NCBI GenBank assembly: GCA_009927165.1
Contig: RFNO01000107.1
Location: 1 to 64,000 of the forward strand
Direction: 5' to 3'
Source of the DNA: Pseudomonadota bacterium
GTDB taxonomy: Bacteria; Bdellovibrionota; FAC87; UBA2466
Length of the DNA stretch: 64,000 nucleotides
The position numbers and the translations under genes are program-made. This document shows, piece after piece, positions 1-64,000 of the stretch. Within the stretch, counting starts at the first letter, position 1. Every line of letters starts with the position of its first letter. The notes beneath the pieces are model-generated. The model worked only from the letters and a program-made list of their open reading frames with translations. It did no database searches and was not told the DNA's origin.

Positions 1-5
1 CCTGT

Positions 6-81
<76 letters not shown>

Positions 82-88
82 TTCCCCC

Positions 89-709
89 ATGAATGCTTTT
101 ATTTCCAAGCTTAAGTGGCTCCTCATTATTCCGTTAATCTTCATGGCTGTTGTTTGGGTCTCTCAAAACACAACAAGAGATAAATTGCCGGTTCTTATTG
201 AGTTACCTGCTTTCGACCTTAAAACTCAAGATGGAGCACCTTTCTCGAAGCAAAACCTTTTGGGACACGTTACGCTCATCAACTTTATTTTTACGTCGTG
301 TCCGACGGTTTGTCCGCTGCTGACTCAAAGGATGAAATCGATTGTTTCTGCAACGGATAATCCCCAATTGAGGTTTGTATCCATCTCTGTTGATCCCGAA
401 ACGGATAGTCCGAATGTTCTCAAAAAGTATGGCGATAAATTTGGTGCGGATTGGACCAAGTGGACTTTCTTAACAGGAACTCTAGGTGCAATCTCGGAAG
501 TAGTGGTGAAAGGATTTAAAATAGTTTTGATTCGGGACAAGAAGAACACCACAACCAGCGAAGCTAAAGATTTATTTGATATTACTCATGGCGAACATTT
601 TGTCTTAGTGGATAAACACGCCAACATTCGAGCTTATCGCATGATTGCAACCGATACCGAGCAAACCGAAGTGCTTGACCTACTGAATGATCTTGAAAAG
701 GAAGATTAG
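89..709 (+). CDS. SCO1/SenC family copper/redox protein, N-terminal membrane anchor
   Basis: FTSCPTVCPLLT CxxxC motif, SVDPETDSP, late conserved His (THGEHFVLVD). Confidence 0.9.
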   Translation: MNAFISKLKWLLIIPLIFMAVVWVSQNTTRDKLPVLIELPAFDLKTQDGAPFSKQNLLGHVTLINFIFTSCPTVCPLLTQRMKSIVSATDNPQLRFVSISVDPETDSPNVLKKYGDKFGADWTKWTFLTGTLGAISEVVVKGFKIVLIRDKKNTTTSEAKDLFDITHGEHFVLVDKHANIRAYRMIATDTEQTEVLDLLNDLEKED

Positions 710-720
710 CGCTTTTAGTT

Positions 721-1800
721 CTATCGAAATAAAAGCCGTTTTAATTCCCTCAAATCCATTTTTGGATAAGTCATAGTGATACAGTGGACTGAACCATTTC
801 CGTGATCAGAGAGAGTTTCGGAGTTTATAGATACAACATCAAGTCCCTGAGCACGGTAGGTTGCAATGGCCTCTTCATCATTGCTTTCATCGAAGACCGG
901 AACAAAAACTTTTCCATTAATAAGAAGTGAATTCACATAAGTACGATACTTGCCATTTTGAGGCTTGGGCAAAACCACAACTTCATAACCGAGTTGTGAA
1001 AGGGTGGAGACATAGCTAGGGGTATCAGTGAGAATGGTTTTTTCATTGATAAACTTTACTCGCTCATCAGCATGACCAATACCGGCGACGTGCTTCAACC
1101 GAACTAACTTCTTACAGCCGTAGATCTCATGAAAAACCGAATCAGGAATAGCTGCAGTTGCTGTTTTGTTTACGATGAGACAGTTACCTCTTTGATCAGC
1201 AACAAAGTTTCCTCCCTCAAACTGGTAGGGGTTCTTAACAAGTTGAATGTGAAACCATTGTGCAAGTGCCTCATCAGGAGCATCGCCGCCGTAGTAAACG
1301 GCATCTACCGCGCCCCACGAGCTTTGGTCCATTTGAGGAGCTAGTTTAATCGGAATAGGCGTATTGTCTCTCGCCCAAACGGCTCGATCCGATGAAGCAT
1401 AATCTAACGAGGCAATCTCAACATTCGATTTCCCTGCCAGAGCTTCATAATGTCTTTTGAGGTCGGGCACATCTTTTGGAGAGTCAGTGTAAACAAAAAG
1501 TTTTACGCCGCTGGGTAAGTTTTCTGCCAAAGTGTTTTTGATTCGACTAGCAGAAAAGGGGGCATCGGCATGAAAGAGGAGAAAGCCCGCTTCTTCAGTC
1601 TCCGAAAAAGGCCTTTCAACTGATGGTGTTGTTTCCAAAGAACGGTTGTAATCCCACTGATAGTTTCTGGAACCCAATTTCCGGTTCCATTGGATGGAAG
1701 CTGCTGTCTCTTCAAGAGACGGAGCCAAGGGTTTGTAGGTGCCTGCTTCCGCATAGCCCAGCCCTAGAAATAAAACCAAAAACAGTCCTGACAGTCGCAT
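721..1800 (-). CDS. Agmatine deiminase / peptidylarginine deiminase family protein, secreted
   Basis: WARDNTPIPI, QFEGGNFVAD, GIGHADERVKF and NGSVHCITMTYP motifs; signal peptide at the MRLSGLFLVLFLGLGYAEA start. Confidence 0.8.
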   Translation of the reverse strand: MRLSGLFLVLFLGLGYAEAGTYKPLAPSLEETAASIQWNRKLGSRNYQWDYNRSLETTPSVERPFSETEEAGFLLFHADAPFSASRIKNTLAENLPSGVKLFVYTDSPKDVPDLKRHYEALAGKSNVEIASLDYASSDRAVWARDNTPIPIKLAPQMDQSSWGAVDAVYYGGDAPDEALAQWFHIQLVKNPYQFEGGNFVADQRGNCLIVNKTATAAIPDSVFHEIYGCKKLVRLKHVAGIGHADERVKFINEKTILTDTPSYVSTLSQLGYEVVVLPKPQNGKYRTYVNSLLINGKVFVPVFDESNDEEAIATYRAQGLDVVSINSETLSDHGNGSVHCITMTYPKMDLRELKRLLFR

Positions 1801-1951
1801 GCTTTCCTCCTGTGAACCCCTCCTATCCAAGCGGCTGTAGGGCCCAAAGTCAACGCTGGGCGTCGCCTCTTTTTTTTCCGGCTATTGAAAATTGCCATCT
1901 CTCTCCCTCGGCCCTTATAATGTTATTTAAATTTAGCTGTTTAAGTGCTTC

Positions 1952-2341
1952 TTGAACCTAACTAAAATTAATCGAAAGGTCCTTTTTTATTGGGGAATTT
2001 TGTTGGTTTTCTCTTCGCTCGCTCAAGCAGGTGAGGAACGTCCCCGGTGCCTCGAACTACGTAAGGAGTTGGATGCGTACCAGGAAACCCATCAATCGGG
2101 ATTAGCAAAGCAAAAAGAACTCGAGGAACAATTTAAGAAGGTTCTTAAGCAGGAGATTCTCGCCCAAGTAGAGAAGAGAGATCGTTCTGCGGAAGAAGGG
2201 GAAGCTAAGAAAGTTTACTACGAACTCAGGAGAATTCGCGCCGAAGTAGAACGCGCGATTACTCAAGTTTCGAGAATTAGAAAAATCTACTGTCCAAATT
2301 GTCCTCCAACCGGATTGTGCGAAGAAGGAAAGTCATCATGA
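1952..2341 (+). CDS. Hypothetical secreted, charged coiled-coil protein
   Basis: Signal-like N-terminus, K/E-rich helix, C-terminal CPNCPPTGLC; stop overlaps next start (ATGA). Confidence 0.6.
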   Translation: MNLTKINRKVLFYWGILLVFSSLAQAGEERPRCLELRKELDAYQETHQSGLAKQKELEEQFKKVLKQEILAQVEKRDRSAEEGEAKKVYYELRRIRAEVERAITQVSRIRKIYCPNCPPTGLCEEGKSS

Positions 2342-2967
2342 GACGTTTGATTCCGTTCTTGGTTCTCGGACTATTTTTTTCTACCGGTCTACCCGCTACC
2401 CCAAAGCGACCTCAAACGGTTTCTGCCGAGGAAAACATTAAAAAGCTTGAGAGCCGAATTGAGCAACTGGAAACGAAAGTGGACTTACTCTCCGAGCGCT
2501 CAAATTTACTTGCTGAAAGAACCCTTATTGCCTTTTTAAATGCCAGTTACTTAAAGACCGGGTTTAATATTTTATTTCCCCGAGGGTCCACCTTTTCTTT
2601 CCCCACAGATACCGGTCTTGGCGTTTTCGTTGGAGGCGGACACTATTTTGGAAGAAACCATGTAGTAGATGGTAGTTTCGATTGGGATCTTTATCCGTCA
2701 CTTACTTTGAGATATCGGTATGAGTGGCGGAATGACAACGCTACTTTGAATTTGGGGCCGATTGTTGGTGTTAAAATCAAACTCGCTAATCAAAAGCCGC
2801 TGGACAACTTTTTAGATAACAGAGAATCACTTCAATCTTTCTATGGCGTAGTAGGGTTGGGCGCTGGATTTCCCCTCGGTCTGTCCGTTGTGCATAGTGA
2901 ATTGTTGGCATTGTTTAACCAGCAACTCGTTATCGTGGCCTCTTTGGGAATTCACTTTTTCATTTAA
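2338..2967 (+). CDS. Putative outer-membrane protein with N-terminal coiled coil
   Basis: MRRLIPFLVLGLFFSTGLPA signal peptide, heptad KKLESRIEQLETKVDLL, alternating-hydrophobic strand-like C-terminal half. Confidence 0.6.
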   Translation: MRRLIPFLVLGLFFSTGLPATPKRPQTVSAEENIKKLESRIEQLETKVDLLSERSNLLAERTLIAFLNASYLKTGFNILFPRGSTFSFPTDTGLGVFVGGGHYFGRNHVVDGSFDWDLYPSLTLRYRYEWRNDNATLNLGPIVGVKIKLANQKPLDNFLDNRESLQSFYGVVGLGAGFPLGLSVVHSELLALFNQQLVIVASLGIHFFI

Positions 2968-2972
2968 TTGTT

Positions 2973-3344
2973 ATGAAGCACAGAAACCTTATTCTGAAAT
3001 TGTTGCTTGGTGCTTATTGGCTCATTGCTTTTACTCTCACCCATATCCAGCTTTCTTCTCAAGTGGCCCCAAAACCCGGAATGGATAAGCTCTATCATTT
3101 AATCGGTTACTCTTTGTTAGGTTTTTTGTTGATGGCTTTCCTCATTGCTGAGAACCGGTTTTCTCAGAAGCGAATGAGGCAGTGTCTCATGATACTTATC
3201 TTCTACTCGTTTGTTGATGAGGCAACCCAACCTCTTTTTGGTAGGGACTTTGAAATTTTAGACATGTTAGCGGATGGGATAGGAGCTACTTTAGGAGTTT
3301 GGGGTTCTCAGAAAATCTTCCCATTGAAGTCAATCGATCAATAA
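2973..3344 (+). CDS. VanZ family protein
   Basis: PGMDKLYHLIGYSLLGFLL and YSFVDEATQPLFGRDFEILDMLADGIGATLG are VanZ-like. Confidence 0.8.
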   Translation: MKHRNLILKLLLGAYWLIAFTLTHIQLSSQVAPKPGMDKLYHLIGYSLLGFLLMAFLIAENRFSQKRMRQCLMILIFYSFVDEATQPLFGRDFEILDMLADGIGATLGVWGSQKIFPLKSIDQ

Positions 3345-4536
3345 CCACCGCTACGGTGATATCTCCTAATACGTTGGTAAAGGATCGCATGCGCGCTAAA
3401 ACCCAATCGATGGCTAAAAGAAAAGTAATCGCTTCCGTGGGAAGACCCGTGCAAGATAAAACGATGGTTAGTGAAATAATTCCTGCTTCCGGTATTCCAG
3501 CGACCCCAATGCACGCTACGATAGAAATAACCGCTACGAATAACTGAGACTTCAAGGGCAGTGAAATTCCATAGGCTTGCATGAGAAACAGAGCAGCTAC
3601 GACTTCGTAGAGAAGGATGCCATCATTATTAAAATTAGTTCCTACACAAGCAGATAAACGAGCAGATGCTGGGCTAACCTTTAACCGGTCAAGCGCTTTC
3701 AGAGTGACTGGCAATGTGGCTAAGCTGCTATTAATCCCAAACGCATAAAGAGCTGGATCCAGAACCGATCTCCAGAAAAATCGAAGGTCTATCTTTCCGA
3801 ATTGTCGGATCCAAGTTTGGTAGATCAGCAAAATATGAAATGCCATCCCGCTTGAACAGGCTAAAAAGTAGGCAAGTAATCCCTTGGCAATAGTGAGACC
3901 CTGGGCACCGATGGCTTTTACGACAGCACAAAAGACGGCCAACGGGAGAAATAGAACAATGACATCAACTAAAAAGAATAGTTGGTGAAGTCCCCAATCC
4001 ATTAAACAAGTAAGTTTTGTAAACCAATCTTGCCGATGCTTTAAAAAAGTGTTCCTAAGTAAAAGAAGGCTGGATCCAGTCAGTAGAGAGATAAAAATGA
4101 CCAAGGTTGTGCCAGTTAGGAGCGAGCCTATCCCCTGATTGGGTAACATGGCATTCAAGTTTTTTAACCAAAGGCCGTCCGAAGAAAACACCGAATCAGC
4201 TGGGAGTTGAAGAGAAAGCCACCTTCCAGGCTTAAAAAAGTTGGAAATCATGAGTGCAATCGAGACAGCACAGACCGCATTGAACCCCGATACGAAGAGA
4301 AGAGCGATAAAGCCCCGCCCTTTAAATTCAGACCGAAGAAAACCATCCGTTATGGTCAGGAACAGTAAGGGCATTGCTAGAAATTTAATCGCGTTGACCA
4401 ATAAACGACTGACTTCACCCAAAAACAGGAGATTTTTTCCAAAAAAAGCCCCCACCACTATTCCAAGTACCATGGCAATAAGGGTTTGAAGAGTAATGGA
4501 CAGCTTTAAAGGAGATAACTTTTCTTTTTTGAACAC
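3286..4536 (-). CDS. Dicarboxylate/amino acid:cation symporter (DAACS/SDF family)
   Basis: Multi-TM; LPVTLKALDR, VGTNFNNDG, GIPEAGIISL, DWVLARMRSFTNVLGD motifs. Confidence 0.85.
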   Translation of the reverse strand: MFKKEKLSPLKLSITLQTLIAMVLGIVVGAFFGKNLLFLGEVSRLLVNAIKFLAMPLLFLTITDGFLRSEFKGRGFIALLFVSGFNAVCAVSIALMISNFFKPGRWLSLQLPADSVFSSDGLWLKNLNAMLPNQGIGSLLTGTTLVIFISLLTGSSLLLLRNTFLKHRQDWFTKLTCLMDWGLHQLFFLVDVIVLFLPLAVFCAVVKAIGAQGLTIAKGLLAYFLACSSGMAFHILLIYQTWIRQFGKIDLRFFWRSVLDPALYAFGINSSLATLPVTLKALDRLKVSPASARLSACVGTNFNNDGILLYEVVAALFLMQAYGISLPLKSQLFVAVISIVACIGVAGIPEAGIISLTIVLSCTGLPTEAITFLLAIDWVLARMRSFTNVLGDITVAVVIDRLTSMGRFSENPKLLK

Positions 4537-4557
4537 TCTATAAAAGAAATAGAGTTC

Positions 4558-5034
4558 TTACTTGGATTTTGCAATCAAGAATTCTTTTAGCTTAGCCAAA
4601 TCTGCAGCTGGGATTGTCTTGGCCCTTCCTTGTGGGGGCATGTCTACGCCAGCCCGTTCAGCAGCGAGCGCCCAGTTGGATATCGGACCTTGGCTGCCGC
4701 CAACAGAATGGCAGGTAGCACAGTATTGAGTAAAAATAGCTTGCCCGTCAGTGGAGCCCAAGGTTCCGTTCGTGGAAGCCGAATCTGACTTTTTATCAGA
4801 TGAAGGGTGCCAGGTAGGTTTTTCGGAATCTTTAGCATCAGTGTCGGTATTTGACGGTCTTTCATTTATGCAAGCACTTAACTTCTGATACAAAGAGCTT
4901 TTCTTTTTTTCGGGTTCAGGTCGAGTTGTCGACGTGCTAGTGCCCGCCTTAGTGCTTTCCGAATGTTCTTCAGCAATAGCAAAACCACTCAAACAGCAAA
5001 AAGCCAGAAGTAATACCCACGTGGATTTCAACAT
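4558..5034 (-). CDS. Periplasmic c-type cytochrome
   Basis: Signal peptide; FTQYCATCHS heme motif; MPPQGRA distal Met region. Confidence 0.85.
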   Translation of the reverse strand: MLKSTWVLLLAFCCLSGFAIAEEHSESTKAGTSTSTTRPEPEKKKSSLYQKLSACINERPSNTDTDAKDSEKPTWHPSSDKKSDSASTNGTLGSTDGQAIFTQYCATCHSVGGSQGPISNWALAAERAGVDMPPQGRAKTIPAADLAKLKEFLIAKSK

Positions 5035-5273
5035 AGCTCACCTCAACAGCAACAGACTTACCGCCTCGGGCGGATAAGCCTGCCCATTGAGGTTGCAACA
5101 ATTTTGCCATAACTGAGAATACGAGACTGTGTCCGTATTCTCCTTGAGTAAATACCGGAATCACGACGTGATAAGCCCTAACTCCGTTTGACCGTTAAAT
5201 TTTGACAGGCCGAGAGCGTAATTTGGTGCTTCCCTGACAATGATTTAACACGGCACTGTCAGAATACAGCTGT

Positions 5274-6506
5274 TTAGGTTTCGTTTTTCCAAAGGTCTTC
5301 GATAGATTCACGTTTTCTAATGACGGTTGCAGATTTTCCGGAGACCAATATTTCAGCCGCATTTGGTCGGATATTATAGTGAGACGACATTGAAAAACCG
5401 TAAGCTCCCGCATGACTAATCCAAACTTTATCTCCCGATCCAATCGCGGGCAGTTTGCGACTCAGCCCCAGAAAGTCCGAGGTTTCACAAACGGGGCCTA
5501 CGATATCAAAAGTTTTTTCTCGTGCCTTTGATTTTCGGCAAGGTTGAATCAAATGAAACGCTTCATAGAGCGCTGGTCGTATGAGTTCTGTCATGGAAGC
5601 ATCTAAAATCAGAAAGTTTTTGTGAGGATTTGATTTTGTGAACAGTACTTCTGAGACCAACACTCCTGATTCGGCAACAATCCATCTTCCCGGTTCAACG
5701 ATGAGCGAATAGGGGGTTTTTTTTAGGGGTTTTTGTATCGCAGTAGCATAAGCTTTAAGGGAAGGGACTTTTTCTCCTCGGTAGGAAACACCAAAACCTC
5801 CCCCGAGATCCAGTATCTCAATTGAATGACCCTGGAGTCTCAAGGCGTTTGCAATTTCCACGAGACGTGCTGATGCTTTATGGTAAGGCGTAACTGACTT
5901 GATTTGGCTGCCTAAGTGGCACGAAAGACCAATAAGTTTTAGGACTGGCGAGCCTTGGAGAACGCGTAAAGCTTCAGATAGCTGGCTTTCTGGAATTCCG
6001 AATTTAGTTTTGTAGAGTCCTGTTGCAATGTAGGGATTAGTTTGAACATTAATATTAGGATTTACTCTCAAACAAATGTTAATGGAACTTTTCCGGGTAA
6101 AGCTGCCTAAAATTTTAAGTTCTTCGATTGATTCAACCTGAAAAGAAAAGATCCCAGCCGTTATTCCCGCCAGTAACTCTTCTTTGCGCTTTCCAACCCC
6201 AGAAAAAACAATTTTTTGGGGAGATACGTTAGCAAGAATCGCTTTTTTTAGTTCACCCACTGAAACAACATCGGCTCCCAATCCTTCTCCGAAAATCACT
6301 CGCAGCAGACTAAGATTTGAATTGGCTTTTAATGCATAGCATGCCTGAGTGGGATGATTACTAAACGTTTGCAAAAATTCGCGACAGCGCTGTTTTAGAT
6401 GGGCTTCCGAATAGACAAAGAGGGGAGTGCCGAATTTACTAGCTAGCTCACAAAGTGAAACTTTTTCTAAGTGAGCCTCTTCTCTTTTGTAAATGATAGG
6501 TGTCAT
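5274..6506 (-). CDS. lysA: Diaminopimelate decarboxylase
   Basis: YALKANSN PLP-lysine motif, LDLGGGFGVSY, EPGRWIVAESG, GPVCETSDFLG. Confidence 0.93.
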   Translation of the reverse strand: MTPIIYKREEAHLEKVSLCELASKFGTPLFVYSEAHLKQRCREFLQTFSNHPTQACYALKANSNLSLLRVIFGEGLGADVVSVGELKKAILANVSPQKIVFSGVGKRKEELLAGITAGIFSFQVESIEELKILGSFTRKSSINICLRVNPNINVQTNPYIATGLYKTKFGIPESQLSEALRVLQGSPVLKLIGLSCHLGSQIKSVTPYHKASARLVEIANALRLQGHSIEILDLGGGFGVSYRGEKVPSLKAYATAIQKPLKKTPYSLIVEPGRWIVAESGVLVSEVLFTKSNPHKNFLILDASMTELIRPALYEAFHLIQPCRKSKAREKTFDIVGPVCETSDFLGLSRKLPAIGSGDKVWISHAGAYGFSMSSHYNIRPNAAEILVSGKSATVIRKRESIEDLWKNET

Positions 6507-7171
6507 GGTCGATGTTGTGCACAGAGCGCAAGAAATTTCTCAAGAAGCCCATGCCCAAAGTTAAATTGTGAAGGATCCGAAGCTAGGCGTTTTTCCCTGA
6601 GCTCGAGAAATTTAGGTCCGGCTTCTGGGTGAGGTTGAAAAGTCCAAATGGGAAGGGCAGTATGGCTAAGCCCATCAATCACGATATCTTTACTTGAGGC
6701 ACTTACTTCAAAACCAGAAGGTACCGTCACTACTTGTTCATTGTGAGAAACGTAGAGGGGGCCTGTGCAGTCATTTCCCCAGAGTGGATTTGATTTCAAT
6801 TGCACTTCTCGGAAGCCCAAAAATTTCTTTTTTTCTGGGGTTACATAAGACACTGTTCCCCCAAAAAGATGGGCAATAAATTGGTGGCCAAAACAAAGTC
6901 CCAAAGTAGGTGTTTTGCTTTCGATGAGGGGTTTAAGAAATTCGCCCAACCGGATTTGCCATGGAAGCATCTCATTTACGCTACTGAGGCTTCCTAAAAT
7001 AATAATACCCTTGACCGAGTCCCTGGCACTCTCGAGAGAATTGAAGCCGTAGATTGCAGGTAAATGATAGGTCACGGGGAGCTTTGAAATCCGAGCTAAT
7101 AAATTAAAGCTCTCCAGCTCAGGGTTCTTAATCCCCGGATCTATGATTAAAACGTGGGGGCCTTTGGGCAA
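6503..7171 (-). CDS. Class I glutamine amidotransferase-like protein
   Basis: PTLGLCFGHQFIAHLFGG nucleophile elbow and FQPHPEAG. Confidence 0.88.
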   Translation of the reverse strand: MPKGPHVLIIDPGIKNPELESFNLLARISKLPVTYHLPAIYGFNSLESARDSVKGIIILGSLSSVNEMLPWQIRLGEFLKPLIESKTPTLGLCFGHQFIAHLFGGTVSYVTPEKKKFLGFREVQLKSNPLWGNDCTGPLYVSHNEQVVTVPSGFEVSASSKDIVIDGLSHTALPIWTFQPHPEAGPKFLELREKRLASDPSQFNFGHGLLEKFLALCAQHRP

Positions 7172-7258
7172 TGCAATTGTCTCCTGTTGCGTCGTAAATC
7201 AAATAATATCAGCAATTTAGATGTTGGGCCAGACGGGCCTAGCTTTGTGAGAGCCAAA

Positions 7259-9256
7259 ATGATAATTTCGCCCAGCGTCATGAATCAAAATCGCCAAAAA
7301 TTCAGCTTTTTGCCGACGAATTCCACTGAGATGAAAGCTCGAGGATGGGAACAGGTGGATGTCGTTTTTGTTACTGGAGACGCGTATGTTGACCATCCCA
7401 GTTTTGCAATGGCGATATTGGGTAGAGTGCTTGAACGAGAAGGTTTTCGAGTTGCCATTTTAAGCCAACCAGATTGGAAGTCTTGCGAAGCGTGGAAGGA
7501 ATTTGGGAAGCCAAGATTATTTTTTGCCATTAGCGCAGGAAATATGGATTCCATGATCAATCATTATACGGCCAACAAAAAAGTAAGAAATGATGATGCT
7601 TATTCTCCCGGCGGAAAAATTGGCCTACGACCTGACCGGGCAACTTTGGCTTATTGTCAGAGAGCGAGGGAAGCTTATTCGAGTGTTCCTGTTATCGCTG
7701 GAGGAGTGGAAGCATCGCTTCGCCGGTTGGCTCATTACGATTACTGGAGTGATACTGTAAAGCGCTCGATAGTTCTTGATTCCAAAGCTGACCTTGTTGT
7801 TTTTGGAATGGGAGAAAAACCGATCATTGAAATTGCTCGGCGCTTGAAAAAAGGGGAGTCGGTAAAGCACTTGCGTGACATGCGGGGAGTTGCTTATGCA
7901 TTGGGCGCTAGTGAACCTCGACCAACAGAATTTGAAGGAAGAGCTGCTATCCAATTACCCAGTTTCGATCAAGTCAAAACTGATCGCTTTCAGTTCGCCG
8001 AAGCTACTAAGCTGATACATCTTCACACCAATCCTTTTAATGCTCATTTGCTTATTCAAGATCACGACAAGCAAGCTGTAGTAACAACCCCACCAACTCT
8101 TCCTGTCAGCAAAGAAGAAATGGATGGTATCTATGATTTGCCTTATTCAAGGCGACCGCATCCTCGATACAAAGAACCGATTCCAGCTTACGAGATGATC
8201 AAAGACTCAGTTACTATCATGAGAGGTTGTTTCGGAGGCTGTACTTTTTGTTCGATTACGGCCCATCAAGGAAGAATTATCCAATCTCGATCTCAACAAT
8301 CCATTTTGAAAGAAATAAACAAAATGACCGAGGACTCCCAGTTTAAAGGGACTATCAGTGATATCGGAGGACCAACTGCAAACATGTATGAAATGCGTTG
8401 CACGCGCCCTGATATAGAAAAGAAGTGCCGGAGGCAGTCGTGCGTGCATCCTACCATTTGCAAACTTTTAGGAACCGATCACGGTCCCTTAGTAGATCTG
8501 ATGAAAAAAGCGCGTAATCAGCCTGGAGTGAAAAAGGTTCTGGTGGCCAGCGGTATTCGAATGGATCTGGCTCAGCTTTCAGAAGAGTACATGAACGAGC
8601 TAGCAGCTCATCATGTAGGCGGATTATTGAAGGTGGCGCCTGAACACTCCGAAAAAGAAGTTCTTAATCTCATGAAAAAGCCCGATGCAGAGAACTTTGA
8701 AACCTTTTCTACAGAGTTTAGAAAAGCGACTGAAAAAGCCGGAAAGCCGAAACAATACATCGTTCCGTATTTTATTGCCAGTCATCCAGGTTCTTCTGTT
8801 GAAAGCATGATTGAGCTTGCGTTATTTTTGAAAAGAAACGGATACAAACCGGATCAAGTGCAGGATTTTATTCCAGCTCCATTTGATGTTGCTACCTGTA
8901 TGTACCATACGGGTTTGGATCCCTTCACAAAAAAAGAAGTATACGTCGCCAAACATTTGCGCGAACGAAAAGTTCAAAAAGCCCTTCTTCAGTTTTTTAA
9001 ACCCGAAAACTATTTTGAAGTAAGGAAGGCTCTAGAAGCTGCGGGCCGAACCGACTTGATTGGGCAGGGTTGTGACGCTCTCATTCCAGCGGTTGCTCCC
9101 AGAGAAGCTCTAGAGAAGCGGAGGAGTATTTCTGCAAAAATGCTGCGCGGAGAGTTTGTTCATCGAGTACAAACTCCTCCGCGAGCCAATAAGGGATACC
9201 GACCGAATCGTCCCACTGCTGTGAGACGAGACTTAACTTTACAAGCTTTGGTCTGA
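7259..9256 (+). CDS. YgiQ/UPF0313-type radical SAM protein (actual start may be 7280)
   Basis: TGDAYVDHPSFAMAILGR, radical SAM CFGGCTFCSI, KQYIVPYFIASHPG. Confidence 0.93.
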   Translation: MIISPSVMNQNRQKFSFLPTNSTEMKARGWEQVDVVFVTGDAYVDHPSFAMAILGRVLEREGFRVAILSQPDWKSCEAWKEFGKPRLFFAISAGNMDSMINHYTANKKVRNDDAYSPGGKIGLRPDRATLAYCQRAREAYSSVPVIAGGVEASLRRLAHYDYWSDTVKRSIVLDSKADLVVFGMGEKPIIEIARRLKKGESVKHLRDMRGVAYALGASEPRPTEFEGRAAIQLPSFDQVKTDRFQFAEATKLIHLHTNPFNAHLLIQDHDKQAVVTTPPTLPVSKEEMDGIYDLPYSRRPHPRYKEPIPAYEMIKDSVTIMRGCFGGCTFCSITAHQGRIIQSRSQQSILKEINKMTEDSQFKGTISDIGGPTANMYEMRCTRPDIEKKCRRQSCVHPTICKLLGTDHGPLVDLMKKARNQPGVKKVLVASGIRMDLAQLSEEYMNELAAHHVGGLLKVAPEHSEKEVLNLMKKPDAENFETFSTEFRKATEKAGKPKQYIVPYFIASHPGSSVESMIELALFLKRNGYKPDQVQDFIPAPFDVATCMYHTGLDPFTKKEVYVAKHLRERKVQKALLQFFKPENYFEVRKALEAAGRTDLIGQGCDALIPAVAPREALEKRRSISAKMLRGEFVHRVQTPPRANKGYRPNRPTAVRRDLTLQALV

Positions 9257-10159
9257 CTTTCTATTTCGGCGAATGACAAAGAAAGTGCCGATCAAAGTAC
9301 CGACCATTACCAAAGCCAAGGGAAATAAGTTCTTGCCCACAAATGCACTCATTTCTGCATAGGCAAGTTTAGCTTTGCTTTTAAACTTGTCAGAACGGCC
9401 AGCGTTTTCCGCTTCCTGGTCTACAAAAGCGTTAAGCTCGTCTGTTTCTTGGTTTTCAGCGGTTTTGCCGCGACGATGATGCCGCTTTTTTCGCCACTTT
9501 TTCTTGTGTTTGGAATCGATATCTCGCCCTTGTTCACTTTCCGGGGAAGAAGGCGTGACTTCCGAGTTGGGTTGGGACCCTTTGTTTTCGACACCTGAGT
9601 TTTCTTGGTTCTCCGCAGTAGCGATAAGAGACGCGATATCTTTTTCTACTACTTCATTTTTAACAGTTTCTGCGGGTTTTTCAGTTTCTTCTTTAGCTAA
9701 TAAAAACGATTGTTCATTGGTCACGACGGGTGCATTGGCTGTGACTTCAGTAACGGGCGCAGTTGCTGGAACCTCTTCAACAGTTTCAGAAGGCGTAACA
9801 CTTGCCACCGCTTCAGGCTCTACTGTTTCTGGAGCCTTTTCAGCTGGAACTGCGAAAGCACTTGTTCCTTCAGTAACCTCATCGTTGCTGACACTATCCT
9901 CTTTATTTTCATTATTTGAGGTTTCTTGAGCAGCGCTGGCTTCAGGAGCCACCGTTTCAGGTACTACAAAAGCTTCTTTATCTGAGGAATTTGATTCCGT
10001 GCTAGCCTCAGTATTTTGATTCTCAGAGCTTTCGCTGCTGGCTTCGGAAGAGAGCCCTTCCAATCCTGATACTTGGGATTTGGTGTGGGAGCAGGAAACG
10101 CAGAGGAAGAGAAATCCGGCTGCGAGAGTCAGTAAATTAAGTGAAAGAAATTTTTTCAT
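9239..10159 (-). CDS. Acidic low-complexity lipoprotein with a basic block and C-terminal TM helix
   Basis: Lipobox LCVSC; Glu/Ser/Ala/Thr/Val-rich middle; KHKKKWRKKRHHRRGK; C-terminal LFPLALVMVGTLIGTFFVIRRNRK. Confidence 0.75.
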   Translation of the reverse strand: MKKFLSLNLLTLAAGFLFLCVSCSHTKSQVSGLEGLSSEASSESSENQNTEASTESNSSDKEAFVVPETVAPEASAAQETSNNENKEDSVSNDEVTEGTSAFAVPAEKAPETVEPEAVASVTPSETVEEVPATAPVTEVTANAPVVTNEQSFLLAKEETEKPAETVKNEVVEKDIASLIATAENQENSGVENKGSQPNSEVTPSSPESEQGRDIDSKHKKKWRKKRHHRRGKTAENQETDELNAFVDQEAENAGRSDKFKSKAKLAYAEMSAFVGKNLFPLALVMVGTLIGTFFVIRRNRKSDQSL

Positions 10160-10275
10160 GGAACACTGTCCTTGGTTTAAGTGGATTCAAACTTGTATCG
10201 ACGACCAACCCAAAGGACTTAAGAAAAAAAATCTGGATAGCCAATACTGGCAAGGGTTTCCGGCTGAGTATTCAA

Positions 10276-11067
10276 TTAAAGAACTTGATTATTCACGGGA
10301 GGGTTTGGTCGAAGTTTAAGATTACTCGCTGTGGCTTGGATAGTCGTAAGGGCAACTTTGGGGTCGTCCGTGATCGTGAGATAGGTCAGATCTTCTTGGG
10401 AAATAGCGCCCTGAGTAAGCAGGGTATTCTTCATCCAGTCTGTGAGCCCTTTCCAATAATCAGAGCCCATTAAGACCACCGGAAAATGATAGAGTTTGCC
10501 GGTTTGTATCAAAGTCAACGCTTCAAAAAACTCATCGAGTGTTCCAAAGCCTCCTGGCAACACCACGAAGGCAATCGAGTATTTCACCAGAATAACTTTA
10601 CGAACAAAAAAATAGTAAAAAGTAACAACTTTGCTTAGGTACCGGTTGGGTGCTTGCTCGTGGGGCAGAATAATATTGGCTCCGACTGACAGCTGCTTAC
10701 CCTCGAGGCCGCCGCGGCTCGCGGCTTCCATGATACCTGGACCTCCGCCCGTGATGATATTAAATCCCCCTTCGGCGAGAATCTTCGAAGTTTTTCTAGC
10801 AAGTTCATAATAAGGATGCCCCTCCGGAAATCGGGCAGAACCAAAAACGGTGACTGAGGGTCCTATAAAATGAAATGCCCGAAATCCCTTGATGAACTCT
10901 AGTGAAATCCTGAGTACTCTCAGAGCTTCATTGAAACGGGAGTGGGCACCCGCTAGAAAGTTGGCTTCGCCCATAAGATAGGGTTGGTCCCCAATCTTAT
11001 TTGGAATTGGCCGAAGTAATTTCCGTAAAAAGTTTTTAATTCGTTGCCACATTTTTCTTATTTGCAT
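10276..11067 (-). CDS. LOG family (TIGR00730-type) nucleotide-processing protein
   Basis: ITGGGPGIMEAASRGG (PGGxGTxxE also present: VVLPGGFGTLDEFFEALT). Confidence 0.92.
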   Translation of the reverse strand: MQIRKMWQRIKNFLRKLLRPIPNKIGDQPYLMGEANFLAGAHSRFNEALRVLRISLEFIKGFRAFHFIGPSVTVFGSARFPEGHPYYELARKTSKILAEGGFNIITGGGPGIMEAASRGGLEGKQLSVGANIILPHEQAPNRYLSKVVTFYYFFVRKVILVKYSIAFVVLPGGFGTLDEFFEALTLIQTGKLYHFPVVLMGSDYWKGLTDWMKNTLLTQGAISQEDLTYLTITDDPKVALTTIQATASNLKLRPNPPVNNQVL

Positions 11068-13066
11068 TCATTCTATCGAAAAAGGGCGCAATGCTTTCCA
11101 GGGTATTTCGACCAAATGATTCGAATTTTAATGCTGGAGTAATGCGCCAGGGTTGCTCTACGTACCCAGAATTAATTTTTAAATTTTTTCCACGTTCAAT
11201 AATGGCTTGAGCCCATGGCTCTTGTATCGCTTGTAATGGCGCATGCATTTCAAAAAGTTTCACTAAGTTTTCTTGCTCTCGATTTGCCTTGATTTTCTGA
11301 AGCAGCCCCAGCACTTCAACTGCAACATCGTGAAATTTAGCATAATCTTTTACTCTCAGAATTTGATTGCTTGGCTTCATTGGCTGTTTGTTCCTTGATG
11401 CCCACTCGATTGCCCCCTTTTCCAGCAGCTCATGGATAAAAAGCCAGTGACCTCTTTGGTGCGCCTCCGTGAAAGTTCTTTGGCCTGAAGTCCTCCTCAA
11501 AAAATCAACTAAGTAGAGATCGTATTGTGCGTGTAACAGTTTCTTTGCTTCGTCGGCATCTTTGTACAGTCCAACTTCAACCAAAATCGGATCGCCCGCA
11601 AAAACCAGAGCAGTGAGATCGGCGCGCTGCTCTTCTAAAGCACTGGCAAGACTTCCCAGTGCAGAAATGGGGTCCTCATTTTTTTCAAATTTACTCTCGT
11701 CATAAGTGCCAGAACCGTGACCAATGATTTCGTGAAGCAGAACAAGCACTCTGTATACTTTTTCCCTGGCAAGGAGTAACTCCTCTGTTTTTTCGGAGGG
11801 GCCATATTCCCTCAAGACTTCTTTCCATAGACCTACGATGTCAGGGGCTGACGATTCTCCTGGGAGCGGAAGCCGGATTACGTTTTTAGCTCCAACATCT
11901 CTTCGTATATCATCAAAATTCGGAAGGTTGTAGCCTCCGGTGCGGTAGGAGGAAATTTCCTGAAAGTAGTAAACCATAATAGCCGGAGGTGCATAGTCTT
12001 TCGGAAATGTCTTTTTGAAGGCTCCATAAGGCATTCGGTTTTCGAAATACTGAGCGTGGCTAGCTAGAGACTGGGCTGTCTTGCTGACTTCGGGATCTAC
12101 AACTTGAACATAGGTCTCCCAGGAACCAATTTTCGCCAGCCAATCTTCGTAGACCTCAACCCACCCCATCATAAAATCTACCGGCGAATTAGCACGGTCT
12201 TTGACCCAAGAAATATTGGCATTCCTGAAATCATCAATCTCACCCTTTTCAAAATACTTGATCATGAATTCGATCTGCTTTTGTTGCTCGTCGGAAGCCG
12301 AAAAGGCTTTTGCTTCCTTAAGTTGGTTCACGATTTCAACAAGTCTTTCTCCGACAAATCCTGGGAGGGCCACCGTTTGCCTTTCTGCAGATAAAGCTTG
12401 TCCCTTCTTAATAATCCTCGTGTTTAAAGAGGGAACGAACCTTTTCCCAAGTTGTGAATTCACTTCATCTGCAGTAACTCCTTTTTGATACAAATTTCCA
12501 CCGCAGTCTTCTAACCCGAGGCCTTTGGGATCTTCCGGTTGCCTTTGAACTTCATAATTTTTATCAATTAATAACTTTACGATTTCAGTCTTGATTTCAG
12601 CTGGAAGGCTTTTTGTATGTTTTGAAAGGAGCGTCTTCAATTTTGTGCTGGGAACCTTGCTTAAAACATATTTGCGATTCGAACTTGAGTAGGGCCCAGA
12701 TTGATCGAGAAATTTAGCGGCATACCCGATAAATTCCGTGAATCCGGCTCGGCCCAAAAGAGTTTTGGTGGATTTGATTTCATCAGCTGAAAGGGAGTTC
12801 TCTAAAAAGTTTTTTATAGTCAAGCCATGGCGATGATTCTGGTAAAACAAGAGGTCTCTACCTACTCGAGCAGCTTCTAAAAGATGAAAAGCAAAACGCT
12901 TTTCCTTGTCACCTAAGCGATTCCAAACTTGTTCTCGTCTTGCCGCGTTTTCAATTCGGATAAATCTGGGAACTGGTAGCGGGGCTGAGGATTGACTCTC
13001 TGTTGCGGAAAAAACGGACATGGCGAAAGAAAGTATTCCACAAAAAAGGCAAAGCAACAAACGCAT
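11036..13066 (-). CDS. M49-type metallopeptidase (dipeptidyl peptidase III-like), secreted
   Basis: HEIIGHGSG (HExxGH) plus EEQRADL downstream; N-terminal signal peptide. Confidence 0.88.
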   Translation of the reverse strand: MRLLLCLFCGILSFAMSVFSATESQSSAPLPVPRFIRIENAARREQVWNRLGDKEKRFAFHLLEAARVGRDLLFYQNHRHGLTIKNFLENSLSADEIKSTKTLLGRAGFTEFIGYAAKFLDQSGPYSSSNRKYVLSKVPSTKLKTLLSKHTKSLPAEIKTEIVKLLIDKNYEVQRQPEDPKGLGLEDCGGNLYQKGVTADEVNSQLGKRFVPSLNTRIIKKGQALSAERQTVALPGFVGERLVEIVNQLKEAKAFSASDEQQKQIEFMIKYFEKGEIDDFRNANISWVKDRANSPVDFMMGWVEVYEDWLAKIGSWETYVQVVDPEVSKTAQSLASHAQYFENRMPYGAFKKTFPKDYAPPAIMVYYFQEISSYRTGGYNLPNFDDIRRDVGAKNVIRLPLPGESSAPDIVGLWKEVLREYGPSEKTEELLLAREKVYRVLVLLHEIIGHGSGTYDESKFEKNEDPISALGSLASALEEQRADLTALVFAGDPILVEVGLYKDADEAKKLLHAQYDLYLVDFLRRTSGQRTFTEAHQRGHWLFIHELLEKGAIEWASRNKQPMKPSNQILRVKDYAKFHDVAVEVLGLLQKIKANREQENLVKLFEMHAPLQAIQEPWAQAIIERGKNLKINSGYVEQPWRITPALKFESFGRNTLESIAPFFDRMNANKKNVATN

Positions 13067-13173
13067 AACCCAGTCCTCCCACATTTCAAAAGAAAAGAGA
13101 TATTAAAGCTCGCAGCAGGGTTTGGGGTCAATCTGCTTTGCGAGTTTTTCTGGGAAACAGTAAACTAAGCATT

Positions 13174-13800
13174 ATGGATAAGATTATTTGTTTGGGAAAA
13201 AACTATGCTGAGCATGCAAAAGAAATGGGTGAGGCAGTCCCAGAGAAACCGGTCATTTTTATAAAGCCTCCCAGCGTTCTAAAAAGCATCGAGCAAAACA
13301 CCCGAGTTGTTGAGGCGTTATTACCGAAAGACCAGGGTGAAGTTCATCATGAGTGTGAACTGGTTATTCGGCTAAAAAGAGGCGGCGAGAAGCTTACTGT
13401 GAAAGAGGCTATGGATTGCGTCGACGCCGTAACTATTGGCCTAGACATGACACTTCGTGACGTTCAGTTTCGTCTTAAGAAGCAAGGACAGCCCTGGACT
13501 GTGAGTAAGGTGTTTCGAGATTCGGCAATTGTTGGACCCTGGCTTACGCCCAAAGAACTTCCCCATTGGGCAAGCGAAAGATTTCAATTAGCCATAGATG
13601 GAAAAATCCGACAGGACGGGTCAGCTGAACTCATGCTTTTAAAAGTTCCGGAAGCTATTCAGTACATCAGTGAAAAGTTCCCATTGTGCCCAGGAGATTT
13701 AGTTTTCACCGGTACACCTCCTGGTGTGGGACCTGTGCACATGGGTACTCGAGCGGTGATCACCTGGGGTCCTATGAATTATGAGGTAATTTGGAGATGA
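13174..13800 (+). CDS. Fumarylacetoacetate hydrolase family protein
   Basis: IICLGKNYAEHAKEMGE, HHECELVI, DMTLRDVQ, GDLVFTGTPPGVGPV. Confidence 0.93.
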   Translation: MDKIICLGKNYAEHAKEMGEAVPEKPVIFIKPPSVLKSIEQNTRVVEALLPKDQGEVHHECELVIRLKRGGEKLTVKEAMDCVDAVTIGLDMTLRDVQFRLKKQGQPWTVSKVFRDSAIVGPWLTPKELPHWASERFQLAIDGKIRQDGSAELMLLKVPEAIQYISEKFPLCPGDLVFTGTPPGVGPVHMGTRAVITWGPMNYEVIWR

Positions 13801-15188
13801 CCGAAGAACTTTTGAAAAAACTCAGAGCTGCTGTTCCCTCGGCTATCATTCTCACCTCTGACGATGATTGCACGAATTACGGAATGGACTGGACCCGGAC
13901 CCCCGGGAAAGCTGGAGTAGTGGTTCTCCCGTCTTCAACACAGGATGTGTCAGTGGTTCTGCGTTTTTGTAACGAGAATAAGATTGCGGTTATTCCATCG
14001 GGAGGCCGGACAGGTCTTGCCGGTGGAGTGACAGCGACTCGCGGTGAATTAGCAATAAACATGAGCCGCATGAATAGGCTAGATCCAGTGGACTTGTTAG
14101 GTAGAACAGTGAGGGTGCAAGCGGGAGTCACCACACAATCACTTCACGAACATTGCGAAAGAGCTGGTCTGACATGGCCGATTGATCTTGCCTCAAAAGG
14201 CACCAGTCAAATTGGCGGAAATTTAGCTACAAACGCTGGGGGGGTTCGAGTCATTCGATATGGAATGGCAAGAAGATGGGTCAGTGCTATTCAAGCAGTG
14301 CTTATTTCAGGAGAGGTGATTGAACTGAATCAGGGACTTGAAAAAAATAATACAGGGTATGATCTGCTTCAGCTTTTGATTGGGAGCGAAGGTACGCTTG
14401 CCATCATTACTGAAGCGACGTTAAAACTGACTGTTCCCCCAATTCACTCCCACGTGTTTTTCTTTTCTTTGTCCCACTATAAAGCCCTTGAAAATCTCTA
14501 TGAAAAAGTCAGGCGCGGACCGTTCACACTCACAAGCTTTGAATTTTTTTCTGACAAATGTTTACAAAAAGTTGAGGCAAAGCTTCAGAAAAAATCTCGT
14601 TTGGAAAAGCCTTCAAGATTTTATGCATTAATCGATGTTGAAACAACAAGTGAAAATGCGCAATCGAAAGTGGATGGTTGGTTGGAAGATCTTATGGCCG
14701 ATGAAATTGTGGTGGATGGTTTAATCGCTGATGCTTCTGAGAGCCAGAAAGAAGTATGGGCTCTTAGGGAGAGCATTACCGAGAGTTTGCAAATGAGTGG
14801 AGCTGTACGAAAGTATGATCTGTGCGTGCCTGTAAAAAAAGCAGCTGATTTTCTTGATGAAGCACAGGCTCTTTTTGAGAAACTGAATTTACCAATCGAA
14901 TTATATGTTTTTGGACACTTTGGAGATGGAAGTCCCCATTTGAATTTTCTTAATGCACAGAACCTGCCGATTGAAGACTTTCATAGAGAAGTAAATCGTT
15001 ATGAATCCGAGCTCTACCCCCTTTTGAAAGCCTACTCAGGAAGTGTCTCAGCGGAGCATGGAGTGGGAATTCTTAAGAAAAATTGGGTTCTCTTCAGCAG
15101 AACACCGCAAGAGCTGCGTCTTTATAAGGCAGTCAAACAGGTATTTGACCCCAATGGCATTCTCAATCCCGGTAAGATCATCGATTAA
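13791..15188 (+). CDS. FAD-binding oxidase/dehydrogenase (GlcD / D-lactate dehydrogenase type)
   Basis: IPSGGRTGLAGG, IGGNLATNAGGVRVIRYG, GHFGDGSPHLNF, SAEHGVGILKK, FDPNGILNPGKI. Confidence 0.93.
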   Translation: MEMTEELLKKLRAAVPSAIILTSDDDCTNYGMDWTRTPGKAGVVVLPSSTQDVSVVLRFCNENKIAVIPSGGRTGLAGGVTATRGELAINMSRMNRLDPVDLLGRTVRVQAGVTTQSLHEHCERAGLTWPIDLASKGTSQIGGNLATNAGGVRVIRYGMARRWVSAIQAVLISGEVIELNQGLEKNNTGYDLLQLLIGSEGTLAIITEATLKLTVPPIHSHVFFFSLSHYKALENLYEKVRRGPFTLTSFEFFSDKCLQKVEAKLQKKSRLEKPSRFYALIDVETTSENAQSKVDGWLEDLMADEIVVDGLIADASESQKEVWALRESITESLQMSGAVRKYDLCVPVKKAADFLDEAQALFEKLNLPIELYVFGHFGDGSPHLNFLNAQNLPIEDFHREVNRYESELYPLLKAYSGSVSAEHGVGILKKNWVLFSRTPQELRLYKAVKQVFDPNGILNPGKIID

Positions 15189-16633
15189 CTATCTTTTTTC
15201 TTTTTAAGATAGTCTGAAGCCAATCGAATCCGTCTTCTGGACATTTCTTTTCCAAGAACCTGAATCGTTTCGAATAGCGGGGGAGAAACCATAGACCCTG
15301 AGACAACAATTCTGAGGGTCATGTAAAGATCCTTAGTCTTGATCCCCTTTTCTGCAACGTAAGCTTCACATGCACCTTTTATTTTCTCGGTTGTCCATTG
15401 GTCTAAGCCTTCAAACTTTTCCAGAAGCTCCACTAACCAATCGGCAGCATCTTTGCTAACAACCCCCTTTGGAGGAATGGGGGAGTTTTCGTAATTAAGA
15501 TCACCACTGAAAAAGAAATAAGTGTTGTCGATAAACTCTTCGAAAGCATTTACACGTTCTTTTACCAAGGGAATCATCTGAATGAGATAATCCTCATTAA
15601 AAACATCGTTTCTAAGCATTTGCGCCCATTCGCGATCGGTTTTCTTTTTTAAATATTGGCCATTCATCCAAAGTAGTTTTTGAATATCGAAAACAGGCCC
15701 GCCCAAGGAAAACCTATCCCAGCTAAACTTCTCAATCATTTCATCAGTCGAGAATATCTCTTGATCATTTCCAGGATTCCATCCCATCAGCGCTAGAAAG
15801 TTTCTTAAAACCTCTGGAAGGATCCCTTTCCGCTTATAGTAAAGAATACTGGTGGGGTGCTTTCGCTTGGAAATTTTAGATTTGTCTGGATTTCTCAATA
15901 AGTTTAAGTGTGTAAAATGGGGAGCTTCCCAACCAAAGGCTTGATATAACAAAACGTGTTTAGGAGTAGAGGAAACCCACTCTTCGCCACGGATGACGTG
16001 AGAAATTTTCATGAAATGGTCATCAACCACACTAGCCAAGTGATAAGTGGGAAACTTATCGGCCTTTAGAATCACCAAATCGTCGAGTTTCGAATTTTCA
16101 AATTCTACTTTTCCTCGAATACCATCTTCAAACGAAGTGGTTCCAGTTGTTGGGACTTTGAACCGGACTACGTGCTTCTCACCTTTTTCTGCTCTCTCTT
16201 GTGCTTCAGCCAACGAAATGTTGCGACAATGTCGGTCGTATCCCGGAGGGAGTTTACTCTCTGTTTGTTTTTTCCTAAGCTCTGCTAATCGATCTACGGT
16301 GCAGAAACAATAGTACGCATGTCCTTTTTTGACTAATTCCTCTGTCCACTGTTGATAAAGAGGTAATCGGGCACTTTGTTTATATGGCCCGTATTCTCCA
16401 CCTTTGTCTGGGCCTTCATCCCATTGAATTCCAAACCAGCGAATCGCATCTAAAATCATGGCCTCGCTTTCGGCTCGGTAACGGGTTTGATCCGTGTCTT
16501 CAATACGAATGATAAACTTGCCAGCGTGTTTTTTGGCAAAAACGTAATTAAAAAGGGCAATATAGGCAGTCCCGATATGGGGATCTCCGGTGGGAGAAGG
16601 GGCAATTCGCACTCTTACGTCTTTTTGCGTCAT
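15185..16633 (-). CDS. gltX: Glutamyl-tRNA synthetase
   Basis: RIAPSPTGDPHIGTAYIALFN (HIGH motif), KISKRKHPTS (KMSKS-like). Confidence 0.97.
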   Translation of the reverse strand: MTQKDVRVRIAPSPTGDPHIGTAYIALFNYVFAKKHAGKFIIRIEDTDQTRYRAESEAMILDAIRWFGIQWDEGPDKGGEYGPYKQSARLPLYQQWTEELVKKGHAYYCFCTVDRLAELRKKQTESKLPPGYDRHCRNISLAEAQERAEKGEKHVVRFKVPTTGTTSFEDGIRGKVEFENSKLDDLVILKADKFPTYHLASVVDDHFMKISHVIRGEEWVSSTPKHVLLYQAFGWEAPHFTHLNLLRNPDKSKISKRKHPTSILYYKRKGILPEVLRNFLALMGWNPGNDQEIFSTDEMIEKFSWDRFSLGGPVFDIQKLLWMNGQYLKKKTDREWAQMLRNDVFNEDYLIQMIPLVKERVNAFEEFIDNTYFFFSGDLNYENSPIPPKGVVSKDAADWLVELLEKFEGLDQWTTEKIKGACEAYVAEKGIKTKDLYMTLRIVVSGSMVSPPLFETIQVLGKEMSRRRIRLASDYLKKKKDS

Positions 16634-16806
16634 GGGTTTTCCTCAAGCTTTTTAGCTACCTTACAAGGTTTCTTGCTTTTAGTTAAGGCCCAGGAAACAG
16701 GGGGTTGTTACGCGACGCATTACCCCGTGTTTTTGTTGGTGTAAACGCCACTGTTTCTCTGCTATCAACACGGGTTACAATTTAAGACTTTAAGGATAAA
16801 AACGTT

Positions 16807-18834
16807 ATGCCTCTTACTCGGCTTCCTGAATCTCCGTTAAAACGTTTGTGGCATGCCATTATTGGAACCGCAAAAGATCCCCATGATCCCAATCTCACCC
16901 ATCAACTTTCCTTAGTGGCATTTCTGGCCTGGGTGGGACTTGGTGTAGATGGACTTTCATCTTCTGCGTATGGTCCTGAAGAAGCTTATCGTGCTTTGGG
17001 GAGTCATACTTATTTGGCAGTGATGCTGATGATTGCCACTAGCTTCACAGTGCTCGTGATCTCAGTTGCCTATAGCAAACTCATTGAGCAGTTTCCACAT
17101 GGTGGGGGGGGCTACCTGGTAGCTACTCAAATTTTAGGGAAATCTCCCGGAGTGATCTCGGGCTGTGCTCTTCTGGTTGATTATGTCCTCACAATTACGG
17201 TATCGATTGCGAGCGGTGGCGATGCAATTTTCAGTTTATTACCGTTAGATCTCCAGCCGTACAAATTGCCGTTCGAAGCTTTTGCCATTTTATTTTTGGT
17301 CTTCATGAATATGAGAGGACTAAAAGAATCGGTAAAAGTTATTGTTCCTTTCTTCCTGTTGTTCATTGTGACTCACGCCATTGTCATTTTTGGAGGAATT
17401 GGAATTCACTTGAGTGATTTTCCGGCCCTTTATGAAAGAACAAAAGCTGGCTATGAAAGTGGAATTTCCACTATGGGAAAATGGGGACTGTTTTTGTTGT
17501 TTTTAAGAGCCTATTCGTTTGGGGGTGGAACTTACACCGGTATTGAAGCGGTTTCCAATGGGGTAGGAACTCTGCGTGAACCCCGTGTTGCGACGGGAAA
17601 AAGAACGATGGCTTATTTGGCCCTTTCGCTCTCAATTACTGCAGGTGGCTTACTCCTTTGTTACATGTTGTACCAAGTGGTTCCAGTCGAGGGAAGAACC
17701 CTGAATGCTCTTCTAGTAGACCAGTTTGCGGGGCATTGGGAATTTGCAGGCATTCCTATTGGTAAGGGATTTGTTTGGGCAACCGTTTTCTCGGAATGTG
17801 TGCTTTTATTTGTGGCCGCTCAAACTGGTTTTATCGATGGTCCTCGAGTTATGGCAAACATGGCAGTGGATTCGTGGCTCCCCCGACGGTTTGCAGCTCT
17901 TTCGGATCGTCTTACTATGCACAATGGAATTTTTATTATGGGATTGGCCGCTTTGGCCACTCTTCTCTACACGCAAGGGCACATCACTTTATTGGTGGTG
18001 ATGTACAGCATTAATGTGTTCATTACTTTCTCCATGACAGAAGCTGCTATGGTCAAATTCTGGATTTCTGAGCGAAAAGACCGACCTAACTGGAAAAGTA
18101 ATCTAGCGTTACATAGTGTTGGATTTCTCCTTTGCTTCTCTATTCTGTGGGTGATGATTTTGGAGAAGTTTTTAGAAGGTGCTTGGGCAACAGTTGTTAT
18201 TACATCTGTTTTTGTTTTTTTAGCCTTTGTAATCAAACGACACTACTTGAAAATTGGTCAGAGAATTAAGCATATCGAAGGAAAAATTCGCGAAGTAACC
18301 CGACATCCGAAAGAGGGAGCCACGCCGTACGTTCCTGAGTTTGATCCGACTGAACCGGTGGCAGCTATTTTAGTAGGGGGCTATAGCAAGTTAGGCCGTA
18401 GGAGCCTTCTTGCAGTGCTTAGAGCTTTTCCTAAAACATTTAAGAATGTTGTTTTTCTGTCTGTGGGAGTTGTAAATTCCGAATTCTTTCATAAAGGTGA
18501 TGTCAGTGCTCTCGAGCACCGGACAGAAGAAACATTGAAAGGGTACGAAGGTATCGCAAATCGGTTGGGGTTGGCGGCTCGTCATGCTTTTCGAATTGGA
18601 ACTGATGTCGTTCAGGAAGCATCCCAACTTTGCCTAGATGTTTCCAAAGATTATCCCCAAGCCATTTTCTTTGCGGGAGAGTTGGTTTTTGAAAACCCGC
18701 ATTGGTTTGACCGATTATTACATAACGAAACTGCTTATGCGATTCAGAGACAAATTCGGCATGCAGGTCTTGCTATGGTCATCCTGCCACTCGTTTTACA
18801 TGAAGAGGAACCCCAGCCTTCCGAATTACCTTGA
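16807..18834 (+). CDS. APC-superfamily permease, KimA-like, with large cytosolic C-terminal domain
   Basis: GVDGLSSSAYGPEE, FPHGGGGYLVATQILGKSPGVISGCALLVDYVLTITVSIASGGDAI resemble KimA/YdaO-type K+ importers. Confidence 0.85.
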   Translation: MPLTRLPESPLKRLWHAIIGTAKDPHDPNLTHQLSLVAFLAWVGLGVDGLSSSAYGPEEAYRALGSHTYLAVMLMIATSFTVLVISVAYSKLIEQFPHGGGGYLVATQILGKSPGVISGCALLVDYVLTITVSIASGGDAIFSLLPLDLQPYKLPFEAFAILFLVFMNMRGLKESVKVIVPFFLLFIVTHAIVIFGGIGIHLSDFPALYERTKAGYESGISTMGKWGLFLLFLRAYSFGGGTYTGIEAVSNGVGTLREPRVATGKRTMAYLALSLSITAGGLLLCYMLYQVVPVEGRTLNALLVDQFAGHWEFAGIPIGKGFVWATVFSECVLLFVAAQTGFIDGPRVMANMAVDSWLPRRFAALSDRLTMHNGIFIMGLAALATLLYTQGHITLLVVMYSINVFITFSMTEAAMVKFWISERKDRPNWKSNLALHSVGFLLCFSILWVMILEKFLEGAWATVVITSVFVFLAFVIKRHYLKIGQRIKHIEGKIREVTRHPKEGATPYVPEFDPTEPVAAILVGGYSKLGRRSLLAVLRAFPKTFKNVVFLSVGVVNSEFFHKGDVSALEHRTEETLKGYEGIANRLGLAARHAFRIGTDVVQEASQLCLDVSKDYPQAIFFAGELVFENPHWFDRLLHNETAYAIQRQIRHAGLAMVILPLVLHEEEPQPSELP

Positions 18835-18942
18835 GGAAGGGGTGGGAACGGCGGCCGTTTTACCGCCATTCCCGGGGGGAGACATCATGCAAAACAGCTT
18901 TCAAATAAAGAGACGTCTCTCACCGAGAATTTGTGACGAAGT

Positions 18943-19707
18943 TTAAAATAACTTAAGCTGGGTTAGTGCATCCATCGATAAGGCCTGAGCTCGTTCGGAA
19001 GTGACAGGCTCTTTACTTCCAGAACCTTTTGTCATGAGCGTCACAAAAGTCCAACTTTCCTTTTGATTCCTGAGCTGTCCAACAAACCAGGCCGTTTCTG
19101 CGTCTTCACCCTTTTGTCCCCAAACCTCAATGCCAGCTCTATACTTGCCAATATAGAAAAGCTTTTTGGTTAACGCCCAGCTTGTGGATTTTACTTGCAC
19201 CGCTTCCTGGAAAAAAGTTTCTGCAAAAGCCAATTGCTTTACTGGAGACATTTTTAACTCTCTTGGATCTGTGCTTTCATTTCCATATCTAAACATAGAA
19301 AGATACTTTTTGAGTGGCTCTTTCCCAATTTGACGGGTTAGTCTTTCGGTTACCCAATCCACGCGATTCTGAATCCAATCAACGGCGAATTGATCTTTAT
19401 TCCAAGTGGGATTCTCATAGTGAGTTCCATCCCATTTAAAAAGGGTCTTCTCATCTTGGAGAAGTCCTAAATCATTTGCGATCAGGGTCAGTGGCAAATA
19501 AAAAGTCTGATTGGGAGATACTTCTTTTGAGCAAACTCTCCCCCCCCATTTTAAGTCGGTGTTTTTTGAAAGTGAGTTCTTAAGAAGGAAACAGGCCCTT
19601 TCCCCCTCGAATACTTCAGCTATCTTATTTGTGGAATGAGCTGGTAGCGATAAAGCCGTTAGGCTTAACAAAGACGACAGGAAACAAAGGCTTGTAAAAA
19701 AGTTCAT
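18943..19707 (-). CDS. Secreted class D beta-lactamase-fold protein with degenerate active site
   Basis: Co-linear with OXA enzymes: FKWDG, KKYLSMFRYGN, WFVGQ retained. STFK replaced by QTFY, SxV by NRV, KTG by KYR/RAG. Confidence 0.75.
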   Translation of the reverse strand: MNFFTSLCFLSSLLSLTALSLPAHSTNKIAEVFEGERACFLLKNSLSKNTDLKWGGRVCSKEVSPNQTFYLPLTLIANDLGLLQDEKTLFKWDGTHYENPTWNKDQFAVDWIQNRVDWVTERLTRQIGKEPLKKYLSMFRYGNESTDPRELKMSPVKQLAFAETFFQEAVQVKSTSWALTKKLFYIGKYRAGIEVWGQKGEDAETAWFVGQLRNQKESWTFVTLMTKGSGSKEPVTSERAQALSMDALTQLKLF

Positions 19708-20975
19708 TAGACCACCCAAAAGAACATAATAGTCACTAATGTGGGTAAAATAGCATAAACGAAAAGTTTTGTAGGGCTAATTCCTTCAGGACCAAACGTA
19801 GAATTTAAAATCGAAAAACCAGCTGGGTTGGGTGCATTTGCAATGACAGTGAGTCCGCCCCCAGTGACGGCCCCGGCGACGAGCGCATATTTTAGTTCGT
19901 TTGTAATGTGAGGAACTTGAGACCCTAAATAGGTAAGAGCTGCATTATCAAGAAAGGCTGTCAGTCCCGTACTACCGAAATAGAGTGCCGAAGAAGAAAG
20001 AGAATTGAGCAGAGGCTCTAACCACCATCTTTGGAAACTACCTAAAACGACCAGCCCCCCCAAGAAAAAGCTGACTAAGAGGCTTTCTTTAATCTTAAGA
20101 TCGATTTGGTGTTCTTTGGTAATGCTGACTAATCCCAAGAAAAACAAAAAGAGTCCTATAAAAATAACTGCATGGTGTGCAGAAAGAGTCACTAGAGAAA
20201 GAAATAGGACATGAATCGCTATCAGCCAAATGGGTGTTTTTCGGTCGTCTGAAGCCAAGCTCGCCTGTAGAGCCGACAACTCCTTGCGGAATAAAGCCCC
20301 TAAAATAAGGGAGTTCAAAAACACAGTGAGAGCAGCTCTCCAACCAAAATGAGCCAGCATAAAGCTGAGATCCCAACCCCATTGGGAACTGACCATAAGA
20401 ACGGGAGGGGCGGCATAGGGCGTAAGAGTGCCTCCAATGGAAATATTTACGAAAAGTACGGCTAAAGTAAGATACTTGAAGGATTCGCTCTGAGTTCTAT
20501 CAAAAAACCTATCTTTGAGAATAAAAGCAGTCACTGTCATGGCGGCAGGCTCTGTGATTAAGCTACCAAACAATGGCCCTAAAGTAAGTGTGGCGATTAA
20601 GAAAGAGCAGTCTTTACCTAAAGGTAACCAACGACTGACCCATGAGATTAATCGTTGAGTAATCGAAAGAATGGGTTTTGTTGCAGCCATTGTCATGATT
20701 ACAAAAACGAATAGAGGCTCATTAAAGTTAAGAGATTCCAAGTGTTCAAGAACTGTGCTTCCTCCGGTAAGGCTTGCTAGCAACAACAAAAGCCAAAAAG
20801 ACCAAAACCCAAAGACAATTTCTACTTCCCCAAGAAGATGAAAGAGATTTTCTAATAAGCTGCCGTCGGGAAATTTTTGCGCCAAATGCTGAAACCATTT
20901 TATGGCAAAAGAGTGAATAACTGCTACAGCGAGAAATACTGCCCCTAAAAGTTCGGACACACCGGGATTGTTCAT
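19707..20975 (-). CDS. Putative Na+/H+ antiporter
   Basis: Multi-TM; TLGPLFGSLITEPAAMTVTAF, NISIGGTLTPYAAPPVLM, LDNAALTYLGSQ, VTGGGLTVIANAPNPAG. Confidence 0.85.
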   Translation of the reverse strand: MNNPGVSELLGAVFLAVAVIHSFAIKWFQHLAQKFPDGSLLENLFHLLGEVEIVFGFWSFWLLLLLASLTGGSTVLEHLESLNFNEPLFVFVIMTMAATKPILSITQRLISWVSRWLPLGKDCSFLIATLTLGPLFGSLITEPAAMTVTAFILKDRFFDRTQSESFKYLTLAVLFVNISIGGTLTPYAAPPVLMVSSQWGWDLSFMLAHFGWRAALTVFLNSLILGALFRKELSALQASLASDDRKTPIWLIAIHVLFLSLVTLSAHHAVIFIGLFLFFLGLVSITKEHQIDLKIKESLLVSFFLGGLVVLGSFQRWWLEPLLNSLSSSALYFGSTGLTAFLDNAALTYLGSQVPHITNELKYALVAGAVTGGGLTVIANAPNPAGFSILNSTFGPEGISPTKLFVYAILPTLVTIMFFWVV

Positions 20976-21037
20976 ATCGTCATTCTACCGAACATGGCAT
21001 GACCTATGCACTCATTTTTCACAGAAGGAGTTATTTG

Positions 21038-21364
21038 ATGAAGTTTAGATTTAAATCATGCCTAGTTGGGTTTTTTTCACTCTTTATGAGTTTATCTGTC
21101 AGCGCAAATTGCATTCGGGACCTTGGACCCTATGAGGATCAATACGGATTTGCCATTTTTCCTTTTTTAAATACTTGCGATGAAGCGGTGACAGTAAATC
21201 TTTGCGTAAAATCCTTTCCCGCAGGAAGAAATCGTGCGGTTTTCAATCTTTATTCAGGTTCGGGGAGTGGAAGGAACACGATCTACATCACTGATGGCAA
21301 ATGGAAAGACTATTATTCCTATCGTTGGATGGAAAATGCCAGCGTAGAGTGTCCTTTCTACTAA
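21038..21364 (+). CDS. Small secreted Cys-containing protein, unknown function
   Basis: Signal peptide MKFRFKSCLVGFFSLFMSLSVSA; short mature domain with paired cysteines. Confidence 0.6.
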   Translation: MKFRFKSCLVGFFSLFMSLSVSANCIRDLGPYEDQYGFAIFPFLNTCDEAVTVNLCVKSFPAGRNRAVFNLYSGSGSGRNTIYITDGKWKDYYSYRWMENASVECPFY

Positions 21365-21390
21365 AAGGAAACATTTAACAAGGAGTCTGT

Positions 21391-21843
21391 ATGATAACCG
21401 AAGCAAGAAAGATGGAATATGCGGCACAACCCACTTCTGAGGAATCGCTCACCATTATTCAGAAATACGTTTTATTAAGAGCCCATCCCAGGAGATTGTT
21501 TCTCGATGTAGCAGCGCTCATCTGGGAAGTTTACTTTCTTTGGAATCAAAACTGGAAGGCAGCTCTCGGGGTTTTTCTGGCCATGAATACCGTAGGGCTT
21601 TTGGCAGTGAGAAAGATTAACTATCAAGAGTTTGCAAAAACCACTTTAGGCAAGATGGCTCTTCTGCATCTTCATCCCATGAATCTAACAATCCAGCTAG
21701 TGGGTGCAACTTTGAGCATTTACGGTATTTGGTGGCATGACACTTTAACGGTGTTGACTGGTATAACTCTTCTCTATGTTGGTCACTTTTATGGTTGGTC
21801 GCGCGTTCATCCCTCGCTAAAAATGAAGGAACGGTCAGCTTAA
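21391..21843 (+). CDS. Hypothetical membrane protein
   Basis: Two hydrophobic hairpins; AHPRRLFLDVAALIWEVYFLWNQNW. Confidence 0.6.
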   Translation: MITEARKMEYAAQPTSEESLTIIQKYVLLRAHPRRLFLDVAALIWEVYFLWNQNWKAALGVFLAMNTVGLLAVRKINYQEFAKTTLGKMALLHLHPMNLTIQLVGATLSIYGIWWHDTLTVLTGITLLYVGHFYGWSRVHPSLKMKERSA

Positions 21844-21931
21844 CTTGCTCGGTGCCTATTCCTTATTTCACGAAGGGACTAGGCACCGTCTCTTCTTGTC
21901 TTCTTTGCCCTGTTATGGGAAGAAGACCCCG

Positions 21932-22801
21932 ATGAAGCACAGTCTTTCCATCATCACAGCTATCCACAATGGCTTACCCATGAATCGACTATTCTGGAAG
22001 GCACTGTCGCAAAATACCCAATCTCATTTTGAACTAATTGTTGTGGACAATCACTCCACGGATGGATCTGAAAAGTTTTTTGAGTCACTTGCTAGCCAAA
22101 CGCGAGCCCGTTCACAAAGGGTGGTTTACCTCCGGAATGAAACCAACCAGTCCTATCCGCAAAGCCAAATACAGGGAATGGAAAAGGCCCAGTACCCAGT
22201 CCTCTGTTTCCTTAACAATGACATTTGGATGCCAAAAGGATGGGACCAACCTTTTCTGGATGCTTTAGAAAAAAATTCCTTGTTGATTCTGAGTCCCAGT
22301 GGTCAAGAGGCTCAGCCTACGCAAAGGGAATCTGATTTATTGAAGCGTCGTTGGAAGCACGTATTGTGGTGTTCGAAGGTTTGGGCAAGCCTTTTTAGAA
22401 AAACCGAAGAGGACAGACTTTGGAAGAGCCTTCAGTGGATGTATGGGGATTTGGATAGTTTCTCTTCGCCTACTCGAGGCCCAAAAGAGTGGATGCCCGG
22501 TATCAAGGGAGACTCGGTTATTCTCCATCGAAACGTCACAGAGCGATTAGGTACTCTTTGGGATCCTCACATACAGGCTGCTGACTGGCACTTGTACTTA
22601 AAGGCCGCAAAACTTCACGAGGAAGATCCGAGTTTTCCCCTGCCTCGGATTCTGTTAAAGACGTACATCCACCATTTTGGAAAGTACTCTGCCAGGCAAA
22701 ATTATGAGGCTCTCCCCCCTGGCTTGAAATTCAAAAGTATCGATGAAGTTTGGGGCCAAGAGACGGTTCAAAAACTTTGGTGGGGATACCACTTACCGTA
22801 A
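21932..22801 (+). CDS. Family 2-type glycosyltransferase
   Basis: LSIITAIHNG, VVDNHSTDGS, CFLNNDIWMPKGW. Confidence 0.85.
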   Translation: MKHSLSIITAIHNGLPMNRLFWKALSQNTQSHFELIVVDNHSTDGSEKFFESLASQTRARSQRVVYLRNETNQSYPQSQIQGMEKAQYPVLCFLNNDIWMPKGWDQPFLDALEKNSLLILSPSGQEAQPTQRESDLLKRRWKHVLWCSKVWASLFRKTEEDRLWKSLQWMYGDLDSFSSPTRGPKEWMPGIKGDSVILHRNVTERLGTLWDPHIQAADWHLYLKAAKLHEEDPSFPLPRILLKTYIHHFGKYSARQNYEALPPGLKFKSIDEVWGQETVQKLWWGYHLP

Positions 22802-22849
22802 TTTGATTGGGTTCTTGCCAGTTGGGGGTTCGTTGTCTAGGCTGCCTTT

Positions 22850-23623
22850 ATGCTGAACGGTCAAAGAATAGTTTGTGTGTTACCTGCTTATAACGCCGAA
22901 AAAACTTTAGAAAAGACGTTGAGAGATGTCCCTGAAGGGATTGTGGATCGCTTTATTCTGGTGGACGATTGCTCTAAGGACGAAACGGCCAAAACTGCTC
23001 GTTCTCTGATGGATGCTTGGCCGATCAGAGTAATTCAGCATGAAAAAAATTTGGGCTATGGCGGCAATCAGAAAACTTGCTATCAAGCTGCCCTTAATGA
23101 GGGCGCTGATATCGTTGTCATGCTCCATCCCGATTATCAGTACGAACCCAAACTATTGGGAGCTTTGGTTTGGATGATTGCTTCCGGTGTTTATGATATC
23201 GGGTTGGGTTCTCGTATTTTGGGAAAAGGTGCTTTGAGTGGTGGAATGCCCATTTGGAAATATGTTGCTAATAGATTACTCACTTTTGTAGAGAACTTAC
23301 TGATTGGTCAAAAGCTTTCCGAGTATCATACAGGATATCGGGCTTATTCTGCTCAAGTGCTGAAGACACTTCCCCTAGATTCATTCAGTGATGATTTTGT
23401 TTTTGATAATGAGTTTCTGGTCATGGCCAATTCAATGGGCTTTCGAATGGGAGAAGTTTCGGTGCCTACAAAATACTTTCCAGAAGCGAGTTCTATCAAT
23501 TTCGCTCGTAGCGTGAAATATGGCTTAGGAGTGCTTCGTTGTTCTTGGTGGGGACTCAGAATGAGGATGTCCGGATCTAAAAGTCTTCAAAATCCAAATC
23601 CAGCACAGTATCAAACTGCCTAA
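22850..23623 (+). CDS. Family 2 glycosyltransferase, dolichol-phosphate-mannose-synthase-like
   Basis: VCVLPAYNAEKTLEKTL, LVDDCSKDET, MLHPDYQY, HTGYRAYS. Confidence 0.92.
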   Translation: MLNGQRIVCVLPAYNAEKTLEKTLRDVPEGIVDRFILVDDCSKDETAKTARSLMDAWPIRVIQHEKNLGYGGNQKTCYQAALNEGADIVVMLHPDYQYEPKLLGALVWMIASGVYDIGLGSRILGKGALSGGMPIWKYVANRLLTFVENLLIGQKLSEYHTGYRAYSAQVLKTLPLDSFSDDFVFDNEFLVMANSMGFRMGEVSVPTKYFPEASSINFARSVKYGLGVLRCSWWGLRMRMSGSKSLQNPNPAQYQTA

Positions 23624-24694
23624 AATCAAAATTCCTTGGAGAGAGTAGTGGCTTACTAGAAGATCCCAAGTGTCGATAGGCCACAGCCATTGTGGCAGAA
23701 GTGCATACCCGATTGCTAAGAGCCAAAATATTTTAGAAGGGTTCCTGCATAGTACAGCCGACAAAAATGGGTAGCAATAAAGGAAGCCACAGGCCCAGAT
23801 CCGTGAAAACGAACAATAAAGAGTCGAGAGAATCAAAGCGAACCCAAGCGCCTTTTCACCACGTTTCTCTAAGCGTAGGGCCCAAAAAAAAGCCCATCCC
23901 CAAAAGGCTAACCCGATGACTTTTTCGATAAAGGCGAACTGACTTAATGTAACTGACGAAAAGAAATAGAAGGAGCGACCCAAAACAGCCATGGGAGTTT
24001 GGAAAGCGGGTACTAAAATCGATGCAGCTTGTTCATAAAGTGGAAGTGCCGAGAACCAATGAGTCCACCATAGCCTTGGGTTAGGAAGAACCAACAAAGT
24101 GAGAGCGATCCAAGCCGCCGTCCAACCAAAAAACCAGATGAGCATTCGTCGGCGCCCCGGGGAAAGAACAAAATAAGGAAGCAATAAAAGGGGCATGGGT
24201 CTTAGGGCGACAGCAACTGAGAAGAAGAGTCCAGAAAGGAGCTGGCCCCATGGCTCTTTCCTCAAACTCCATTCATGGCATGCCCACATAAGAACAAGGC
24301 CCAAAAAGAGAAAATTCAGAGATAAGAAAACGTCTGAAATCGCATGGGTGAAAAAAAGAAGTAACAAAAAAGCACTTGGGTTAGTCAGATTTCCTAACGT
24401 GGCTCGCCTAAAAAGGTAGAAAAGTCCTCCGAATGAATAGGCCCAAGCAATAAGCTTAGCGATCCCCATTGGCAGAAGAGCGAGCGGGATGAGAAAAACC
24501 GCAGTGATAGGAGATTGAAAAAAGTCACCGTTTTTAGCTGAATGGGTCGGATAGGGTGGATTAAGCCCCTGCAGAAGGGAAACATTCATGCTCTCAAGAT
24601 ACCCGCGAAAATCAATTCCCTTTAAAGCTTGGACCGAACACAGTAGGGCGATAACCACAAAAACAGATTGAATGGCATTACCTTGCTTTTTCAT
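23525..24694 (-). CDS. DUF2029/GT87-like polyprenyl-phosphate-dependent membrane glycosyltransferase
   Basis: About ten TM segments; GVALRPMPLLLLPYF-like segment (VAVALRPMPLLLLPY), early acidic FRGYLES region. Confidence 0.7.
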   Translation of the reverse strand: MKKQGNAIQSVFVVIALLCSVQALKGIDFRGYLESMNVSLLQGLNPPYPTHSAKNGDFFQSPITAVFLIPLALLPMGIAKLIAWAYSFGGLFYLFRRATLGNLTNPSAFLLLLFFTHAISDVFLSLNFLFLGLVLMWACHEWSLRKEPWGQLLSGLFFSVAVALRPMPLLLLPYFVLSPGRRRMLIWFFGWTAAWIALTLLVLPNPRLWWTHWFSALPLYEQAASILVPAFQTPMAVLGRSFYFFSSVTLSQFAFIEKVIGLAFWGWAFFWALRLEKRGEKALGFALILSTLYCSFSRIWACGFLYCYPFLSAVLCRNPSKIFWLLAIGYALLPQWLWPIDTWDLLVSHYSLQGILILGSLILCWIWILKTFRSGHPHSESPPRTTKHS

Positions 24695-25665
24695 TAGAAG
24701 GTTTTCATCTGTGGGTTACGCTGCTGTTTCTTCAGAAAACTCACTACTTCTTGTGTACTAAAAACCGGTTTCTTATCTTCAAAGTTCCGTCGAGACTTGT
24801 TGACTTTGTCCTTCAGCCGCCAAAAGTCCACGATCGCGCGGTAATAGGTAAAGTCTCCTATCATCCATCTTGTCAAACAATCCCATGTAAGCTTCGAGAA
24901 AAACAAAAACCTCTTAGTGGAGCTCAAATGAATATCATGAAGAATGAGCCGGTTTCGTAGGGAAATGGTTCGGATTTTTTTCGGCGTGTTATGCTTCGCT
25001 ATTGTAGAGGAAGCTGAGTGGTAAGCTTTTGCTTCCGGCTCGAAATAACATTTCCAGCCCATTCGCCAAGCGCGCAATCCTAAGTCCACGTCTTCATTAT
25101 AGAAGGGACTAAAGATTTCATCGAAAAAACCAATCTGCTCCAACTTTTTTCGATCCATAAGGGCATTAGCACCCGAAAGGAAGAAAGTGAGCAGAGCGTT
25201 TTTATCCACAATCATTAAGTTTTTTGTAGACCGGAAAATACCCAGCCAGGATTGCTCACAGACCTTAGCAGAGTCGGCTAATCTGGACAGTTCGGGATCC
25301 CACAGAGCTCCCATGACTCCGAAAGTTTCAGGCTCAGAAAAGTACTTTAGGAGCGAATGGAAATAATTAGGAGCCAACGAAGCATCGTTATTGAGAGCGA
25401 GAACTAAATCGTTTTTGGCTTTTCGAAATCCCCGATTGATGTTGGCGCTGAACCCCTTGGTTGCCTGACCCTCAACAATCACAACACTTGGAAATCGAGC
25501 TTTTAAAAATGAAACTGATTCGTCAGATGAACTGTCATCGGCCACGATGACTTCATGTTGTAATAAAGAGAGTTGTAGGGCGTTGAATACCGATGGCAAG
25601 TGTCTTTCTAGCAGGTCCCTGCCATTAAAGTTTGGTATGACAACTGAAAGAGAGAGTTTAGACAA
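24694..25665 (-). CDS. Family 2 glycosyltransferase
   Basis: LSVVIPNFNGRDLLERHLPSV, ADDSSSDESVSFL, LALNNDASLAPNY, FYNEDVDLGLRAWRMGW. Confidence 0.93.
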   Translation of the reverse strand: MSKLSLSVVIPNFNGRDLLERHLPSVFNALQLSLLQHEVIVADDSSSDESVSFLKARFPSVVIVEGQATKGFSANINRGFRKAKNDLVLALNNDASLAPNYFHSLLKYFSEPETFGVMGALWDPELSRLADSAKVCEQSWLGIFRSTKNLMIVDKNALLTFFLSGANALMDRKKLEQIGFFDEIFSPFYNEDVDLGLRAWRMGWKCYFEPEAKAYHSASSTIAKHNTPKKIRTISLRNRLILHDIHLSSTKRFLFFSKLTWDCLTRWMIGDFTYYRAIVDFWRLKDKVNKSRRNFEDKKPVFSTQEVVSFLKKQQRNPQMKTF

Positions 25666-25678
25666 AGGCTTCCTCGAA

Positions 25679-26632
25679 TTAAAGATTCTGTATCGTCCCG
25701 ATTAAGCGGGTCTTCTTTCGAATTCGCCTACTCAAATAACGAAGTTTTTCAGTGAAGGTTTTCTTCCAGGGTTGAATACCAAAGGATAAAGGACCGCCGT
25801 TTTCCCCAATTAATAAAGTTATGTGTTCTAGATAAGGGGCATAAAAAAGCTTCTGCGTATTTCGAGAAATAAAATAGCCATCGAAGAGGCATGTTCTGTC
25901 CAGAAACAACCTAAGTCCGTGAAAATGATATAAAACAGGTCTGGCCGTTTTAGACGACATGCTGCTGTTCAAGTACCACTCTACATTCCAAGGCGCTAGA
26001 GTGTGTTGCGGCTTAGTATAGACATGAACAGAATTAGCAAATAGGTCGGGCCAAACATCTAGGTATTTCTGGTCCCCAAATTTTCCATCTTCAAAACGGG
26101 CAAAGCACCATTCGAGGCAGCGACTTTTCCACCAATCCAAAACCTCTCGGGCCCCTTCGCTTCTTTGAAAAGAAGTGAACTGAACGCAAAACCGGCCGCA
26201 GTTTTGGGTTTGGTCATATTTAGGATCGTAACCATGTTCTGTTATTAGGACCTGTTTTCCACTTAGCTGCAATTCATTCAATATCAGTTGTGGAGAAGAC
26301 AGGAACCAGACATCCGCGTCCACATAGGTCACTGTATCGATATTGGAAAAGTTTCTTAGGACATAGTCGGGTAGAAACGGGGTGAGAGTCCAACAGTATT
26401 CCCCTCGGCTGCGAGTTGGTTTCACATTCAATAATTCAGGGGTCTCAAGGTCTGATAGAGGAATGACGTGGACAGAGCTCCCAAACACTTTTCTTAAAAG
26501 AACGGGTACCTGTTCATCCATGGCCAGCACGATTCGATCCGCTTCGGGCATGAACTTCTCAATAGACTGCAAAAGAGCGATGCCTTGAGGAGCAAACCCG
26601 ATATCGAAAAGTGTACAAAAGGCCTGTTTCAT
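25679..26632 (-). CDS. GT8-like glycosyltransferase
   Basis: CTLFDIGFAPQGIALLQSIEKF, VTYVDADVWFLSSP (DxD). Confidence 0.75.
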   Translation of the reverse strand: MKQAFCTLFDIGFAPQGIALLQSIEKFMPEADRIVLAMDEQVPVLLRKVFGSSVHVIPLSDLETPELLNVKPTRSRGEYCWTLTPFLPDYVLRNFSNIDTVTYVDADVWFLSSPQLILNELQLSGKQVLITEHGYDPKYDQTQNCGRFCVQFTSFQRSEGAREVLDWWKSRCLEWCFARFEDGKFGDQKYLDVWPDLFANSVHVYTKPQHTLAPWNVEWYLNSSMSSKTARPVLYHFHGLRLFLDRTCLFDGYFISRNTQKLFYAPYLEHITLLIGENGGPLSFGIQPWKKTFTEKLRYLSRRIRKKTRLIGTIQNL

Positions 26633-26633
26633 T

Positions 26634-27749
26634 TCATCTCTGGAAGGAATTGATAGCATCAATCACTCTGGTTACTTCATCGTCGGTCAATTGCGGATGA
26701 ATGGGAAGTGACAGGCATTGGTTGGCAAACAACTCAGCCCTGTTTAATCCCTTGGGGTCTCTCTTAATTTCTTTAACACTATGTTGGTGGTGTACCGGGA
26801 TAGGATAGTGAATATGAGTCTGGATTCCCCGATTTTTAAGGTGAATTGATAAGTCAGAACGGTTGGAAGCTTTAACGACAAAAAGATGAAAAACATGAGA
26901 CTTTGGGTGAGACGGTTTCCTTAACATTTCAACGTCAGGATTTTCTATTTCATTAAAATAACGAGCCGCTATGGTCCTACGTCGATCGGTAAACTGATCG
27001 AGCCAATTTAATCTCACACTGAGGATTGCAGCCTGCATTTCATCCAAACGACTATTTAACCCAAGCACCGGGTGGTGATATCGCTCCGTTTGACCATAGT
27101 TTCTGAGGACAGAGCAATGCTCGAGCAGCTCAGCATGATTACTTACGATACACCCACCATCTCCGATGCAGCCTAGGTTTTTAGTTGGATAGAAACTGTA
27201 TGCTCCGAGCGCTCCAAAACTCCCAGCCCGTAGGCCATTGTGTTCAGCGCCATGGGCTTGCGCACAATCCTCTATAAAAAATAGGTTGTGGGCAGAACAG
27301 AATTGTTGAAAAGGAGCAGGATCAAGGATTTGTCCATAAAGGTGAACCAACAAAACCGCTTTGGTTTTTGGAGAAAGACACCGCGAAAGAGATTCGATAT
27401 CGAGTTGTGCTGTCGAGGGATCAATATCAGCTAGAACCGGCTGAGCTCCTGAACGAACAATGGCCAACACAGTTGCAAATGCGGTGAGCGGAGTGGTGAT
27501 GACTTCGTCGCCAGGCCCTATCCCAAGACTTCGGAGTCCAATCTCAATAGCATCCATTCCGTTTGCCACGCCCACTGCACCCCGTACCCCACAATAAGTG
27601 GCCCACTGTTTTTCAAACGATTGAACTTTGGGGCCCAAAATATAATACCCACTTTTTAGAACACTTTTAATTGCCTCAAACTGTGCCTCGACCAGTGATT
27701 CCGGCTCTTTGGTAAAATCATTCATGAGAATGGGTTTGAGATCTGTCAC
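26634..27749 (-). CDS. DegT/DnrJ/EryC1 sugar aminotransferase
   Basis: GVANGMDAIEIGLRSLGIGPGDEVITTPLTAFAT, EDCAQAHGAEH, YSFYPTKNLGCIGDGG (PLP Lys). Confidence 0.95.
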   Translation of the reverse strand: MTDLKPILMNDFTKEPESLVEAQFEAIKSVLKSGYYILGPKVQSFEKQWATYCGVRGAVGVANGMDAIEIGLRSLGIGPGDEVITTPLTAFATVLAIVRSGAQPVLADIDPSTAQLDIESLSRCLSPKTKAVLLVHLYGQILDPAPFQQFCSAHNLFFIEDCAQAHGAEHNGLRAGSFGALGAYSFYPTKNLGCIGDGGCIVSNHAELLEHCSVLRNYGQTERYHHPVLGLNSRLDEMQAAILSVRLNWLDQFTDRRRTIAARYFNEIENPDVEMLRKPSHPKSHVFHLFVVKASNRSDLSIHLKNRGIQTHIHYPIPVHHQHSVKEIKRDPKGLNRAELFANQCLSLPIHPQLTDDEVTRVIDAINSFQR

Positions 27750-28720
27750 AAATATTTTCCTAAATGCTGTTTATAGTAACTTAAGCTTTTTCCAAGCCCA
27801 TCTTTCAATGTAACACTTGGTCTCCACCCTAAGTCGTTCGTTATTCTAGAAAAATCACTGTAATAATCGCCAATATCAATAGCTTTCCTGTCAGGTGGAA
27901 ACGGGATGAGTTCGCACTTGCCAGTTCCAAACACTGAAACCATGGTTTCAGCCAGTTCTTTTAGTCCGATGCGTTCAGGGCCGCCCAGGTTGTAAATTTT
28001 CCCCACGGCTAGTTCAGAATTGATGGCATTGAGCATTGCATCTACTACATCATCTACAAAATTAAAGTCTCTCAGTTGCAGTCCATCTCCGAAAATCTGT
28101 AATGGTTTTCCTTCTACGAGATTTTTGATCCAAATTCCCAGAAAAGTTTGTCGAGCGTCTTTAACTCTCATTCCGGGCCCATAAGTATTGGTAAGACGGA
28201 GCACCACCGTTTTTAGTCCGTAAACTCGGTGATACAAAAGATGATAATGCTCACCGGCTAGCTTGTTGATCCCATTCACATCTACGGGAATTAGAGGATG
28301 ATTTTCGTCTACTGGTAAGTACTGTGGCTTACCATAAATTTGCCGAGTACTTGCAAATACTATCCGAACTTTTGGATTAATTTTTCTACAGCTCTCTAAA
28401 ATCGAAAGTTGGGCTTTTGCATTAATATCTAAGTCGGTAAAGGGATCAGTCATGGAGTCCAAATGACTGGTTTGCCCAGCGAGGTTGAACATCCAATCTT
28501 GGCCCTCTAAAAGACGCGGAAACGAATGAGGATCTCTCACATCAGAAACATTGATTCGAACAGAATCCTTTATGTCATCAACGTTAAACAGATTGCCGCC
28601 ATACAGGGGGATCAAACTGTCTACCAATGTTACTTCATGGCCTAAACCGACGAGGCGGCGAGCGAGACTAGACCCAATGAATCCAAGTCCTCCAGTAATG
28701 AGTATTTTCTTGCTATTCAT
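27746..28720 (-). CDS. NAD-dependent epimerase/dehydratase (extended SDR)
   Basis: ILITGGLGFIGSSLARRL, FASTRQIYG..NGINKLAGEHY. Confidence 0.92.
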   Translation of the reverse strand: MNSKKILITGGLGFIGSSLARRLVGLGHEVTLVDSLIPLYGGNLFNVDDIKDSVRINVSDVRDPHSFPRLLEGQDWMFNLAGQTSHLDSMTDPFTDLDINAKAQLSILESCRKINPKVRIVFASTRQIYGKPQYLPVDENHPLIPVDVNGINKLAGEHYHLLYHRVYGLKTVVLRLTNTYGPGMRVKDARQTFLGIWIKNLVEGKPLQIFGDGLQLRDFNFVDDVVDAMLNAINSELAVGKIYNLGGPERIGLKELAETMVSVFGTGKCELIPFPPDRKAIDIGDYYSDFSRITNDLGWRPSVTLKDGLGKSLSYYKQHLGKYL

Positions 28721-28738
28721 GTTTCCCAAAGTCCCTTT

Positions 28739-29662
28739 TTAACCTCTCTGCGCAAACAGCAATTGAGGTGTCGCCCTTAGAATGCGAGTCAGTTTTTTTA
28801 GAAAAGGTAACCTATTTCTCTGGTATCGAGAAACTCGAAGTTCCGCTTCTCGGTTTGGTCCTACGTCATCCGGAAGAGAGGGCTTTTTGCAAAACCAAAA
28901 GGGGTCCCAGCTCTCTTTTGTATTTTCCTTCTCACAATGAGTGCCGGAGCCATCAAAACCAGTATTTTTGACCAAGCTGATAGCTGGGAAGAGGGTCAGC
29001 ATGTTTCTTAGATAAGTGGAAGCATGCCATCGAATTGCCCATGACTGATTTTTACCAGTAGTCTGATTTTTTAACATCTTCGAATAAGGATAAGAACCTT
29101 CCAGGTCGAACTTCCATGAAAGTTTTTGGTGTTTCAGGTTCTTGAGGAGAATACTTCCATCAGCTTCAAAATGTTGCCAAGACCGTTTCCAAGTTGCCCA
29201 TCCCCAACAATCAGCACCGAGCATAAAAAAAGACTCAGGCAATCCTGAGGGAGAGATGGGGTACATATAACCGCAGATACTCGCCACTCGCTCATCTTTT
29301 TCATATCGGCTCAGTCCTTCCAAGATAAACGGCAGAAAGTCCGGTGCAACTTCGATGTCGTCTTCAAGCACGATGACTTGAGAAAATCTCTCAAGGACGT
29401 AAGTCACTCCTGAGATAATTGATGCTGCAAGACCTTGGTTATGATCCTGCTCAATCACCCATTTTTTTTCAAACCGTCTTTCTGAATGTATCAGTTCTCT
29501 TACAGCCGCAACGCCGGGTTGATCTGCTGAGTTTCGAGGGCCATCACAAAAAAAATAAATAGGCAGTTCAGTTGCACCGGGACATTTGGCAAATGCATCG
29601 AGCGTATTTTTAAGGTGCAAAGGACGATTAAAAGCAAAGACGGCAACGGCCGGATAAATCAT
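28739..29662 (-). CDS. GNT-I-like glycosyltransferase
   Basis: PAVAVFAFNRPLHLKNTLDAF, VIVLEDDIEVAPDFLPF, GWATWKRSW. Confidence 0.85.
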   Translation of the reverse strand: MIYPAVAVFAFNRPLHLKNTLDAFAKCPGATELPIYFFCDGPRNSADQPGVAAVRELIHSERRFEKKWVIEQDHNQGLAASIISGVTYVLERFSQVIVLEDDIEVAPDFLPFILEGLSRYEKDERVASICGYMYPISPSGLPESFFMLGADCWGWATWKRSWQHFEADGSILLKNLKHQKLSWKFDLEGSYPYSKMLKNQTTGKNQSWAIRWHASTYLRNMLTLFPAISLVKNTGFDGSGTHCEKENTKESWDPFWFCKKPSLPDDVGPNREAELRVSRYQRNRLPFLKKLTRILRATPQLLFAQRG

Positions 29663-29673
29663 GGGAACAGTTC

Positions 29674-29898
29674 CTAAAAAAAGTGGAAACCCTTTCCCAC
29701 TTCTATCCTTGGAAGGCCACTCTGGGAAGCCAAACTTAACTTGCTAGCAGAGAAGCCAGCCAAAATCCGTAAAAAGCCAATTATTTCAAATGTATAGCGC
29801 TGAGGCTCTGTCCTGCGTATTGGGTCCAGTTTACGGAGGACAAACGCCCAAAAAGCGAGTAAACCAAGGGAATTAAGTAAGAATAATAATCTCTTCAT
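29674..29898 (-). CDS. Possible small membrane protein
   Basis: Starts MKRLLFLLNSLGLLAFWAFVLRKL; short ORF in an otherwise empty gap, start overlaps the divergent ORF at 29897. Confidence 0.4.
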   Translation of the reverse strand: MKRLLFLLNSLGLLAFWAFVLRKLDPIRRTEPQRYTFEIIGFLRILAGFSASKLSLASQSGLPRIEVGKGFHFF

Positions 29899-30772
29899 GT
29901 ATAAGACGAGTGCTCTCCATACTTTTCAAATCGGGACCCTAAAATCTTTGGGGTACGAATCGCGTGTCACTTTGGTGAATAATTCCATGCGATGCCCCCA
30001 ATGGGCGGGTCCTGTGATCGTGGATGTTACTGTGCATTCAGTTGGTAAGCCTGTTCACTACCTAAAGCACTTGGTTGAAATTCCACTGGGGGGGCGTGCG
30101 ATCATTGAGTGTAGTCAATTGGAGGCTGTTGCGAAGAGTTCAGATAACCAATCTGTTGTTTTTCATTTAATACCGAAGACGTTGTACGGTCAGGAAGAAT
30201 GCAACATGGATCGAGCTTCTATTTGGTCCTTGCTCACAGCTCAGGACCATTACGTCGAATACTATCTTCCGAATGGTTATGCGGCTGGAGTCCTTTACCA
30301 ATCAGGCTCTTTTAATTATGAACAATTTAGTCAAGAGAGAACTACTCTAATTCAAGCCCCAAAGGTTTATACTTCTCAGAACCTGTCGACCTATCTTATG
30401 CTCATCAACAATGGTTTTGATGAAGGTTATCAGGTAACGGCGGTGATGGATTGTGTTCTTGTTGATTCTCATGGCAAAACATTTGCCAAATGGGAAGAGA
30501 CCATTGCTCCATTCCAAGTGAAGTTGATTAATCTTTCGGAAAAAAAACCTCTCCAATTGCATTCACTTGAAAACGACTTGAGTTTTAGTACTTTCTACGG
30601 TTTGTGCCGGAACGCCACTTTGTTACCCCTAACGATTACGAAAAATGGTGAGTCAAACGACCTCGCTGTGGAACACTCTTTGCCGCCCAATTATTATGCA
30701 GGGGGATTTACCGGGCCAGTCAGAAAAAGAGGAATAATAGATCTGGGACGAACCCAGGTTTTTGGAAATTAG
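29897..30772 (+). CDS. Hypothetical glycan-locus protein, likely repeated beta domains
   Basis: Long ORF, no stronger competing frame; adjacent to and organised like the next ORF. Confidence 0.65.
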   Translation: MYKTSALHTFQIGTLKSLGYESRVTLVNNSMRCPQWAGPVIVDVTVHSVGKPVHYLKHLVEIPLGGRAIIECSQLEAVAKSSDNQSVVFHLIPKTLYGQEECNMDRASIWSLLTAQDHYVEYYLPNGYAAGVLYQSGSFNYEQFSQERTTLIQAPKVYTSQNLSTYLMLINNGFDEGYQVTAVMDCVLVDSHGKTFAKWEETIAPFQVKLINLSEKKPLQLHSLENDLSFSTFYGLCRNATLLPLTITKNGESNDLAVEHSLPPNYYAGGFTGPVRKRGIIDLGRTQVFGN

Positions 30773-31631
30773 ATTTGAGTTTTTAATTATGGTAACCACG
30801 CAAACTATTTATCATGAGATGAAGAAGCGGCTACCCAATTGGTCCAAAGACATTATTCGACCGTTGGTTTGGAGTGTTACAAAGGCTCATTTCGCTCCGC
30901 CAGTTGCCCAAATGTATCTTTGCAATGCTGAAATGGAATCTTACTTGGGGATTAACAACTTTTATTCGTTGTTGTCTCCTACTCAAGACACGGAAGTCAT
31001 GATCAAGATAGACTTGTATGACTCAGCAGGAGTTTTCATCGGTAGCGTAGAACGACAAGGACGGCATTTTTCTGGAGTTGGCATTCGAGTTGCTGATTTA
31101 CTTAAAAAGTTCTCATCTAACTCTCCGATGGGACTCATCACATGCGAACTAATCCCTCGACACCCCCGAAGAGCTATTTATAAGCCGCTCGGTATTTGTG
31201 CTTCTCATTTTTTTGTTTTTTATCGTGCGAGTAATGGAAGCATGGGACATATCCACCCTTCATCTGTCCTGGACCCCAAAAACACTCCGAGTGCTCCTTT
31301 TGTAAGCAATCAAAGTATCTCATCTGTAGGTCTCCAAAAAATTTCCTTGCTCCAGTTGAATCCCTGCAAGGTGCCTGTTCAGGTAGAGCACCGGGTTTTA
31401 TCCTTGAATTCTCAGGTTACCGCCCGAGACGGGGCTACTATTCTTTGCAAAAAACTTTCTTTGATGGGGCCTTTCGAAACTAGAGTAGTGGAGTTTGAAT
31501 CGGAAAAGGATTTTCCTGCTGCTAACCATCCGTATCTCACGGTTGGAGTCGATCCTTTGCCCTCAAGTAATTCAAAGCCCTTGTTGTTTCGTTACTACAA
31601 AGGGCTGCACTTTAGTGTGAGTCATTCATGA
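30762..31631 (+). CDS. Hypothetical glycan-locus protein
   Basis: Long ORF overlapping the previous gene by 11 nt on the same strand. Confidence 0.65.
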   Translation: MEIRFEFLIMVTTQTIYHEMKKRLPNWSKDIIRPLVWSVTKAHFAPPVAQMYLCNAEMESYLGINNFYSLLSPTQDTEVMIKIDLYDSAGVFIGSVERQGRHFSGVGIRVADLLKKFSSNSPMGLITCELIPRHPRRAIYKPLGICASHFFVFYRASNGSMGHIHPSSVLDPKNTPSAPFVSNQSISSVGLQKISLLQLNPCKVPVQVEHRVLSLNSQVTARDGATILCKKLSLMGPFETRVVEFESEKDFPAANHPYLTVGVDPLPSSNSKPLLFRYYKGLHFSVSHS

Positions 31632-31650
31632 TCTGTCGTGTGAGGTTTTA

Positions 31651-33123
31651 GTGAATAACTTTGTAAATGTTGCTGACTCTGTTGGTTCTGGGGGGTTCCG
31701 CATTGCTCATCGATTAAAACGGCTCTTAGCAAACTTTTACGATCGTCATTTTGTGTTACCGCCCCATCGTGGGGTGAGACCGCTTTACTGGTGTGGACTA
31801 GAAATACCACTCTACGTGCTCCCGTTATTTTTTTACTATAACCGGCGCGCTTTGCTGCGTTTTTATCAATTGCGTCTTCGAGGGTTAAATCCAGCTGTCG
31901 TTCTTTATTTAAATGAAGCAGACGGACGTTTCACCCGGGCAGCTCAGTTGTCCGCAGAGAGAACCGACATGGTACTCTTCAAGCTTCACAAACATCTGTT
32001 GGGGGCTGAGCTATTTATTTTCAGTCGCGGACCGAAAAGGACCGTCGGATTCTATGATGATGCTCGAATGATCTACATGGAAACTTGGAATGAACAGAAT
32101 CGGAAAGATTATTTTTCCTACTGTTTAAAGTTTGTGAAGGCATTTCGATTTGTTCTAGGCCGTTGGGATTTGTTACTTGGGGGCAGTAACAACGACCGTC
32201 TTGCTGTTGAATTAATAGGGGCATTTCAATCGCTTGGTGGATCAGCGGTTATTTGCGAGCGAGAGGGTACCGGAACTGATTACTCGTATGAGGGTGAAGC
32301 GGAGTGTTTCAAAGCATCTCAGTCTATTCAAGCCCACTATATTTTTACGGCTAACGAAAAACACCGTCAGATGTTTAATCATGCACGACTGCCTTCGGTC
32401 AGAGAAATCAAAGTGTTGGGAGAGCTAGACACTGATTTTTGGTTTCATTGGAACCGTCAATTTGTTCGACCTGAATATAAGGCATGGGACTCTTACCGAA
32501 AAAAATTTCTGTTTTTGACTTTTGGGGTTCGAAACTACATCGAACCGTATCTGTTTCCCCAGTATCCTGAGATCAGCTGGTCTCAATTGCTTTCTGACAC
32601 CGAAGACGAAGTCTTTAAGCTCGCCTGCACGAATCCAGACGTTCTAGTTTTTTATAAAATGGGACACCTTGAAGATAATAACAAGGCCTTCATAAAAAAA
32701 TGCAAAGATGCAGGTTTGACCAATGTGGTTGCACTGGATCGTTCCTTCCCCTGTGAGGAATTGATGCTTTATTCGGATGCCATCATTGGATTTCAAACTA
32801 CCGCTCTCTTTGAAGCACTGTTTACGCAGAAACCTGTACTGTTTCTAAAGTGGGCGATTCCTGATTGTATTGATCAAAAGACACAAATGTTACCTATTGA
32901 TCGTTTGGATGCGGTCGATGTAGCCCACTCAAAGTCCGAGTTGGCTGACTGGATTAGAAGATGGCTCGAAGATGATAAAAGTCTGGCAGATATGACCCCA
33001 GAAAGACTGGCAGCTAGAAAGCGAACCCGAGAAATTATGTTTTTTGATGCGGATGGACGCGGCGGAGAAAAGCTAGTGCTTGAACTCGAACGATTATTAA
33101 AGGAAAGCTCCTTTGAACGCTAA
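31651..33123 (+). CDS. Putative surface-carbohydrate/capsule-type glycosyltransferase (GTG start)
   Basis: VLVFYKMGHLEDNN, LMLYSDAIIGFQTTALFEALFTQKPVLFLKW resembles the C-terminal region of capsule/CDP-glycerol transferases. Confidence 0.6.
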   Translation: MNNFVNVADSVGSGGFRIAHRLKRLLANFYDRHFVLPPHRGVRPLYWCGLEIPLYVLPLFFYYNRRALLRFYQLRLRGLNPAVVLYLNEADGRFTRAAQLSAERTDMVLFKLHKHLLGAELFIFSRGPKRTVGFYDDARMIYMETWNEQNRKDYFSYCLKFVKAFRFVLGRWDLLLGGSNNDRLAVELIGAFQSLGGSAVICEREGTGTDYSYEGEAECFKASQSIQAHYIFTANEKHRQMFNHARLPSVREIKVLGELDTDFWFHWNRQFVRPEYKAWDSYRKKFLFLTFGVRNYIEPYLFPQYPEISWSQLLSDTEDEVFKLACTNPDVLVFYKMGHLEDNNKAFIKKCKDAGLTNVVALDRSFPCEELMLYSDAIIGFQTTALFEALFTQKPVLFLKWAIPDCIDQKTQMLPIDRLDAVDVAHSKSELADWIRRWLEDDKSLADMTPERLAARKRTREIMFFDADGRGGEKLVLELERLLKESSFER

Positions 33124-34882
33124 AGCACATAGGGAGTCCAACCATACCACTCAGCTTCGGCGCTGGATCGATATTTTGGGTTCTAAGACTATCTTCTTCT
33201 TGCTGGGGGGAGTTTCTCTGGGCTCCGTCGCCGGCATGCTAGAAGCGGGAGTTGCTTTAGTGATTCAGCTCTTTCTCAAATCACTTGGTATGATCCCTCC
33301 GGCAGTCGAAATCCCCTATCTTCATCAGCTCAACCTCTCTCTCATTTCTGTATTGATTCTCCTAGCCGGGATCATTTGCACTAAAGCTGGGGTCACTTTT
33401 CTGGGAACACAGATGGTTTCCTTCGCCAGTGAACGATTTAATTGCTCCTTAAAAAATCTTGCCGCGTTTGAGTTTTTAGAGGGCAAAACTAACAGTAAGA
33501 CGAGCACTTCCGATTTGTTTTTTCGCTTTCAAGAAGTGATCCCGAAGACTGTTGGAACCCTTATCATGTTGTCCCAACTGGTTTCGACTTTAGTTCAACT
33601 CTTGTTCCTTTATTTGGCGATGCTGTTTTTGCTTCCGAAAGAGGCGCTTTTGGCTACTGTTGGAATTGTTGTTTTAGGGATAGCAGTGGATCTTCTGTCT
33701 CGAAAAATACGACCCATTTCTCAGTCTGTTACTTCTGAGTCGAGGTGTTACACGCGAGAAATTCAAAGTGCGATTCCGAATATTCTATTCTTTAGAGTAA
33801 TGCGGATGACAATGACGGAATACAATAGATTAGCAGATCGAATGGCACGACTTTCCGGTGCGGTTGTTTATTCCAGTGCAGTTAGTGGACTTGTTTCTGC
33901 TTTGCCAGCGGCGTTCGGAACCATTTTGGTCTGTATTGTCATTTATGTGAGTCACGAAATTTGGGGGAACGTGGGGCCTGCACTTTTATCATTTCTCTAC
34001 CTGCTTCTTCGATTTGTTCAGTATTTGGCCACCATGACCTCAAGTTTTGCGAGCTTTCGAGTGTACAGTGCGCAGTGTGAAACTGCTTTTGAGTTCGTAC
34101 GAAAAATACCCGAAGCTAGCTTCCAGAGGTGGCGTTCCTGTCATGTTAATGACTTTAATCTCATGGGGCGGCTCACAAAAAGTTACGATATCAACTCAAA
34201 AATAAATAAGATCGACAATGGCACTCAACCATCCGGGGTTCTGTGCACTCCCTCGGTGCAAGTTGAAGGAATTTCATTCAAATATCCCGAGTCCGACAAG
34301 TTTGTTATCAAGGATTTGAGGATGAGCATCCCAAAAGGAGAGCATATTGGCATTGTGGGTCGGAGTGGCGCGGGGAAAAGCACGTTGCTACGACTTTTAA
34401 TGGGCCTTGAGAAACCTACTCATGGAAGAATTTGTTTTGATGGAATGGACCCAGAAGTTTACTTTTCTCAAGGCGAAAATCGGATCGGTTATGTGGGAGT
34501 AGAGCCCTTTTTGTTTCACGGAACTTTAAGAGAGAATCTTAAGTACGGAATCCAGATTGAGGTGACCGATCGACAAATAAAAGAAGCGGTGAAATTGGCA
34601 CAACTATCTGATTTTGTGGACGAAGTTGGGCTGGACTATGTGATATCAGAAGACCTTTCGGGTTTGTCGGCAGGACAGAAACAGAGGCTCTGCTTAGCTC
34701 GGGCCCTTTTAAATAACCCCACTGTTTTGGTTCTTGATGAGGCTACTGCTAACTTAGATGAAAGAACCGAAATTTCTATTGCAGAGGATCTGCGCTCTTT
34801 GAAAGGAAAATTGACTACCTTTATTGTCGCCCATCGACGGGAAATATTACGTCATGTGGATCAATTGATACCCTTGGATTAG
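33113..34882 (+). CDS. ABC exporter, fused TM and ATPase domains (PglK/MsbA-like)
   Basis: Walker A VGRSGAGKSTLL, signature LSAGQKQR, Walker B VLVLDEATANLD. Confidence 0.93.
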   Translation: MNAKAHRESNHTTQLRRWIDILGSKTIFFLLGGVSLGSVAGMLEAGVALVIQLFLKSLGMIPPAVEIPYLHQLNLSLISVLILLAGIICTKAGVTFLGTQMVSFASERFNCSLKNLAAFEFLEGKTNSKTSTSDLFFRFQEVIPKTVGTLIMLSQLVSTLVQLLFLYLAMLFLLPKEALLATVGIVVLGIAVDLLSRKIRPISQSVTSESRCYTREIQSAIPNILFFRVMRMTMTEYNRLADRMARLSGAVVYSSAVSGLVSALPAAFGTILVCIVIYVSHEIWGNVGPALLSFLYLLLRFVQYLATMTSSFASFRVYSAQCETAFEFVRKIPEASFQRWRSCHVNDFNLMGRLTKSYDINSKINKIDNGTQPSGVLCTPSVQVEGISFKYPESDKFVIKDLRMSIPKGEHIGIVGRSGAGKSTLLRLLMGLEKPTHGRICFDGMDPEVYFSQGENRIGYVGVEPFLFHGTLRENLKYGIQIEVTDRQIKEAVKLAQLSDFVDEVGLDYVISEDLSGLSAGQKQRLCLARALLNNPTVLVLDEATANLDERTEISIAEDLRSLKGKLTTFIVAHRREILRHVDQLIPLD

Positions 34883-34892
34883 GAAAAATATC

Positions 34893-35837
34893 ATGGTAGC
34901 TCATTTAACGACAAATGAATCAGGTGGCCAAGTTTACACTGATATTTCCGGACGGAAATTTAACTATCGTCTGATAGAGCGTCCCGAGACCAAAAAACTG
35001 GTCGTGCACTTTTCTGCTTTTTTTGGAGACTGGGGTGACAAAAAGGAATTTAAACAAAATTATCAAGGTTATTTTCATCGATTTCGCATGCTGAAAGATG
35101 AGCCCTTTGCGAGCATGCTTTTTCTGTGCGATGAATATGGTTTGACCAAAAATGGGACTTACTACTTAGGTGAGCATGGAGATTTGTTTGTTGAGCGTGC
35201 CATGATCGAAATCATTCGGAAAGTGGCTTCCCAACTGGGTGTGCACTACTCCAATATCATTATGATCGGTTCCTCAATGGGAGCTTGTGCTGCTCTGAAG
35301 TTTGGCATCGAATTCAACTGCAAAGCGATTATTTCGATTTGTCCTCACATTGATTTAGATATTTGCGCTGAAAAGCAAGGCAGGTTCGAGCATGTCAAAT
35401 TTGTTCTGAAGGACGGCAATCCTTATAGCCAGGATAACTTTCCGGTTACCCGGCGTATTCGAGATTTGGTTCACAATCGCACTATAGAAGGTCGCAAGTT
35501 ACCCATGCTCTTTATGCACTCCTGCAAAGATGACCATGGGGTTCATGTTGAGCAAGTGCTTCCGTTGGTGGAGGCTTGGCACAAAGCCAAGTCCGTCGTT
35601 TTTTTTGATGAGCGACCTTACGGAGGTCACGGGAGTGACTTTTGTACCAAAGCGATGATCGTGGACTTACTTAGGTCACTTTTTGAAGCTAAACCAATCC
35701 ATGTCTCCAAGTACCGTCGTGAGAGGTTTTTGCCCCCCAATGAGCGGTTTTACTATCGGGTCAGTCGGAAGTTGAAGTCCGGAGTTAAAAGACCTATCAA
35801 GCTCATTTTGAAAAATCTGGGCCTGTGGCAGGCTTAA
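34893..35837 (+). CDS. Alpha/beta-hydrolase-like protein (Asp2/XcbB-like region)
   Basis: IIMIGSSMGACAALKFG nucleophile elbow; RPYGGHGSDF late His. Confidence 0.6.
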   Translation: MVAHLTTNESGGQVYTDISGRKFNYRLIERPETKKLVVHFSAFFGDWGDKKEFKQNYQGYFHRFRMLKDEPFASMLFLCDEYGLTKNGTYYLGEHGDLFVERAMIEIIRKVASQLGVHYSNIIMIGSSMGACAALKFGIEFNCKAIISICPHIDLDICAEKQGRFEHVKFVLKDGNPYSQDNFPVTRRIRDLVHNRTIEGRKLPMLFMHSCKDDHGVHVEQVLPLVEAWHKAKSVVFFDERPYGGHGSDFCTKAMIVDLLRSLFEAKPIHVSKYRRERFLPPNERFYYRVSRKLKSGVKRPIKLILKNLGLWQA

Positions 35838-35917
35838 CCTACCGAAAACTTAAGATTTACTTGAAAAACTACCAAATCATCGATACGTCAGATAGGTAAC
35901 TATTCAGAGTTAAAGCC

Positions 35918-36928
35918 ATGCTAAACGGAAAAAGAGTACTCATTACCGGGGGAACTGGTTCTTTCGGTAAAAAATTCGTGGAAATTGCCCTGAAGAAATA
36001 TCCGGATATTTCCAGGCTGGTGATTTATTCTCGCGACGAGCTGAAACAGTATGAAATGGCCCAATTGTATCCTGAGGCCAAATTTCCACAAATCCGTTTT
36101 TTCATTGGTGATGTTAGGGATAGAGATCGTTTGAAGCGTGCTTGTGAGGGTATTGACGTTATCGTTCACGCAGCCGCCTTAAAACATGTTCCCATCGCTG
36201 AATATAATCCCATCGAATGCATCAGCACGAATGTGCTTGGAGCAGAAAATTTAGTTCATGCCGCTTTAGATTGCGGAGTTCAGCAGGTAGTCGCTCTTTC
36301 TACTGATAAAGCTGCTGCTCCTATCAATCTGTATGGCGCCACCAAGCTTTGTTCAGACAAGCTTTTGATTGCCGCCAATAACATGAAGGGTAAGCGAGAC
36401 CTACGATTTTCGGTAGTGCGGTACGGAAATGTTTTGGGAAGTAGAGGTTCTGTTGTCCCTTTTTTCTTGAAAAGAAGAGCCAGCGGTATTTTGCCCATCA
36501 CTCACGAAGAAATGACAAGATTCAACATTACCCTTGAAGAGGGGGTTGAAATGGTTCTTTACGCTATAAAAAATGCCTGGGGCGGAGAGCTTTTTGTTCC
36601 CAAGATTCCTTCTTATAAAATAAATGATGTGGCTGAAGCCATTGCTCCTAATTGCAAAATGGACATTGTTGGAATTCGTCCTGGTGAAAAACTCCACGAA
36701 GAGATGATTACTGAGACGGACTCTTTGTCTACTTTTGATTGTGGTAAATACTACGTTATTGTACCTGCTGTTCCAGTTTGGGATCTGGAGCAGTGGACAC
36801 AGAAATTCAACGCAAAAAAGGTACCGCAAGGCTTTAAATATCACAGTGGAACTAACAACGAGTGGCTGACTGTAGACGAGTTGCGTTCGCTGATAAAAAA
36901 ACACGTTGATCCTAACTTTTCGGTATAA
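35918..36928 (+). CDS. pseB: UDP-GlcNAc 4,6-dehydratase (inverting)
   Basis: VLITGGTGSFGKKFVEIAL, VIYSRDELKQYEMAQ, RDRLKRACEGIDVIVHAAALKHVPIAEYNPIE. Confidence 0.95.
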   Translation: MLNGKRVLITGGTGSFGKKFVEIALKKYPDISRLVIYSRDELKQYEMAQLYPEAKFPQIRFFIGDVRDRDRLKRACEGIDVIVHAAALKHVPIAEYNPIECISTNVLGAENLVHAALDCGVQQVVALSTDKAAAPINLYGATKLCSDKLLIAANNMKGKRDLRFSVVRYGNVLGSRGSVVPFFLKRRASGILPITHEEMTRFNITLEEGVEMVLYAIKNAWGGELFVPKIPSYKINDVAEAIAPNCKMDIVGIRPGEKLHEEMITETDSLSTFDCGKYYVIVPAVPVWDLEQWTQKFNAKKVPQGFKYHSGTNNEWLTVDELRSLIKKHVDPNFSV

Positions 36929-36951
36929 AAATACCACGTAGGGCCAGGCCC

Positions 36952-38097
36952 ATGATTCCATACGGAAAACAATCGATAACTCCTGAAGATATCGAAGCAG
37001 TTGTGCGAGTTCTTCAAGGAGATTTTCTCACTCAAGGTCCCGAAGTGGATCGTTTCGAGAACCTCATACAATCCGTCACCGAAGCCCCCCATGCAGTGGC
37101 AGTTGCTAATGGGACTGCTGCTTTGCATTTAGTGGTTATGGCTCTTGGTATTAAGCCTGGTCAAAAAGTGATTTGTCCGCCTTTGTCTTTCGTGGCTTCA
37201 GCTAATTGTGTTTTGTATGCTGGAGGCTGCGTAGAGTTTGTGGATATTGACCCCAAAACTCTTTGTCTTGATCCTCAGTTGGTTGAAGAGAAGTTGAAGT
37301 CTGCCAAGCCGGGAGAATATGCTGGGGTTATTACAGTTGATTTTGCTGGGTATCCCTCTTCTTTGAGGCAGCTTAAGGAGTTAACTTCCAATCGAGGAAT
37401 ATGGCTTTTGGAAGATTCCTGTCATGCTTTAGGGGCAGAATATTTCTCGGGTCGTGACAGCACCTTTTTAAAAGCGGGGTCTTGTTCCCATGCAGATGCC
37501 GCTATTTTTTCATTCCATCCTGTTAAGCATATTGCAGCGGGCGAAGGCGGAATGGTGACCACCGCTCATGAGAAAGTTGCAAAAAGAGTTAAGTTATTGA
37601 GGACCCACGGAATTACTAAAGATCCCAAAGAGCTTACCAAAAATGAGGGGCCGTGGTTTTATGAAATGCAGGAACTTGGTTTCAATTACCGAATGCCGGA
37701 CATTCTATGTGCTTTAGCGAGCTCCCAGCTAGGCCGGCTAGCTAAAAATCTTGAACGTCGGAGAGAGATTGCAAATCGTTATGCTTTAGAGTTCAAGAAT
37801 CTCCCTTTAACCACGCCAGAAACTACGTCTGAAGTGAAGCATGCTTGGCATCTTTATGTCATACAGACAGAAAAACGGGCGCAACTTTTTAATCATTTGA
37901 GAGCTAATGGGATAGCCCCTCAAGTTCACTATATTCCAATTCATACACAACCCTATTACGTTAAGCACTTTGGAAAGGTATCCATGCCTTGCTCTGAGCA
38001 ATTTTATAGCCGAGCGCTCTCTTTACCCATGTACCATGGCATGAACGACCAGGCCCAGGACCAAGTCATTAGAGCAGTGAAGAGCTTTTATGAGTAA
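36952..38097 (+). CDS. pseC: UDP-4-amino-4,6-dideoxy-AltNAc transaminase
   Basis: IPYGKQSITPEDIEAVVRVLQGDFLTQGP; FSFHPVKHIAAGEGGMVTT. Confidence 0.95.
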   Translation: MIPYGKQSITPEDIEAVVRVLQGDFLTQGPEVDRFENLIQSVTEAPHAVAVANGTAALHLVVMALGIKPGQKVICPPLSFVASANCVLYAGGCVEFVDIDPKTLCLDPQLVEEKLKSAKPGEYAGVITVDFAGYPSSLRQLKELTSNRGIWLLEDSCHALGAEYFSGRDSTFLKAGSCSHADAAIFSFHPVKHIAAGEGGMVTTAHEKVAKRVKLLRTHGITKDPKELTKNEGPWFYEMQELGFNYRMPDILCALASSQLGRLAKNLERRREIANRYALEFKNLPLTTPETTSEVKHAWHLYVIQTEKRAQLFNHLRANGIAPQVHYIPIHTQPYYVKHFGKVSMPCSEQFYSRALSLPMYHGMNDQAQDQVIRAVKSFYE

Positions 38098-38815
38098 AAT
38101 TGGGATCATTACCCAAGCTCGAATGACAAGTACCCGCTTGCCAGGGAAAGTTCTTTTGAAGGCTGGAAATAAGAGTCTACTTGCTTTGCATTTGGAGCGA
38201 CTAGCCACCGCTGGTGTACCCGTTTTTTTGGCAACCACCGTTAATAGAACGGATGATCCTATTGTAGAAGAGTGTCGGCGCTTGAGTATTCCATGTTTTC
38301 GTGGTGATGAACTGGATGTTTTAAACCGTTTCTCAGAGACCGCTCGCGAATTCGAGTTGGAACATGTGGTTCGAGTTACTTCCGATTGTCCTTTAATTGA
38401 CGGTGCCGAGATAAAAAAGGGAATCCAGCTCTACTTGAAAGAGCAGTCTCAAAATATTTATCTTTCCAATTGTTTACGTAGGACGTTCCCTCGTGGAATG
38501 GACTTTGAAGTTTTTTCAGCCGTCAGATTGTTTGAAGCAGATCAAGAAGCAACAGCGCTATCAGACAGAGAGCATGTGACTCCTTACCTAAATAAAAACC
38601 GCTCTGGGCAGATGATTTTGATTGATTATTTAGCTCCTCAGGACAACTCGGACCTGCGTCTAACAGTGGATGAATCTGCTGATTTTCAGTTGATCGAAGA
38701 GCTCATCACAAAGTTTCACGCCAACATGTTATCGGTTGATCGGATTGTAGATCTCTTGAGAAAGCACGGCGAGTTAATCCGAGTTAATCAGCACGTGGAG
38801 CAAAAACATCTATGA
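38090..38815 (+). CDS. pseF: Cytidylyltransferase (PseF/SpsF type)
   Basis: GIITQARMTSTRLPGKVLLKAG; RVTSDCPLIDG. Confidence 0.8.
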   Translation: MSKIGIITQARMTSTRLPGKVLLKAGNKSLLALHLERLATAGVPVFLATTVNRTDDPIVEECRRLSIPCFRGDELDVLNRFSETAREFELEHVVRVTSDCPLIDGAEIKKGIQLYLKEQSQNIYLSNCLRRTFPRGMDFEVFSAVRLFEADQEATALSDREHVTPYLNKNRSGQMILIDYLAPQDNSDLRLTVDESADFQLIEELITKFHANMLSVDRIVDLLRKHGELIRVNQHVEQKHL

Positions 38816-39264
38816 ACCTCTCTCTGCGACCAGCTACTTTGGAAGATGCTCAAAGACTCTTAGATTGGAGGAATGACATCCAAACGAGACTGAACTCGTT
38901 CAACAAAGAAGAAGTGTCTTGGCTGGATCATGTAGAGTGGCTGAAAAAGTCACTCCAGAGCTCCGATCGAAAAATTATAATTGTTGAATGGGGCGATCTT
39001 TCGGTAGGAACCATTCGGTTGGACTCGCACTCTGATCATATCGAGTTATCATGGACCGTTGCTCCCGAACACCGAGGAAAAGGCTATGGTTCGCAGATGC
39101 TGCAGGCAGCCTGTCAACTCATTAAGTCTGGAAAAATCATAGCCAAAATTCATTCAGGTAATATGCCATCAATACAGATGGCCAAACGGTCAGGTTTCAA
39201 GCCGTTGGATATGAATGAAGAGTGGCAAACTTGGGTCTTAGAAAAAAAGCCCTCATTGCTGTAA
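38812..39264 (+). CDS. pseH: GNAT acetyltransferase (PseH-like)
   Basis: LRPATLEDAQRLLDWRND; APEHRGKGYGSQML; in the pse operon. Confidence 0.75.
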   Translation: MNLSLRPATLEDAQRLLDWRNDIQTRLNSFNKEEVSWLDHVEWLKKSLQSSDRKIIIVEWGDLSVGTIRLDSHSDHIELSWTVAPEHRGKGYGSQMLQAACQLIKSGKIIAKIHSGNMPSIQMAKRSGFKPLDMNEEWQTWVLEKKPSLL

Positions 39265-40404
39265 ATTCTTAAAAAACTGAACCCGTTTATTTCCGCTGTC
39301 AGCTACTACGAGTAAATCATTAAACAATTTTGCGTCGTAAATTTTTGAGAATCCGCCCGGAATTGAGCTTTCAGTAGACGCACCTTCAAACCGCCATTTA
39401 AGACTGATGCCTGCGTTTGAATCGGCACCCATCCACCCCGAGAATTGCCCATTGGATAAAAATCTTTGAACTCTGCTATTTCCGTGTTCGCCCACTAAGA
39501 GATATCCCTTTGAGAACTGAATTGAAGTCGGACTAGAGAAAGCTCCTAAAGCTTTGTTAGCAGAGGAGCTTCCGTCATATTTCCAATGGGCCGAGACTTC
39601 GCCTTTGGCGTTTGCACCCAACCAACCCCGACATTTTCCAGAGGTTAACTCAAATCGTTGAATTCGATGATTGGCAGTGTCTGCGACGTAGAGATTATTG
39701 GCCGAATCAAAAGCGACCATATGGGGGTAATTTAATCCCCCCAGCTCACTTGAAGCTACTGTGGGAAACTGGTGCCAACCTTGACACCCAGCTTGGTTGA
39801 GAGCGGCGCCTAATCTACCTAGAAATTCCCCCCGGGGTGAAATTTTCTGTATTGAGTGAGAAGAATAGTCAGCAACGTAGATGTTGCCATCCGGACCATA
39901 AAAGGCAGTCGCAGGCCCCGATAAAACTCCAGTCACTGGCAAAGGAGCAGGGAGAGGGTTCGATAGAAAGCGTACTTCATCCTGGTTCGGACCTTTTGAG
40001 GGGACTCTTTGATAGACCCCCATAAACTGGCCGGTTTTTGTAAAAAGTTGGAGCCGTTGCCCACCGAATTCAGTGACTAAGATATTGCCCTCCGGAGAGA
40101 AAGCAATTGAATGGGGCATATTAAATTGCCCAGGCCCAGACCCTGCCGCCAGTGGTTTCTGCTCGGCAATGAAGCCATGAGCCGATAAATAATCAGCCCG
40201 TTTAGTCTCCAAATTAAGTCGGATAACTCGATGGGACTGTCTGAAATCTGCAATGAAAAAAGCTCCATTGGAATCGCGACTCACTCCAAACGGTTCAACA
40301 ACATCAGAAAAAATAAAGGGTTCCATAACAGCTCCAGCACTTAGTTGTTGGGAAAGGAATCCCACTAATAAACAGGTGGCCAAACGGAAATTGAAATTCG
40401 ACAT
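39253..40404 (-). CDS. Secreted NHL-repeat protein
   Basis: Signal peptide MSNFNFRLATCLLVGFLSQQLSAG; NLYVADTANHRIQRF and related NHL repeats. Confidence 0.85.
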   Translation of the reverse strand: MSNFNFRLATCLLVGFLSQQLSAGAVMEPFIFSDVVEPFGVSRDSNGAFFIADFRQSHRVIRLNLETKRADYLSAHGFIAEQKPLAAGSGPGQFNMPHSIAFSPEGNILVTEFGGQRLQLFTKTGQFMGVYQRVPSKGPNQDEVRFLSNPLPAPLPVTGVLSGPATAFYGPDGNIYVADYSSHSIQKISPRGEFLGRLGAALNQAGCQGWHQFPTVASSELGGLNYPHMVAFDSANNLYVADTANHRIQRFELTSGKCRGWLGANAKGEVSAHWKYDGSSSANKALGAFSSPTSIQFSKGYLLVGEHGNSRVQRFLSNGQFSGWMGADSNAGISLKWRFEGASTESSIPGGFSKIYDAKLFNDLLVVADSGNKRVQFFKNLQQ

Positions 40405-40412
40405 AAGCAATT

Positions 40413-41186
40413 TTACTGAATCCTTACGGGTATACCAGACCGGTGTAAGGTCTCTTTGATCGCAAGTGGCGTAGTTTGAGTGTAGTGAAAAATACTTGAG
40501 CAAGCGATGGCATTAGCACCTGCAGATACTGCAGGTACAAAGTGTTCCAAATTTCCAGCTCCGCCACAGCAAATTATCGGTACTTTGCTTTGCGAAGCAG
40601 TGAGGTTTATAAGCTCCAAATCGTAACCTGCCATTTTTCCGTCTCGATCAATGGAATTAATGAGAATTTCACCTGCTCCTCGGGACTGAACTTCCCTAAT
40701 CCAATCAATGAGGTTTTTTTGAGTAGGAACTTTTCCTCCATGACTAAATACTTTGTATTCTCCTTGTTCGTCTTTTTTTACATCAATAGAAAGTACTACA
40801 CATTGACTGCCAAACGAGCGTGCAATTTCATCGATGAGGCTAGGTTTTTCCAAAGCATGAGTGTTAATGGTAATTTTATCTGCACCATTCTGAATAAGGG
40901 ATGTCACATCAGCAAGATTTCTAATACCTCCCCCAACAGTCAGAGGCATGAAGCATTCCTCCGAAATATCCCTAACATACTCCAAATCGGGTCCGCGATT
41001 TTCTTGGGTGGCATCAATATCAAGAACAATAAGCTCGTCCACTCCTCGAGAGTTATAAACGCGAGCAAAATTGGTCGCCACTCCCAACGGACGATAAACA
41101 GAAAACTCCACTGTTTTAACGACGCCAAAATTGCGAAGCAGTATGATCGGGATGACTCTGACTTTCATGTGGAGCTCCCGTTCCAC
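40413..41186 (-). CDS. HisF-like cyclase subunit of the amidotransferase system
   Basis: DELIVLDIDATQENRGPDLEYVRDISEECFMPLTVGGGIRN; catalytic LDV of histidine HisF is replaced (IILLRN). Confidence 0.9.
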   Translation of the reverse strand: MERELHMKVRVIPIILLRNFGVVKTVEFSVYRPLGVATNFARVYNSRGVDELIVLDIDATQENRGPDLEYVRDISEECFMPLTVGGGIRNLADVTSLIQNGADKITINTHALEKPSLIDEIARSFGSQCVVLSIDVKKDEQGEYKVFSHGGKVPTQKNLIDWIREVQSRGAGEILINSIDRDGKMAGYDLELINLTASQSKVPIICCGGAGNLEHFVPAVSAGANAIACSSIFHYTQTTPLAIKETLHRSGIPVRIQ

Positions 41187-41788
41187 ATAGCGAAATTTTT
41201 AAATAAGGCCAACCCAGCTTTTTGGCTTTTTTCAGGATGGAACTGAGTCGCCCAAATATTGTCCTTCACAATGGAACAACAAAACTTTTCTCCGAAAAAT
41301 GAAGTTCCTGCAATGTTGTCCGGATTTGTCGGCTTGAAATAAAAGCTATGAACAAAATAGAAACAGGAGCCAGCCTGTATTTGGGAAAACATACGTTGAT
41401 TGAGAAAAGATACTTCAGCCCATCCTACATTTGGCACCGGCAAATCAAATGAAAGTTCTCGTAACGGACGCACTTCGCCCGGGACGTATCCAAGCCCTTC
41501 AAAAACACCATTCTCATAACTCTTGTTAGCTAACAATTGAAGACCAAGACAAATACCTAGGAGGGGTTTTTTCTGTACTAGGACATTATCATTTAACGCT
41601 TCAACCCAGCCGCCTTTTTTAAGATTGTTGATAGCGACTTCGAAAGCACCGACTCCAGGTAGAACAACGTGACTGGCTTGATAGAGCTGTTGGGGATCTT
41701 GGCAAATCTGAGCGTCCACTCCGACTGCCTCAAAAGCTTTTTGGACCGAGCGCAGATTGGCAAGGCCATAATTTACGATAGAAATCAG
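41165..41788 (-). CDS. HisH-like glutamine amidotransferase, probable CTG start
   Basis: ISIVNYGLANLRSVQKAFEAVG upstream of the tracked start; LPGVGAFE, LGICLGLQLL, ATQFHPEKSQ. Confidence 0.88.
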   Translation of the reverse strand: MISIVNYGLANLRSVQKAFEAVGVDAQICQDPQQLYQASHVVLPGVGAFEVAINNLKKGGWVEALNDNVLVQKKPLLGICLGLQLLANKSYENGVFEGLGYVPGEVRPLRELSFDLPVPNVGWAEVSFLNQRMFSQIQAGSCFYFVHSFYFKPTNPDNIAGTSFFGEKFCCSIVKDNIWATQFHPEKSQKAGLALFKNFAMWNGSST

Positions 41789-42930
41789 ACGTTGTCCGGA
41801 TGATATAACTTAATCAGGCTACCATCCGCCTCCCGTTCAAAGCTTCCATCGGATCGCCTTTTGAAGATTTTTTTGTTGGTGTAGGAATCGATAACTTTAT
41901 CAAACTCGCTTTTGGACATTTTATAGAACTCAAGAAATGCTTTTAAATGCTCTTTGGGGTAGCGGCCATCATGTTCACGAACTAATTTGCACGCTTCTTC
42001 TCGAGTGATTCGTCCGTTTCGAATGTCAATTCCTGCATGATCCGTAGCTCGTCCAAATCCAAACTTCACATATTTTAAATAGTCGTGAATATAGTAAGTC
42101 GACTCATCTAAGTTTTCGTGGTTTCCATAGGTTCCTTCGACAGGACCATCCGATTTGGGTGACCATCCAAATTCTTTTACAACTTCAATTTGAGACCGTG
42201 CATCCCAGGGAATATAGTGTCCAAGGAAAAGACCGGTAACTCCAACTTCTTCGAGCTCTTTATCCGATGGATAAAGGTAGGGAATGACGTCTTTTTCTGT
42301 GATGCCATCCACACCAATCATATCGTATATTCTGTTCCCAAGAAGTCCTCCGAATTCTTCTAACCAGCGGCGATTAAGAATATTAGAGTCTTGAGCGGAA
42401 GCCGGTCCGCCATACTCGGACTGAGAATTTTCTCCCCAGATCAGTAATGGGATTTTAAATTTAACTGCCGTGATAACAGGCACGGTAAAAATGCCAATAT
42501 GATTGGGCCATTCATGATCTCCCACTCGTTTAAAAGCTTCCAAACCCATGGCTCGGTAAACATGTGGATTCTTGTCCCAGGAAATCAAGTCTACACCTAA
42601 GTTTCTTAATGCCTTGAGATTCTTTAATCCAAGTTCAGTTCGGCAAGTGGGCTCAAAATGCACCGCTAGGGGGTTCATACCCAATTTATATTTCATGTAC
42701 CAAACCTGAAAAGTGCTGTCCTTGCCACCGCTGACCGGCACAATACAGTCATAGTAACCGTTTCGAGAACGAAACCGGTCAACAATCGCTAAAAGCTCTT
42801 TCTTTCGAGCTTCCCAATCGATAGTTGCTTTTTTTCTGGCTGCAAATTGGCAGGCACTGCAAACCCCGTGTTCATTAAATGTAAGATCAGGTTTCGTATC
42901 TGGAAAAACACAAAGCTTACAAAACTTCAT
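41785..42930 (-). CDS. N-acetyl sugar amidotransferase (PseA/WbpG type)
   Basis: CKLCVFPDTKPDLTFNEHGVCSAC; DCIVPVSGGKDSTFQVWYMK ATP pyrophosphatase loop. Confidence 0.93.
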   Translation of the reverse strand: MKFCKLCVFPDTKPDLTFNEHGVCSACQFAARKKATIDWEARKKELLAIVDRFRSRNGYYDCIVPVSGGKDSTFQVWYMKYKLGMNPLAVHFEPTCRTELGLKNLKALRNLGVDLISWDKNPHVYRAMGLEAFKRVGDHEWPNHIGIFTVPVITAVKFKIPLLIWGENSQSEYGGPASAQDSNILNRRWLEEFGGLLGNRIYDMIGVDGITEKDVIPYLYPSDKELEEVGVTGLFLGHYIPWDARSQIEVVKEFGWSPKSDGPVEGTYGNHENLDESTYYIHDYLKYVKFGFGRATDHAGIDIRNGRITREEACKLVREHDGRYPKEHLKAFLEFYKMSKSEFDKVIDSYTNKKIFKRRSDGSFEREADGSLIKLYHPDNV

Positions 42931-42941
42931 AGTTCAGCCTC

Positions 42942-44012
42942 CTAGAGGAAACGTAAAATGTCTACGGGGGTAATCGGTGTTCCTCGAGCAATATCTCGTT
43001 CCGAAACCGTTCCCACCAATTTAGTGTAAAAACGAGGTGCTACTCCTAAGCTGGGTCGAATGACTCGAATGTTTTCAGCTGAAAAACGCTCTCCTCGTTT
43101 AATATCCTTAACTGCATAAACTGACCGTCGAAATAATCGAGACTTACTTTCGGACTCAGTTCCGTTGTAGGTAACCGATCCCAAAGCTTGCCATGCACGC
43201 AAAGCTTCTGTGACTAGCAAAGAAAACTCCTGGGGTTCCAATGAGAATGCAGAATCAACTCCTCCATCCGCACGCGCCAAAGTAAAATGCTTTTCAATCA
43301 CGGTAGCTCCAAGAGCAATGCTTGCTACGGCCACTCCTACTCCCATAGTGTGATCTGAAAGTCCGACTTGAGTTTTGAAAAGGTCTCTCATGTGCGGGAT
43401 TGTCAAAATGTTACTGTCCAAGGGTTCGGCGGGATAACTACTCGTACATTTTAGAAGAACAATCTCCGGGCAACCATTTTCTCGTGCACAATCGACCATT
43501 TCCTGAATTTCGATTGGAGAGGCCATTCCCGTAGAGGCAATTAATGGCTTCCGAGTTTTAGCAATTTTTGCCACGAGCGGAAGATGAGTAATTTCGAAAG
43601 ATGCGAGTTTATAGCAGGGAGAGTCCAGTGCCTCCAAAAAATCTACTGCTTCCTCATCAAAGGGAGTGGAGAAACAAATTAATCCCAGTTCTTTGCAGCG
43701 ATCAAAAATTGGTTTGTGCCAGTCGTAAGGAGTTGCCGCTTCTTGGTAGAGCGAGTAGAGCGTTCGCCCCTTCCAAAGGGATTTTTCGTCAGCAATCTTG
43801 AATTCAGGTCTGTCACAGTCTATGGTCAGGCTGTTGGCAGTGTAAGTCTGTAGTTTAATAGCATCAGCGCCGGTTTTCGCGGCTGCCTCAACCAATTCTA
43901 AGGCACGAGCTAAAGATTGATTGTGATTACCCGACAGCTCGGCGATGATGAAAGGTCGATGTTGAGTTCCGATTAATCGATCTGCAATTTGAATCGAATT
44001 CTGATTTTCCAT
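42942..44012 (-). CDS. pseI: Pseudaminic acid synthase (NeuB family)
   Basis: PFIIAELSGNHNQSLARALELVEAAAKTGADAIKLQTYTANSLTID; C-terminal SAF domain RRSVYAVKDIKRGERFSAENIRVIRP. Confidence 0.93.
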   Translation of the reverse strand: MENQNSIQIADRLIGTQHRPFIIAELSGNHNQSLARALELVEAAAKTGADAIKLQTYTANSLTIDCDRPEFKIADEKSLWKGRTLYSLYQEAATPYDWHKPIFDRCKELGLICFSTPFDEEAVDFLEALDSPCYKLASFEITHLPLVAKIAKTRKPLIASTGMASPIEIQEMVDCARENGCPEIVLLKCTSSYPAEPLDSNILTIPHMRDLFKTQVGLSDHTMGVGVAVASIALGATVIEKHFTLARADGGVDSAFSLEPQEFSLLVTEALRAWQALGSVTYNGTESESKSRLFRRSVYAVKDIKRGERFSAENIRVIRPSLGVAPRFYTKLVGTVSERDIARGTPITPVDILRFL

Positions 44013-46812
44013 GAATCGTTTTGGTCGAACAAATTTAACAATTGCTATGAGGTGCGATGCCTCATCATTCATCGGCTCTGGCCATGTCATGCGAACATTG
44101 ACGCTAGCAGACGAACTATCTCGGCAAGGTAGCACCGTGGTTTTTGTTTGTAAACGCCAGGAGGGCAATCCGTATTCGGTAATCACCGAACGAGGGTATC
44201 CCGTAGAGGAAATAGAAAACGATGAAGAATGGATAGCTCGGAAATGCCCCCTTTTAGGTCTCCCGGAAGGGGTTTTGCCGGAGATACTCCTAGTCGATAA
44301 TTATGGAATTGATCGGGAGCTGGAGGCAAAATTTCGCCCTTTTTTCAATAAAATAGCGGTGATCGACGACCTGAATGATCGTGTTCATGATTGTGATCTT
44401 TTGATAGACCCCAACTTCCATGGGGCTGATTTCCTAAACTCAAATAAAGTAAGGGTCCTGGGAAACCCCCGAAAATTGATAGGTCCTGAATATGCGCTTT
44501 TACGACGGCAGTTCACTGAAGGGAGGCAGAAACAGCAGCTTACTCCTACGATTGAAAAATCTGTGGTTTTATCTCCATTGATCTTTTTTGGGGGTACAGA
44601 TCCTCGCGGTGACACGCTTCGATTTTTACAGGCCTACGAGCAGGCTCTAAAGAATACGAAAAACTCTCAAAATGTAACTCCACACCTTTTGTTGAGCCAG
44701 TCTTTGGCTGATAAGTCAGAAATTTTGGATTTGGCTGCCAGAACTGGGGTCGTAACCGTAATTAATCCAAAGAATGTGGCTGACGTCATGGAGAAATGCG
44801 ATTTTTATTTGGGAAGTGGGGGTACCGTAACTTACGAGCGAATGTCACTCGGTTTAACGGGTTGGGTAATCAGTGTAGCTTCCAATCAAGATGAGATTTC
44901 TGCTGCTTTAGCCGAAGTAGGCGCTCAATATTTTTTGGGCTCAAGTGAAGACGTCAATTATTTAGAGCTGTGTCAAAACCTTCTTCGAGGAGTGACAGTC
45001 CCCCATCAAATGCGAGAAATCTGCTTGAAGCTAGTAGATGGAAAAGGAGCTGAAAGAGTAGCTGAACAGCTACTCTTATTGGGAAAAAACCGAATCTTAT
45101 TTGTTTCTCCTTTTTCCGGGATTCTCCCCCACAGTATTTCAGACTTCCGTGTCGCTCGTGTGCTGCAACAAGACGGATTTCAGATCGACTACCTCAGTTG
45201 CGGGGCAGTGTTGAGCGAGTTTTGTGTATCAATGAGTGCAGCGGGCTTAGAGAGAACGAGCTCCGAGAATGAAAAAAAAACCGCCTGCAAAGTCTGCCAG
45301 AAATGCTCAGATGTCTTGAGTAAACCCTTTAATCGCAAATGGCTATTATCATCTGAGCACTCAAAAGTGGTCAGCGAATACCAGCGCTTTTTAAGTCGTT
45401 TTACAAAAGAAGATTTCTATCATTATAGGTACCAGGGCATCGAAGTTGGAAAATATGCATCTTATGAGTCCCTGCTGAAATACAAAAAGAAATCTCTTCA
45501 GTTTAGCGACGACGAGTATCGGGACGTTGCTCTCAATGTTCAGCAGTGTATTCAGATGATAGAAACCTTGTCTCAGTTGCAAGAGGAAATCGGAGGCTGG
45601 GAGTCTGCTGTCGTTTACAACTCTTATTACGGAGTTAATGCGGTTGCTCGAGAGTTTTTAAAAATGAGGGGCGTAAAAGTTTTTTCCATCCATGCTGGCC
45701 CTAATTTGTCCTACTTTTATGACTCACTACTGGTGGCCCGCGAGCACAACCTCAATTATTATCTGGATCTTAAAGCAAAGTGGGATGCTGCTGACGGACC
45801 TCCGGTTAGCTTGAGAGAGAAAAAAATGTTGGACCAACACTTTGACGAGTTATTTAAGGGTAAATCGGCTTTCGTTTACTCTCGTCCCGTTGGTTCTCAA
45901 TCGATTGATGTTAGGACCTTTTACAAGATTCCATCAGCATCAAAGCTCGTTTTGGCAGCAATGAGTAGTTATGATGAGCGGTTCGCGGCGCAATTTGTGG
46001 GTGCGATTGATCCTCCTTCGGATGCCGTTTTTCCGGATCAAGCATCGTGGATCAAGAGCTTAATCAATTTTGCCGAGCGGAATCCTGATGTATTCGTTCT
46101 CATTCGGGTGCACCCTCGTGAATTCCCCAATAAACGCGAAGGATATACGTCAGAGCATGCCAGAGAGCTGTCTGAAATTTTCAAACAAATGCCAGCCAAT
46201 GCTGCGGTAAATTGGCCAGAGGACAATATTTCGCTCTATGAATTACTGTTGCAGTCTCATGTTCTGGTATCGGCTTGGTCTAGCGTAGCCAAAGAAGCAA
46301 CGCTTTTAGGGTTGCCCGCTCTTTCCTATATGAGCAAGCCCCTCTTGTTTCCTTCTTCATTGATTCACGTCGGTAAGGATGAAAATGAATATCACAAAAA
46401 GTTAAGAGAACTTTGTGACAAGGGCTGGTCGCTCGAAAAAGCCATAGGTATGATGAGATGGTTAGTTTCTGAACAAATCAGAGAAGTGGTTTTCGTGGGA
46501 CGACATTTGTTCCAAAACAGAAGCTTTCTCTTGAGAGCAATTGAGAAAGTGATACGAACTATTTCTATTAAGTGGTATGTGAAGTGGCTAACAGTAAAAC
46601 CCAGAGGTATTGATCGCCAAAAAATTGAGCTTCTGTTTTCTGGCGATTCTCAGAGAAAACTGAGTGCTCCTCAAGAAAAGACAGATGTTCAAGATACCTC
46701 CAAAGACTACCAAACCCTCGTACAGCTTCGAGCAAAATTAATCGAGCGTATAATCAGTAACTCTGATTCCGAAGTTTTAAACTCGTGGCGAGATCCGATC
46801 GCTTCCAAGTGA
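44011..46812 (+). CDS. pseG: Fusion of PseG (UDP-sugar hydrolase) with a C-terminal GT-B/capsule-type glycosyltransferase
   Basis: N-terminus [52 protein letters not shown]-terminus [16 protein letters not shown] and [30 protein letters not shown]. Confidence 0.85.
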
Positions 46813-47745
46813 TTGGGTTTTTAGATACCACTGATAAGTTGATCTCAATCCTTCTTTTAAGGATGTCTTGTGTTTCCATCCCAAAGAATGAATTTTTGTG
46901 GAATCCATGAGCTTTCGGGGAGTTCCGTCAGGCTTGGAAGAATCAAATTCAATTTTCCCGGAATAACCCACAACATCAGCCAGTAAGTGTACCAGACTTT
47001 TGATTGAAACTTCTTCTCCTGAACCCACGTTGATAAATTCAGCTCCTTCATAATTTTCCAAAAGGAAAAAACACCCATCAGCGAGATCATCAACAAGCAT
47101 AAACTCACGGAGCGGTGCACCCGTTCCCCAAGCAGTGAATACCGGCTGATTAGCTATTTTGGCATCGTGCAATCGTCGCATTAATCCAGGAATCACATGC
47201 GAATTCTCAAGGTGAAAGTTATCTCCCATTCCATAAAGATTCGGAGGCATTGCGGAAATGAATCGTTTCCCGTATTGGCGATTGTAGTACTCCGCTAATT
47301 TAATGCCCGTAATTTTGGCTATCGCGTAGCCTTCATTGGTCGGTTCCAAGGAGCCGCTCAAAATACTGCTTTCCTTGATGGGCTGCTCCGCAAATTTTGG
47401 AAAGATACAGGAGCTACCTAAAAACAATAATTTTTCTACATTTGAGTTAGCTGCCGTGTGGATGACATTGGAAGCAATCATTAAATTGTCATAAAGAAAT
47501 TCGGTTGGAGAATTTCTGTTGGCGATGATTCCTCCGACTCGGCCTGCAGCTACAAATACAAAATCGGGTCGTTCCTTAGCAAAAAAGTCTTCCACTCGAT
47601 CTTGTCGAGTAAGGTCCAATTCCTGGTGCGACCGAGTAATAATATGGTTGAATCCTTTTTGTTCAAGAAGACGTACCATCGCAGAGCCCACCATTCCTCG
47701 GTGACCAGATACAAAAACTTTGGCGCTACGGCTAAGGGATTTCAT
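46777..47745 (-). CDS. GDP-L-fucose synthase-like SDR
   Basis: [61 protein letters not shown]. Confidence 0.92.
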
Positions 47746-47887
47746 AGGTTGATATTGAGTTACCATATTGGATGGCAAATGGTCTACTGAAGAGAGAGTA
47801 GATAACTGATGTTGCGCACCGCCTCAGAAGCTTGCATTTCATTTTATGTCCGTTTCTGATAAGCCCGCATAGCTGCAGTAAATAAAA

Positions 47888-48844
47888 ATGGAAAAAATTC
47901 TTTTTATCAAGCTAGGGGCCATTGGAGATGTTGTGATGGCACTTACTGCCCTCCAGCGTCGGCTGGAAGACATACCCCAGGAGATTTCCTGGGTTTGCGG
48001 TAAAACCGTTGAGCCTTTGATCCATCGTTTTTTGCCTTCTGTGAATCTTTTCTCACTAGATGAGCAAAAACTGTTTCAGGCTTCCCCCATGAAGGCCATG
48101 CAAGAGATCATTCGTGTGAATTGGAACTTAAAAGGGCAAAAATTTGATCGAATAGTAGTGGGTTATCGAGATCCTCGGTATCGACTTTTTACTCTTTCTG
48201 CCCGTTCTAAAATTAGAAAGTTTTTCACGTCCATCCCGGGTAAGTACCATGCCGATATTTATTACGAACTCCTGGGAGGGGACGCTCAGAAGTTAATTAC
48301 CCATCCTTTAAATCCCAAGTCACTGGTTCCTAAAGCCCATCAGAGTCAGGGGTGGGTAATTGCACCAGGAGGAGCCAAAAATATCCAACGAGATGATCAC
48401 CTTCGACGGTATCCCATTGAGCATTATGTTAGGCTGACGAAGCTGATTCTCGACAAGAAAAAAGAGGTTACGGTGTTGGGTTCTCAAACCGACGAATGGG
48501 TTAGGCCTTTCTTTAAAAATTTGCCCGTAAAGTGGGCTCTAGGAACGGTAAGCTTGGTCGACTTGCCCTTGTGGCTGCAGCAATTTGAGCGATTAGTGAC
48601 GCATGATAGTGGGCCCATGCATCTGGGATTTATGGCCGGGATTCCCGTTACCGCTCTTTTCGGTCCGACTCGAGCGGATGAAAAGGTCCCTAAAAATGCC
48701 AAGGAAAATGGCTCGGTAATTATTCAAGGAGGATTGGGTTTACCCTGTGCCCCTTGCTATGACGGTAGAAATTATGCTCAGTGTGAGCATCAAAAGTGTT
48801 TGGCTGAAGTACAGCCCGATTGGCGCACATTCACCGCCACTTAA
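47888..48844 (+). CDS. Family 9 (heptosyltransferase-type) glycosyltransferase
   Basis: ILFIKLGAIGDVVMALTAL; VTHDSGPMHLGFMAGIPVTALFGPT. Confidence 0.93.
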   Translation: MEKILFIKLGAIGDVVMALTALQRRLEDIPQEISWVCGKTVEPLIHRFLPSVNLFSLDEQKLFQASPMKAMQEIIRVNWNLKGQKFDRIVVGYRDPRYRLFTLSARSKIRKFFTSIPGKYHADIYYELLGGDAQKLITHPLNPKSLVPKAHQSQGWVIAPGGAKNIQRDDHLRRYPIEHYVRLTKLILDKKKEVTVLGSQTDEWVRPFFKNLPVKWALGTVSLVDLPLWLQQFERLVTHDSGPMHLGFMAGIPVTALFGPTRADEKVPKNAKENGSVIIQGGLGLPCAPCYDGRNYAQCEHQKCLAEVQPDWRTFTAT

Positions 48845-49625
48845 AAAATCGCCAAACTTTTATCAATCCCCCCAAGCCCCACTTCGAGAAATAGTTCTTC
48901 AAGTGAATTCGGTTTCGTCTATTACTTAGAGCTTTTTGGGCTTCTAAATTCCAAAGCTGATTTTTTTTGAGCGCTCTTTCAGCTTCCTCGACCGATTTAA
49001 GTTCATTGACTGTAGATGCTCCCCCTGAATGCATAACTGCCAATGGAGCGCCCTCGATATAATATCCTTTCAGCTTGGTCTCTAGTGGATTCAAATACAA
49101 CCGACAAATCAGTTCAAAATCCATGGCGTAGCTAAAACTTTCATCAAAAAGTCCTAACTTATCGTAAAAACTTTTTCGAACAAAGAAAGCCGGATGATTG
49201 AAAGGCATAGCTTTTGTAATCGGACCTTGGAGAGGACGTCGAATTTGAGAGCCATGCACGGGATCGACAAAGAGCATGTTTCCGTGCACAAATTCCAAAT
49301 CTGGCTCAGCTAAAAATGCGGAAGTAACTCGCTCTAAAGTATGTTCATCAAAAAAAGCATCATCACTATTGAGAATTGAAATAATATCACCGCTAGCTAT
49401 TCGAATTCCCTTGTTGAACGCATCACTAATTCCCCGATCCTTTTCTGAAACGATTTTAGGGCTACGTTTTGATTGGTTGTTGATCATGGAAACAGTTTGA
49501 TCGGAACTCAGATTGTCGATGAAAATATGCTCCGTTTCAGGATGCAGTTGAACATTCACACTCTGAATATTTCGTCTAATACTAGCTTCTGAGTTGAAGG
49601 TCGGAGTGATGACAGAAATTTTCAT
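48831..49625 (-). CDS. Family 2 glycosyltransferase
   Basis: ISVITPTFNSEASIRRNIQSV, FIDNLSSDQT, ISILNSDDAFFDEHTL. Confidence 0.93.
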   Translation of the reverse strand: MKISVITPTFNSEASIRRNIQSVNVQLHPETEHIFIDNLSSDQTVSMINNQSKRSPKIVSEKDRGISDAFNKGIRIASGDIISILNSDDAFFDEHTLERVTSAFLAEPDLEFVHGNMLFVDPVHGSQIRRPLQGPITKAMPFNHPAFFVRKSFYDKLGLFDESFSYAMDFELICRLYLNPLETKLKGYYIEGAPLAVMHSGGASTVNELKSVEEAERALKKNQLWNLEAQKALSNRRNRIHLKNYFSKWGLGGLIKVWRFFKWR

Positions 49626-49650
49626 GGGAAGTATTTACTGGGGTCTTGAA

Positions 49651-49741
49651 TGGCGGAGAGAGAGAGATTCGAACTCTCGATAGGCTATTAACCTATACAC
49701 GCGTTCCAGGCGTGCGCCTTCAACCACTCGGCCATCTCTCC
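49651..49741 (-). tRNA. tRNA-Ser (anticodon GGA), CCA encoded
   Basis: Reverse complement GGAGAGATGGCCGAGTGGTTGAAGGCGCACGCCTGGAACGCGTG...GTTCGAATCTCTCTCTCTCCGCCA with long variable arm. Confidence 0.97.
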
Positions 49742-49819
49742 GCAAAAAAATAATCACCCAGACAGTTAACACAGACCGGTGTACCTGGTCTACTCTGGAA
49801 ACGAATGAAATTACAGGAA

Positions 49820-50293
49820 TTACGCTCCGCGTTTAGAGCGCTTGGTTTTGAAGTACTGGCTGAGCGCGGAGCCACATTTTTCGCCTAAAACTCCCCCTCG
49901 AACGACTTTAAACCGATGATCGAATACTCCTTTTTCAATTAGAGGTAATAACATTTCTAAACCAGCTCCTTTGGGGTCTTTTGCGCCATAAAAAATAGAC
50001 TCGACTCGGCCCCACAAGAGAGCACCTGTGCACATCATGCAAGGTTCAATCGTGACATAGAGAGCAGTTTCGAGAGGCAAACGCCATTGGCCAGTTCGTC
50101 GATTGTAATCTTCCAGGGCCTCGATTTCAGCGTGCGCCGTGGTTTTTCCACTCTTTTCCCGCAAGTTATAGCCTTGTCCAATCACTTTTCCGTCATGAAC
50201 TAAGATGGCCCCTATCGGAACTTCATCTAGTCGTTCGGCAGAACTGCCGAGATCCAGGGCAAGTTGCATGAATTGTTCATGATTAAAATCCAT
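49820..50293 (-). CDS. tadA: tRNA-specific adenosine deaminase
   Basis: EVPIGAILV, TAHAEIEAL, VTIEPCMMCTGALLWGRVESIFYGAKDPKGAG. Confidence 0.96.
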   Translation of the reverse strand: MDFNHEQFMQLALDLGSSAERLDEVPIGAILVHDGKVIGQGYNLREKSGKTTAHAEIEALEDYNRRTGQWRLPLETALYVTIEPCMMCTGALLWGRVESIFYGAKDPKGAGLEMLLPLIEKGVFDHRFKVVRGGVLGEKCGSALSQYFKTKRSKRGA

Positions 50294-50300
50294 AAAAGAA

Positions 50301-50385
50301 TGGTGCTCGGCGGGAGACTCGAACTCCCACGGGTCGCCCCACAGGCTTCTGAGACCTGCGTGTCTACCAATTCCACCAGCCGAGC
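50301..50385 (-). tRNA. tRNA-Leu (anticodon CAG), CCA encoded
   Basis: Reverse complement GCTCGGCTGGTGGAATTGGTAGACACGCAGGTCTCAGAAGCCTG...GTTCGAGTCTCCCGCCGAGCACCA. Confidence 0.97.
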
Positions 50386-50453
50386 GAAATTTCGGCAAAA
50401 TTTACAAACAAATACTTAACTGGAGAGGCCCAATTTGTCTATGATGCAGAGTC

Positions 50454-51131
50454 ATGGCCAAGCGAGGTTTTTTTATCAGTTTTGAAGGCGGGGAGGGGGG
50501 AGGAAAGTCTACCCAAATTAAACGTTTGAAAACGGTCCTGCGACGTAATCGAGTGCCTTTTCTGGTAACTTTAGAGCCTGGAGGGACTCGGATTGGAAGA
50601 AAAATTCGGGAGCTTCTCTTAAACCCCAAAAATAAGAACTTATCCAATCGAGCTGAACTGTATTTGTATGAAGCAGACCGAGCTCAACATGTGGAGGAAG
50701 TGATTCGACCTGCTTTGGAGGCGGGTAAAGTTGTTATTACGGATCGTTATGCGGATTCCTCTTCCGTTTATCAAGGTATCTGCCGTGGGTTGGGAGTCGG
50801 ATGGACGGAAAAACTCAATGACTTTGCTACCCAATATCTTTATCCCGATTTAGTTATTGTTTTAGATGTACCTGAATCTGTCGGTCTCTCAAGGGTCCGC
50901 AACCGGCTTCAGAGTGATCCGAAGCTGCGAGGAAAGCGCAGAGTAGTAAAATTGGACCGCTTAGAGCGTGAACGCTCTTCTTTTCACCGAAAAGTTCGGA
51001 AAGGTTTTATTGCACTTTCGAAGAAACATTCTGAACGAATTAAATTAATAGATGCCACACAAAGTCCCGATAATGTCTCTCAACAGATTTTAGCCCTCAT
51101 TCAAAAACGCTGGGGAAAGAGACTCAGATGA
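50454..51131 (+). CDS. tmk: Thymidylate kinase
   Basis: FISFEGGEGGGKSTQIKRL; ITDRYADSSSVYQG. Confidence 0.96.
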   Translation: MAKRGFFISFEGGEGGGKSTQIKRLKTVLRRNRVPFLVTLEPGGTRIGRKIRELLLNPKNKNLSNRAELYLYEADRAQHVEEVIRPALEAGKVVITDRYADSSSVYQGICRGLGVGWTEKLNDFATQYLYPDLVIVLDVPESVGLSRVRNRLQSDPKLRGKRRVVKLDRLERERSSFHRKVRKGFIALSKKHSERIKLIDATQSPDNVSQQILALIQKRWGKRLR

Positions 51132-51952
51132 ACGCTGGAGTTTTGGGGGTTCAAGGAAATATCGCGGTCCAAGAACGGTTGTTTCGGTATTTGTCATCAG
51201 GAAGGGTTCACCCCGGTTTGATTTTTTCTGGCCCCGATAAAAGGTCGAAATGGCAAGTCGCAATTGGAATTGCTAAGTTTCTGTTTTGTAACCACCGAGG
51301 CAAAGATGCTTTTTGTAATCAGTGCTCGAGTTGCAAAAGAATCGAAAAAGAAATTCATCCAGACGTACTTCTCTTTAAGAATGATGAAGATGACTCGTTA
51401 AAAGTAGAAACCATTCGAGAAATTACGCACCAAATGGAAGTAGCTCCCTTAGAGGGCGGCGCAAAGATTTGTGTGATTGAGGAGGCTCATCGGATGAATC
51501 ATGCTTCTGCTAATGCATTTTTGAAGACGTTGGAAGAACCCAAGCCTCATCGTTATTTTATTCTCCTAACAACACAGTTAGGATCGTTTTTGCCCACTTT
51601 GTTGTCCCGTTCTATTGTTTTTCATTTTAGGCCTGAACAGGAAGTACTCACTTTTACAGCCGAGGAAACAGAAAGGTATCAAAAATTGGTGGAATCCTTT
51701 CAACGCACTAGAGATCCGAGGCCCATCATTGAAAATTGTGAAGAAAAAGAGGCCTGTCTTAGATTTATTCAATTTTTGCAAACAGAGTTGAGGAAAGCAG
51801 CAACAGGAGATGAACCTCAGACCCTGTTTAGTTCATGGAGCAGTTATGATTGTGCCAAAAAATTTGATGAAATAGTTCAATTAGAGGGGCGTTTGCGTTC
51901 AAATGCCAATTACGGTTTAATGCTAGAGAGTTTTTTGCGTCAGGAATTTTAA
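51128..51952 (+). CDS. holB: DNA polymerase III delta' subunit
   Basis: Cys cluster CNHRGKDAFCNQCSSCKRI, VIEEAHRMNHASANAFLKTLEEP. Confidence 0.93.
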   Translation: MNAGVLGVQGNIAVQERLFRYLSSGRVHPGLIFSGPDKRSKWQVAIGIAKFLFCNHRGKDAFCNQCSSCKRIEKEIHPDVLLFKNDEDDSLKVETIREITHQMEVAPLEGGAKICVIEEAHRMNHASANAFLKTLEEPKPHRYFILLTTQLGSFLPTLLSRSIVFHFRPEQEVLTFTAEETERYQKLVESFQRTRDPRPIIENCEEKEACLRFIQFLQTELRKAATGDEPQTLFSSWSSYDCAKKFDEIVQLEGRLRSNANYGLMLESFLRQEF

Positions 51953-51970
51953 ACAAGTGTTCAATCAGAC

Positions 51971-53530
51971 ATGAAAAAAAGCTATTACATTACCACTCCC
52001 ATTTATTATGTAACCGATGCACCCCATATTGGGCATCTTTATACTACGGTGGCCGCTGATATTCTTAGCCACTATCACCGCTTAATAGGTGAAGATGTGT
52101 GGTTTCTTACTGGAACCGACGAGCACGGACAAAAGTGTGAAAAAAGAGCTAAGGAAACCGGTGAAACGCCCCAAGCTCTCGCTGATCGGGTTGTTGAACG
52201 GTATAAAGTAGCGTGGCATCGATATGGAATCCGCTACAGCGACTTTATTCGAACTACAGAAGAGCGGCACAAGAAAGTAGTCACGACTTACATCCAGCAG
52301 CTCATGAAAACTGGAGATGTTTATCTAGCTGAGTATGAGGGTCTTTATTGTGTTCCTTGCGAAACGTATTGGACTGAGACCCAAGCAGTAGAGGGAAAGT
52401 GCGCTGACTGTGGGCGGCCTGTTGAGCGTCTGAAAGAGGAAAGTTATTTCTTTAAGATGTCCGCTTATGAAAAACCGCTCCTTGAGCACTTAGAGCGGCA
52501 CCCCAATTTCATTTTTCCGGAAAGCCGGCGCAATGAAGTATTAGGTTTTATTCGACAAGGACTCAAAGATATCAGCATTAGTCGAACAACGATTCAATGG
52601 GGAATCCCCATGCCAAAGGATCCTAAGGCAACCAAAGACCACAAAGTTTATGTTTGGTTTGATGCGCTCACCAATTATTTAGCTGCGCTTGGTCCATTGG
52701 AGTCGGATGCGAAGTACGGAAAGTATTGGCCAAATGCCATTCATTTGGTTGGAAAAGACATTCTCAGGTTCCATGCTGTTTATTGGCCGACTTTTTTGAT
52801 GGCGCTGGGTCTACCATTACCTAAACAGATAGTGGCTCATGGCTGGCTTACTGATTCGAATCGAAAAATTAGCAAATCTTTGGGAAATGCGATTGACCCT
52901 CTAGCTCTTGCTGATGAGGTCGGTGTCGATGGAATGCGTTACTTCTTGTTTCGTGAGTTTGTGTTTGGTCTCGATGGGGAATACACGAAAGAGATTATGT
53001 ATCAGAGAATCAATTCTGATTTGGCAAACGATTATGGCAATTGCATTAGTCGTGTGTGTTCGATGATTTTGAAATATTGTGGTGACCAGTCTGTAAATAT
53101 CCAGGAACTGATTAAGCCTGCAAGCGAGCCCAAACAAACGGTAGGAGAAGTTATTCCCGTTTTTCACAATGAAATGCAGAATTACGGATTTCAACGTGCG
53201 TTAGAAGCTGTCTGGAAAATTATTTCGTCGGTTAATCGGTACATTGATAGTTCAGCTCCGTGGACATTAGCCAAGTCGGGTACTCCGGAAGATCAGCTGA
53301 AGTTGAAGCAAGTTTTGTTTCAATGCCATGAAGCGCTCAGAGTTGCCTCTATTTTTCTATTACCGTTTATACCCACGAGCGCCCGGAAGGCTCTGACGAC
53401 TTTAGGTGCTTTCGAATCTGTTACGGGTGAAGCTCCTCTTCTCCAAAACGTTGGTTGGGGCCAGGGACCTGCCGAAGTACAAATTAAAAAGCCGGAACCG
53501 CTTTTTCCTAGATTGGAACTGAAAAAGTGA
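51971..53530 (+). CDS. metG: Methionyl-tRNA synthetase
   Basis: TTPIYYVTDAPHIGHLYTTVAADIL; KISKSLGNAIDP; CVPCETYW..CADCGRP zinc knuckle. Confidence 0.97.
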   Translation: MKKSYYITTPIYYVTDAPHIGHLYTTVAADILSHYHRLIGEDVWFLTGTDEHGQKCEKRAKETGETPQALADRVVERYKVAWHRYGIRYSDFIRTTEERHKKVVTTYIQQLMKTGDVYLAEYEGLYCVPCETYWTETQAVEGKCADCGRPVERLKEESYFFKMSAYEKPLLEHLERHPNFIFPESRRNEVLGFIRQGLKDISISRTTIQWGIPMPKDPKATKDHKVYVWFDALTNYLAALGPLESDAKYGKYWPNAIHLVGKDILRFHAVYWPTFLMALGLPLPKQIVAHGWLTDSNRKISKSLGNAIDPLALADEVGVDGMRYFLFREFVFGLDGEYTKEIMYQRINSDLANDYGNCISRVCSMILKYCGDQSVNIQELIKPASEPKQTVGEVIPVFHNEMQNYGFQRALEAVWKIISSVNRYIDSSAPWTLAKSGTPEDQLKLKQVLFQCHEALRVASIFLLPFIPTSARKALTTLGAFESVTGEAPLLQNVGWGQGPAEVQIKKPEPLFPRLELKK

Positions 53531-54303
53531 AGGGTTTCATTGATACTCATGCCCATTTAGCGATGCTTCAGCACTCCAGCTTGACTGAAGTAATGGAGAG
53601 AGCTCAAGCATCACAGATAGAAAAAATGGTTACTGTATCTGTGGATGAGAAAAGTTGGGAAGCCAATCGAATTTTAGCTGAGAGTCATTCGAAAGTTTGG
53701 TACTCGTTAGGACTTCATCCCCATGAAGCTAAGGATTGGGTAAAATGCCGCCCTCGATTTTTAGAGGCATACAAAAAGTCGCACAGTAATAAAAAGTGTG
53801 TGGCTTTGGGAGAAATGGGATTAGATTTTTTCTATAACCATTCGGAACGGGACGTTCAAATTTCCTGTTTTACCGATCAATTGCAGCTCGCAAAGCAATG
53901 GAATTTGCCGGTCATTATTCACTCAAGGGATGCTTTCCAAGATACGTACGATACGATTAGAAAAGTCGGATTGGGACCCAAAGGTGGCGTTATGCATTGC
54001 TTTACTGGCAATGCCGAGCAAGCTAAAGAAGCAGTAGATCTGGGGTTGTTGATTTCCTTTTCGGGTATTTTGACGTTTAAGACAGCAACCGAACTGAAAG
54101 AAGCTGCGAAAAGTTTGGACAAATCCAAGATTGTCATTGAAACGGATTGTCCGTTTTTGGCACCCGTTCCTTTTCGCGGAAAACCAAATGAGCCATCGCT
54201 TTTACCGGAAGTAGCTAAAGTCCTGGCCCAACTCAAAAATTGTTCAGTTGAGGAAATTGCCGAGAATACCAGCGATAATGCTTGCCGCCTTTTTTGTATT
54301 TAG
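53527..54303 (+). CDS. tatD: TatD family metal-dependent hydrolase
   Basis: FIDTHAHL, ALGEMGLDFFY, VIIHSRDA, GVMHCFTGN, IETDCPFLAPVPFRG. Confidence 0.96.
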   Translation: MKGFIDTHAHLAMLQHSSLTEVMERAQASQIEKMVTVSVDEKSWEANRILAESHSKVWYSLGLHPHEAKDWVKCRPRFLEAYKKSHSNKKCVALGEMGLDFFYNHSERDVQISCFTDQLQLAKQWNLPVIIHSRDAFQDTYDTIRKVGLGPKGGVMHCFTGNAEQAKEAVDLGLLISFSGILTFKTATELKEAAKSLDKSKIVIETDCPFLAPVPFRGKPNEPSLLPEVAKVLAQLKNCSVEEIAENTSDNACRLFCI

Positions 54304-54307
54304 AAAT

Positions 54308-54384
54308 CGAAGGGATGATAAATAGCTTTGCCTCTTCGCCCCCCACATTGAGTGAATTAGCAATTTGATTTACTCATCCCTTCG
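54308..54384. terminator. Inverted repeat between convergent genes, candidate bidirectional terminator
   Basis: CGAAGGGATGA (54308-54318) and TCATCCCTTCG (54374-54384), extended by TAAA/TTTA across one bulged base, then a T-rich run. Confidence 0.45.
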
Positions 54385-54397
54385 TCTTTCTTTCTCC

Positions 54398-54883
54398 TCA
54401 AGGTATTTTAGGTATTGAAGCTCCATGACCAAAAAGCTGCTGCTTCCCACAGATCCCAACATTTGAGATACCAAAAACATAGATAGGCTTTCCACGGTGC
54501 AAGTGAGCCCAGTCGCCTAAGGGAATCGCAAACCTGTGGGCGCCCCCGCTGATTTTGCACCAAGGAGTGAGCGCAGGTTCGCTTTTTAAGTTTGCGACGG
54601 TCTCTTTGACGAGTAATCCCTTTTCTTTTTTTTCTGACTTGCTTACAAAAATTCTAATTTTTACAGGAATCTTCTCGCCGTGCTCACAAGCCCATCCAGT
54701 TAGGTGATTGTTCTGCACGCCATCAATAAATCCAGAAATTTTCTGACCAGTTGGTGAGCATACTGGAGAATCATTACCGAAATCAGTTTTTAAGGCACTC
54801 TCGTTATTAGATTTTCCATAGGCTTCACTTGGAAACAATAGTTGTAACAAAATACAACAAGCTATTAAGTAAACCTTTAACAT
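54398..54883 (-). CDS. Secreted protein with GWAC-type beta domain, unknown function
   Basis: Signal peptide MLKVYLIACCILLQLLFPSEAYG; ISGFIDGVQNNHLTGWACEHGEKIPVKIRIFV. Confidence 0.6.
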   Translation of the reverse strand: MLKVYLIACCILLQLLFPSEAYGKSNNESALKTDFGNDSPVCSPTGQKISGFIDGVQNNHLTGWACEHGEKIPVKIRIFVSKSEKKEKGLLVKETVANLKSEPALTPWCKISGGAHRFAIPLGDWAHLHRGKPIYVFGISNVGICGKQQLFGHGASIPKIP

Positions 54884-55085
54884 CGGGGCTCCTATTAAAG
54901 GTGGGGGTATGCCAATGTGTTATTGCACTCGGGGTGCCAAACCTGATTAGCCTTAATTCAATCGAAAAGGAGAACGACAGGTGTAAAAACAATGGACGCA
55001 AACATCCAGAATACGGGCTAAGACCTTATTCTCAATAAAAAAGTAACCAGCCAATGTTTGTACACTTAAACCGATCAAGGGATAA

Positions 55086-55763
55086 TCAGCGACTTTCGAG
55101 CAGTTCTCTGACGATTTTTCTGCCTGAGCCATTGAGTGAATGGCCTAAATCGGGAAGAGTGAAGAATTTAGCCCCATATCCTAATCGGGTAATCATTTCA
55201 AAGGAGCTTTTTGCCTGTGCGTAGGGAACAATTTCATCTTGGGCACCGTGAATGCCGTAAACTTTTACCAACGAGACCCCCTCGTAAGCTTCGGCTCTAT
55301 AAGCGGCACCCACGCCAATGATAGTATTGCAATTCAAGCCCGCTTTGAGGAGGAATGGAGCAAAGAATCCTCCTTGGGAAAAGCCGAGAATGGTCCAGTC
55401 AAGATGGTCCAGACCGACTTGAGCAATCAGATTCATCAGGGCTTCCGCAGCAAATTCAGGCGAAATCATTTGTTTCCCGGATTGGGGATCTCGAAAATAC
55501 CAAGCGTAAGCTTCTTTAAATTCACTGTTCTTCTTTGATGGACAAGGAAAAAGCCCATTGGGAATAAGAACGTGAAAGTGGGGAACCGGTTCGTCTCCCA
55601 AAAGTCTCTTCTTCACACTTTGGGCCCGGTCGGTAAATCCATGCAGAACTAAGAGCCCTCTCTCACTCTTCTCGCTGGGCTGATACAGATAGGACGTTTC
55701 CAGCCGGATATCAAGGGGGATAGTTTGAGATGAAAATTCAGAGGCATTTATCTTTTGTGACAT
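55086..55763 (-). CDS. Alpha/beta hydrolase (carboxylesterase/phospholipase type)
   Basis: LGFSQGGFFAPFLLKAG, HGAQDEIVPYAQA, LPDLGHSLN. Confidence 0.87.
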   Translation of the reverse strand: MSQKINASEFSSQTIPLDIRLETSYLYQPSEKSERGLLVLHGFTDRAQSVKKRLLGDEPVPHFHVLIPNGLFPCPSKKNSEFKEAYAWYFRDPQSGKQMISPEFAAEALMNLIAQVGLDHLDWTILGFSQGGFFAPFLLKAGLNCNTIIGVGAAYRAEAYEGVSLVKVYGIHGAQDEIVPYAQAKSSFEMITRLGYGAKFFTLPDLGHSLNGSGRKIVRELLESR

Positions 55764-55914
55764 AAAATATGAAACCTATTCTAACGGAATCGCCCGACTA
55801 GCTCAAATAGTGTGTGCTCCCCACAGATGATCATCGGCTAGTCGCACTCAATCTGTCTACGGCTTAAGAATTCAGCCTGCTGACATGGAATAAGGGTTGC
55901 ACCTTGATTGGTCG

Positions 55915-57765
55915 ATGCCAAAAGTGAAGAAAAAGAACACTCTGCGAATACGATATTTTTTGGGGACAGCATTTCTTTGTTTCCCCCTCTCCGCTTACCC
56001 TGAACTTGGCGAGTTCTATATCAACAATCAAGTTTTAAACGAGTTACAAGTTATCAATGTCGAAAACACCCCGTTTACCAAAAAGGGGAGACGAGTTCAG
56101 CCTAATCTCACGATTCGCTTAAATCCTCAGTTAGTAGATGACGACGAAAAAGTAAGTTTAAATCTTAATATTGATCTTGAAGGTACTTCCCATAGTTCTG
56201 GAAGCACTCCCGTAGTCGGACAAAAAAAGGTGTTCTCCTCGATAGATGCGGATGTGCGTGCTCGTTACCAGCAGCAACTCAGTTATGGAGTGGATGGACT
56301 TCAAGCAGGACGGTTCACTGGAACCCCCACGATCACGCCCAAAAATATCTCTGTTAGAAATAACTTTGGTTTGCTCAATCGAATCGTTCAGAAAAAGGCA
56401 CAGGCTAAAGCTCCTCAGCAGGTCTTTTCTGAACTTCCCCAGGAACGTCGTGAACTGGACCAAAAGTTAAGGTCCGAAGTTAAAAGAGGGGTAGATAAGG
56501 CGAAACAGTTTATTGAACAAGCCACAGTGGAAGCCCAGTCGGTTGTTTCCCAAGCGAACAACCTTCCGTTTAATACCAAATTTTCCTCAAAAACCGGCCC
56601 ACAAGGCGGCGTGAGAGTTGTCCTGTCAGACAAAGAGGATAACAAGCCGGTCACAGCCGCACCGGAATTTAAGAAAAAGGATCAGATTGCTGCATCAGGG
56701 GTGTTTCGCCAGGAGGTTCTGGAAAAAACGATTGCCCAGGAAATTGCAGGAAAAGAAATGAAAATTATCGAATTAAAACAGCACCTATGCAGCGACAAAA
56801 TAAAAAGCCTCATTAATTTTTGCGACACCCAAAAAACCAATGACAGCCTTGGTCTGTCGGTTGTCTTCGATGAGAAAAAGCCGGTGGAAGTGTTGTTTCA
56901 AAATGGAAAAGTAACACTAAAAATAAATGCAAGAAATCGTGTCGGCGCTTATCAGGGTTTACTTGATTCAGGAGCGTTGCTGCAGCAGGCCTCAGTAGAC
57001 CGACTCCCCTCCATTGAATTGGAGCCTTATCAAGTAGAAATGACTTATTCTCTGAAAGATGGTCGTGCCAAGCTTGATAAGTTAGAAGTTCACGATCGTA
57101 GTTCCGCAACAGTAGCACTCAGCAAAGGACCCAAAGGTAAACATGCTTCTGCTTGGAATGGCGTTGAGCTCTGGGGGCAGGTTCGTAGAGCCGGCGGAGC
57201 GCTGATGAATTGGGGCACGAAAACCGCTCTCGAGAGTGAATATCGAGGCGTTATGAAAGATGAGTTAGATTTCCCCAATATTTCGATACCCACAAAACTC
57301 AAAGCTGTTCCCCAAGGAAGCACCAATCCCCCCGAAATCTTGGAGGCCGGAAGTTTCATTCCCATGGAAGTGCACGTTCAGGATGGCTGGTTTGCAGTCT
57401 CGTCCATATTTTGTACTGAAAAGACGAGACCCCTAGGGATTGTTTTTGATCAACAAAATCGAATTTCCGAAATTCAAAAAGGTAGCCCCGCAGAGTCTGT
57501 GGGCTTAAAAGTAGGAGATCGCATTGACTCTTTTGGAACTCCTGAGGAGCGCCACCAGCCATTTTTTTCTGATAACCAGCCCTTTCTCAATTTCATCAAG
57601 GAAAAAGCAAGCGGAAAAAATTCAGATCAGCGGACAATCGAAATATCTGGGAGAAATAAAGCTGGAGAATCCCTTCATAAAACCGTCACACTTTGCCCTA
57701 ACAACCTGGATCATCGACAGAAAGCAGCCGATTTGTTCTATAAGGAGAAAAAAAATCCAGGATGA
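55915..57765 (+). CDS. Large exported protein with C-terminal PDZ domain (start may be 55897)
   Basis: Hydrophobic N-terminal segment; RPLGIVFDQQNRISEIQKGSPAESVGLKVGDRIDSFG PDZ core. Confidence 0.7.
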   Translation: MPKVKKKNTLRIRYFLGTAFLCFPLSAYPELGEFYINNQVLNELQVINVENTPFTKKGRRVQPNLTIRLNPQLVDDDEKVSLNLNIDLEGTSHSSGSTPVVGQKKVFSSIDADVRARYQQQLSYGVDGLQAGRFTGTPTITPKNISVRNNFGLLNRIVQKKAQAKAPQQVFSELPQERRELDQKLRSEVKRGVDKAKQFIEQATVEAQSVVSQANNLPFNTKFSSKTGPQGGVRVVLSDKEDNKPVTAAPEFKKKDQIAASGVFRQEVLEKTIAQEIAGKEMKIIELKQHLCSDKIKSLINFCDTQKTNDSLGLSVVFDEKKPVEVLFQNGKVTLKINARNRVGAYQGLLDSGALLQQASVDRLPSIELEPYQVEMTYSLKDGRAKLDKLEVHDRSSATVALSKGPKGKHASAWNGVELWGQVRRAGGALMNWGTKTALESEYRGVMKDELDFPNISIPTKLKAVPQGSTNPPEILEAGSFIPMEVHVQDGWFAVSSIFCTEKTRPLGIVFDQQNRISEIQKGSPAESVGLKVGDRIDSFGTPEERHQPFFSDNQPFLNFIKEKASGKNSDQRTIEISGRNKAGESLHKTVTLCPNNLDHRQKAADLFYKEKKNPG

Positions 57766-58490
57766 GAAACACCAGAAAACAATTTGTTGTCTTGTTAATG
57801 GTTGCAATCCTAGTCGAGATGTTCTTTTCTCGACAAGCTGTCGGCGACGATGATTATAATCTACAAGAAATTGCACGTGCTCTTTATTTAGTGCGTCCTC
57901 AATTATCCGAATCCAAGATTGTTCGGTACTCAAAAGCAATAGTAAAAGCCGCTCAAACTTTTCAGATTGAGCCTCTGACACTGGTGGCTATTGCTCAGCA
58001 GGAATCAACTTTCAGAGAAAATCTACCTGAGGGCAAAGCAGGTGAGATTGGAATGCTTCAGATACGGAAGAGTTGGTTGAAAAACTCTAAATTCCGAAGG
58101 GTTTTTAAAAATGCACAGATCCGAGACTTGCATCAGCCGGAAAAAGCGTTTCTCTACGCTGCATGGATATTAAAAGATTTAAGAAGCAAAGGATATAAGA
58201 CAAATCTTCCGTACTGGACTTTCTATAACGCTAGGAAGTTTCACCACCGTTTCAAGTATTACCTTCGGGTCAAGCGGCACTTGAGCTCCATTGTGTCGAA
58301 AATGCAGAGAAATAAATTCATTGCCGTGGAATCCGCAGGTGAATGGCAGCCTGATTTATTGGTGAAGAATGAAACTTCTTATTCCGTTCATAGCTCAAGG
58401 GAAGTCTTGCACAATCTACTCAGCCAAATCAATTGGGTTCAAAAAGCAAGTGACGCCATCCGGGAAATGCCGCGTATCTATCTTGATTAG
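57762..58490 (+). CDS. Lytic transglycosylase (SLT domain)
   Basis: VAIAQQESTFRENLPEGKAGEIGMLQIRKSW; ATGA overlap with previous gene. Confidence 0.88.
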   Translation: MRNTRKQFVVLLMVAILVEMFFSRQAVGDDDYNLQEIARALYLVRPQLSESKIVRYSKAIVKAAQTFQIEPLTLVAIAQQESTFRENLPEGKAGEIGMLQIRKSWLKNSKFRRVFKNAQIRDLHQPEKAFLYAAWILKDLRSKGYKTNLPYWTFYNARKFHHRFKYYLRVKRHLSSIVSKMQRNKFIAVESAGEWQPDLLVKNETSYSVHSSREVLHNLLSQINWVQKASDAIREMPRIYLD

Positions 58491-59116
58491 CGAAGAAAAG
58501 GATTGTTTCGTTTCTCTTGTCCGATCGAAGTAGTGGGGCCGTGCCCAGGATATACTCGTATATCGTCGTCCAAAACGAGGAGCCTGGTTTTTATAGATTG
58601 TATCAGCTGATCAAAGTTGCCTCCCCACAAATCAGTCCGGCCAATACTTCCGCTAAAAAGGGAGTCTCCCGAAAAAACCTGCTCAGCACCATCTAGGAGT
58701 TTGAAGCAAACACCGCCGGGACTGTGTCCCGGCGTGTGAATGACCTGAATCCGATGTTGGCCAAAAGATAAGATCTCTTCATCCGAAATAAACTTATCAA
58801 TGGGGCTCGGTTCCTCAAACTGCATCCCGAACATCTGTCCTTGTGCCGACAGCATTTTATAAATGGACTCATCACCTTTATGCAAACAGATGGGTGCCAA
58901 GGTTTTCTCTTTGACCCCTTTGGTGCCACCAATATGATCAAAATGCGCATGGGTGTGTAACAGATATTTCACAGTAACCCCCTGTCGGTCGAGCTCTGAA
59001 ATGATTCTTTGAGGCTCATCTCCTGGGTCGATCAAGACTGCTTCGAATGTCTTCTCACAGGCCAATAAAGTACAGTTGCATTGGAGGGGACCAACAACCA
59101 TTGTGTCTAGAATCAT
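58487..59116 (-). CDS. MBL-fold hydrolase (glyoxalase II-like)
   Basis: LLHTHAHFDHIGG, HTPGHSPGGVCF, FSGDSLFSGSIGRTDLWGG. Confidence 0.95.
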   Translation of the reverse strand: MILDTMVVGPLQCNCTLLACEKTFEAVLIDPGDEPQRIISELDRQGVTVKYLLHTHAHFDHIGGTKGVKEKTLAPICLHKGDESIYKMLSAQGQMFGMQFEEPSPIDKFISDEEILSFGQHRIQVIHTPGHSPGGVCFKLLDGAEQVFSGDSLFSGSIGRTDLWGGNFDQLIQSIKTRLLVLDDDIRVYPGHGPTTSIGQEKRNNPFLR

Positions 59117-60534
59117 GAAAATCTCCCGACGCAATCATGCGTCCCAAAAAGGAAAATACTCCCACGTCTTCCGTTTTTTCGAGGATTGAGTCTGACCAGT
59201 ATCTGTTCGAGCGGGCCAGGTTTCGACTCGAGAACCATATCGAACTGTGACTTGAGCTCGGGATGGTTATCTAAGACATCTCTTCTGGCGGCAAGTATTC
59301 CGTCACATTTTCTGTTCGATTCAGAAAACATCTGAGTTTCATTGATGTGCCTAACTGAAAACTTTTTCAGGCTAAACGCATCCGGAATTAAAACCATGGA
59401 GTCATCAAGATCATATAAAGTCGTAATTTCCTGTTTTCGGTCTAGGTACTGAACAACGCCAATGACGTTGCTCTGAGGGGCTGAAAATGTGGCAAAGGGA
59501 AGCAGAAGAAAATTAACCGTACAAAAATATATTACGCGCCAGCTGGGAAGGTTTTTTTGGAAGTGAAAGAGAGCCAACGGAGTAAGGAGAACCAAAAAGA
59601 GAACCAATATGGGAACCATGAAGCGTTCCTCTTTGTGTGGAACGATTGAATGAAAAAACAAAAAAATCGCAAAATAACAAACAACTGGGGTTAGGGTTCG
59701 GTAGGATTGCTGCCACCCAAAGCCACGGGCCCCTCCGAAAAAAGTAGGTGGAATGGAAAGAGCAACGAAAAGCAGGAGGTACGTGTAAAACGGAGTAGTA
59801 CCGTAACTGGAAGAAAAATGTATATTGTATTCAACGTATCTTAACAGTGAGCGGTGAAACCCCCCGGTGAGATAGAGATCCAGCAGTCCAGTAAGAAAGA
59901 ATGCTAAGATCCCTGTAATAAAAAAGGCTAGGATTCCTTTAGAGTCTTTCCGTAGAAGGGGAAGTAGAAAAAGTCCGAACACGCAAACTCCCGTTTGAAA
60001 GCGAAAGAGTGAAGCTCCAGAAATGGCTATCATGGAAAGGGCAACCCATCGATTTCTCCCTTCGTTCCAATAAAGATAAGCAAAAAAGGCGCTGAGAGTT
60101 ACGAAAGCTCCCGCCATGTTCTCGATAAGGGGCCGAGTAAAAATAAGGGGCAGAACAAAATAAAAACTGACGAAGAATTGAGAAATGGCTTTCTTTTTTG
60201 AGTCATCGAAGAAGTGTTGGACACAGTAGCTTTGAATTAAAAAGAATACTGCCCCGATAATTATAAGGACAAATCGAAGTTGATGAGTAGGACTCGTAAG
60301 TCCGAGCCACAGAGCTAGTTTACTTAAACCCAACAGGACAATAGCTTGAAACGGCATTCGGATTCCGGTTGTGGACAGAATCGTTTCTACTGAACTGGTC
60401 TGTGCAGGGATAAAGCGTGCAATTCCTTCGGAATAATCATCCAGCGCAATAATGCCTTGGTTGAAATATCCGGTGAAAATGGTGAGAAGGAAGCCGGTCC
60501 AGAAAAACAAACGAGTCCACCGACTGATGCTCAT
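59113..60534 (-). CDS. GT22-like (Alg9/PIG-B type) membrane mannosyltransferase
   Basis: Multi-TM with HKEERFMVPILVLF signature. Confidence 0.8.
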   Translation of the reverse strand: MSISRWTRLFFWTGFLLTIFTGYFNQGIIALDDYSEGIARFIPAQTSSVETILSTTGIRMPFQAIVLLGLSKLALWLGLTSPTHQLRFVLIIIGAVFFLIQSYCVQHFFDDSKKKAISQFFVSFYFVLPLIFTRPLIENMAGAFVTLSAFFAYLYWNEGRNRWVALSMIAISGASLFRFQTGVCVFGLFLLPLLRKDSKGILAFFITGILAFFLTGLLDLYLTGGFHRSLLRYVEYNIHFSSSYGTTPFYTYLLLFVALSIPPTFFGGARGFGWQQSYRTLTPVVCYFAIFLFFHSIVPHKEERFMVPILVLFLVLLTPLALFHFQKNLPSWRVIYFCTVNFLLLPFATFSAPQSNVIGVVQYLDRKQEITTLYDLDDSMVLIPDAFSLKKFSVRHINETQMFSESNRKCDGILAARRDVLDNHPELKSQFDMVLESKPGPLEQILVRLNPRKNGRRGSIFLFGTHDCVGRFS

Positions 60535-61538
60535 CCATGTCCTCCCATCAAAAAAGGCTGGCCATCGTCGACAGGTTTTTGAAAGTTGCAGCTAGAGAAA
60601 AACTCGATAGCTAATTTCTTCAATTCGTCTACATCGTGAGTCTGAAAAATCTTGCCTCGAAAAGCTGAGCTGTAGGGGAATCCAGAAGCATACCAACCCA
60701 TGAATTTTTTTAGTGAGAGAAAAGCTCTGTCTCTATCCTTTTTTTCTATGGCCAGATCAAAGTGCTCCGAAATGAGATCAGTGAAGTTATAGTCGACACT
60801 AGACGAACCCAGGATTTCTTGAAATATCCAAGGATTTTTCAAGGCGCCCCGGCCTATCATCACTCCATGACTGTAACCATCATCGATTCGCTTTTTGGCT
60901 TGAGTCGAAGTGATGATGTCGCCGTTGCCAATAATCGGAATAGAACTGGATATAGCCACTTCTCGAATAAGCTCCCAGTCGGCGAGCCCAGAGTAACCTT
61001 GCGCTCGAGTTCTGCCGTGAATAGCAACCCAACTAACACCACAGTCGGCAGCTACTTTAACAACTTCCTTTACGTTTCGACTGGTTTCGTCCCACCCCGT
61101 TCTTACTTTAATCGTTAAGGGTATTCTCAAGTTGCTTTTAAGGGTGGTAAGTAGTTCTCCCATCTTGTTAGGATTCTTTAGCCAAGCAGAACCGCTCCCG
61201 TCGCAAACTACTTTTTTTACAGGGCATCCAAAATTGATATCGACGAAATCGGCACCTTCTTCTTGGACAATCTTAGCTGCTTGGTTCATGGTTTCGATAC
61301 TTGAACCGAAAATTTGAATGCCTACGGGTCTTTCTCTTTCATCAAAACGAAGCATTTGACGAGTTCTTTCGCCCCCGCGAACCAAACCTTCAGCGGATAA
61401 GAGTTCAGAAATAACAATCTGGCTGCCCATTTTTCTCATGAGCAGACGAAAAACGGTGTCAGTGATTCCGGCCATCGGGGCCAAAACAAAACGAGCATTT
61501 CCAAAACGCTCTTTGAACAATTCAATGGGGGGTAGCAC
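60531..61538 (-). CDS. dusB: tRNA-dihydrouridine synthase
   Basis: LAPMAGITDTVFRLL, DINFGCPVKKVV, VRTGWDE, IHGRTRAQGYSG, GNGDI. Confidence 0.95.
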   Translation of the reverse strand: MLPPIELFKERFGNARFVLAPMAGITDTVFRLLMRKMGSQIVISELLSAEGLVRGGERTRQMLRFDERERPVGIQIFGSSIETMNQAAKIVQEEGADFVDINFGCPVKKVVCDGSGSAWLKNPNKMGELLTTLKSNLRIPLTIKVRTGWDETSRNVKEVVKVAADCGVSWVAIHGRTRAQGYSGLADWELIREVAISSSIPIIGNGDIITSTQAKKRIDDGYSHGVMIGRGALKNPWIFQEILGSSSVDYNFTDLISEHFDLAIEKKDRDRAFLSLKKFMGWYASGFPYSSAFRGKIFQTHDVDELKKLAIEFFSSCNFQKPVDDGQPFLMGGHG

Positions 61539-61625
61539 GGGGGGAGACTACACTAAAGGGGTGGCAAAGATCCAGTATGCTCTGAATGGCAGGAGAACGC
61601 CATAAAAGTACATAAATACAATAAC

Positions 61626-63197
61626 TTAGATGCTCTTCCGCTGGTAGTCATCAATCGAGTATTTCCAAACTGGAAGACCACAGTAACGATCGCCTTCAGG
61701 ACAGTAAGGTGTGATTCCTGCTCGAAGCCGCAAGTAACAAGGTGCTCGGAGGTGTTCTCCTACTTGGGGTGCCACTGCTTTTACTTGCTGAATCTCATCA
61801 ATCGTTGCACGGAAAATTTCTTCTTGAGCATTGTAACAACTTCGCATTTTCCATTTGTGTTGATAGGCCTGTAAATCTCCCGAAGAGATCATTCGAATCG
61901 CCGTGCTATTAGGCAGCAAGTAAAATGCCGAATCTGGTCTTTCCCCAATTTCTAAAAGTTGCTTCACAGCTTGGAATGACCTCTCCATGCACTGGTTGTA
62001 GATCTGTTCAGCTTCACTTGACTGGGTAATTCCATAAGGTGTGATGAAATCGACTTTGCCCGTAAATTGAGTAATAAGCACTGGCCGACTCGACATGACC
62101 ATCCGGTGCCGTTGATCCTGAGAATCCGCCGTGTGGCTAATTTTCTTTTGAAAAGTAAAATGAACATGATGAAAAATTTGGCTCAGTCGATCAAATGTCG
62201 AAGCATTTAGGGGATCTGCCAACATGGGATTACTTCGAGGATCGAGTAGGAGAGATAGCGCTTCTTGATCGCTCAACTCCTTCTCAGTTTGACCTAAAGC
62301 AGTGCGAGTGGCTTCAGCCAACACTTTTTCTGTTCCCAGGCTGTAGTCGATCAGTTTGGATGTTCTTCCTTCTAACTTGCGATCAAATTCAGCAATAAAC
62401 TGTTCAGAAGCTAATTGGTTTCTTTGATTGAGTGACTGAACGAAAGAATGTTCCAAAGTTTTTTCTAGAGGAATTGGATCTTGGATTTCCTTTTCAAACA
62501 GAGGGTCAGCTTTTTTTACGGCATCCAACATTTTTGCAACAACCACTTTTTGTTCCAGCGGAGTTTCAAAGTGATGACAAAGTCGCCAGTAACGAAGTAA
62601 AGTCAATGCGCTTATCGTATGATAAAGATAAGCAGTAGTTCCTACCCCGAGAGCATAACGAGCAACTTCATAAAGTCTCTTTTCGACTTGGGGATCCCAT
62701 TTCTCAGCATACTTGCGCCGAGATTTAAACCTTTCATAGTAATCATTTCGAATAGGGGGCCGCAAAACCTCTATCAACTGCTCGTAGACATCCATTTGAT
62801 GGCGAATGGTTTGCTCATAAATTTTTTGCCCCTTTTCAGACAAGGGAGGCACCACAAAACTAGATGGCTTCACTTTAACGTAACGTTGGCTGACTTGTTC
62901 CGAGTTATAGAAAGGATGGCTATGCAAAAAACTCCAAATGAATTGTCTTGAGACACCGGAGATCGCAAATACAAAATGGGCATGTTGACGAGTAGTTAAG
63001 TGACCAGCTTCTAAAGTAGAGGAAGCAATTTTGTCTCTTAAAGCAATCGCTTTTTCATCTTTAGAAATGTCTTCAGGGTAAATGACTCCCTTACCGGAAT
63101 AGCAGGTTCGGGCTGATGCCACTGCAATCTCATAGGGCTGTTGAATCGATCCCACTAATTCCACTTTTATGTCATCAAATGTTCTTAAATTATCCAT
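61626..63197 (-). CDS. thyX: Double-length flavin-dependent thymidylate synthase-like protein
   Basis: First half ISGVSRQFIWSFLHSHPFYNSEQVSQRY; second half QRHRMVMSSRPVL and LQAYQHKWKMRSCYNAQEEI. Confidence 0.88.
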   Translation of the reverse strand: MDNLRTFDDIKVELVGSIQQPYEIAVASARTCYSGKGVIYPEDISKDEKAIALRDKIASSTLEAGHLTTRQHAHFVFAISGVSRQFIWSFLHSHPFYNSEQVSQRYVKVKPSSFVVPPLSEKGQKIYEQTIRHQMDVYEQLIEVLRPPIRNDYYERFKSRRKYAEKWDPQVEKRLYEVARYALGVGTTAYLYHTISALTLLRYWRLCHHFETPLEQKVVVAKMLDAVKKADPLFEKEIQDPIPLEKTLEHSFVQSLNQRNQLASEQFIAEFDRKLEGRTSKLIDYSLGTEKVLAEATRTALGQTEKELSDQEALSLLLDPRSNPMLADPLNASTFDRLSQIFHHVHFTFQKKISHTADSQDQRHRMVMSSRPVLITQFTGKVDFITPYGITQSSEAEQIYNQCMERSFQAVKQLLEIGERPDSAFYLLPNSTAIRMISSGDLQAYQHKWKMRSCYNAQEEIFRATIDEIQQVKAVAPQVGEHLRAPCYLRLRAGITPYCPEGDRYCGLPVWKYSIDDYQRKSI

Positions 63198-64000
63198 TAG
63201 GTACTCTCATCCTGTTTGAGACGTTCTTTCGGATGTGTTTTCTTATAAGCTGCTTTTAATCTTTCGACGTCAACTTGAGTGTATTTTTGAGTGGTGACTA
63301 AAGACTGATGTCCCAAAAGCTCCTGAATTTCTCTCAGACCCGCCCCTCTAGATAATAAATGGGTAGCACAGGAATGCCGTAGGGTATGGGGAGTCACTTG
63401 TGAACCCAGAGGCCCTAGAATTTCAGTAGCAAACTCTCGCAAGTTTCTTTGAACGCTTCTAACCGACAGTGCTTTGCCCTCTTTATTCACAAAAAGAGGG
63501 GTTTGGGGACCCTGCTTTTGAAAAGATGGCATCGAATAGATGTAATCTAAAAGAGCTTTCTGGCAGTGACGCCCAATAGGTACAGCCCTTTCCTTGTTAC
63601 CTTTTCCCAAAACAAGGATGGTGCCAGAGCGAAAATCAATTTTCTCATAAGTAAGCGCAGCCAGCTCCGAAACGCGAATTCCCGTCGAATAGAGAAGCTC
63701 CACAATTCCTCTCATGCGTTTTTCTCTTAAAGAGTCGGTCGGTATTCCTTCTATCAGCTTAATTACGTCTTCCGGTTTTAAGACGAAGGGAAGCCGTTCA
63801 CCTTGTTTAGGAAGAGAAATGAGTTTTGCAATATTACTTTCTAAGTATCCCTCTCTATGAAGGTATTTGAGAAAGCCTTTAATTACTGAGAGCCTACGCC
63901 CTACCGTAGCACGGGAATATTTTTTCATTTCCTCTGCTAAGTATTCTCTCAAAAGGGAAAAATCGGAAAGTCGAGACAGTTCAAATGACCCGACAGACTT
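63197..64000 (-). CDS. Tyrosine recombinase XerC/XerD family, N-terminus beyond window edge
   Basis: HTLRHSCATHLLSRGAGLREIQELLGHQSLVTTQKYTQV; frame stays open to 64000 (KSVGSFELSRLSDFSLLREYL). Confidence 0.94.
   Translation of the reverse strand, partial: KSVGSFELSRLSDFSLLREYLAEEMKKYSRATVGRRLSVIKGFLKYLHREGYLESNIAKLISLPKQGERLPFVLKPEDVIKLIEGIPTDSLREKRMRGIVELLYSTGIRVSELAALTYEKIDFRSGTILVLGKGNKERAVPIGRHCQKALLDYIYSMPSFQKQGPQTPLFVNKEGKALSVRSVQRNLREFATEILGPLGSQVTPHTLRHSCATHLLSRGAGLREIQELLGHQSLVTTQKYTQVDVERLKAAYKKTHPKERLKQDEST

Follow-up and report, generated by a model that had tools for sequence, protein, structure and literature searches.

In a group of freshwater Bdellovibrionota, an antibiotic-degrading fold looks to have been reused as a non-enzyme that is co-produced with a sodium/proton transporter. 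Within the window (the 64,000-nucleotide stretch of DNA analysed here), the gene occupies the minus strand from an ATG at 19707 to a stop codon at 18945–18943. Judged by profile matches and alignment, its 254-residue product is a class D β-lactamase homologue over its full length, and comparison with relatives shows that none of the residues on which acylation and deacylation of Ser depend is left. Serine β-lactamases and penicillin-binding proteins have been studied almost wholly as Ser-acylating enzymes, and a class D member that lacks Ser chemistry and whose conserved surface appears to have moved would show what the fold is capable of beyond acylation.

Homology to class D β-lactamases

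The reading frame is intact from ATG to stop, as an earlier note on this DNA had claimed, and the plus-strand translation of 18943–19707 contains stops throughout. The earlier note had also proposed a class D fold and suggested an HMM search as a check, and significant matches to both class D and Transpeptidase profiles bear this out. The main NCBIfam class D model, NF012161, matches residues 29–253 on profile positions 2–235 of 236 (E = 5.9e-28), the closest sequence match among solved structures is OXA-1 (1m6k, E = 5.1e-23), and Pfam Transpeptidase matches above its cut-off (E = 3.6e-15). As sequence comparisons go, these values are far beyond chance. The NF012161 score of 97.8 bits is nevertheless far below the 250 bits that NCBI has curated as the cut-off for naming a class D enzyme, and a match to a class D model is, taken alone, no evidence of β-lactam resistance. 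AlphaFold2 models built on an alignment of four orthologous sequences are of low confidence (mean pLDDT 54 for the whole protein and 69 for the mature protein). Fold searches with these models return OXA enzymes and BlaR1/MecR1 throughout the top 50, at TM < 0.45 and an rmsd of about 15, which agrees with the sequence result, the models themselves proving no geometry.

The N-terminus (residues 1–23, 19639–19707, minus strand) is likely to be an export signal peptide. The claim of such a signal in the earlier note stands in part: by eye and by hydropathy scan there is a hydrophobic stretch at residues 2–20, but the n-region contains no basic residue. C39 and C59 are kept, a pair of cysteines that is shared with the other class D proteins of the phylum and present in all 30 active class D rows compared; this is in line with an exported protein residing in an oxidising compartment.

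Loss of the catalytic motifs

Alignment with relatives places the former SxxK motif at Q67-T-F-Y70 (19498–19509; this and the following features are on the minus strand) and the former SxV motif at N114-R-V116 (19360–19368), both substitutions being as first read from the sequence. The former KTG motif aligns at Q198-K199-G200 (19108–19116; WGQKG versus SGKTG). Its original assignment to KYR or RAG fails, since both occur too early in the sequence, and they are ruled out as the KTG site by the alignment. YGN (residues 141–143, 19279–19287), previously described as a kept structural motif, is present in the window species but gone from the other three orthologues, and the segment that follows it, which bears a conserved A-W-L in active relatives, is deleted in the aligned sequences of all four. 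In OXA enzymes this A-W-L segment carries the omega-loop Trp (the OXA-10 Trp154 region).

No catalytic Ser or Lys is found at motif 1 in any of the three orthologues that cover it (a further one, L011, begins after motif 1). The nucleophile position in these three is Q, D or E and the Lys position is Y or L (QTFY, D..L and E..L), and the equivalents within the genus are NRV, NQV and HQV for SxV and QKG, QKA and IRG for KTG. The Q, Y and N substitutions, whose conservation among orthologues had been put forward as a check, therefore do not hold in their exact letters. Since Q and Y vary among orthologues they are not a new catalytic set, and the idea that Q/Y/N make up a new, conserved active site is ruled out. 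Because neither the catalytic Ser nor the catalytic Lys is present in the alignment, class D-type covalent Ser chemistry is excluded for the pseudoenzyme.

Orthologues and purifying selection

Among the 379 genomes of the phylum that were searched, 57 contain a class D match. All four genomes of the window's genus examined carry one pseudoenzyme copy each and no second class D gene, and the pseudoenzymes of the four species form one clade with support of 100/100. The other three orthologues, all metagenome-assembled, lie on CAMCTJ010000003 (L009), RFNT01000240 (L010) and RFNV01000270 (L011), and in two of the four species the gene is cut by a contig end. The source assemblies of L010 and L011 are labelled Lanier, which we presume to be a freshwater reservoir. 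The window genome has five other Transpeptidase-domain matches, all in proteins of larger size, which fits penicillin-binding proteins. A search of genome contigs with the pseudoenzyme protein alone returned no close relatives, the same search with the four-sequence alignment returned only the three species already known, and a search of viral contigs returned no relatives.

The gene is under strong purifying selection in the closest pair, G001 and G002, where dN/dS, an estimate suggested in the earlier note, is 0.058–0.069 by three methods; synonymous sites are saturated in all other pairs, and dN/dS was used for this pair only. In the same two genomes, five genes nearby give 0.02–0.09, a range that includes the pseudoenzyme, and a value similar to that of the neighbours indicates that the gene is maintained. 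This supports the previous reading of a maintained pseudoenzyme, as do its intact occurrence across four species, the single fully supported clade and the loss of the catalytic residues with no motif-bearing orthologue. The outcomes named in advance as refuting that reading were absent: a fold-family match is present by HMM, no orthologue has STFK and no frameshift is seen. One-off decay is ruled out, the motifs being missing in all four species and the frames intact.

Outside the genus, SxxK is kept in 56 of 58 distinct class D proteins of the phylum (duplicates removed). The two exceptions, L056 (G142:C4:171209-172477) and L059 (G143:C77:1308-2564), represent a second degenerate lineage with SLFE for SxxK, N-A-G for SxV and KFG or KYG for KTG. 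This lineage shares the loss of class D motifs within Bdellovibrionota, but it differs in that the Ser, the YGN motif and the Trp of the omega loop are all kept, and in coexisting with an active-type class D copy elsewhere in the same genome (both G142 and G143). It is placed on a separate branch, in another part of the tree than the genus clade, so class D motifs were lost at least two times in the phylum.

Shift of conservation

The share of invariant columns among the window, L009 and L010 proteins was compared with that in 56 triples of active enzymes from the phylum with a comparable mean identity; the active triples overlap, so the comparison gives a range and not a p-value. The pseudoenzyme falls outside the entire active range in six regions, being lower in motif 1 (0.18 versus 0.32–0.73), residues 129–148 (0.05 versus 0.25–0.55) and residues 149–181 (0.09 versus 0.21–0.52), and higher in residues 81–96 (0.75 versus 0.25–0.62), residues 97–113 (0.53 versus 0.12–0.47) and residues 229–254 (0.65 versus 0.15–0.35). 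On this sequence comparison, conservation in the pseudoenzyme is inverted, with motif 1 and the YGN/omega region now the least conserved, an observation that is new here.

Two segments with conservation far above that of active relatives are candidate binding surfaces, namely residues 81–113 (GLLQDEKTLFKWDG...WNKDQF..DW; 19369–19467, minus strand) and the C-terminal residues 229–254 (ERAQALSMDALTQLKLF; 18946–19023, minus strand). A joint surface formed by both is a candidate only, the models being too low in confidence for surface mapping. Residues that are invariant specifically in the pseudoenzymes include Q84, K87, L89, F107, D110, K188, R190, E194 and W196, and further E233, P234, E238, Q241, M245, T249 and F254. 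Such an inversion leads to a direct, testable prediction of the partner-binding site.

Gene neighbourhood

Directly upstream of the pseudoenzyme, and on the same strand, is a gene for a Na+/H+ antiporter (19707–20975, minus strand; PF07399, E = 1.2e-164), the stop codon of which overlaps the pseudoenzyme start codon in the sequence TAATG (19705–19709, minus strand; ATGA for the G001 orthologue, L009). A stop–start overlap is found in both species where the two genes are assembled together. The two genes each reach contig ends in G002, compatible with the same order. No antiporter was detected in G003, where the contig ends inside the pseudoenzyme gene and the upstream side is unassembled. The arrangement was seen only in the window's genus: other genera of the family have the antiporter with no class D gene behind it where the downstream flank is assembled, and in the rest of the phylum no class D gene was found beside the antiporter among genomes with both positions listed. 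The PF07399 antiporter is present in 30 of 59 sampled genomes, and its wide occurrence without the pseudoenzyme implies that it has no general need for such a partner.

A gene for a KimA-like K+ transporter (16807–18834, plus strand; E = 1.2e-61 to KimA 6s3k) takes the place that Kup has in the other three species; the window species is without Kup, and the other three carry Kup and are without the KimA-like gene. In both species with both sides assembled, the pseudoenzyme is flanked by Na+ and K+ transport genes.

Proposed function and alternative explanations

We propose that the pseudoenzyme is probably an exported, periplasmic, non-catalytic protein that binds another protein through residues 81–113 and the C-terminal 26 residues. 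The class D fold has lost its Ser acylation and deacylation chemistry, with the gene retained in the genus, and the exported protein would now act in the periplasm through the two segments where constraint lies; it is because the constraint has shifted that a partner-binding role is suggested. This proposal draws on four species. Because the two genes overlap, the antiporter is a tentative guess at the partner, and the pseudoenzyme might then, speculatively, take part in Na+/K+ homeostasis as its accessory or regulatory subunit. The fuller version, in which the class D fold has been turned into such a subunit of the PF07399 antiporter, located in the periplasm and with the FKWDG/WNKDQ and C-terminal segments as its binding surface, seems to us rather doubtful. 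It is possible, with considerable reservation, that the protein serves as a scaffold or in the envelope, with a partner unrelated to the antiporter, and that the gene overlap only sets the expression level. This is a narrower form of the binder proposal and the probabilities of the two overlap. It gains from the many antiporters that occur without a pseudoenzyme, and from the fact that in compact genomes start/stop overlaps often join genes with no relation to each other, which limits the binder proposal as well; it is harder to reconcile with an antiporter–pseudoenzyme order that is intact in both species where it can be seen and that fits the contig ends in a third.

A new enzymatic activity, with new catalytic residues (for example D110, K188, R190 and E194) on the same fold, would account for several charged residues that are invariant in the four species and mostly absent from active relatives, and migrated residues gave activity in other supposed pseudoenzymes (PMC10211241). 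We consider it unlikely, given that the groove region (motif 1, YGN and the omega segment) is unconserved, that the nucleophile site varies and that the C-terminal segment is among the most conserved parts and carries no class D catalytic motif. The earlier note had offered a sensor, a peptidoglycan-binding protein or a scaffold. A scaffold or accessory role fits better, whereas the variability of the pocket region, the highest in the protein, speaks against a sensor or peptidoglycan binder that uses the old pocket. Non-covalent sensing or binding of peptidoglycan fragments or β-lactams in the manner of BlaR1/MecR1 is quite improbable, even though the sensor domains of both proteins have the class D fold, serve in signalling and not in hydrolysis, and match the pseudoenzyme: the acylated Ser that both need is absent here, conservation is lowest at the former ligand site, and there is neither a transmembrane signalling domain nor an adjoining regulator gene. 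Least probable in our judgement is a relic under weak constraint, a gene that lost its catalytic function in the ancestor and has been undergoing slow decay since. The stem branch of the clade is indeed long, at 2.28 changes per column, and the identity between the window species and G001 is lower for the pseudoenzyme (47%) than for the neighbouring antiporter (64%) and gltX (83%), but no stop or frameshift occurs in four species, dN/dS in the closest pair is 0.06–0.07 and two segments are conserved beyond what is seen in active enzymes.

Relation to known systems

With class D (OXA) β-lactamases the pseudoenzyme shares full-length homology and the FKWDG and WNxD segments, but it is without SxxK, SxV and KTG, and the omega-loop Trp segment is deleted. 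Like the BlaR1/MecR1 sensor domains, it would be a case of the class D fold being used for something other than β-lactam turnover. Those proteins keep Ser and Lys, are acylated and are fused to an N-terminal membrane protease domain, whereas the pseudoenzyme is a single-domain protein of 254 residues with Q67 in place of the acylatable Ser. Pseudoenzymes as such are a known kind, including pseudokinases, pseudophosphatases and pseudo ADP-ribosyltransferases (PMC10211241), and they share with the present protein the loss of catalytic motifs and the retention of family membership, often having become binding or regulatory proteins. A search of the open-access literature found no paper on a pseudoenzyme from the class D family, which on this scope is a new case.

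Further observations around the gene

An Rfam search around the pseudoenzyme gene gave no RNA element match, promoter scan matches were at or near chance, and terminator scan matches exceeded chance by about two standard deviations at most. The K+ transporter has been swapped in place (KimA-like at 16807–18834 in the window versus Kup at 8929–10842 in L009 and 712–2625 in L011), one type per genome standing between gltX and the pseudoenzyme. In three species a GGGAAyGGCGG hairpin adjoining a GGGGGAGACA stretch (window 18840–18880, L009 8800–8840, L011 583–625) separates the pseudoenzyme from the K+ transporter gene despite the different transporter, and is possibly a shared terminator or repeat. 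For two small genes at 20999–21364 and 21391–21843 of the window, neither Pfam nor NCBIfam gave a significant match; the latter gene has a counterpart at 6175–6618 in L009 and is thus shared within the genus.
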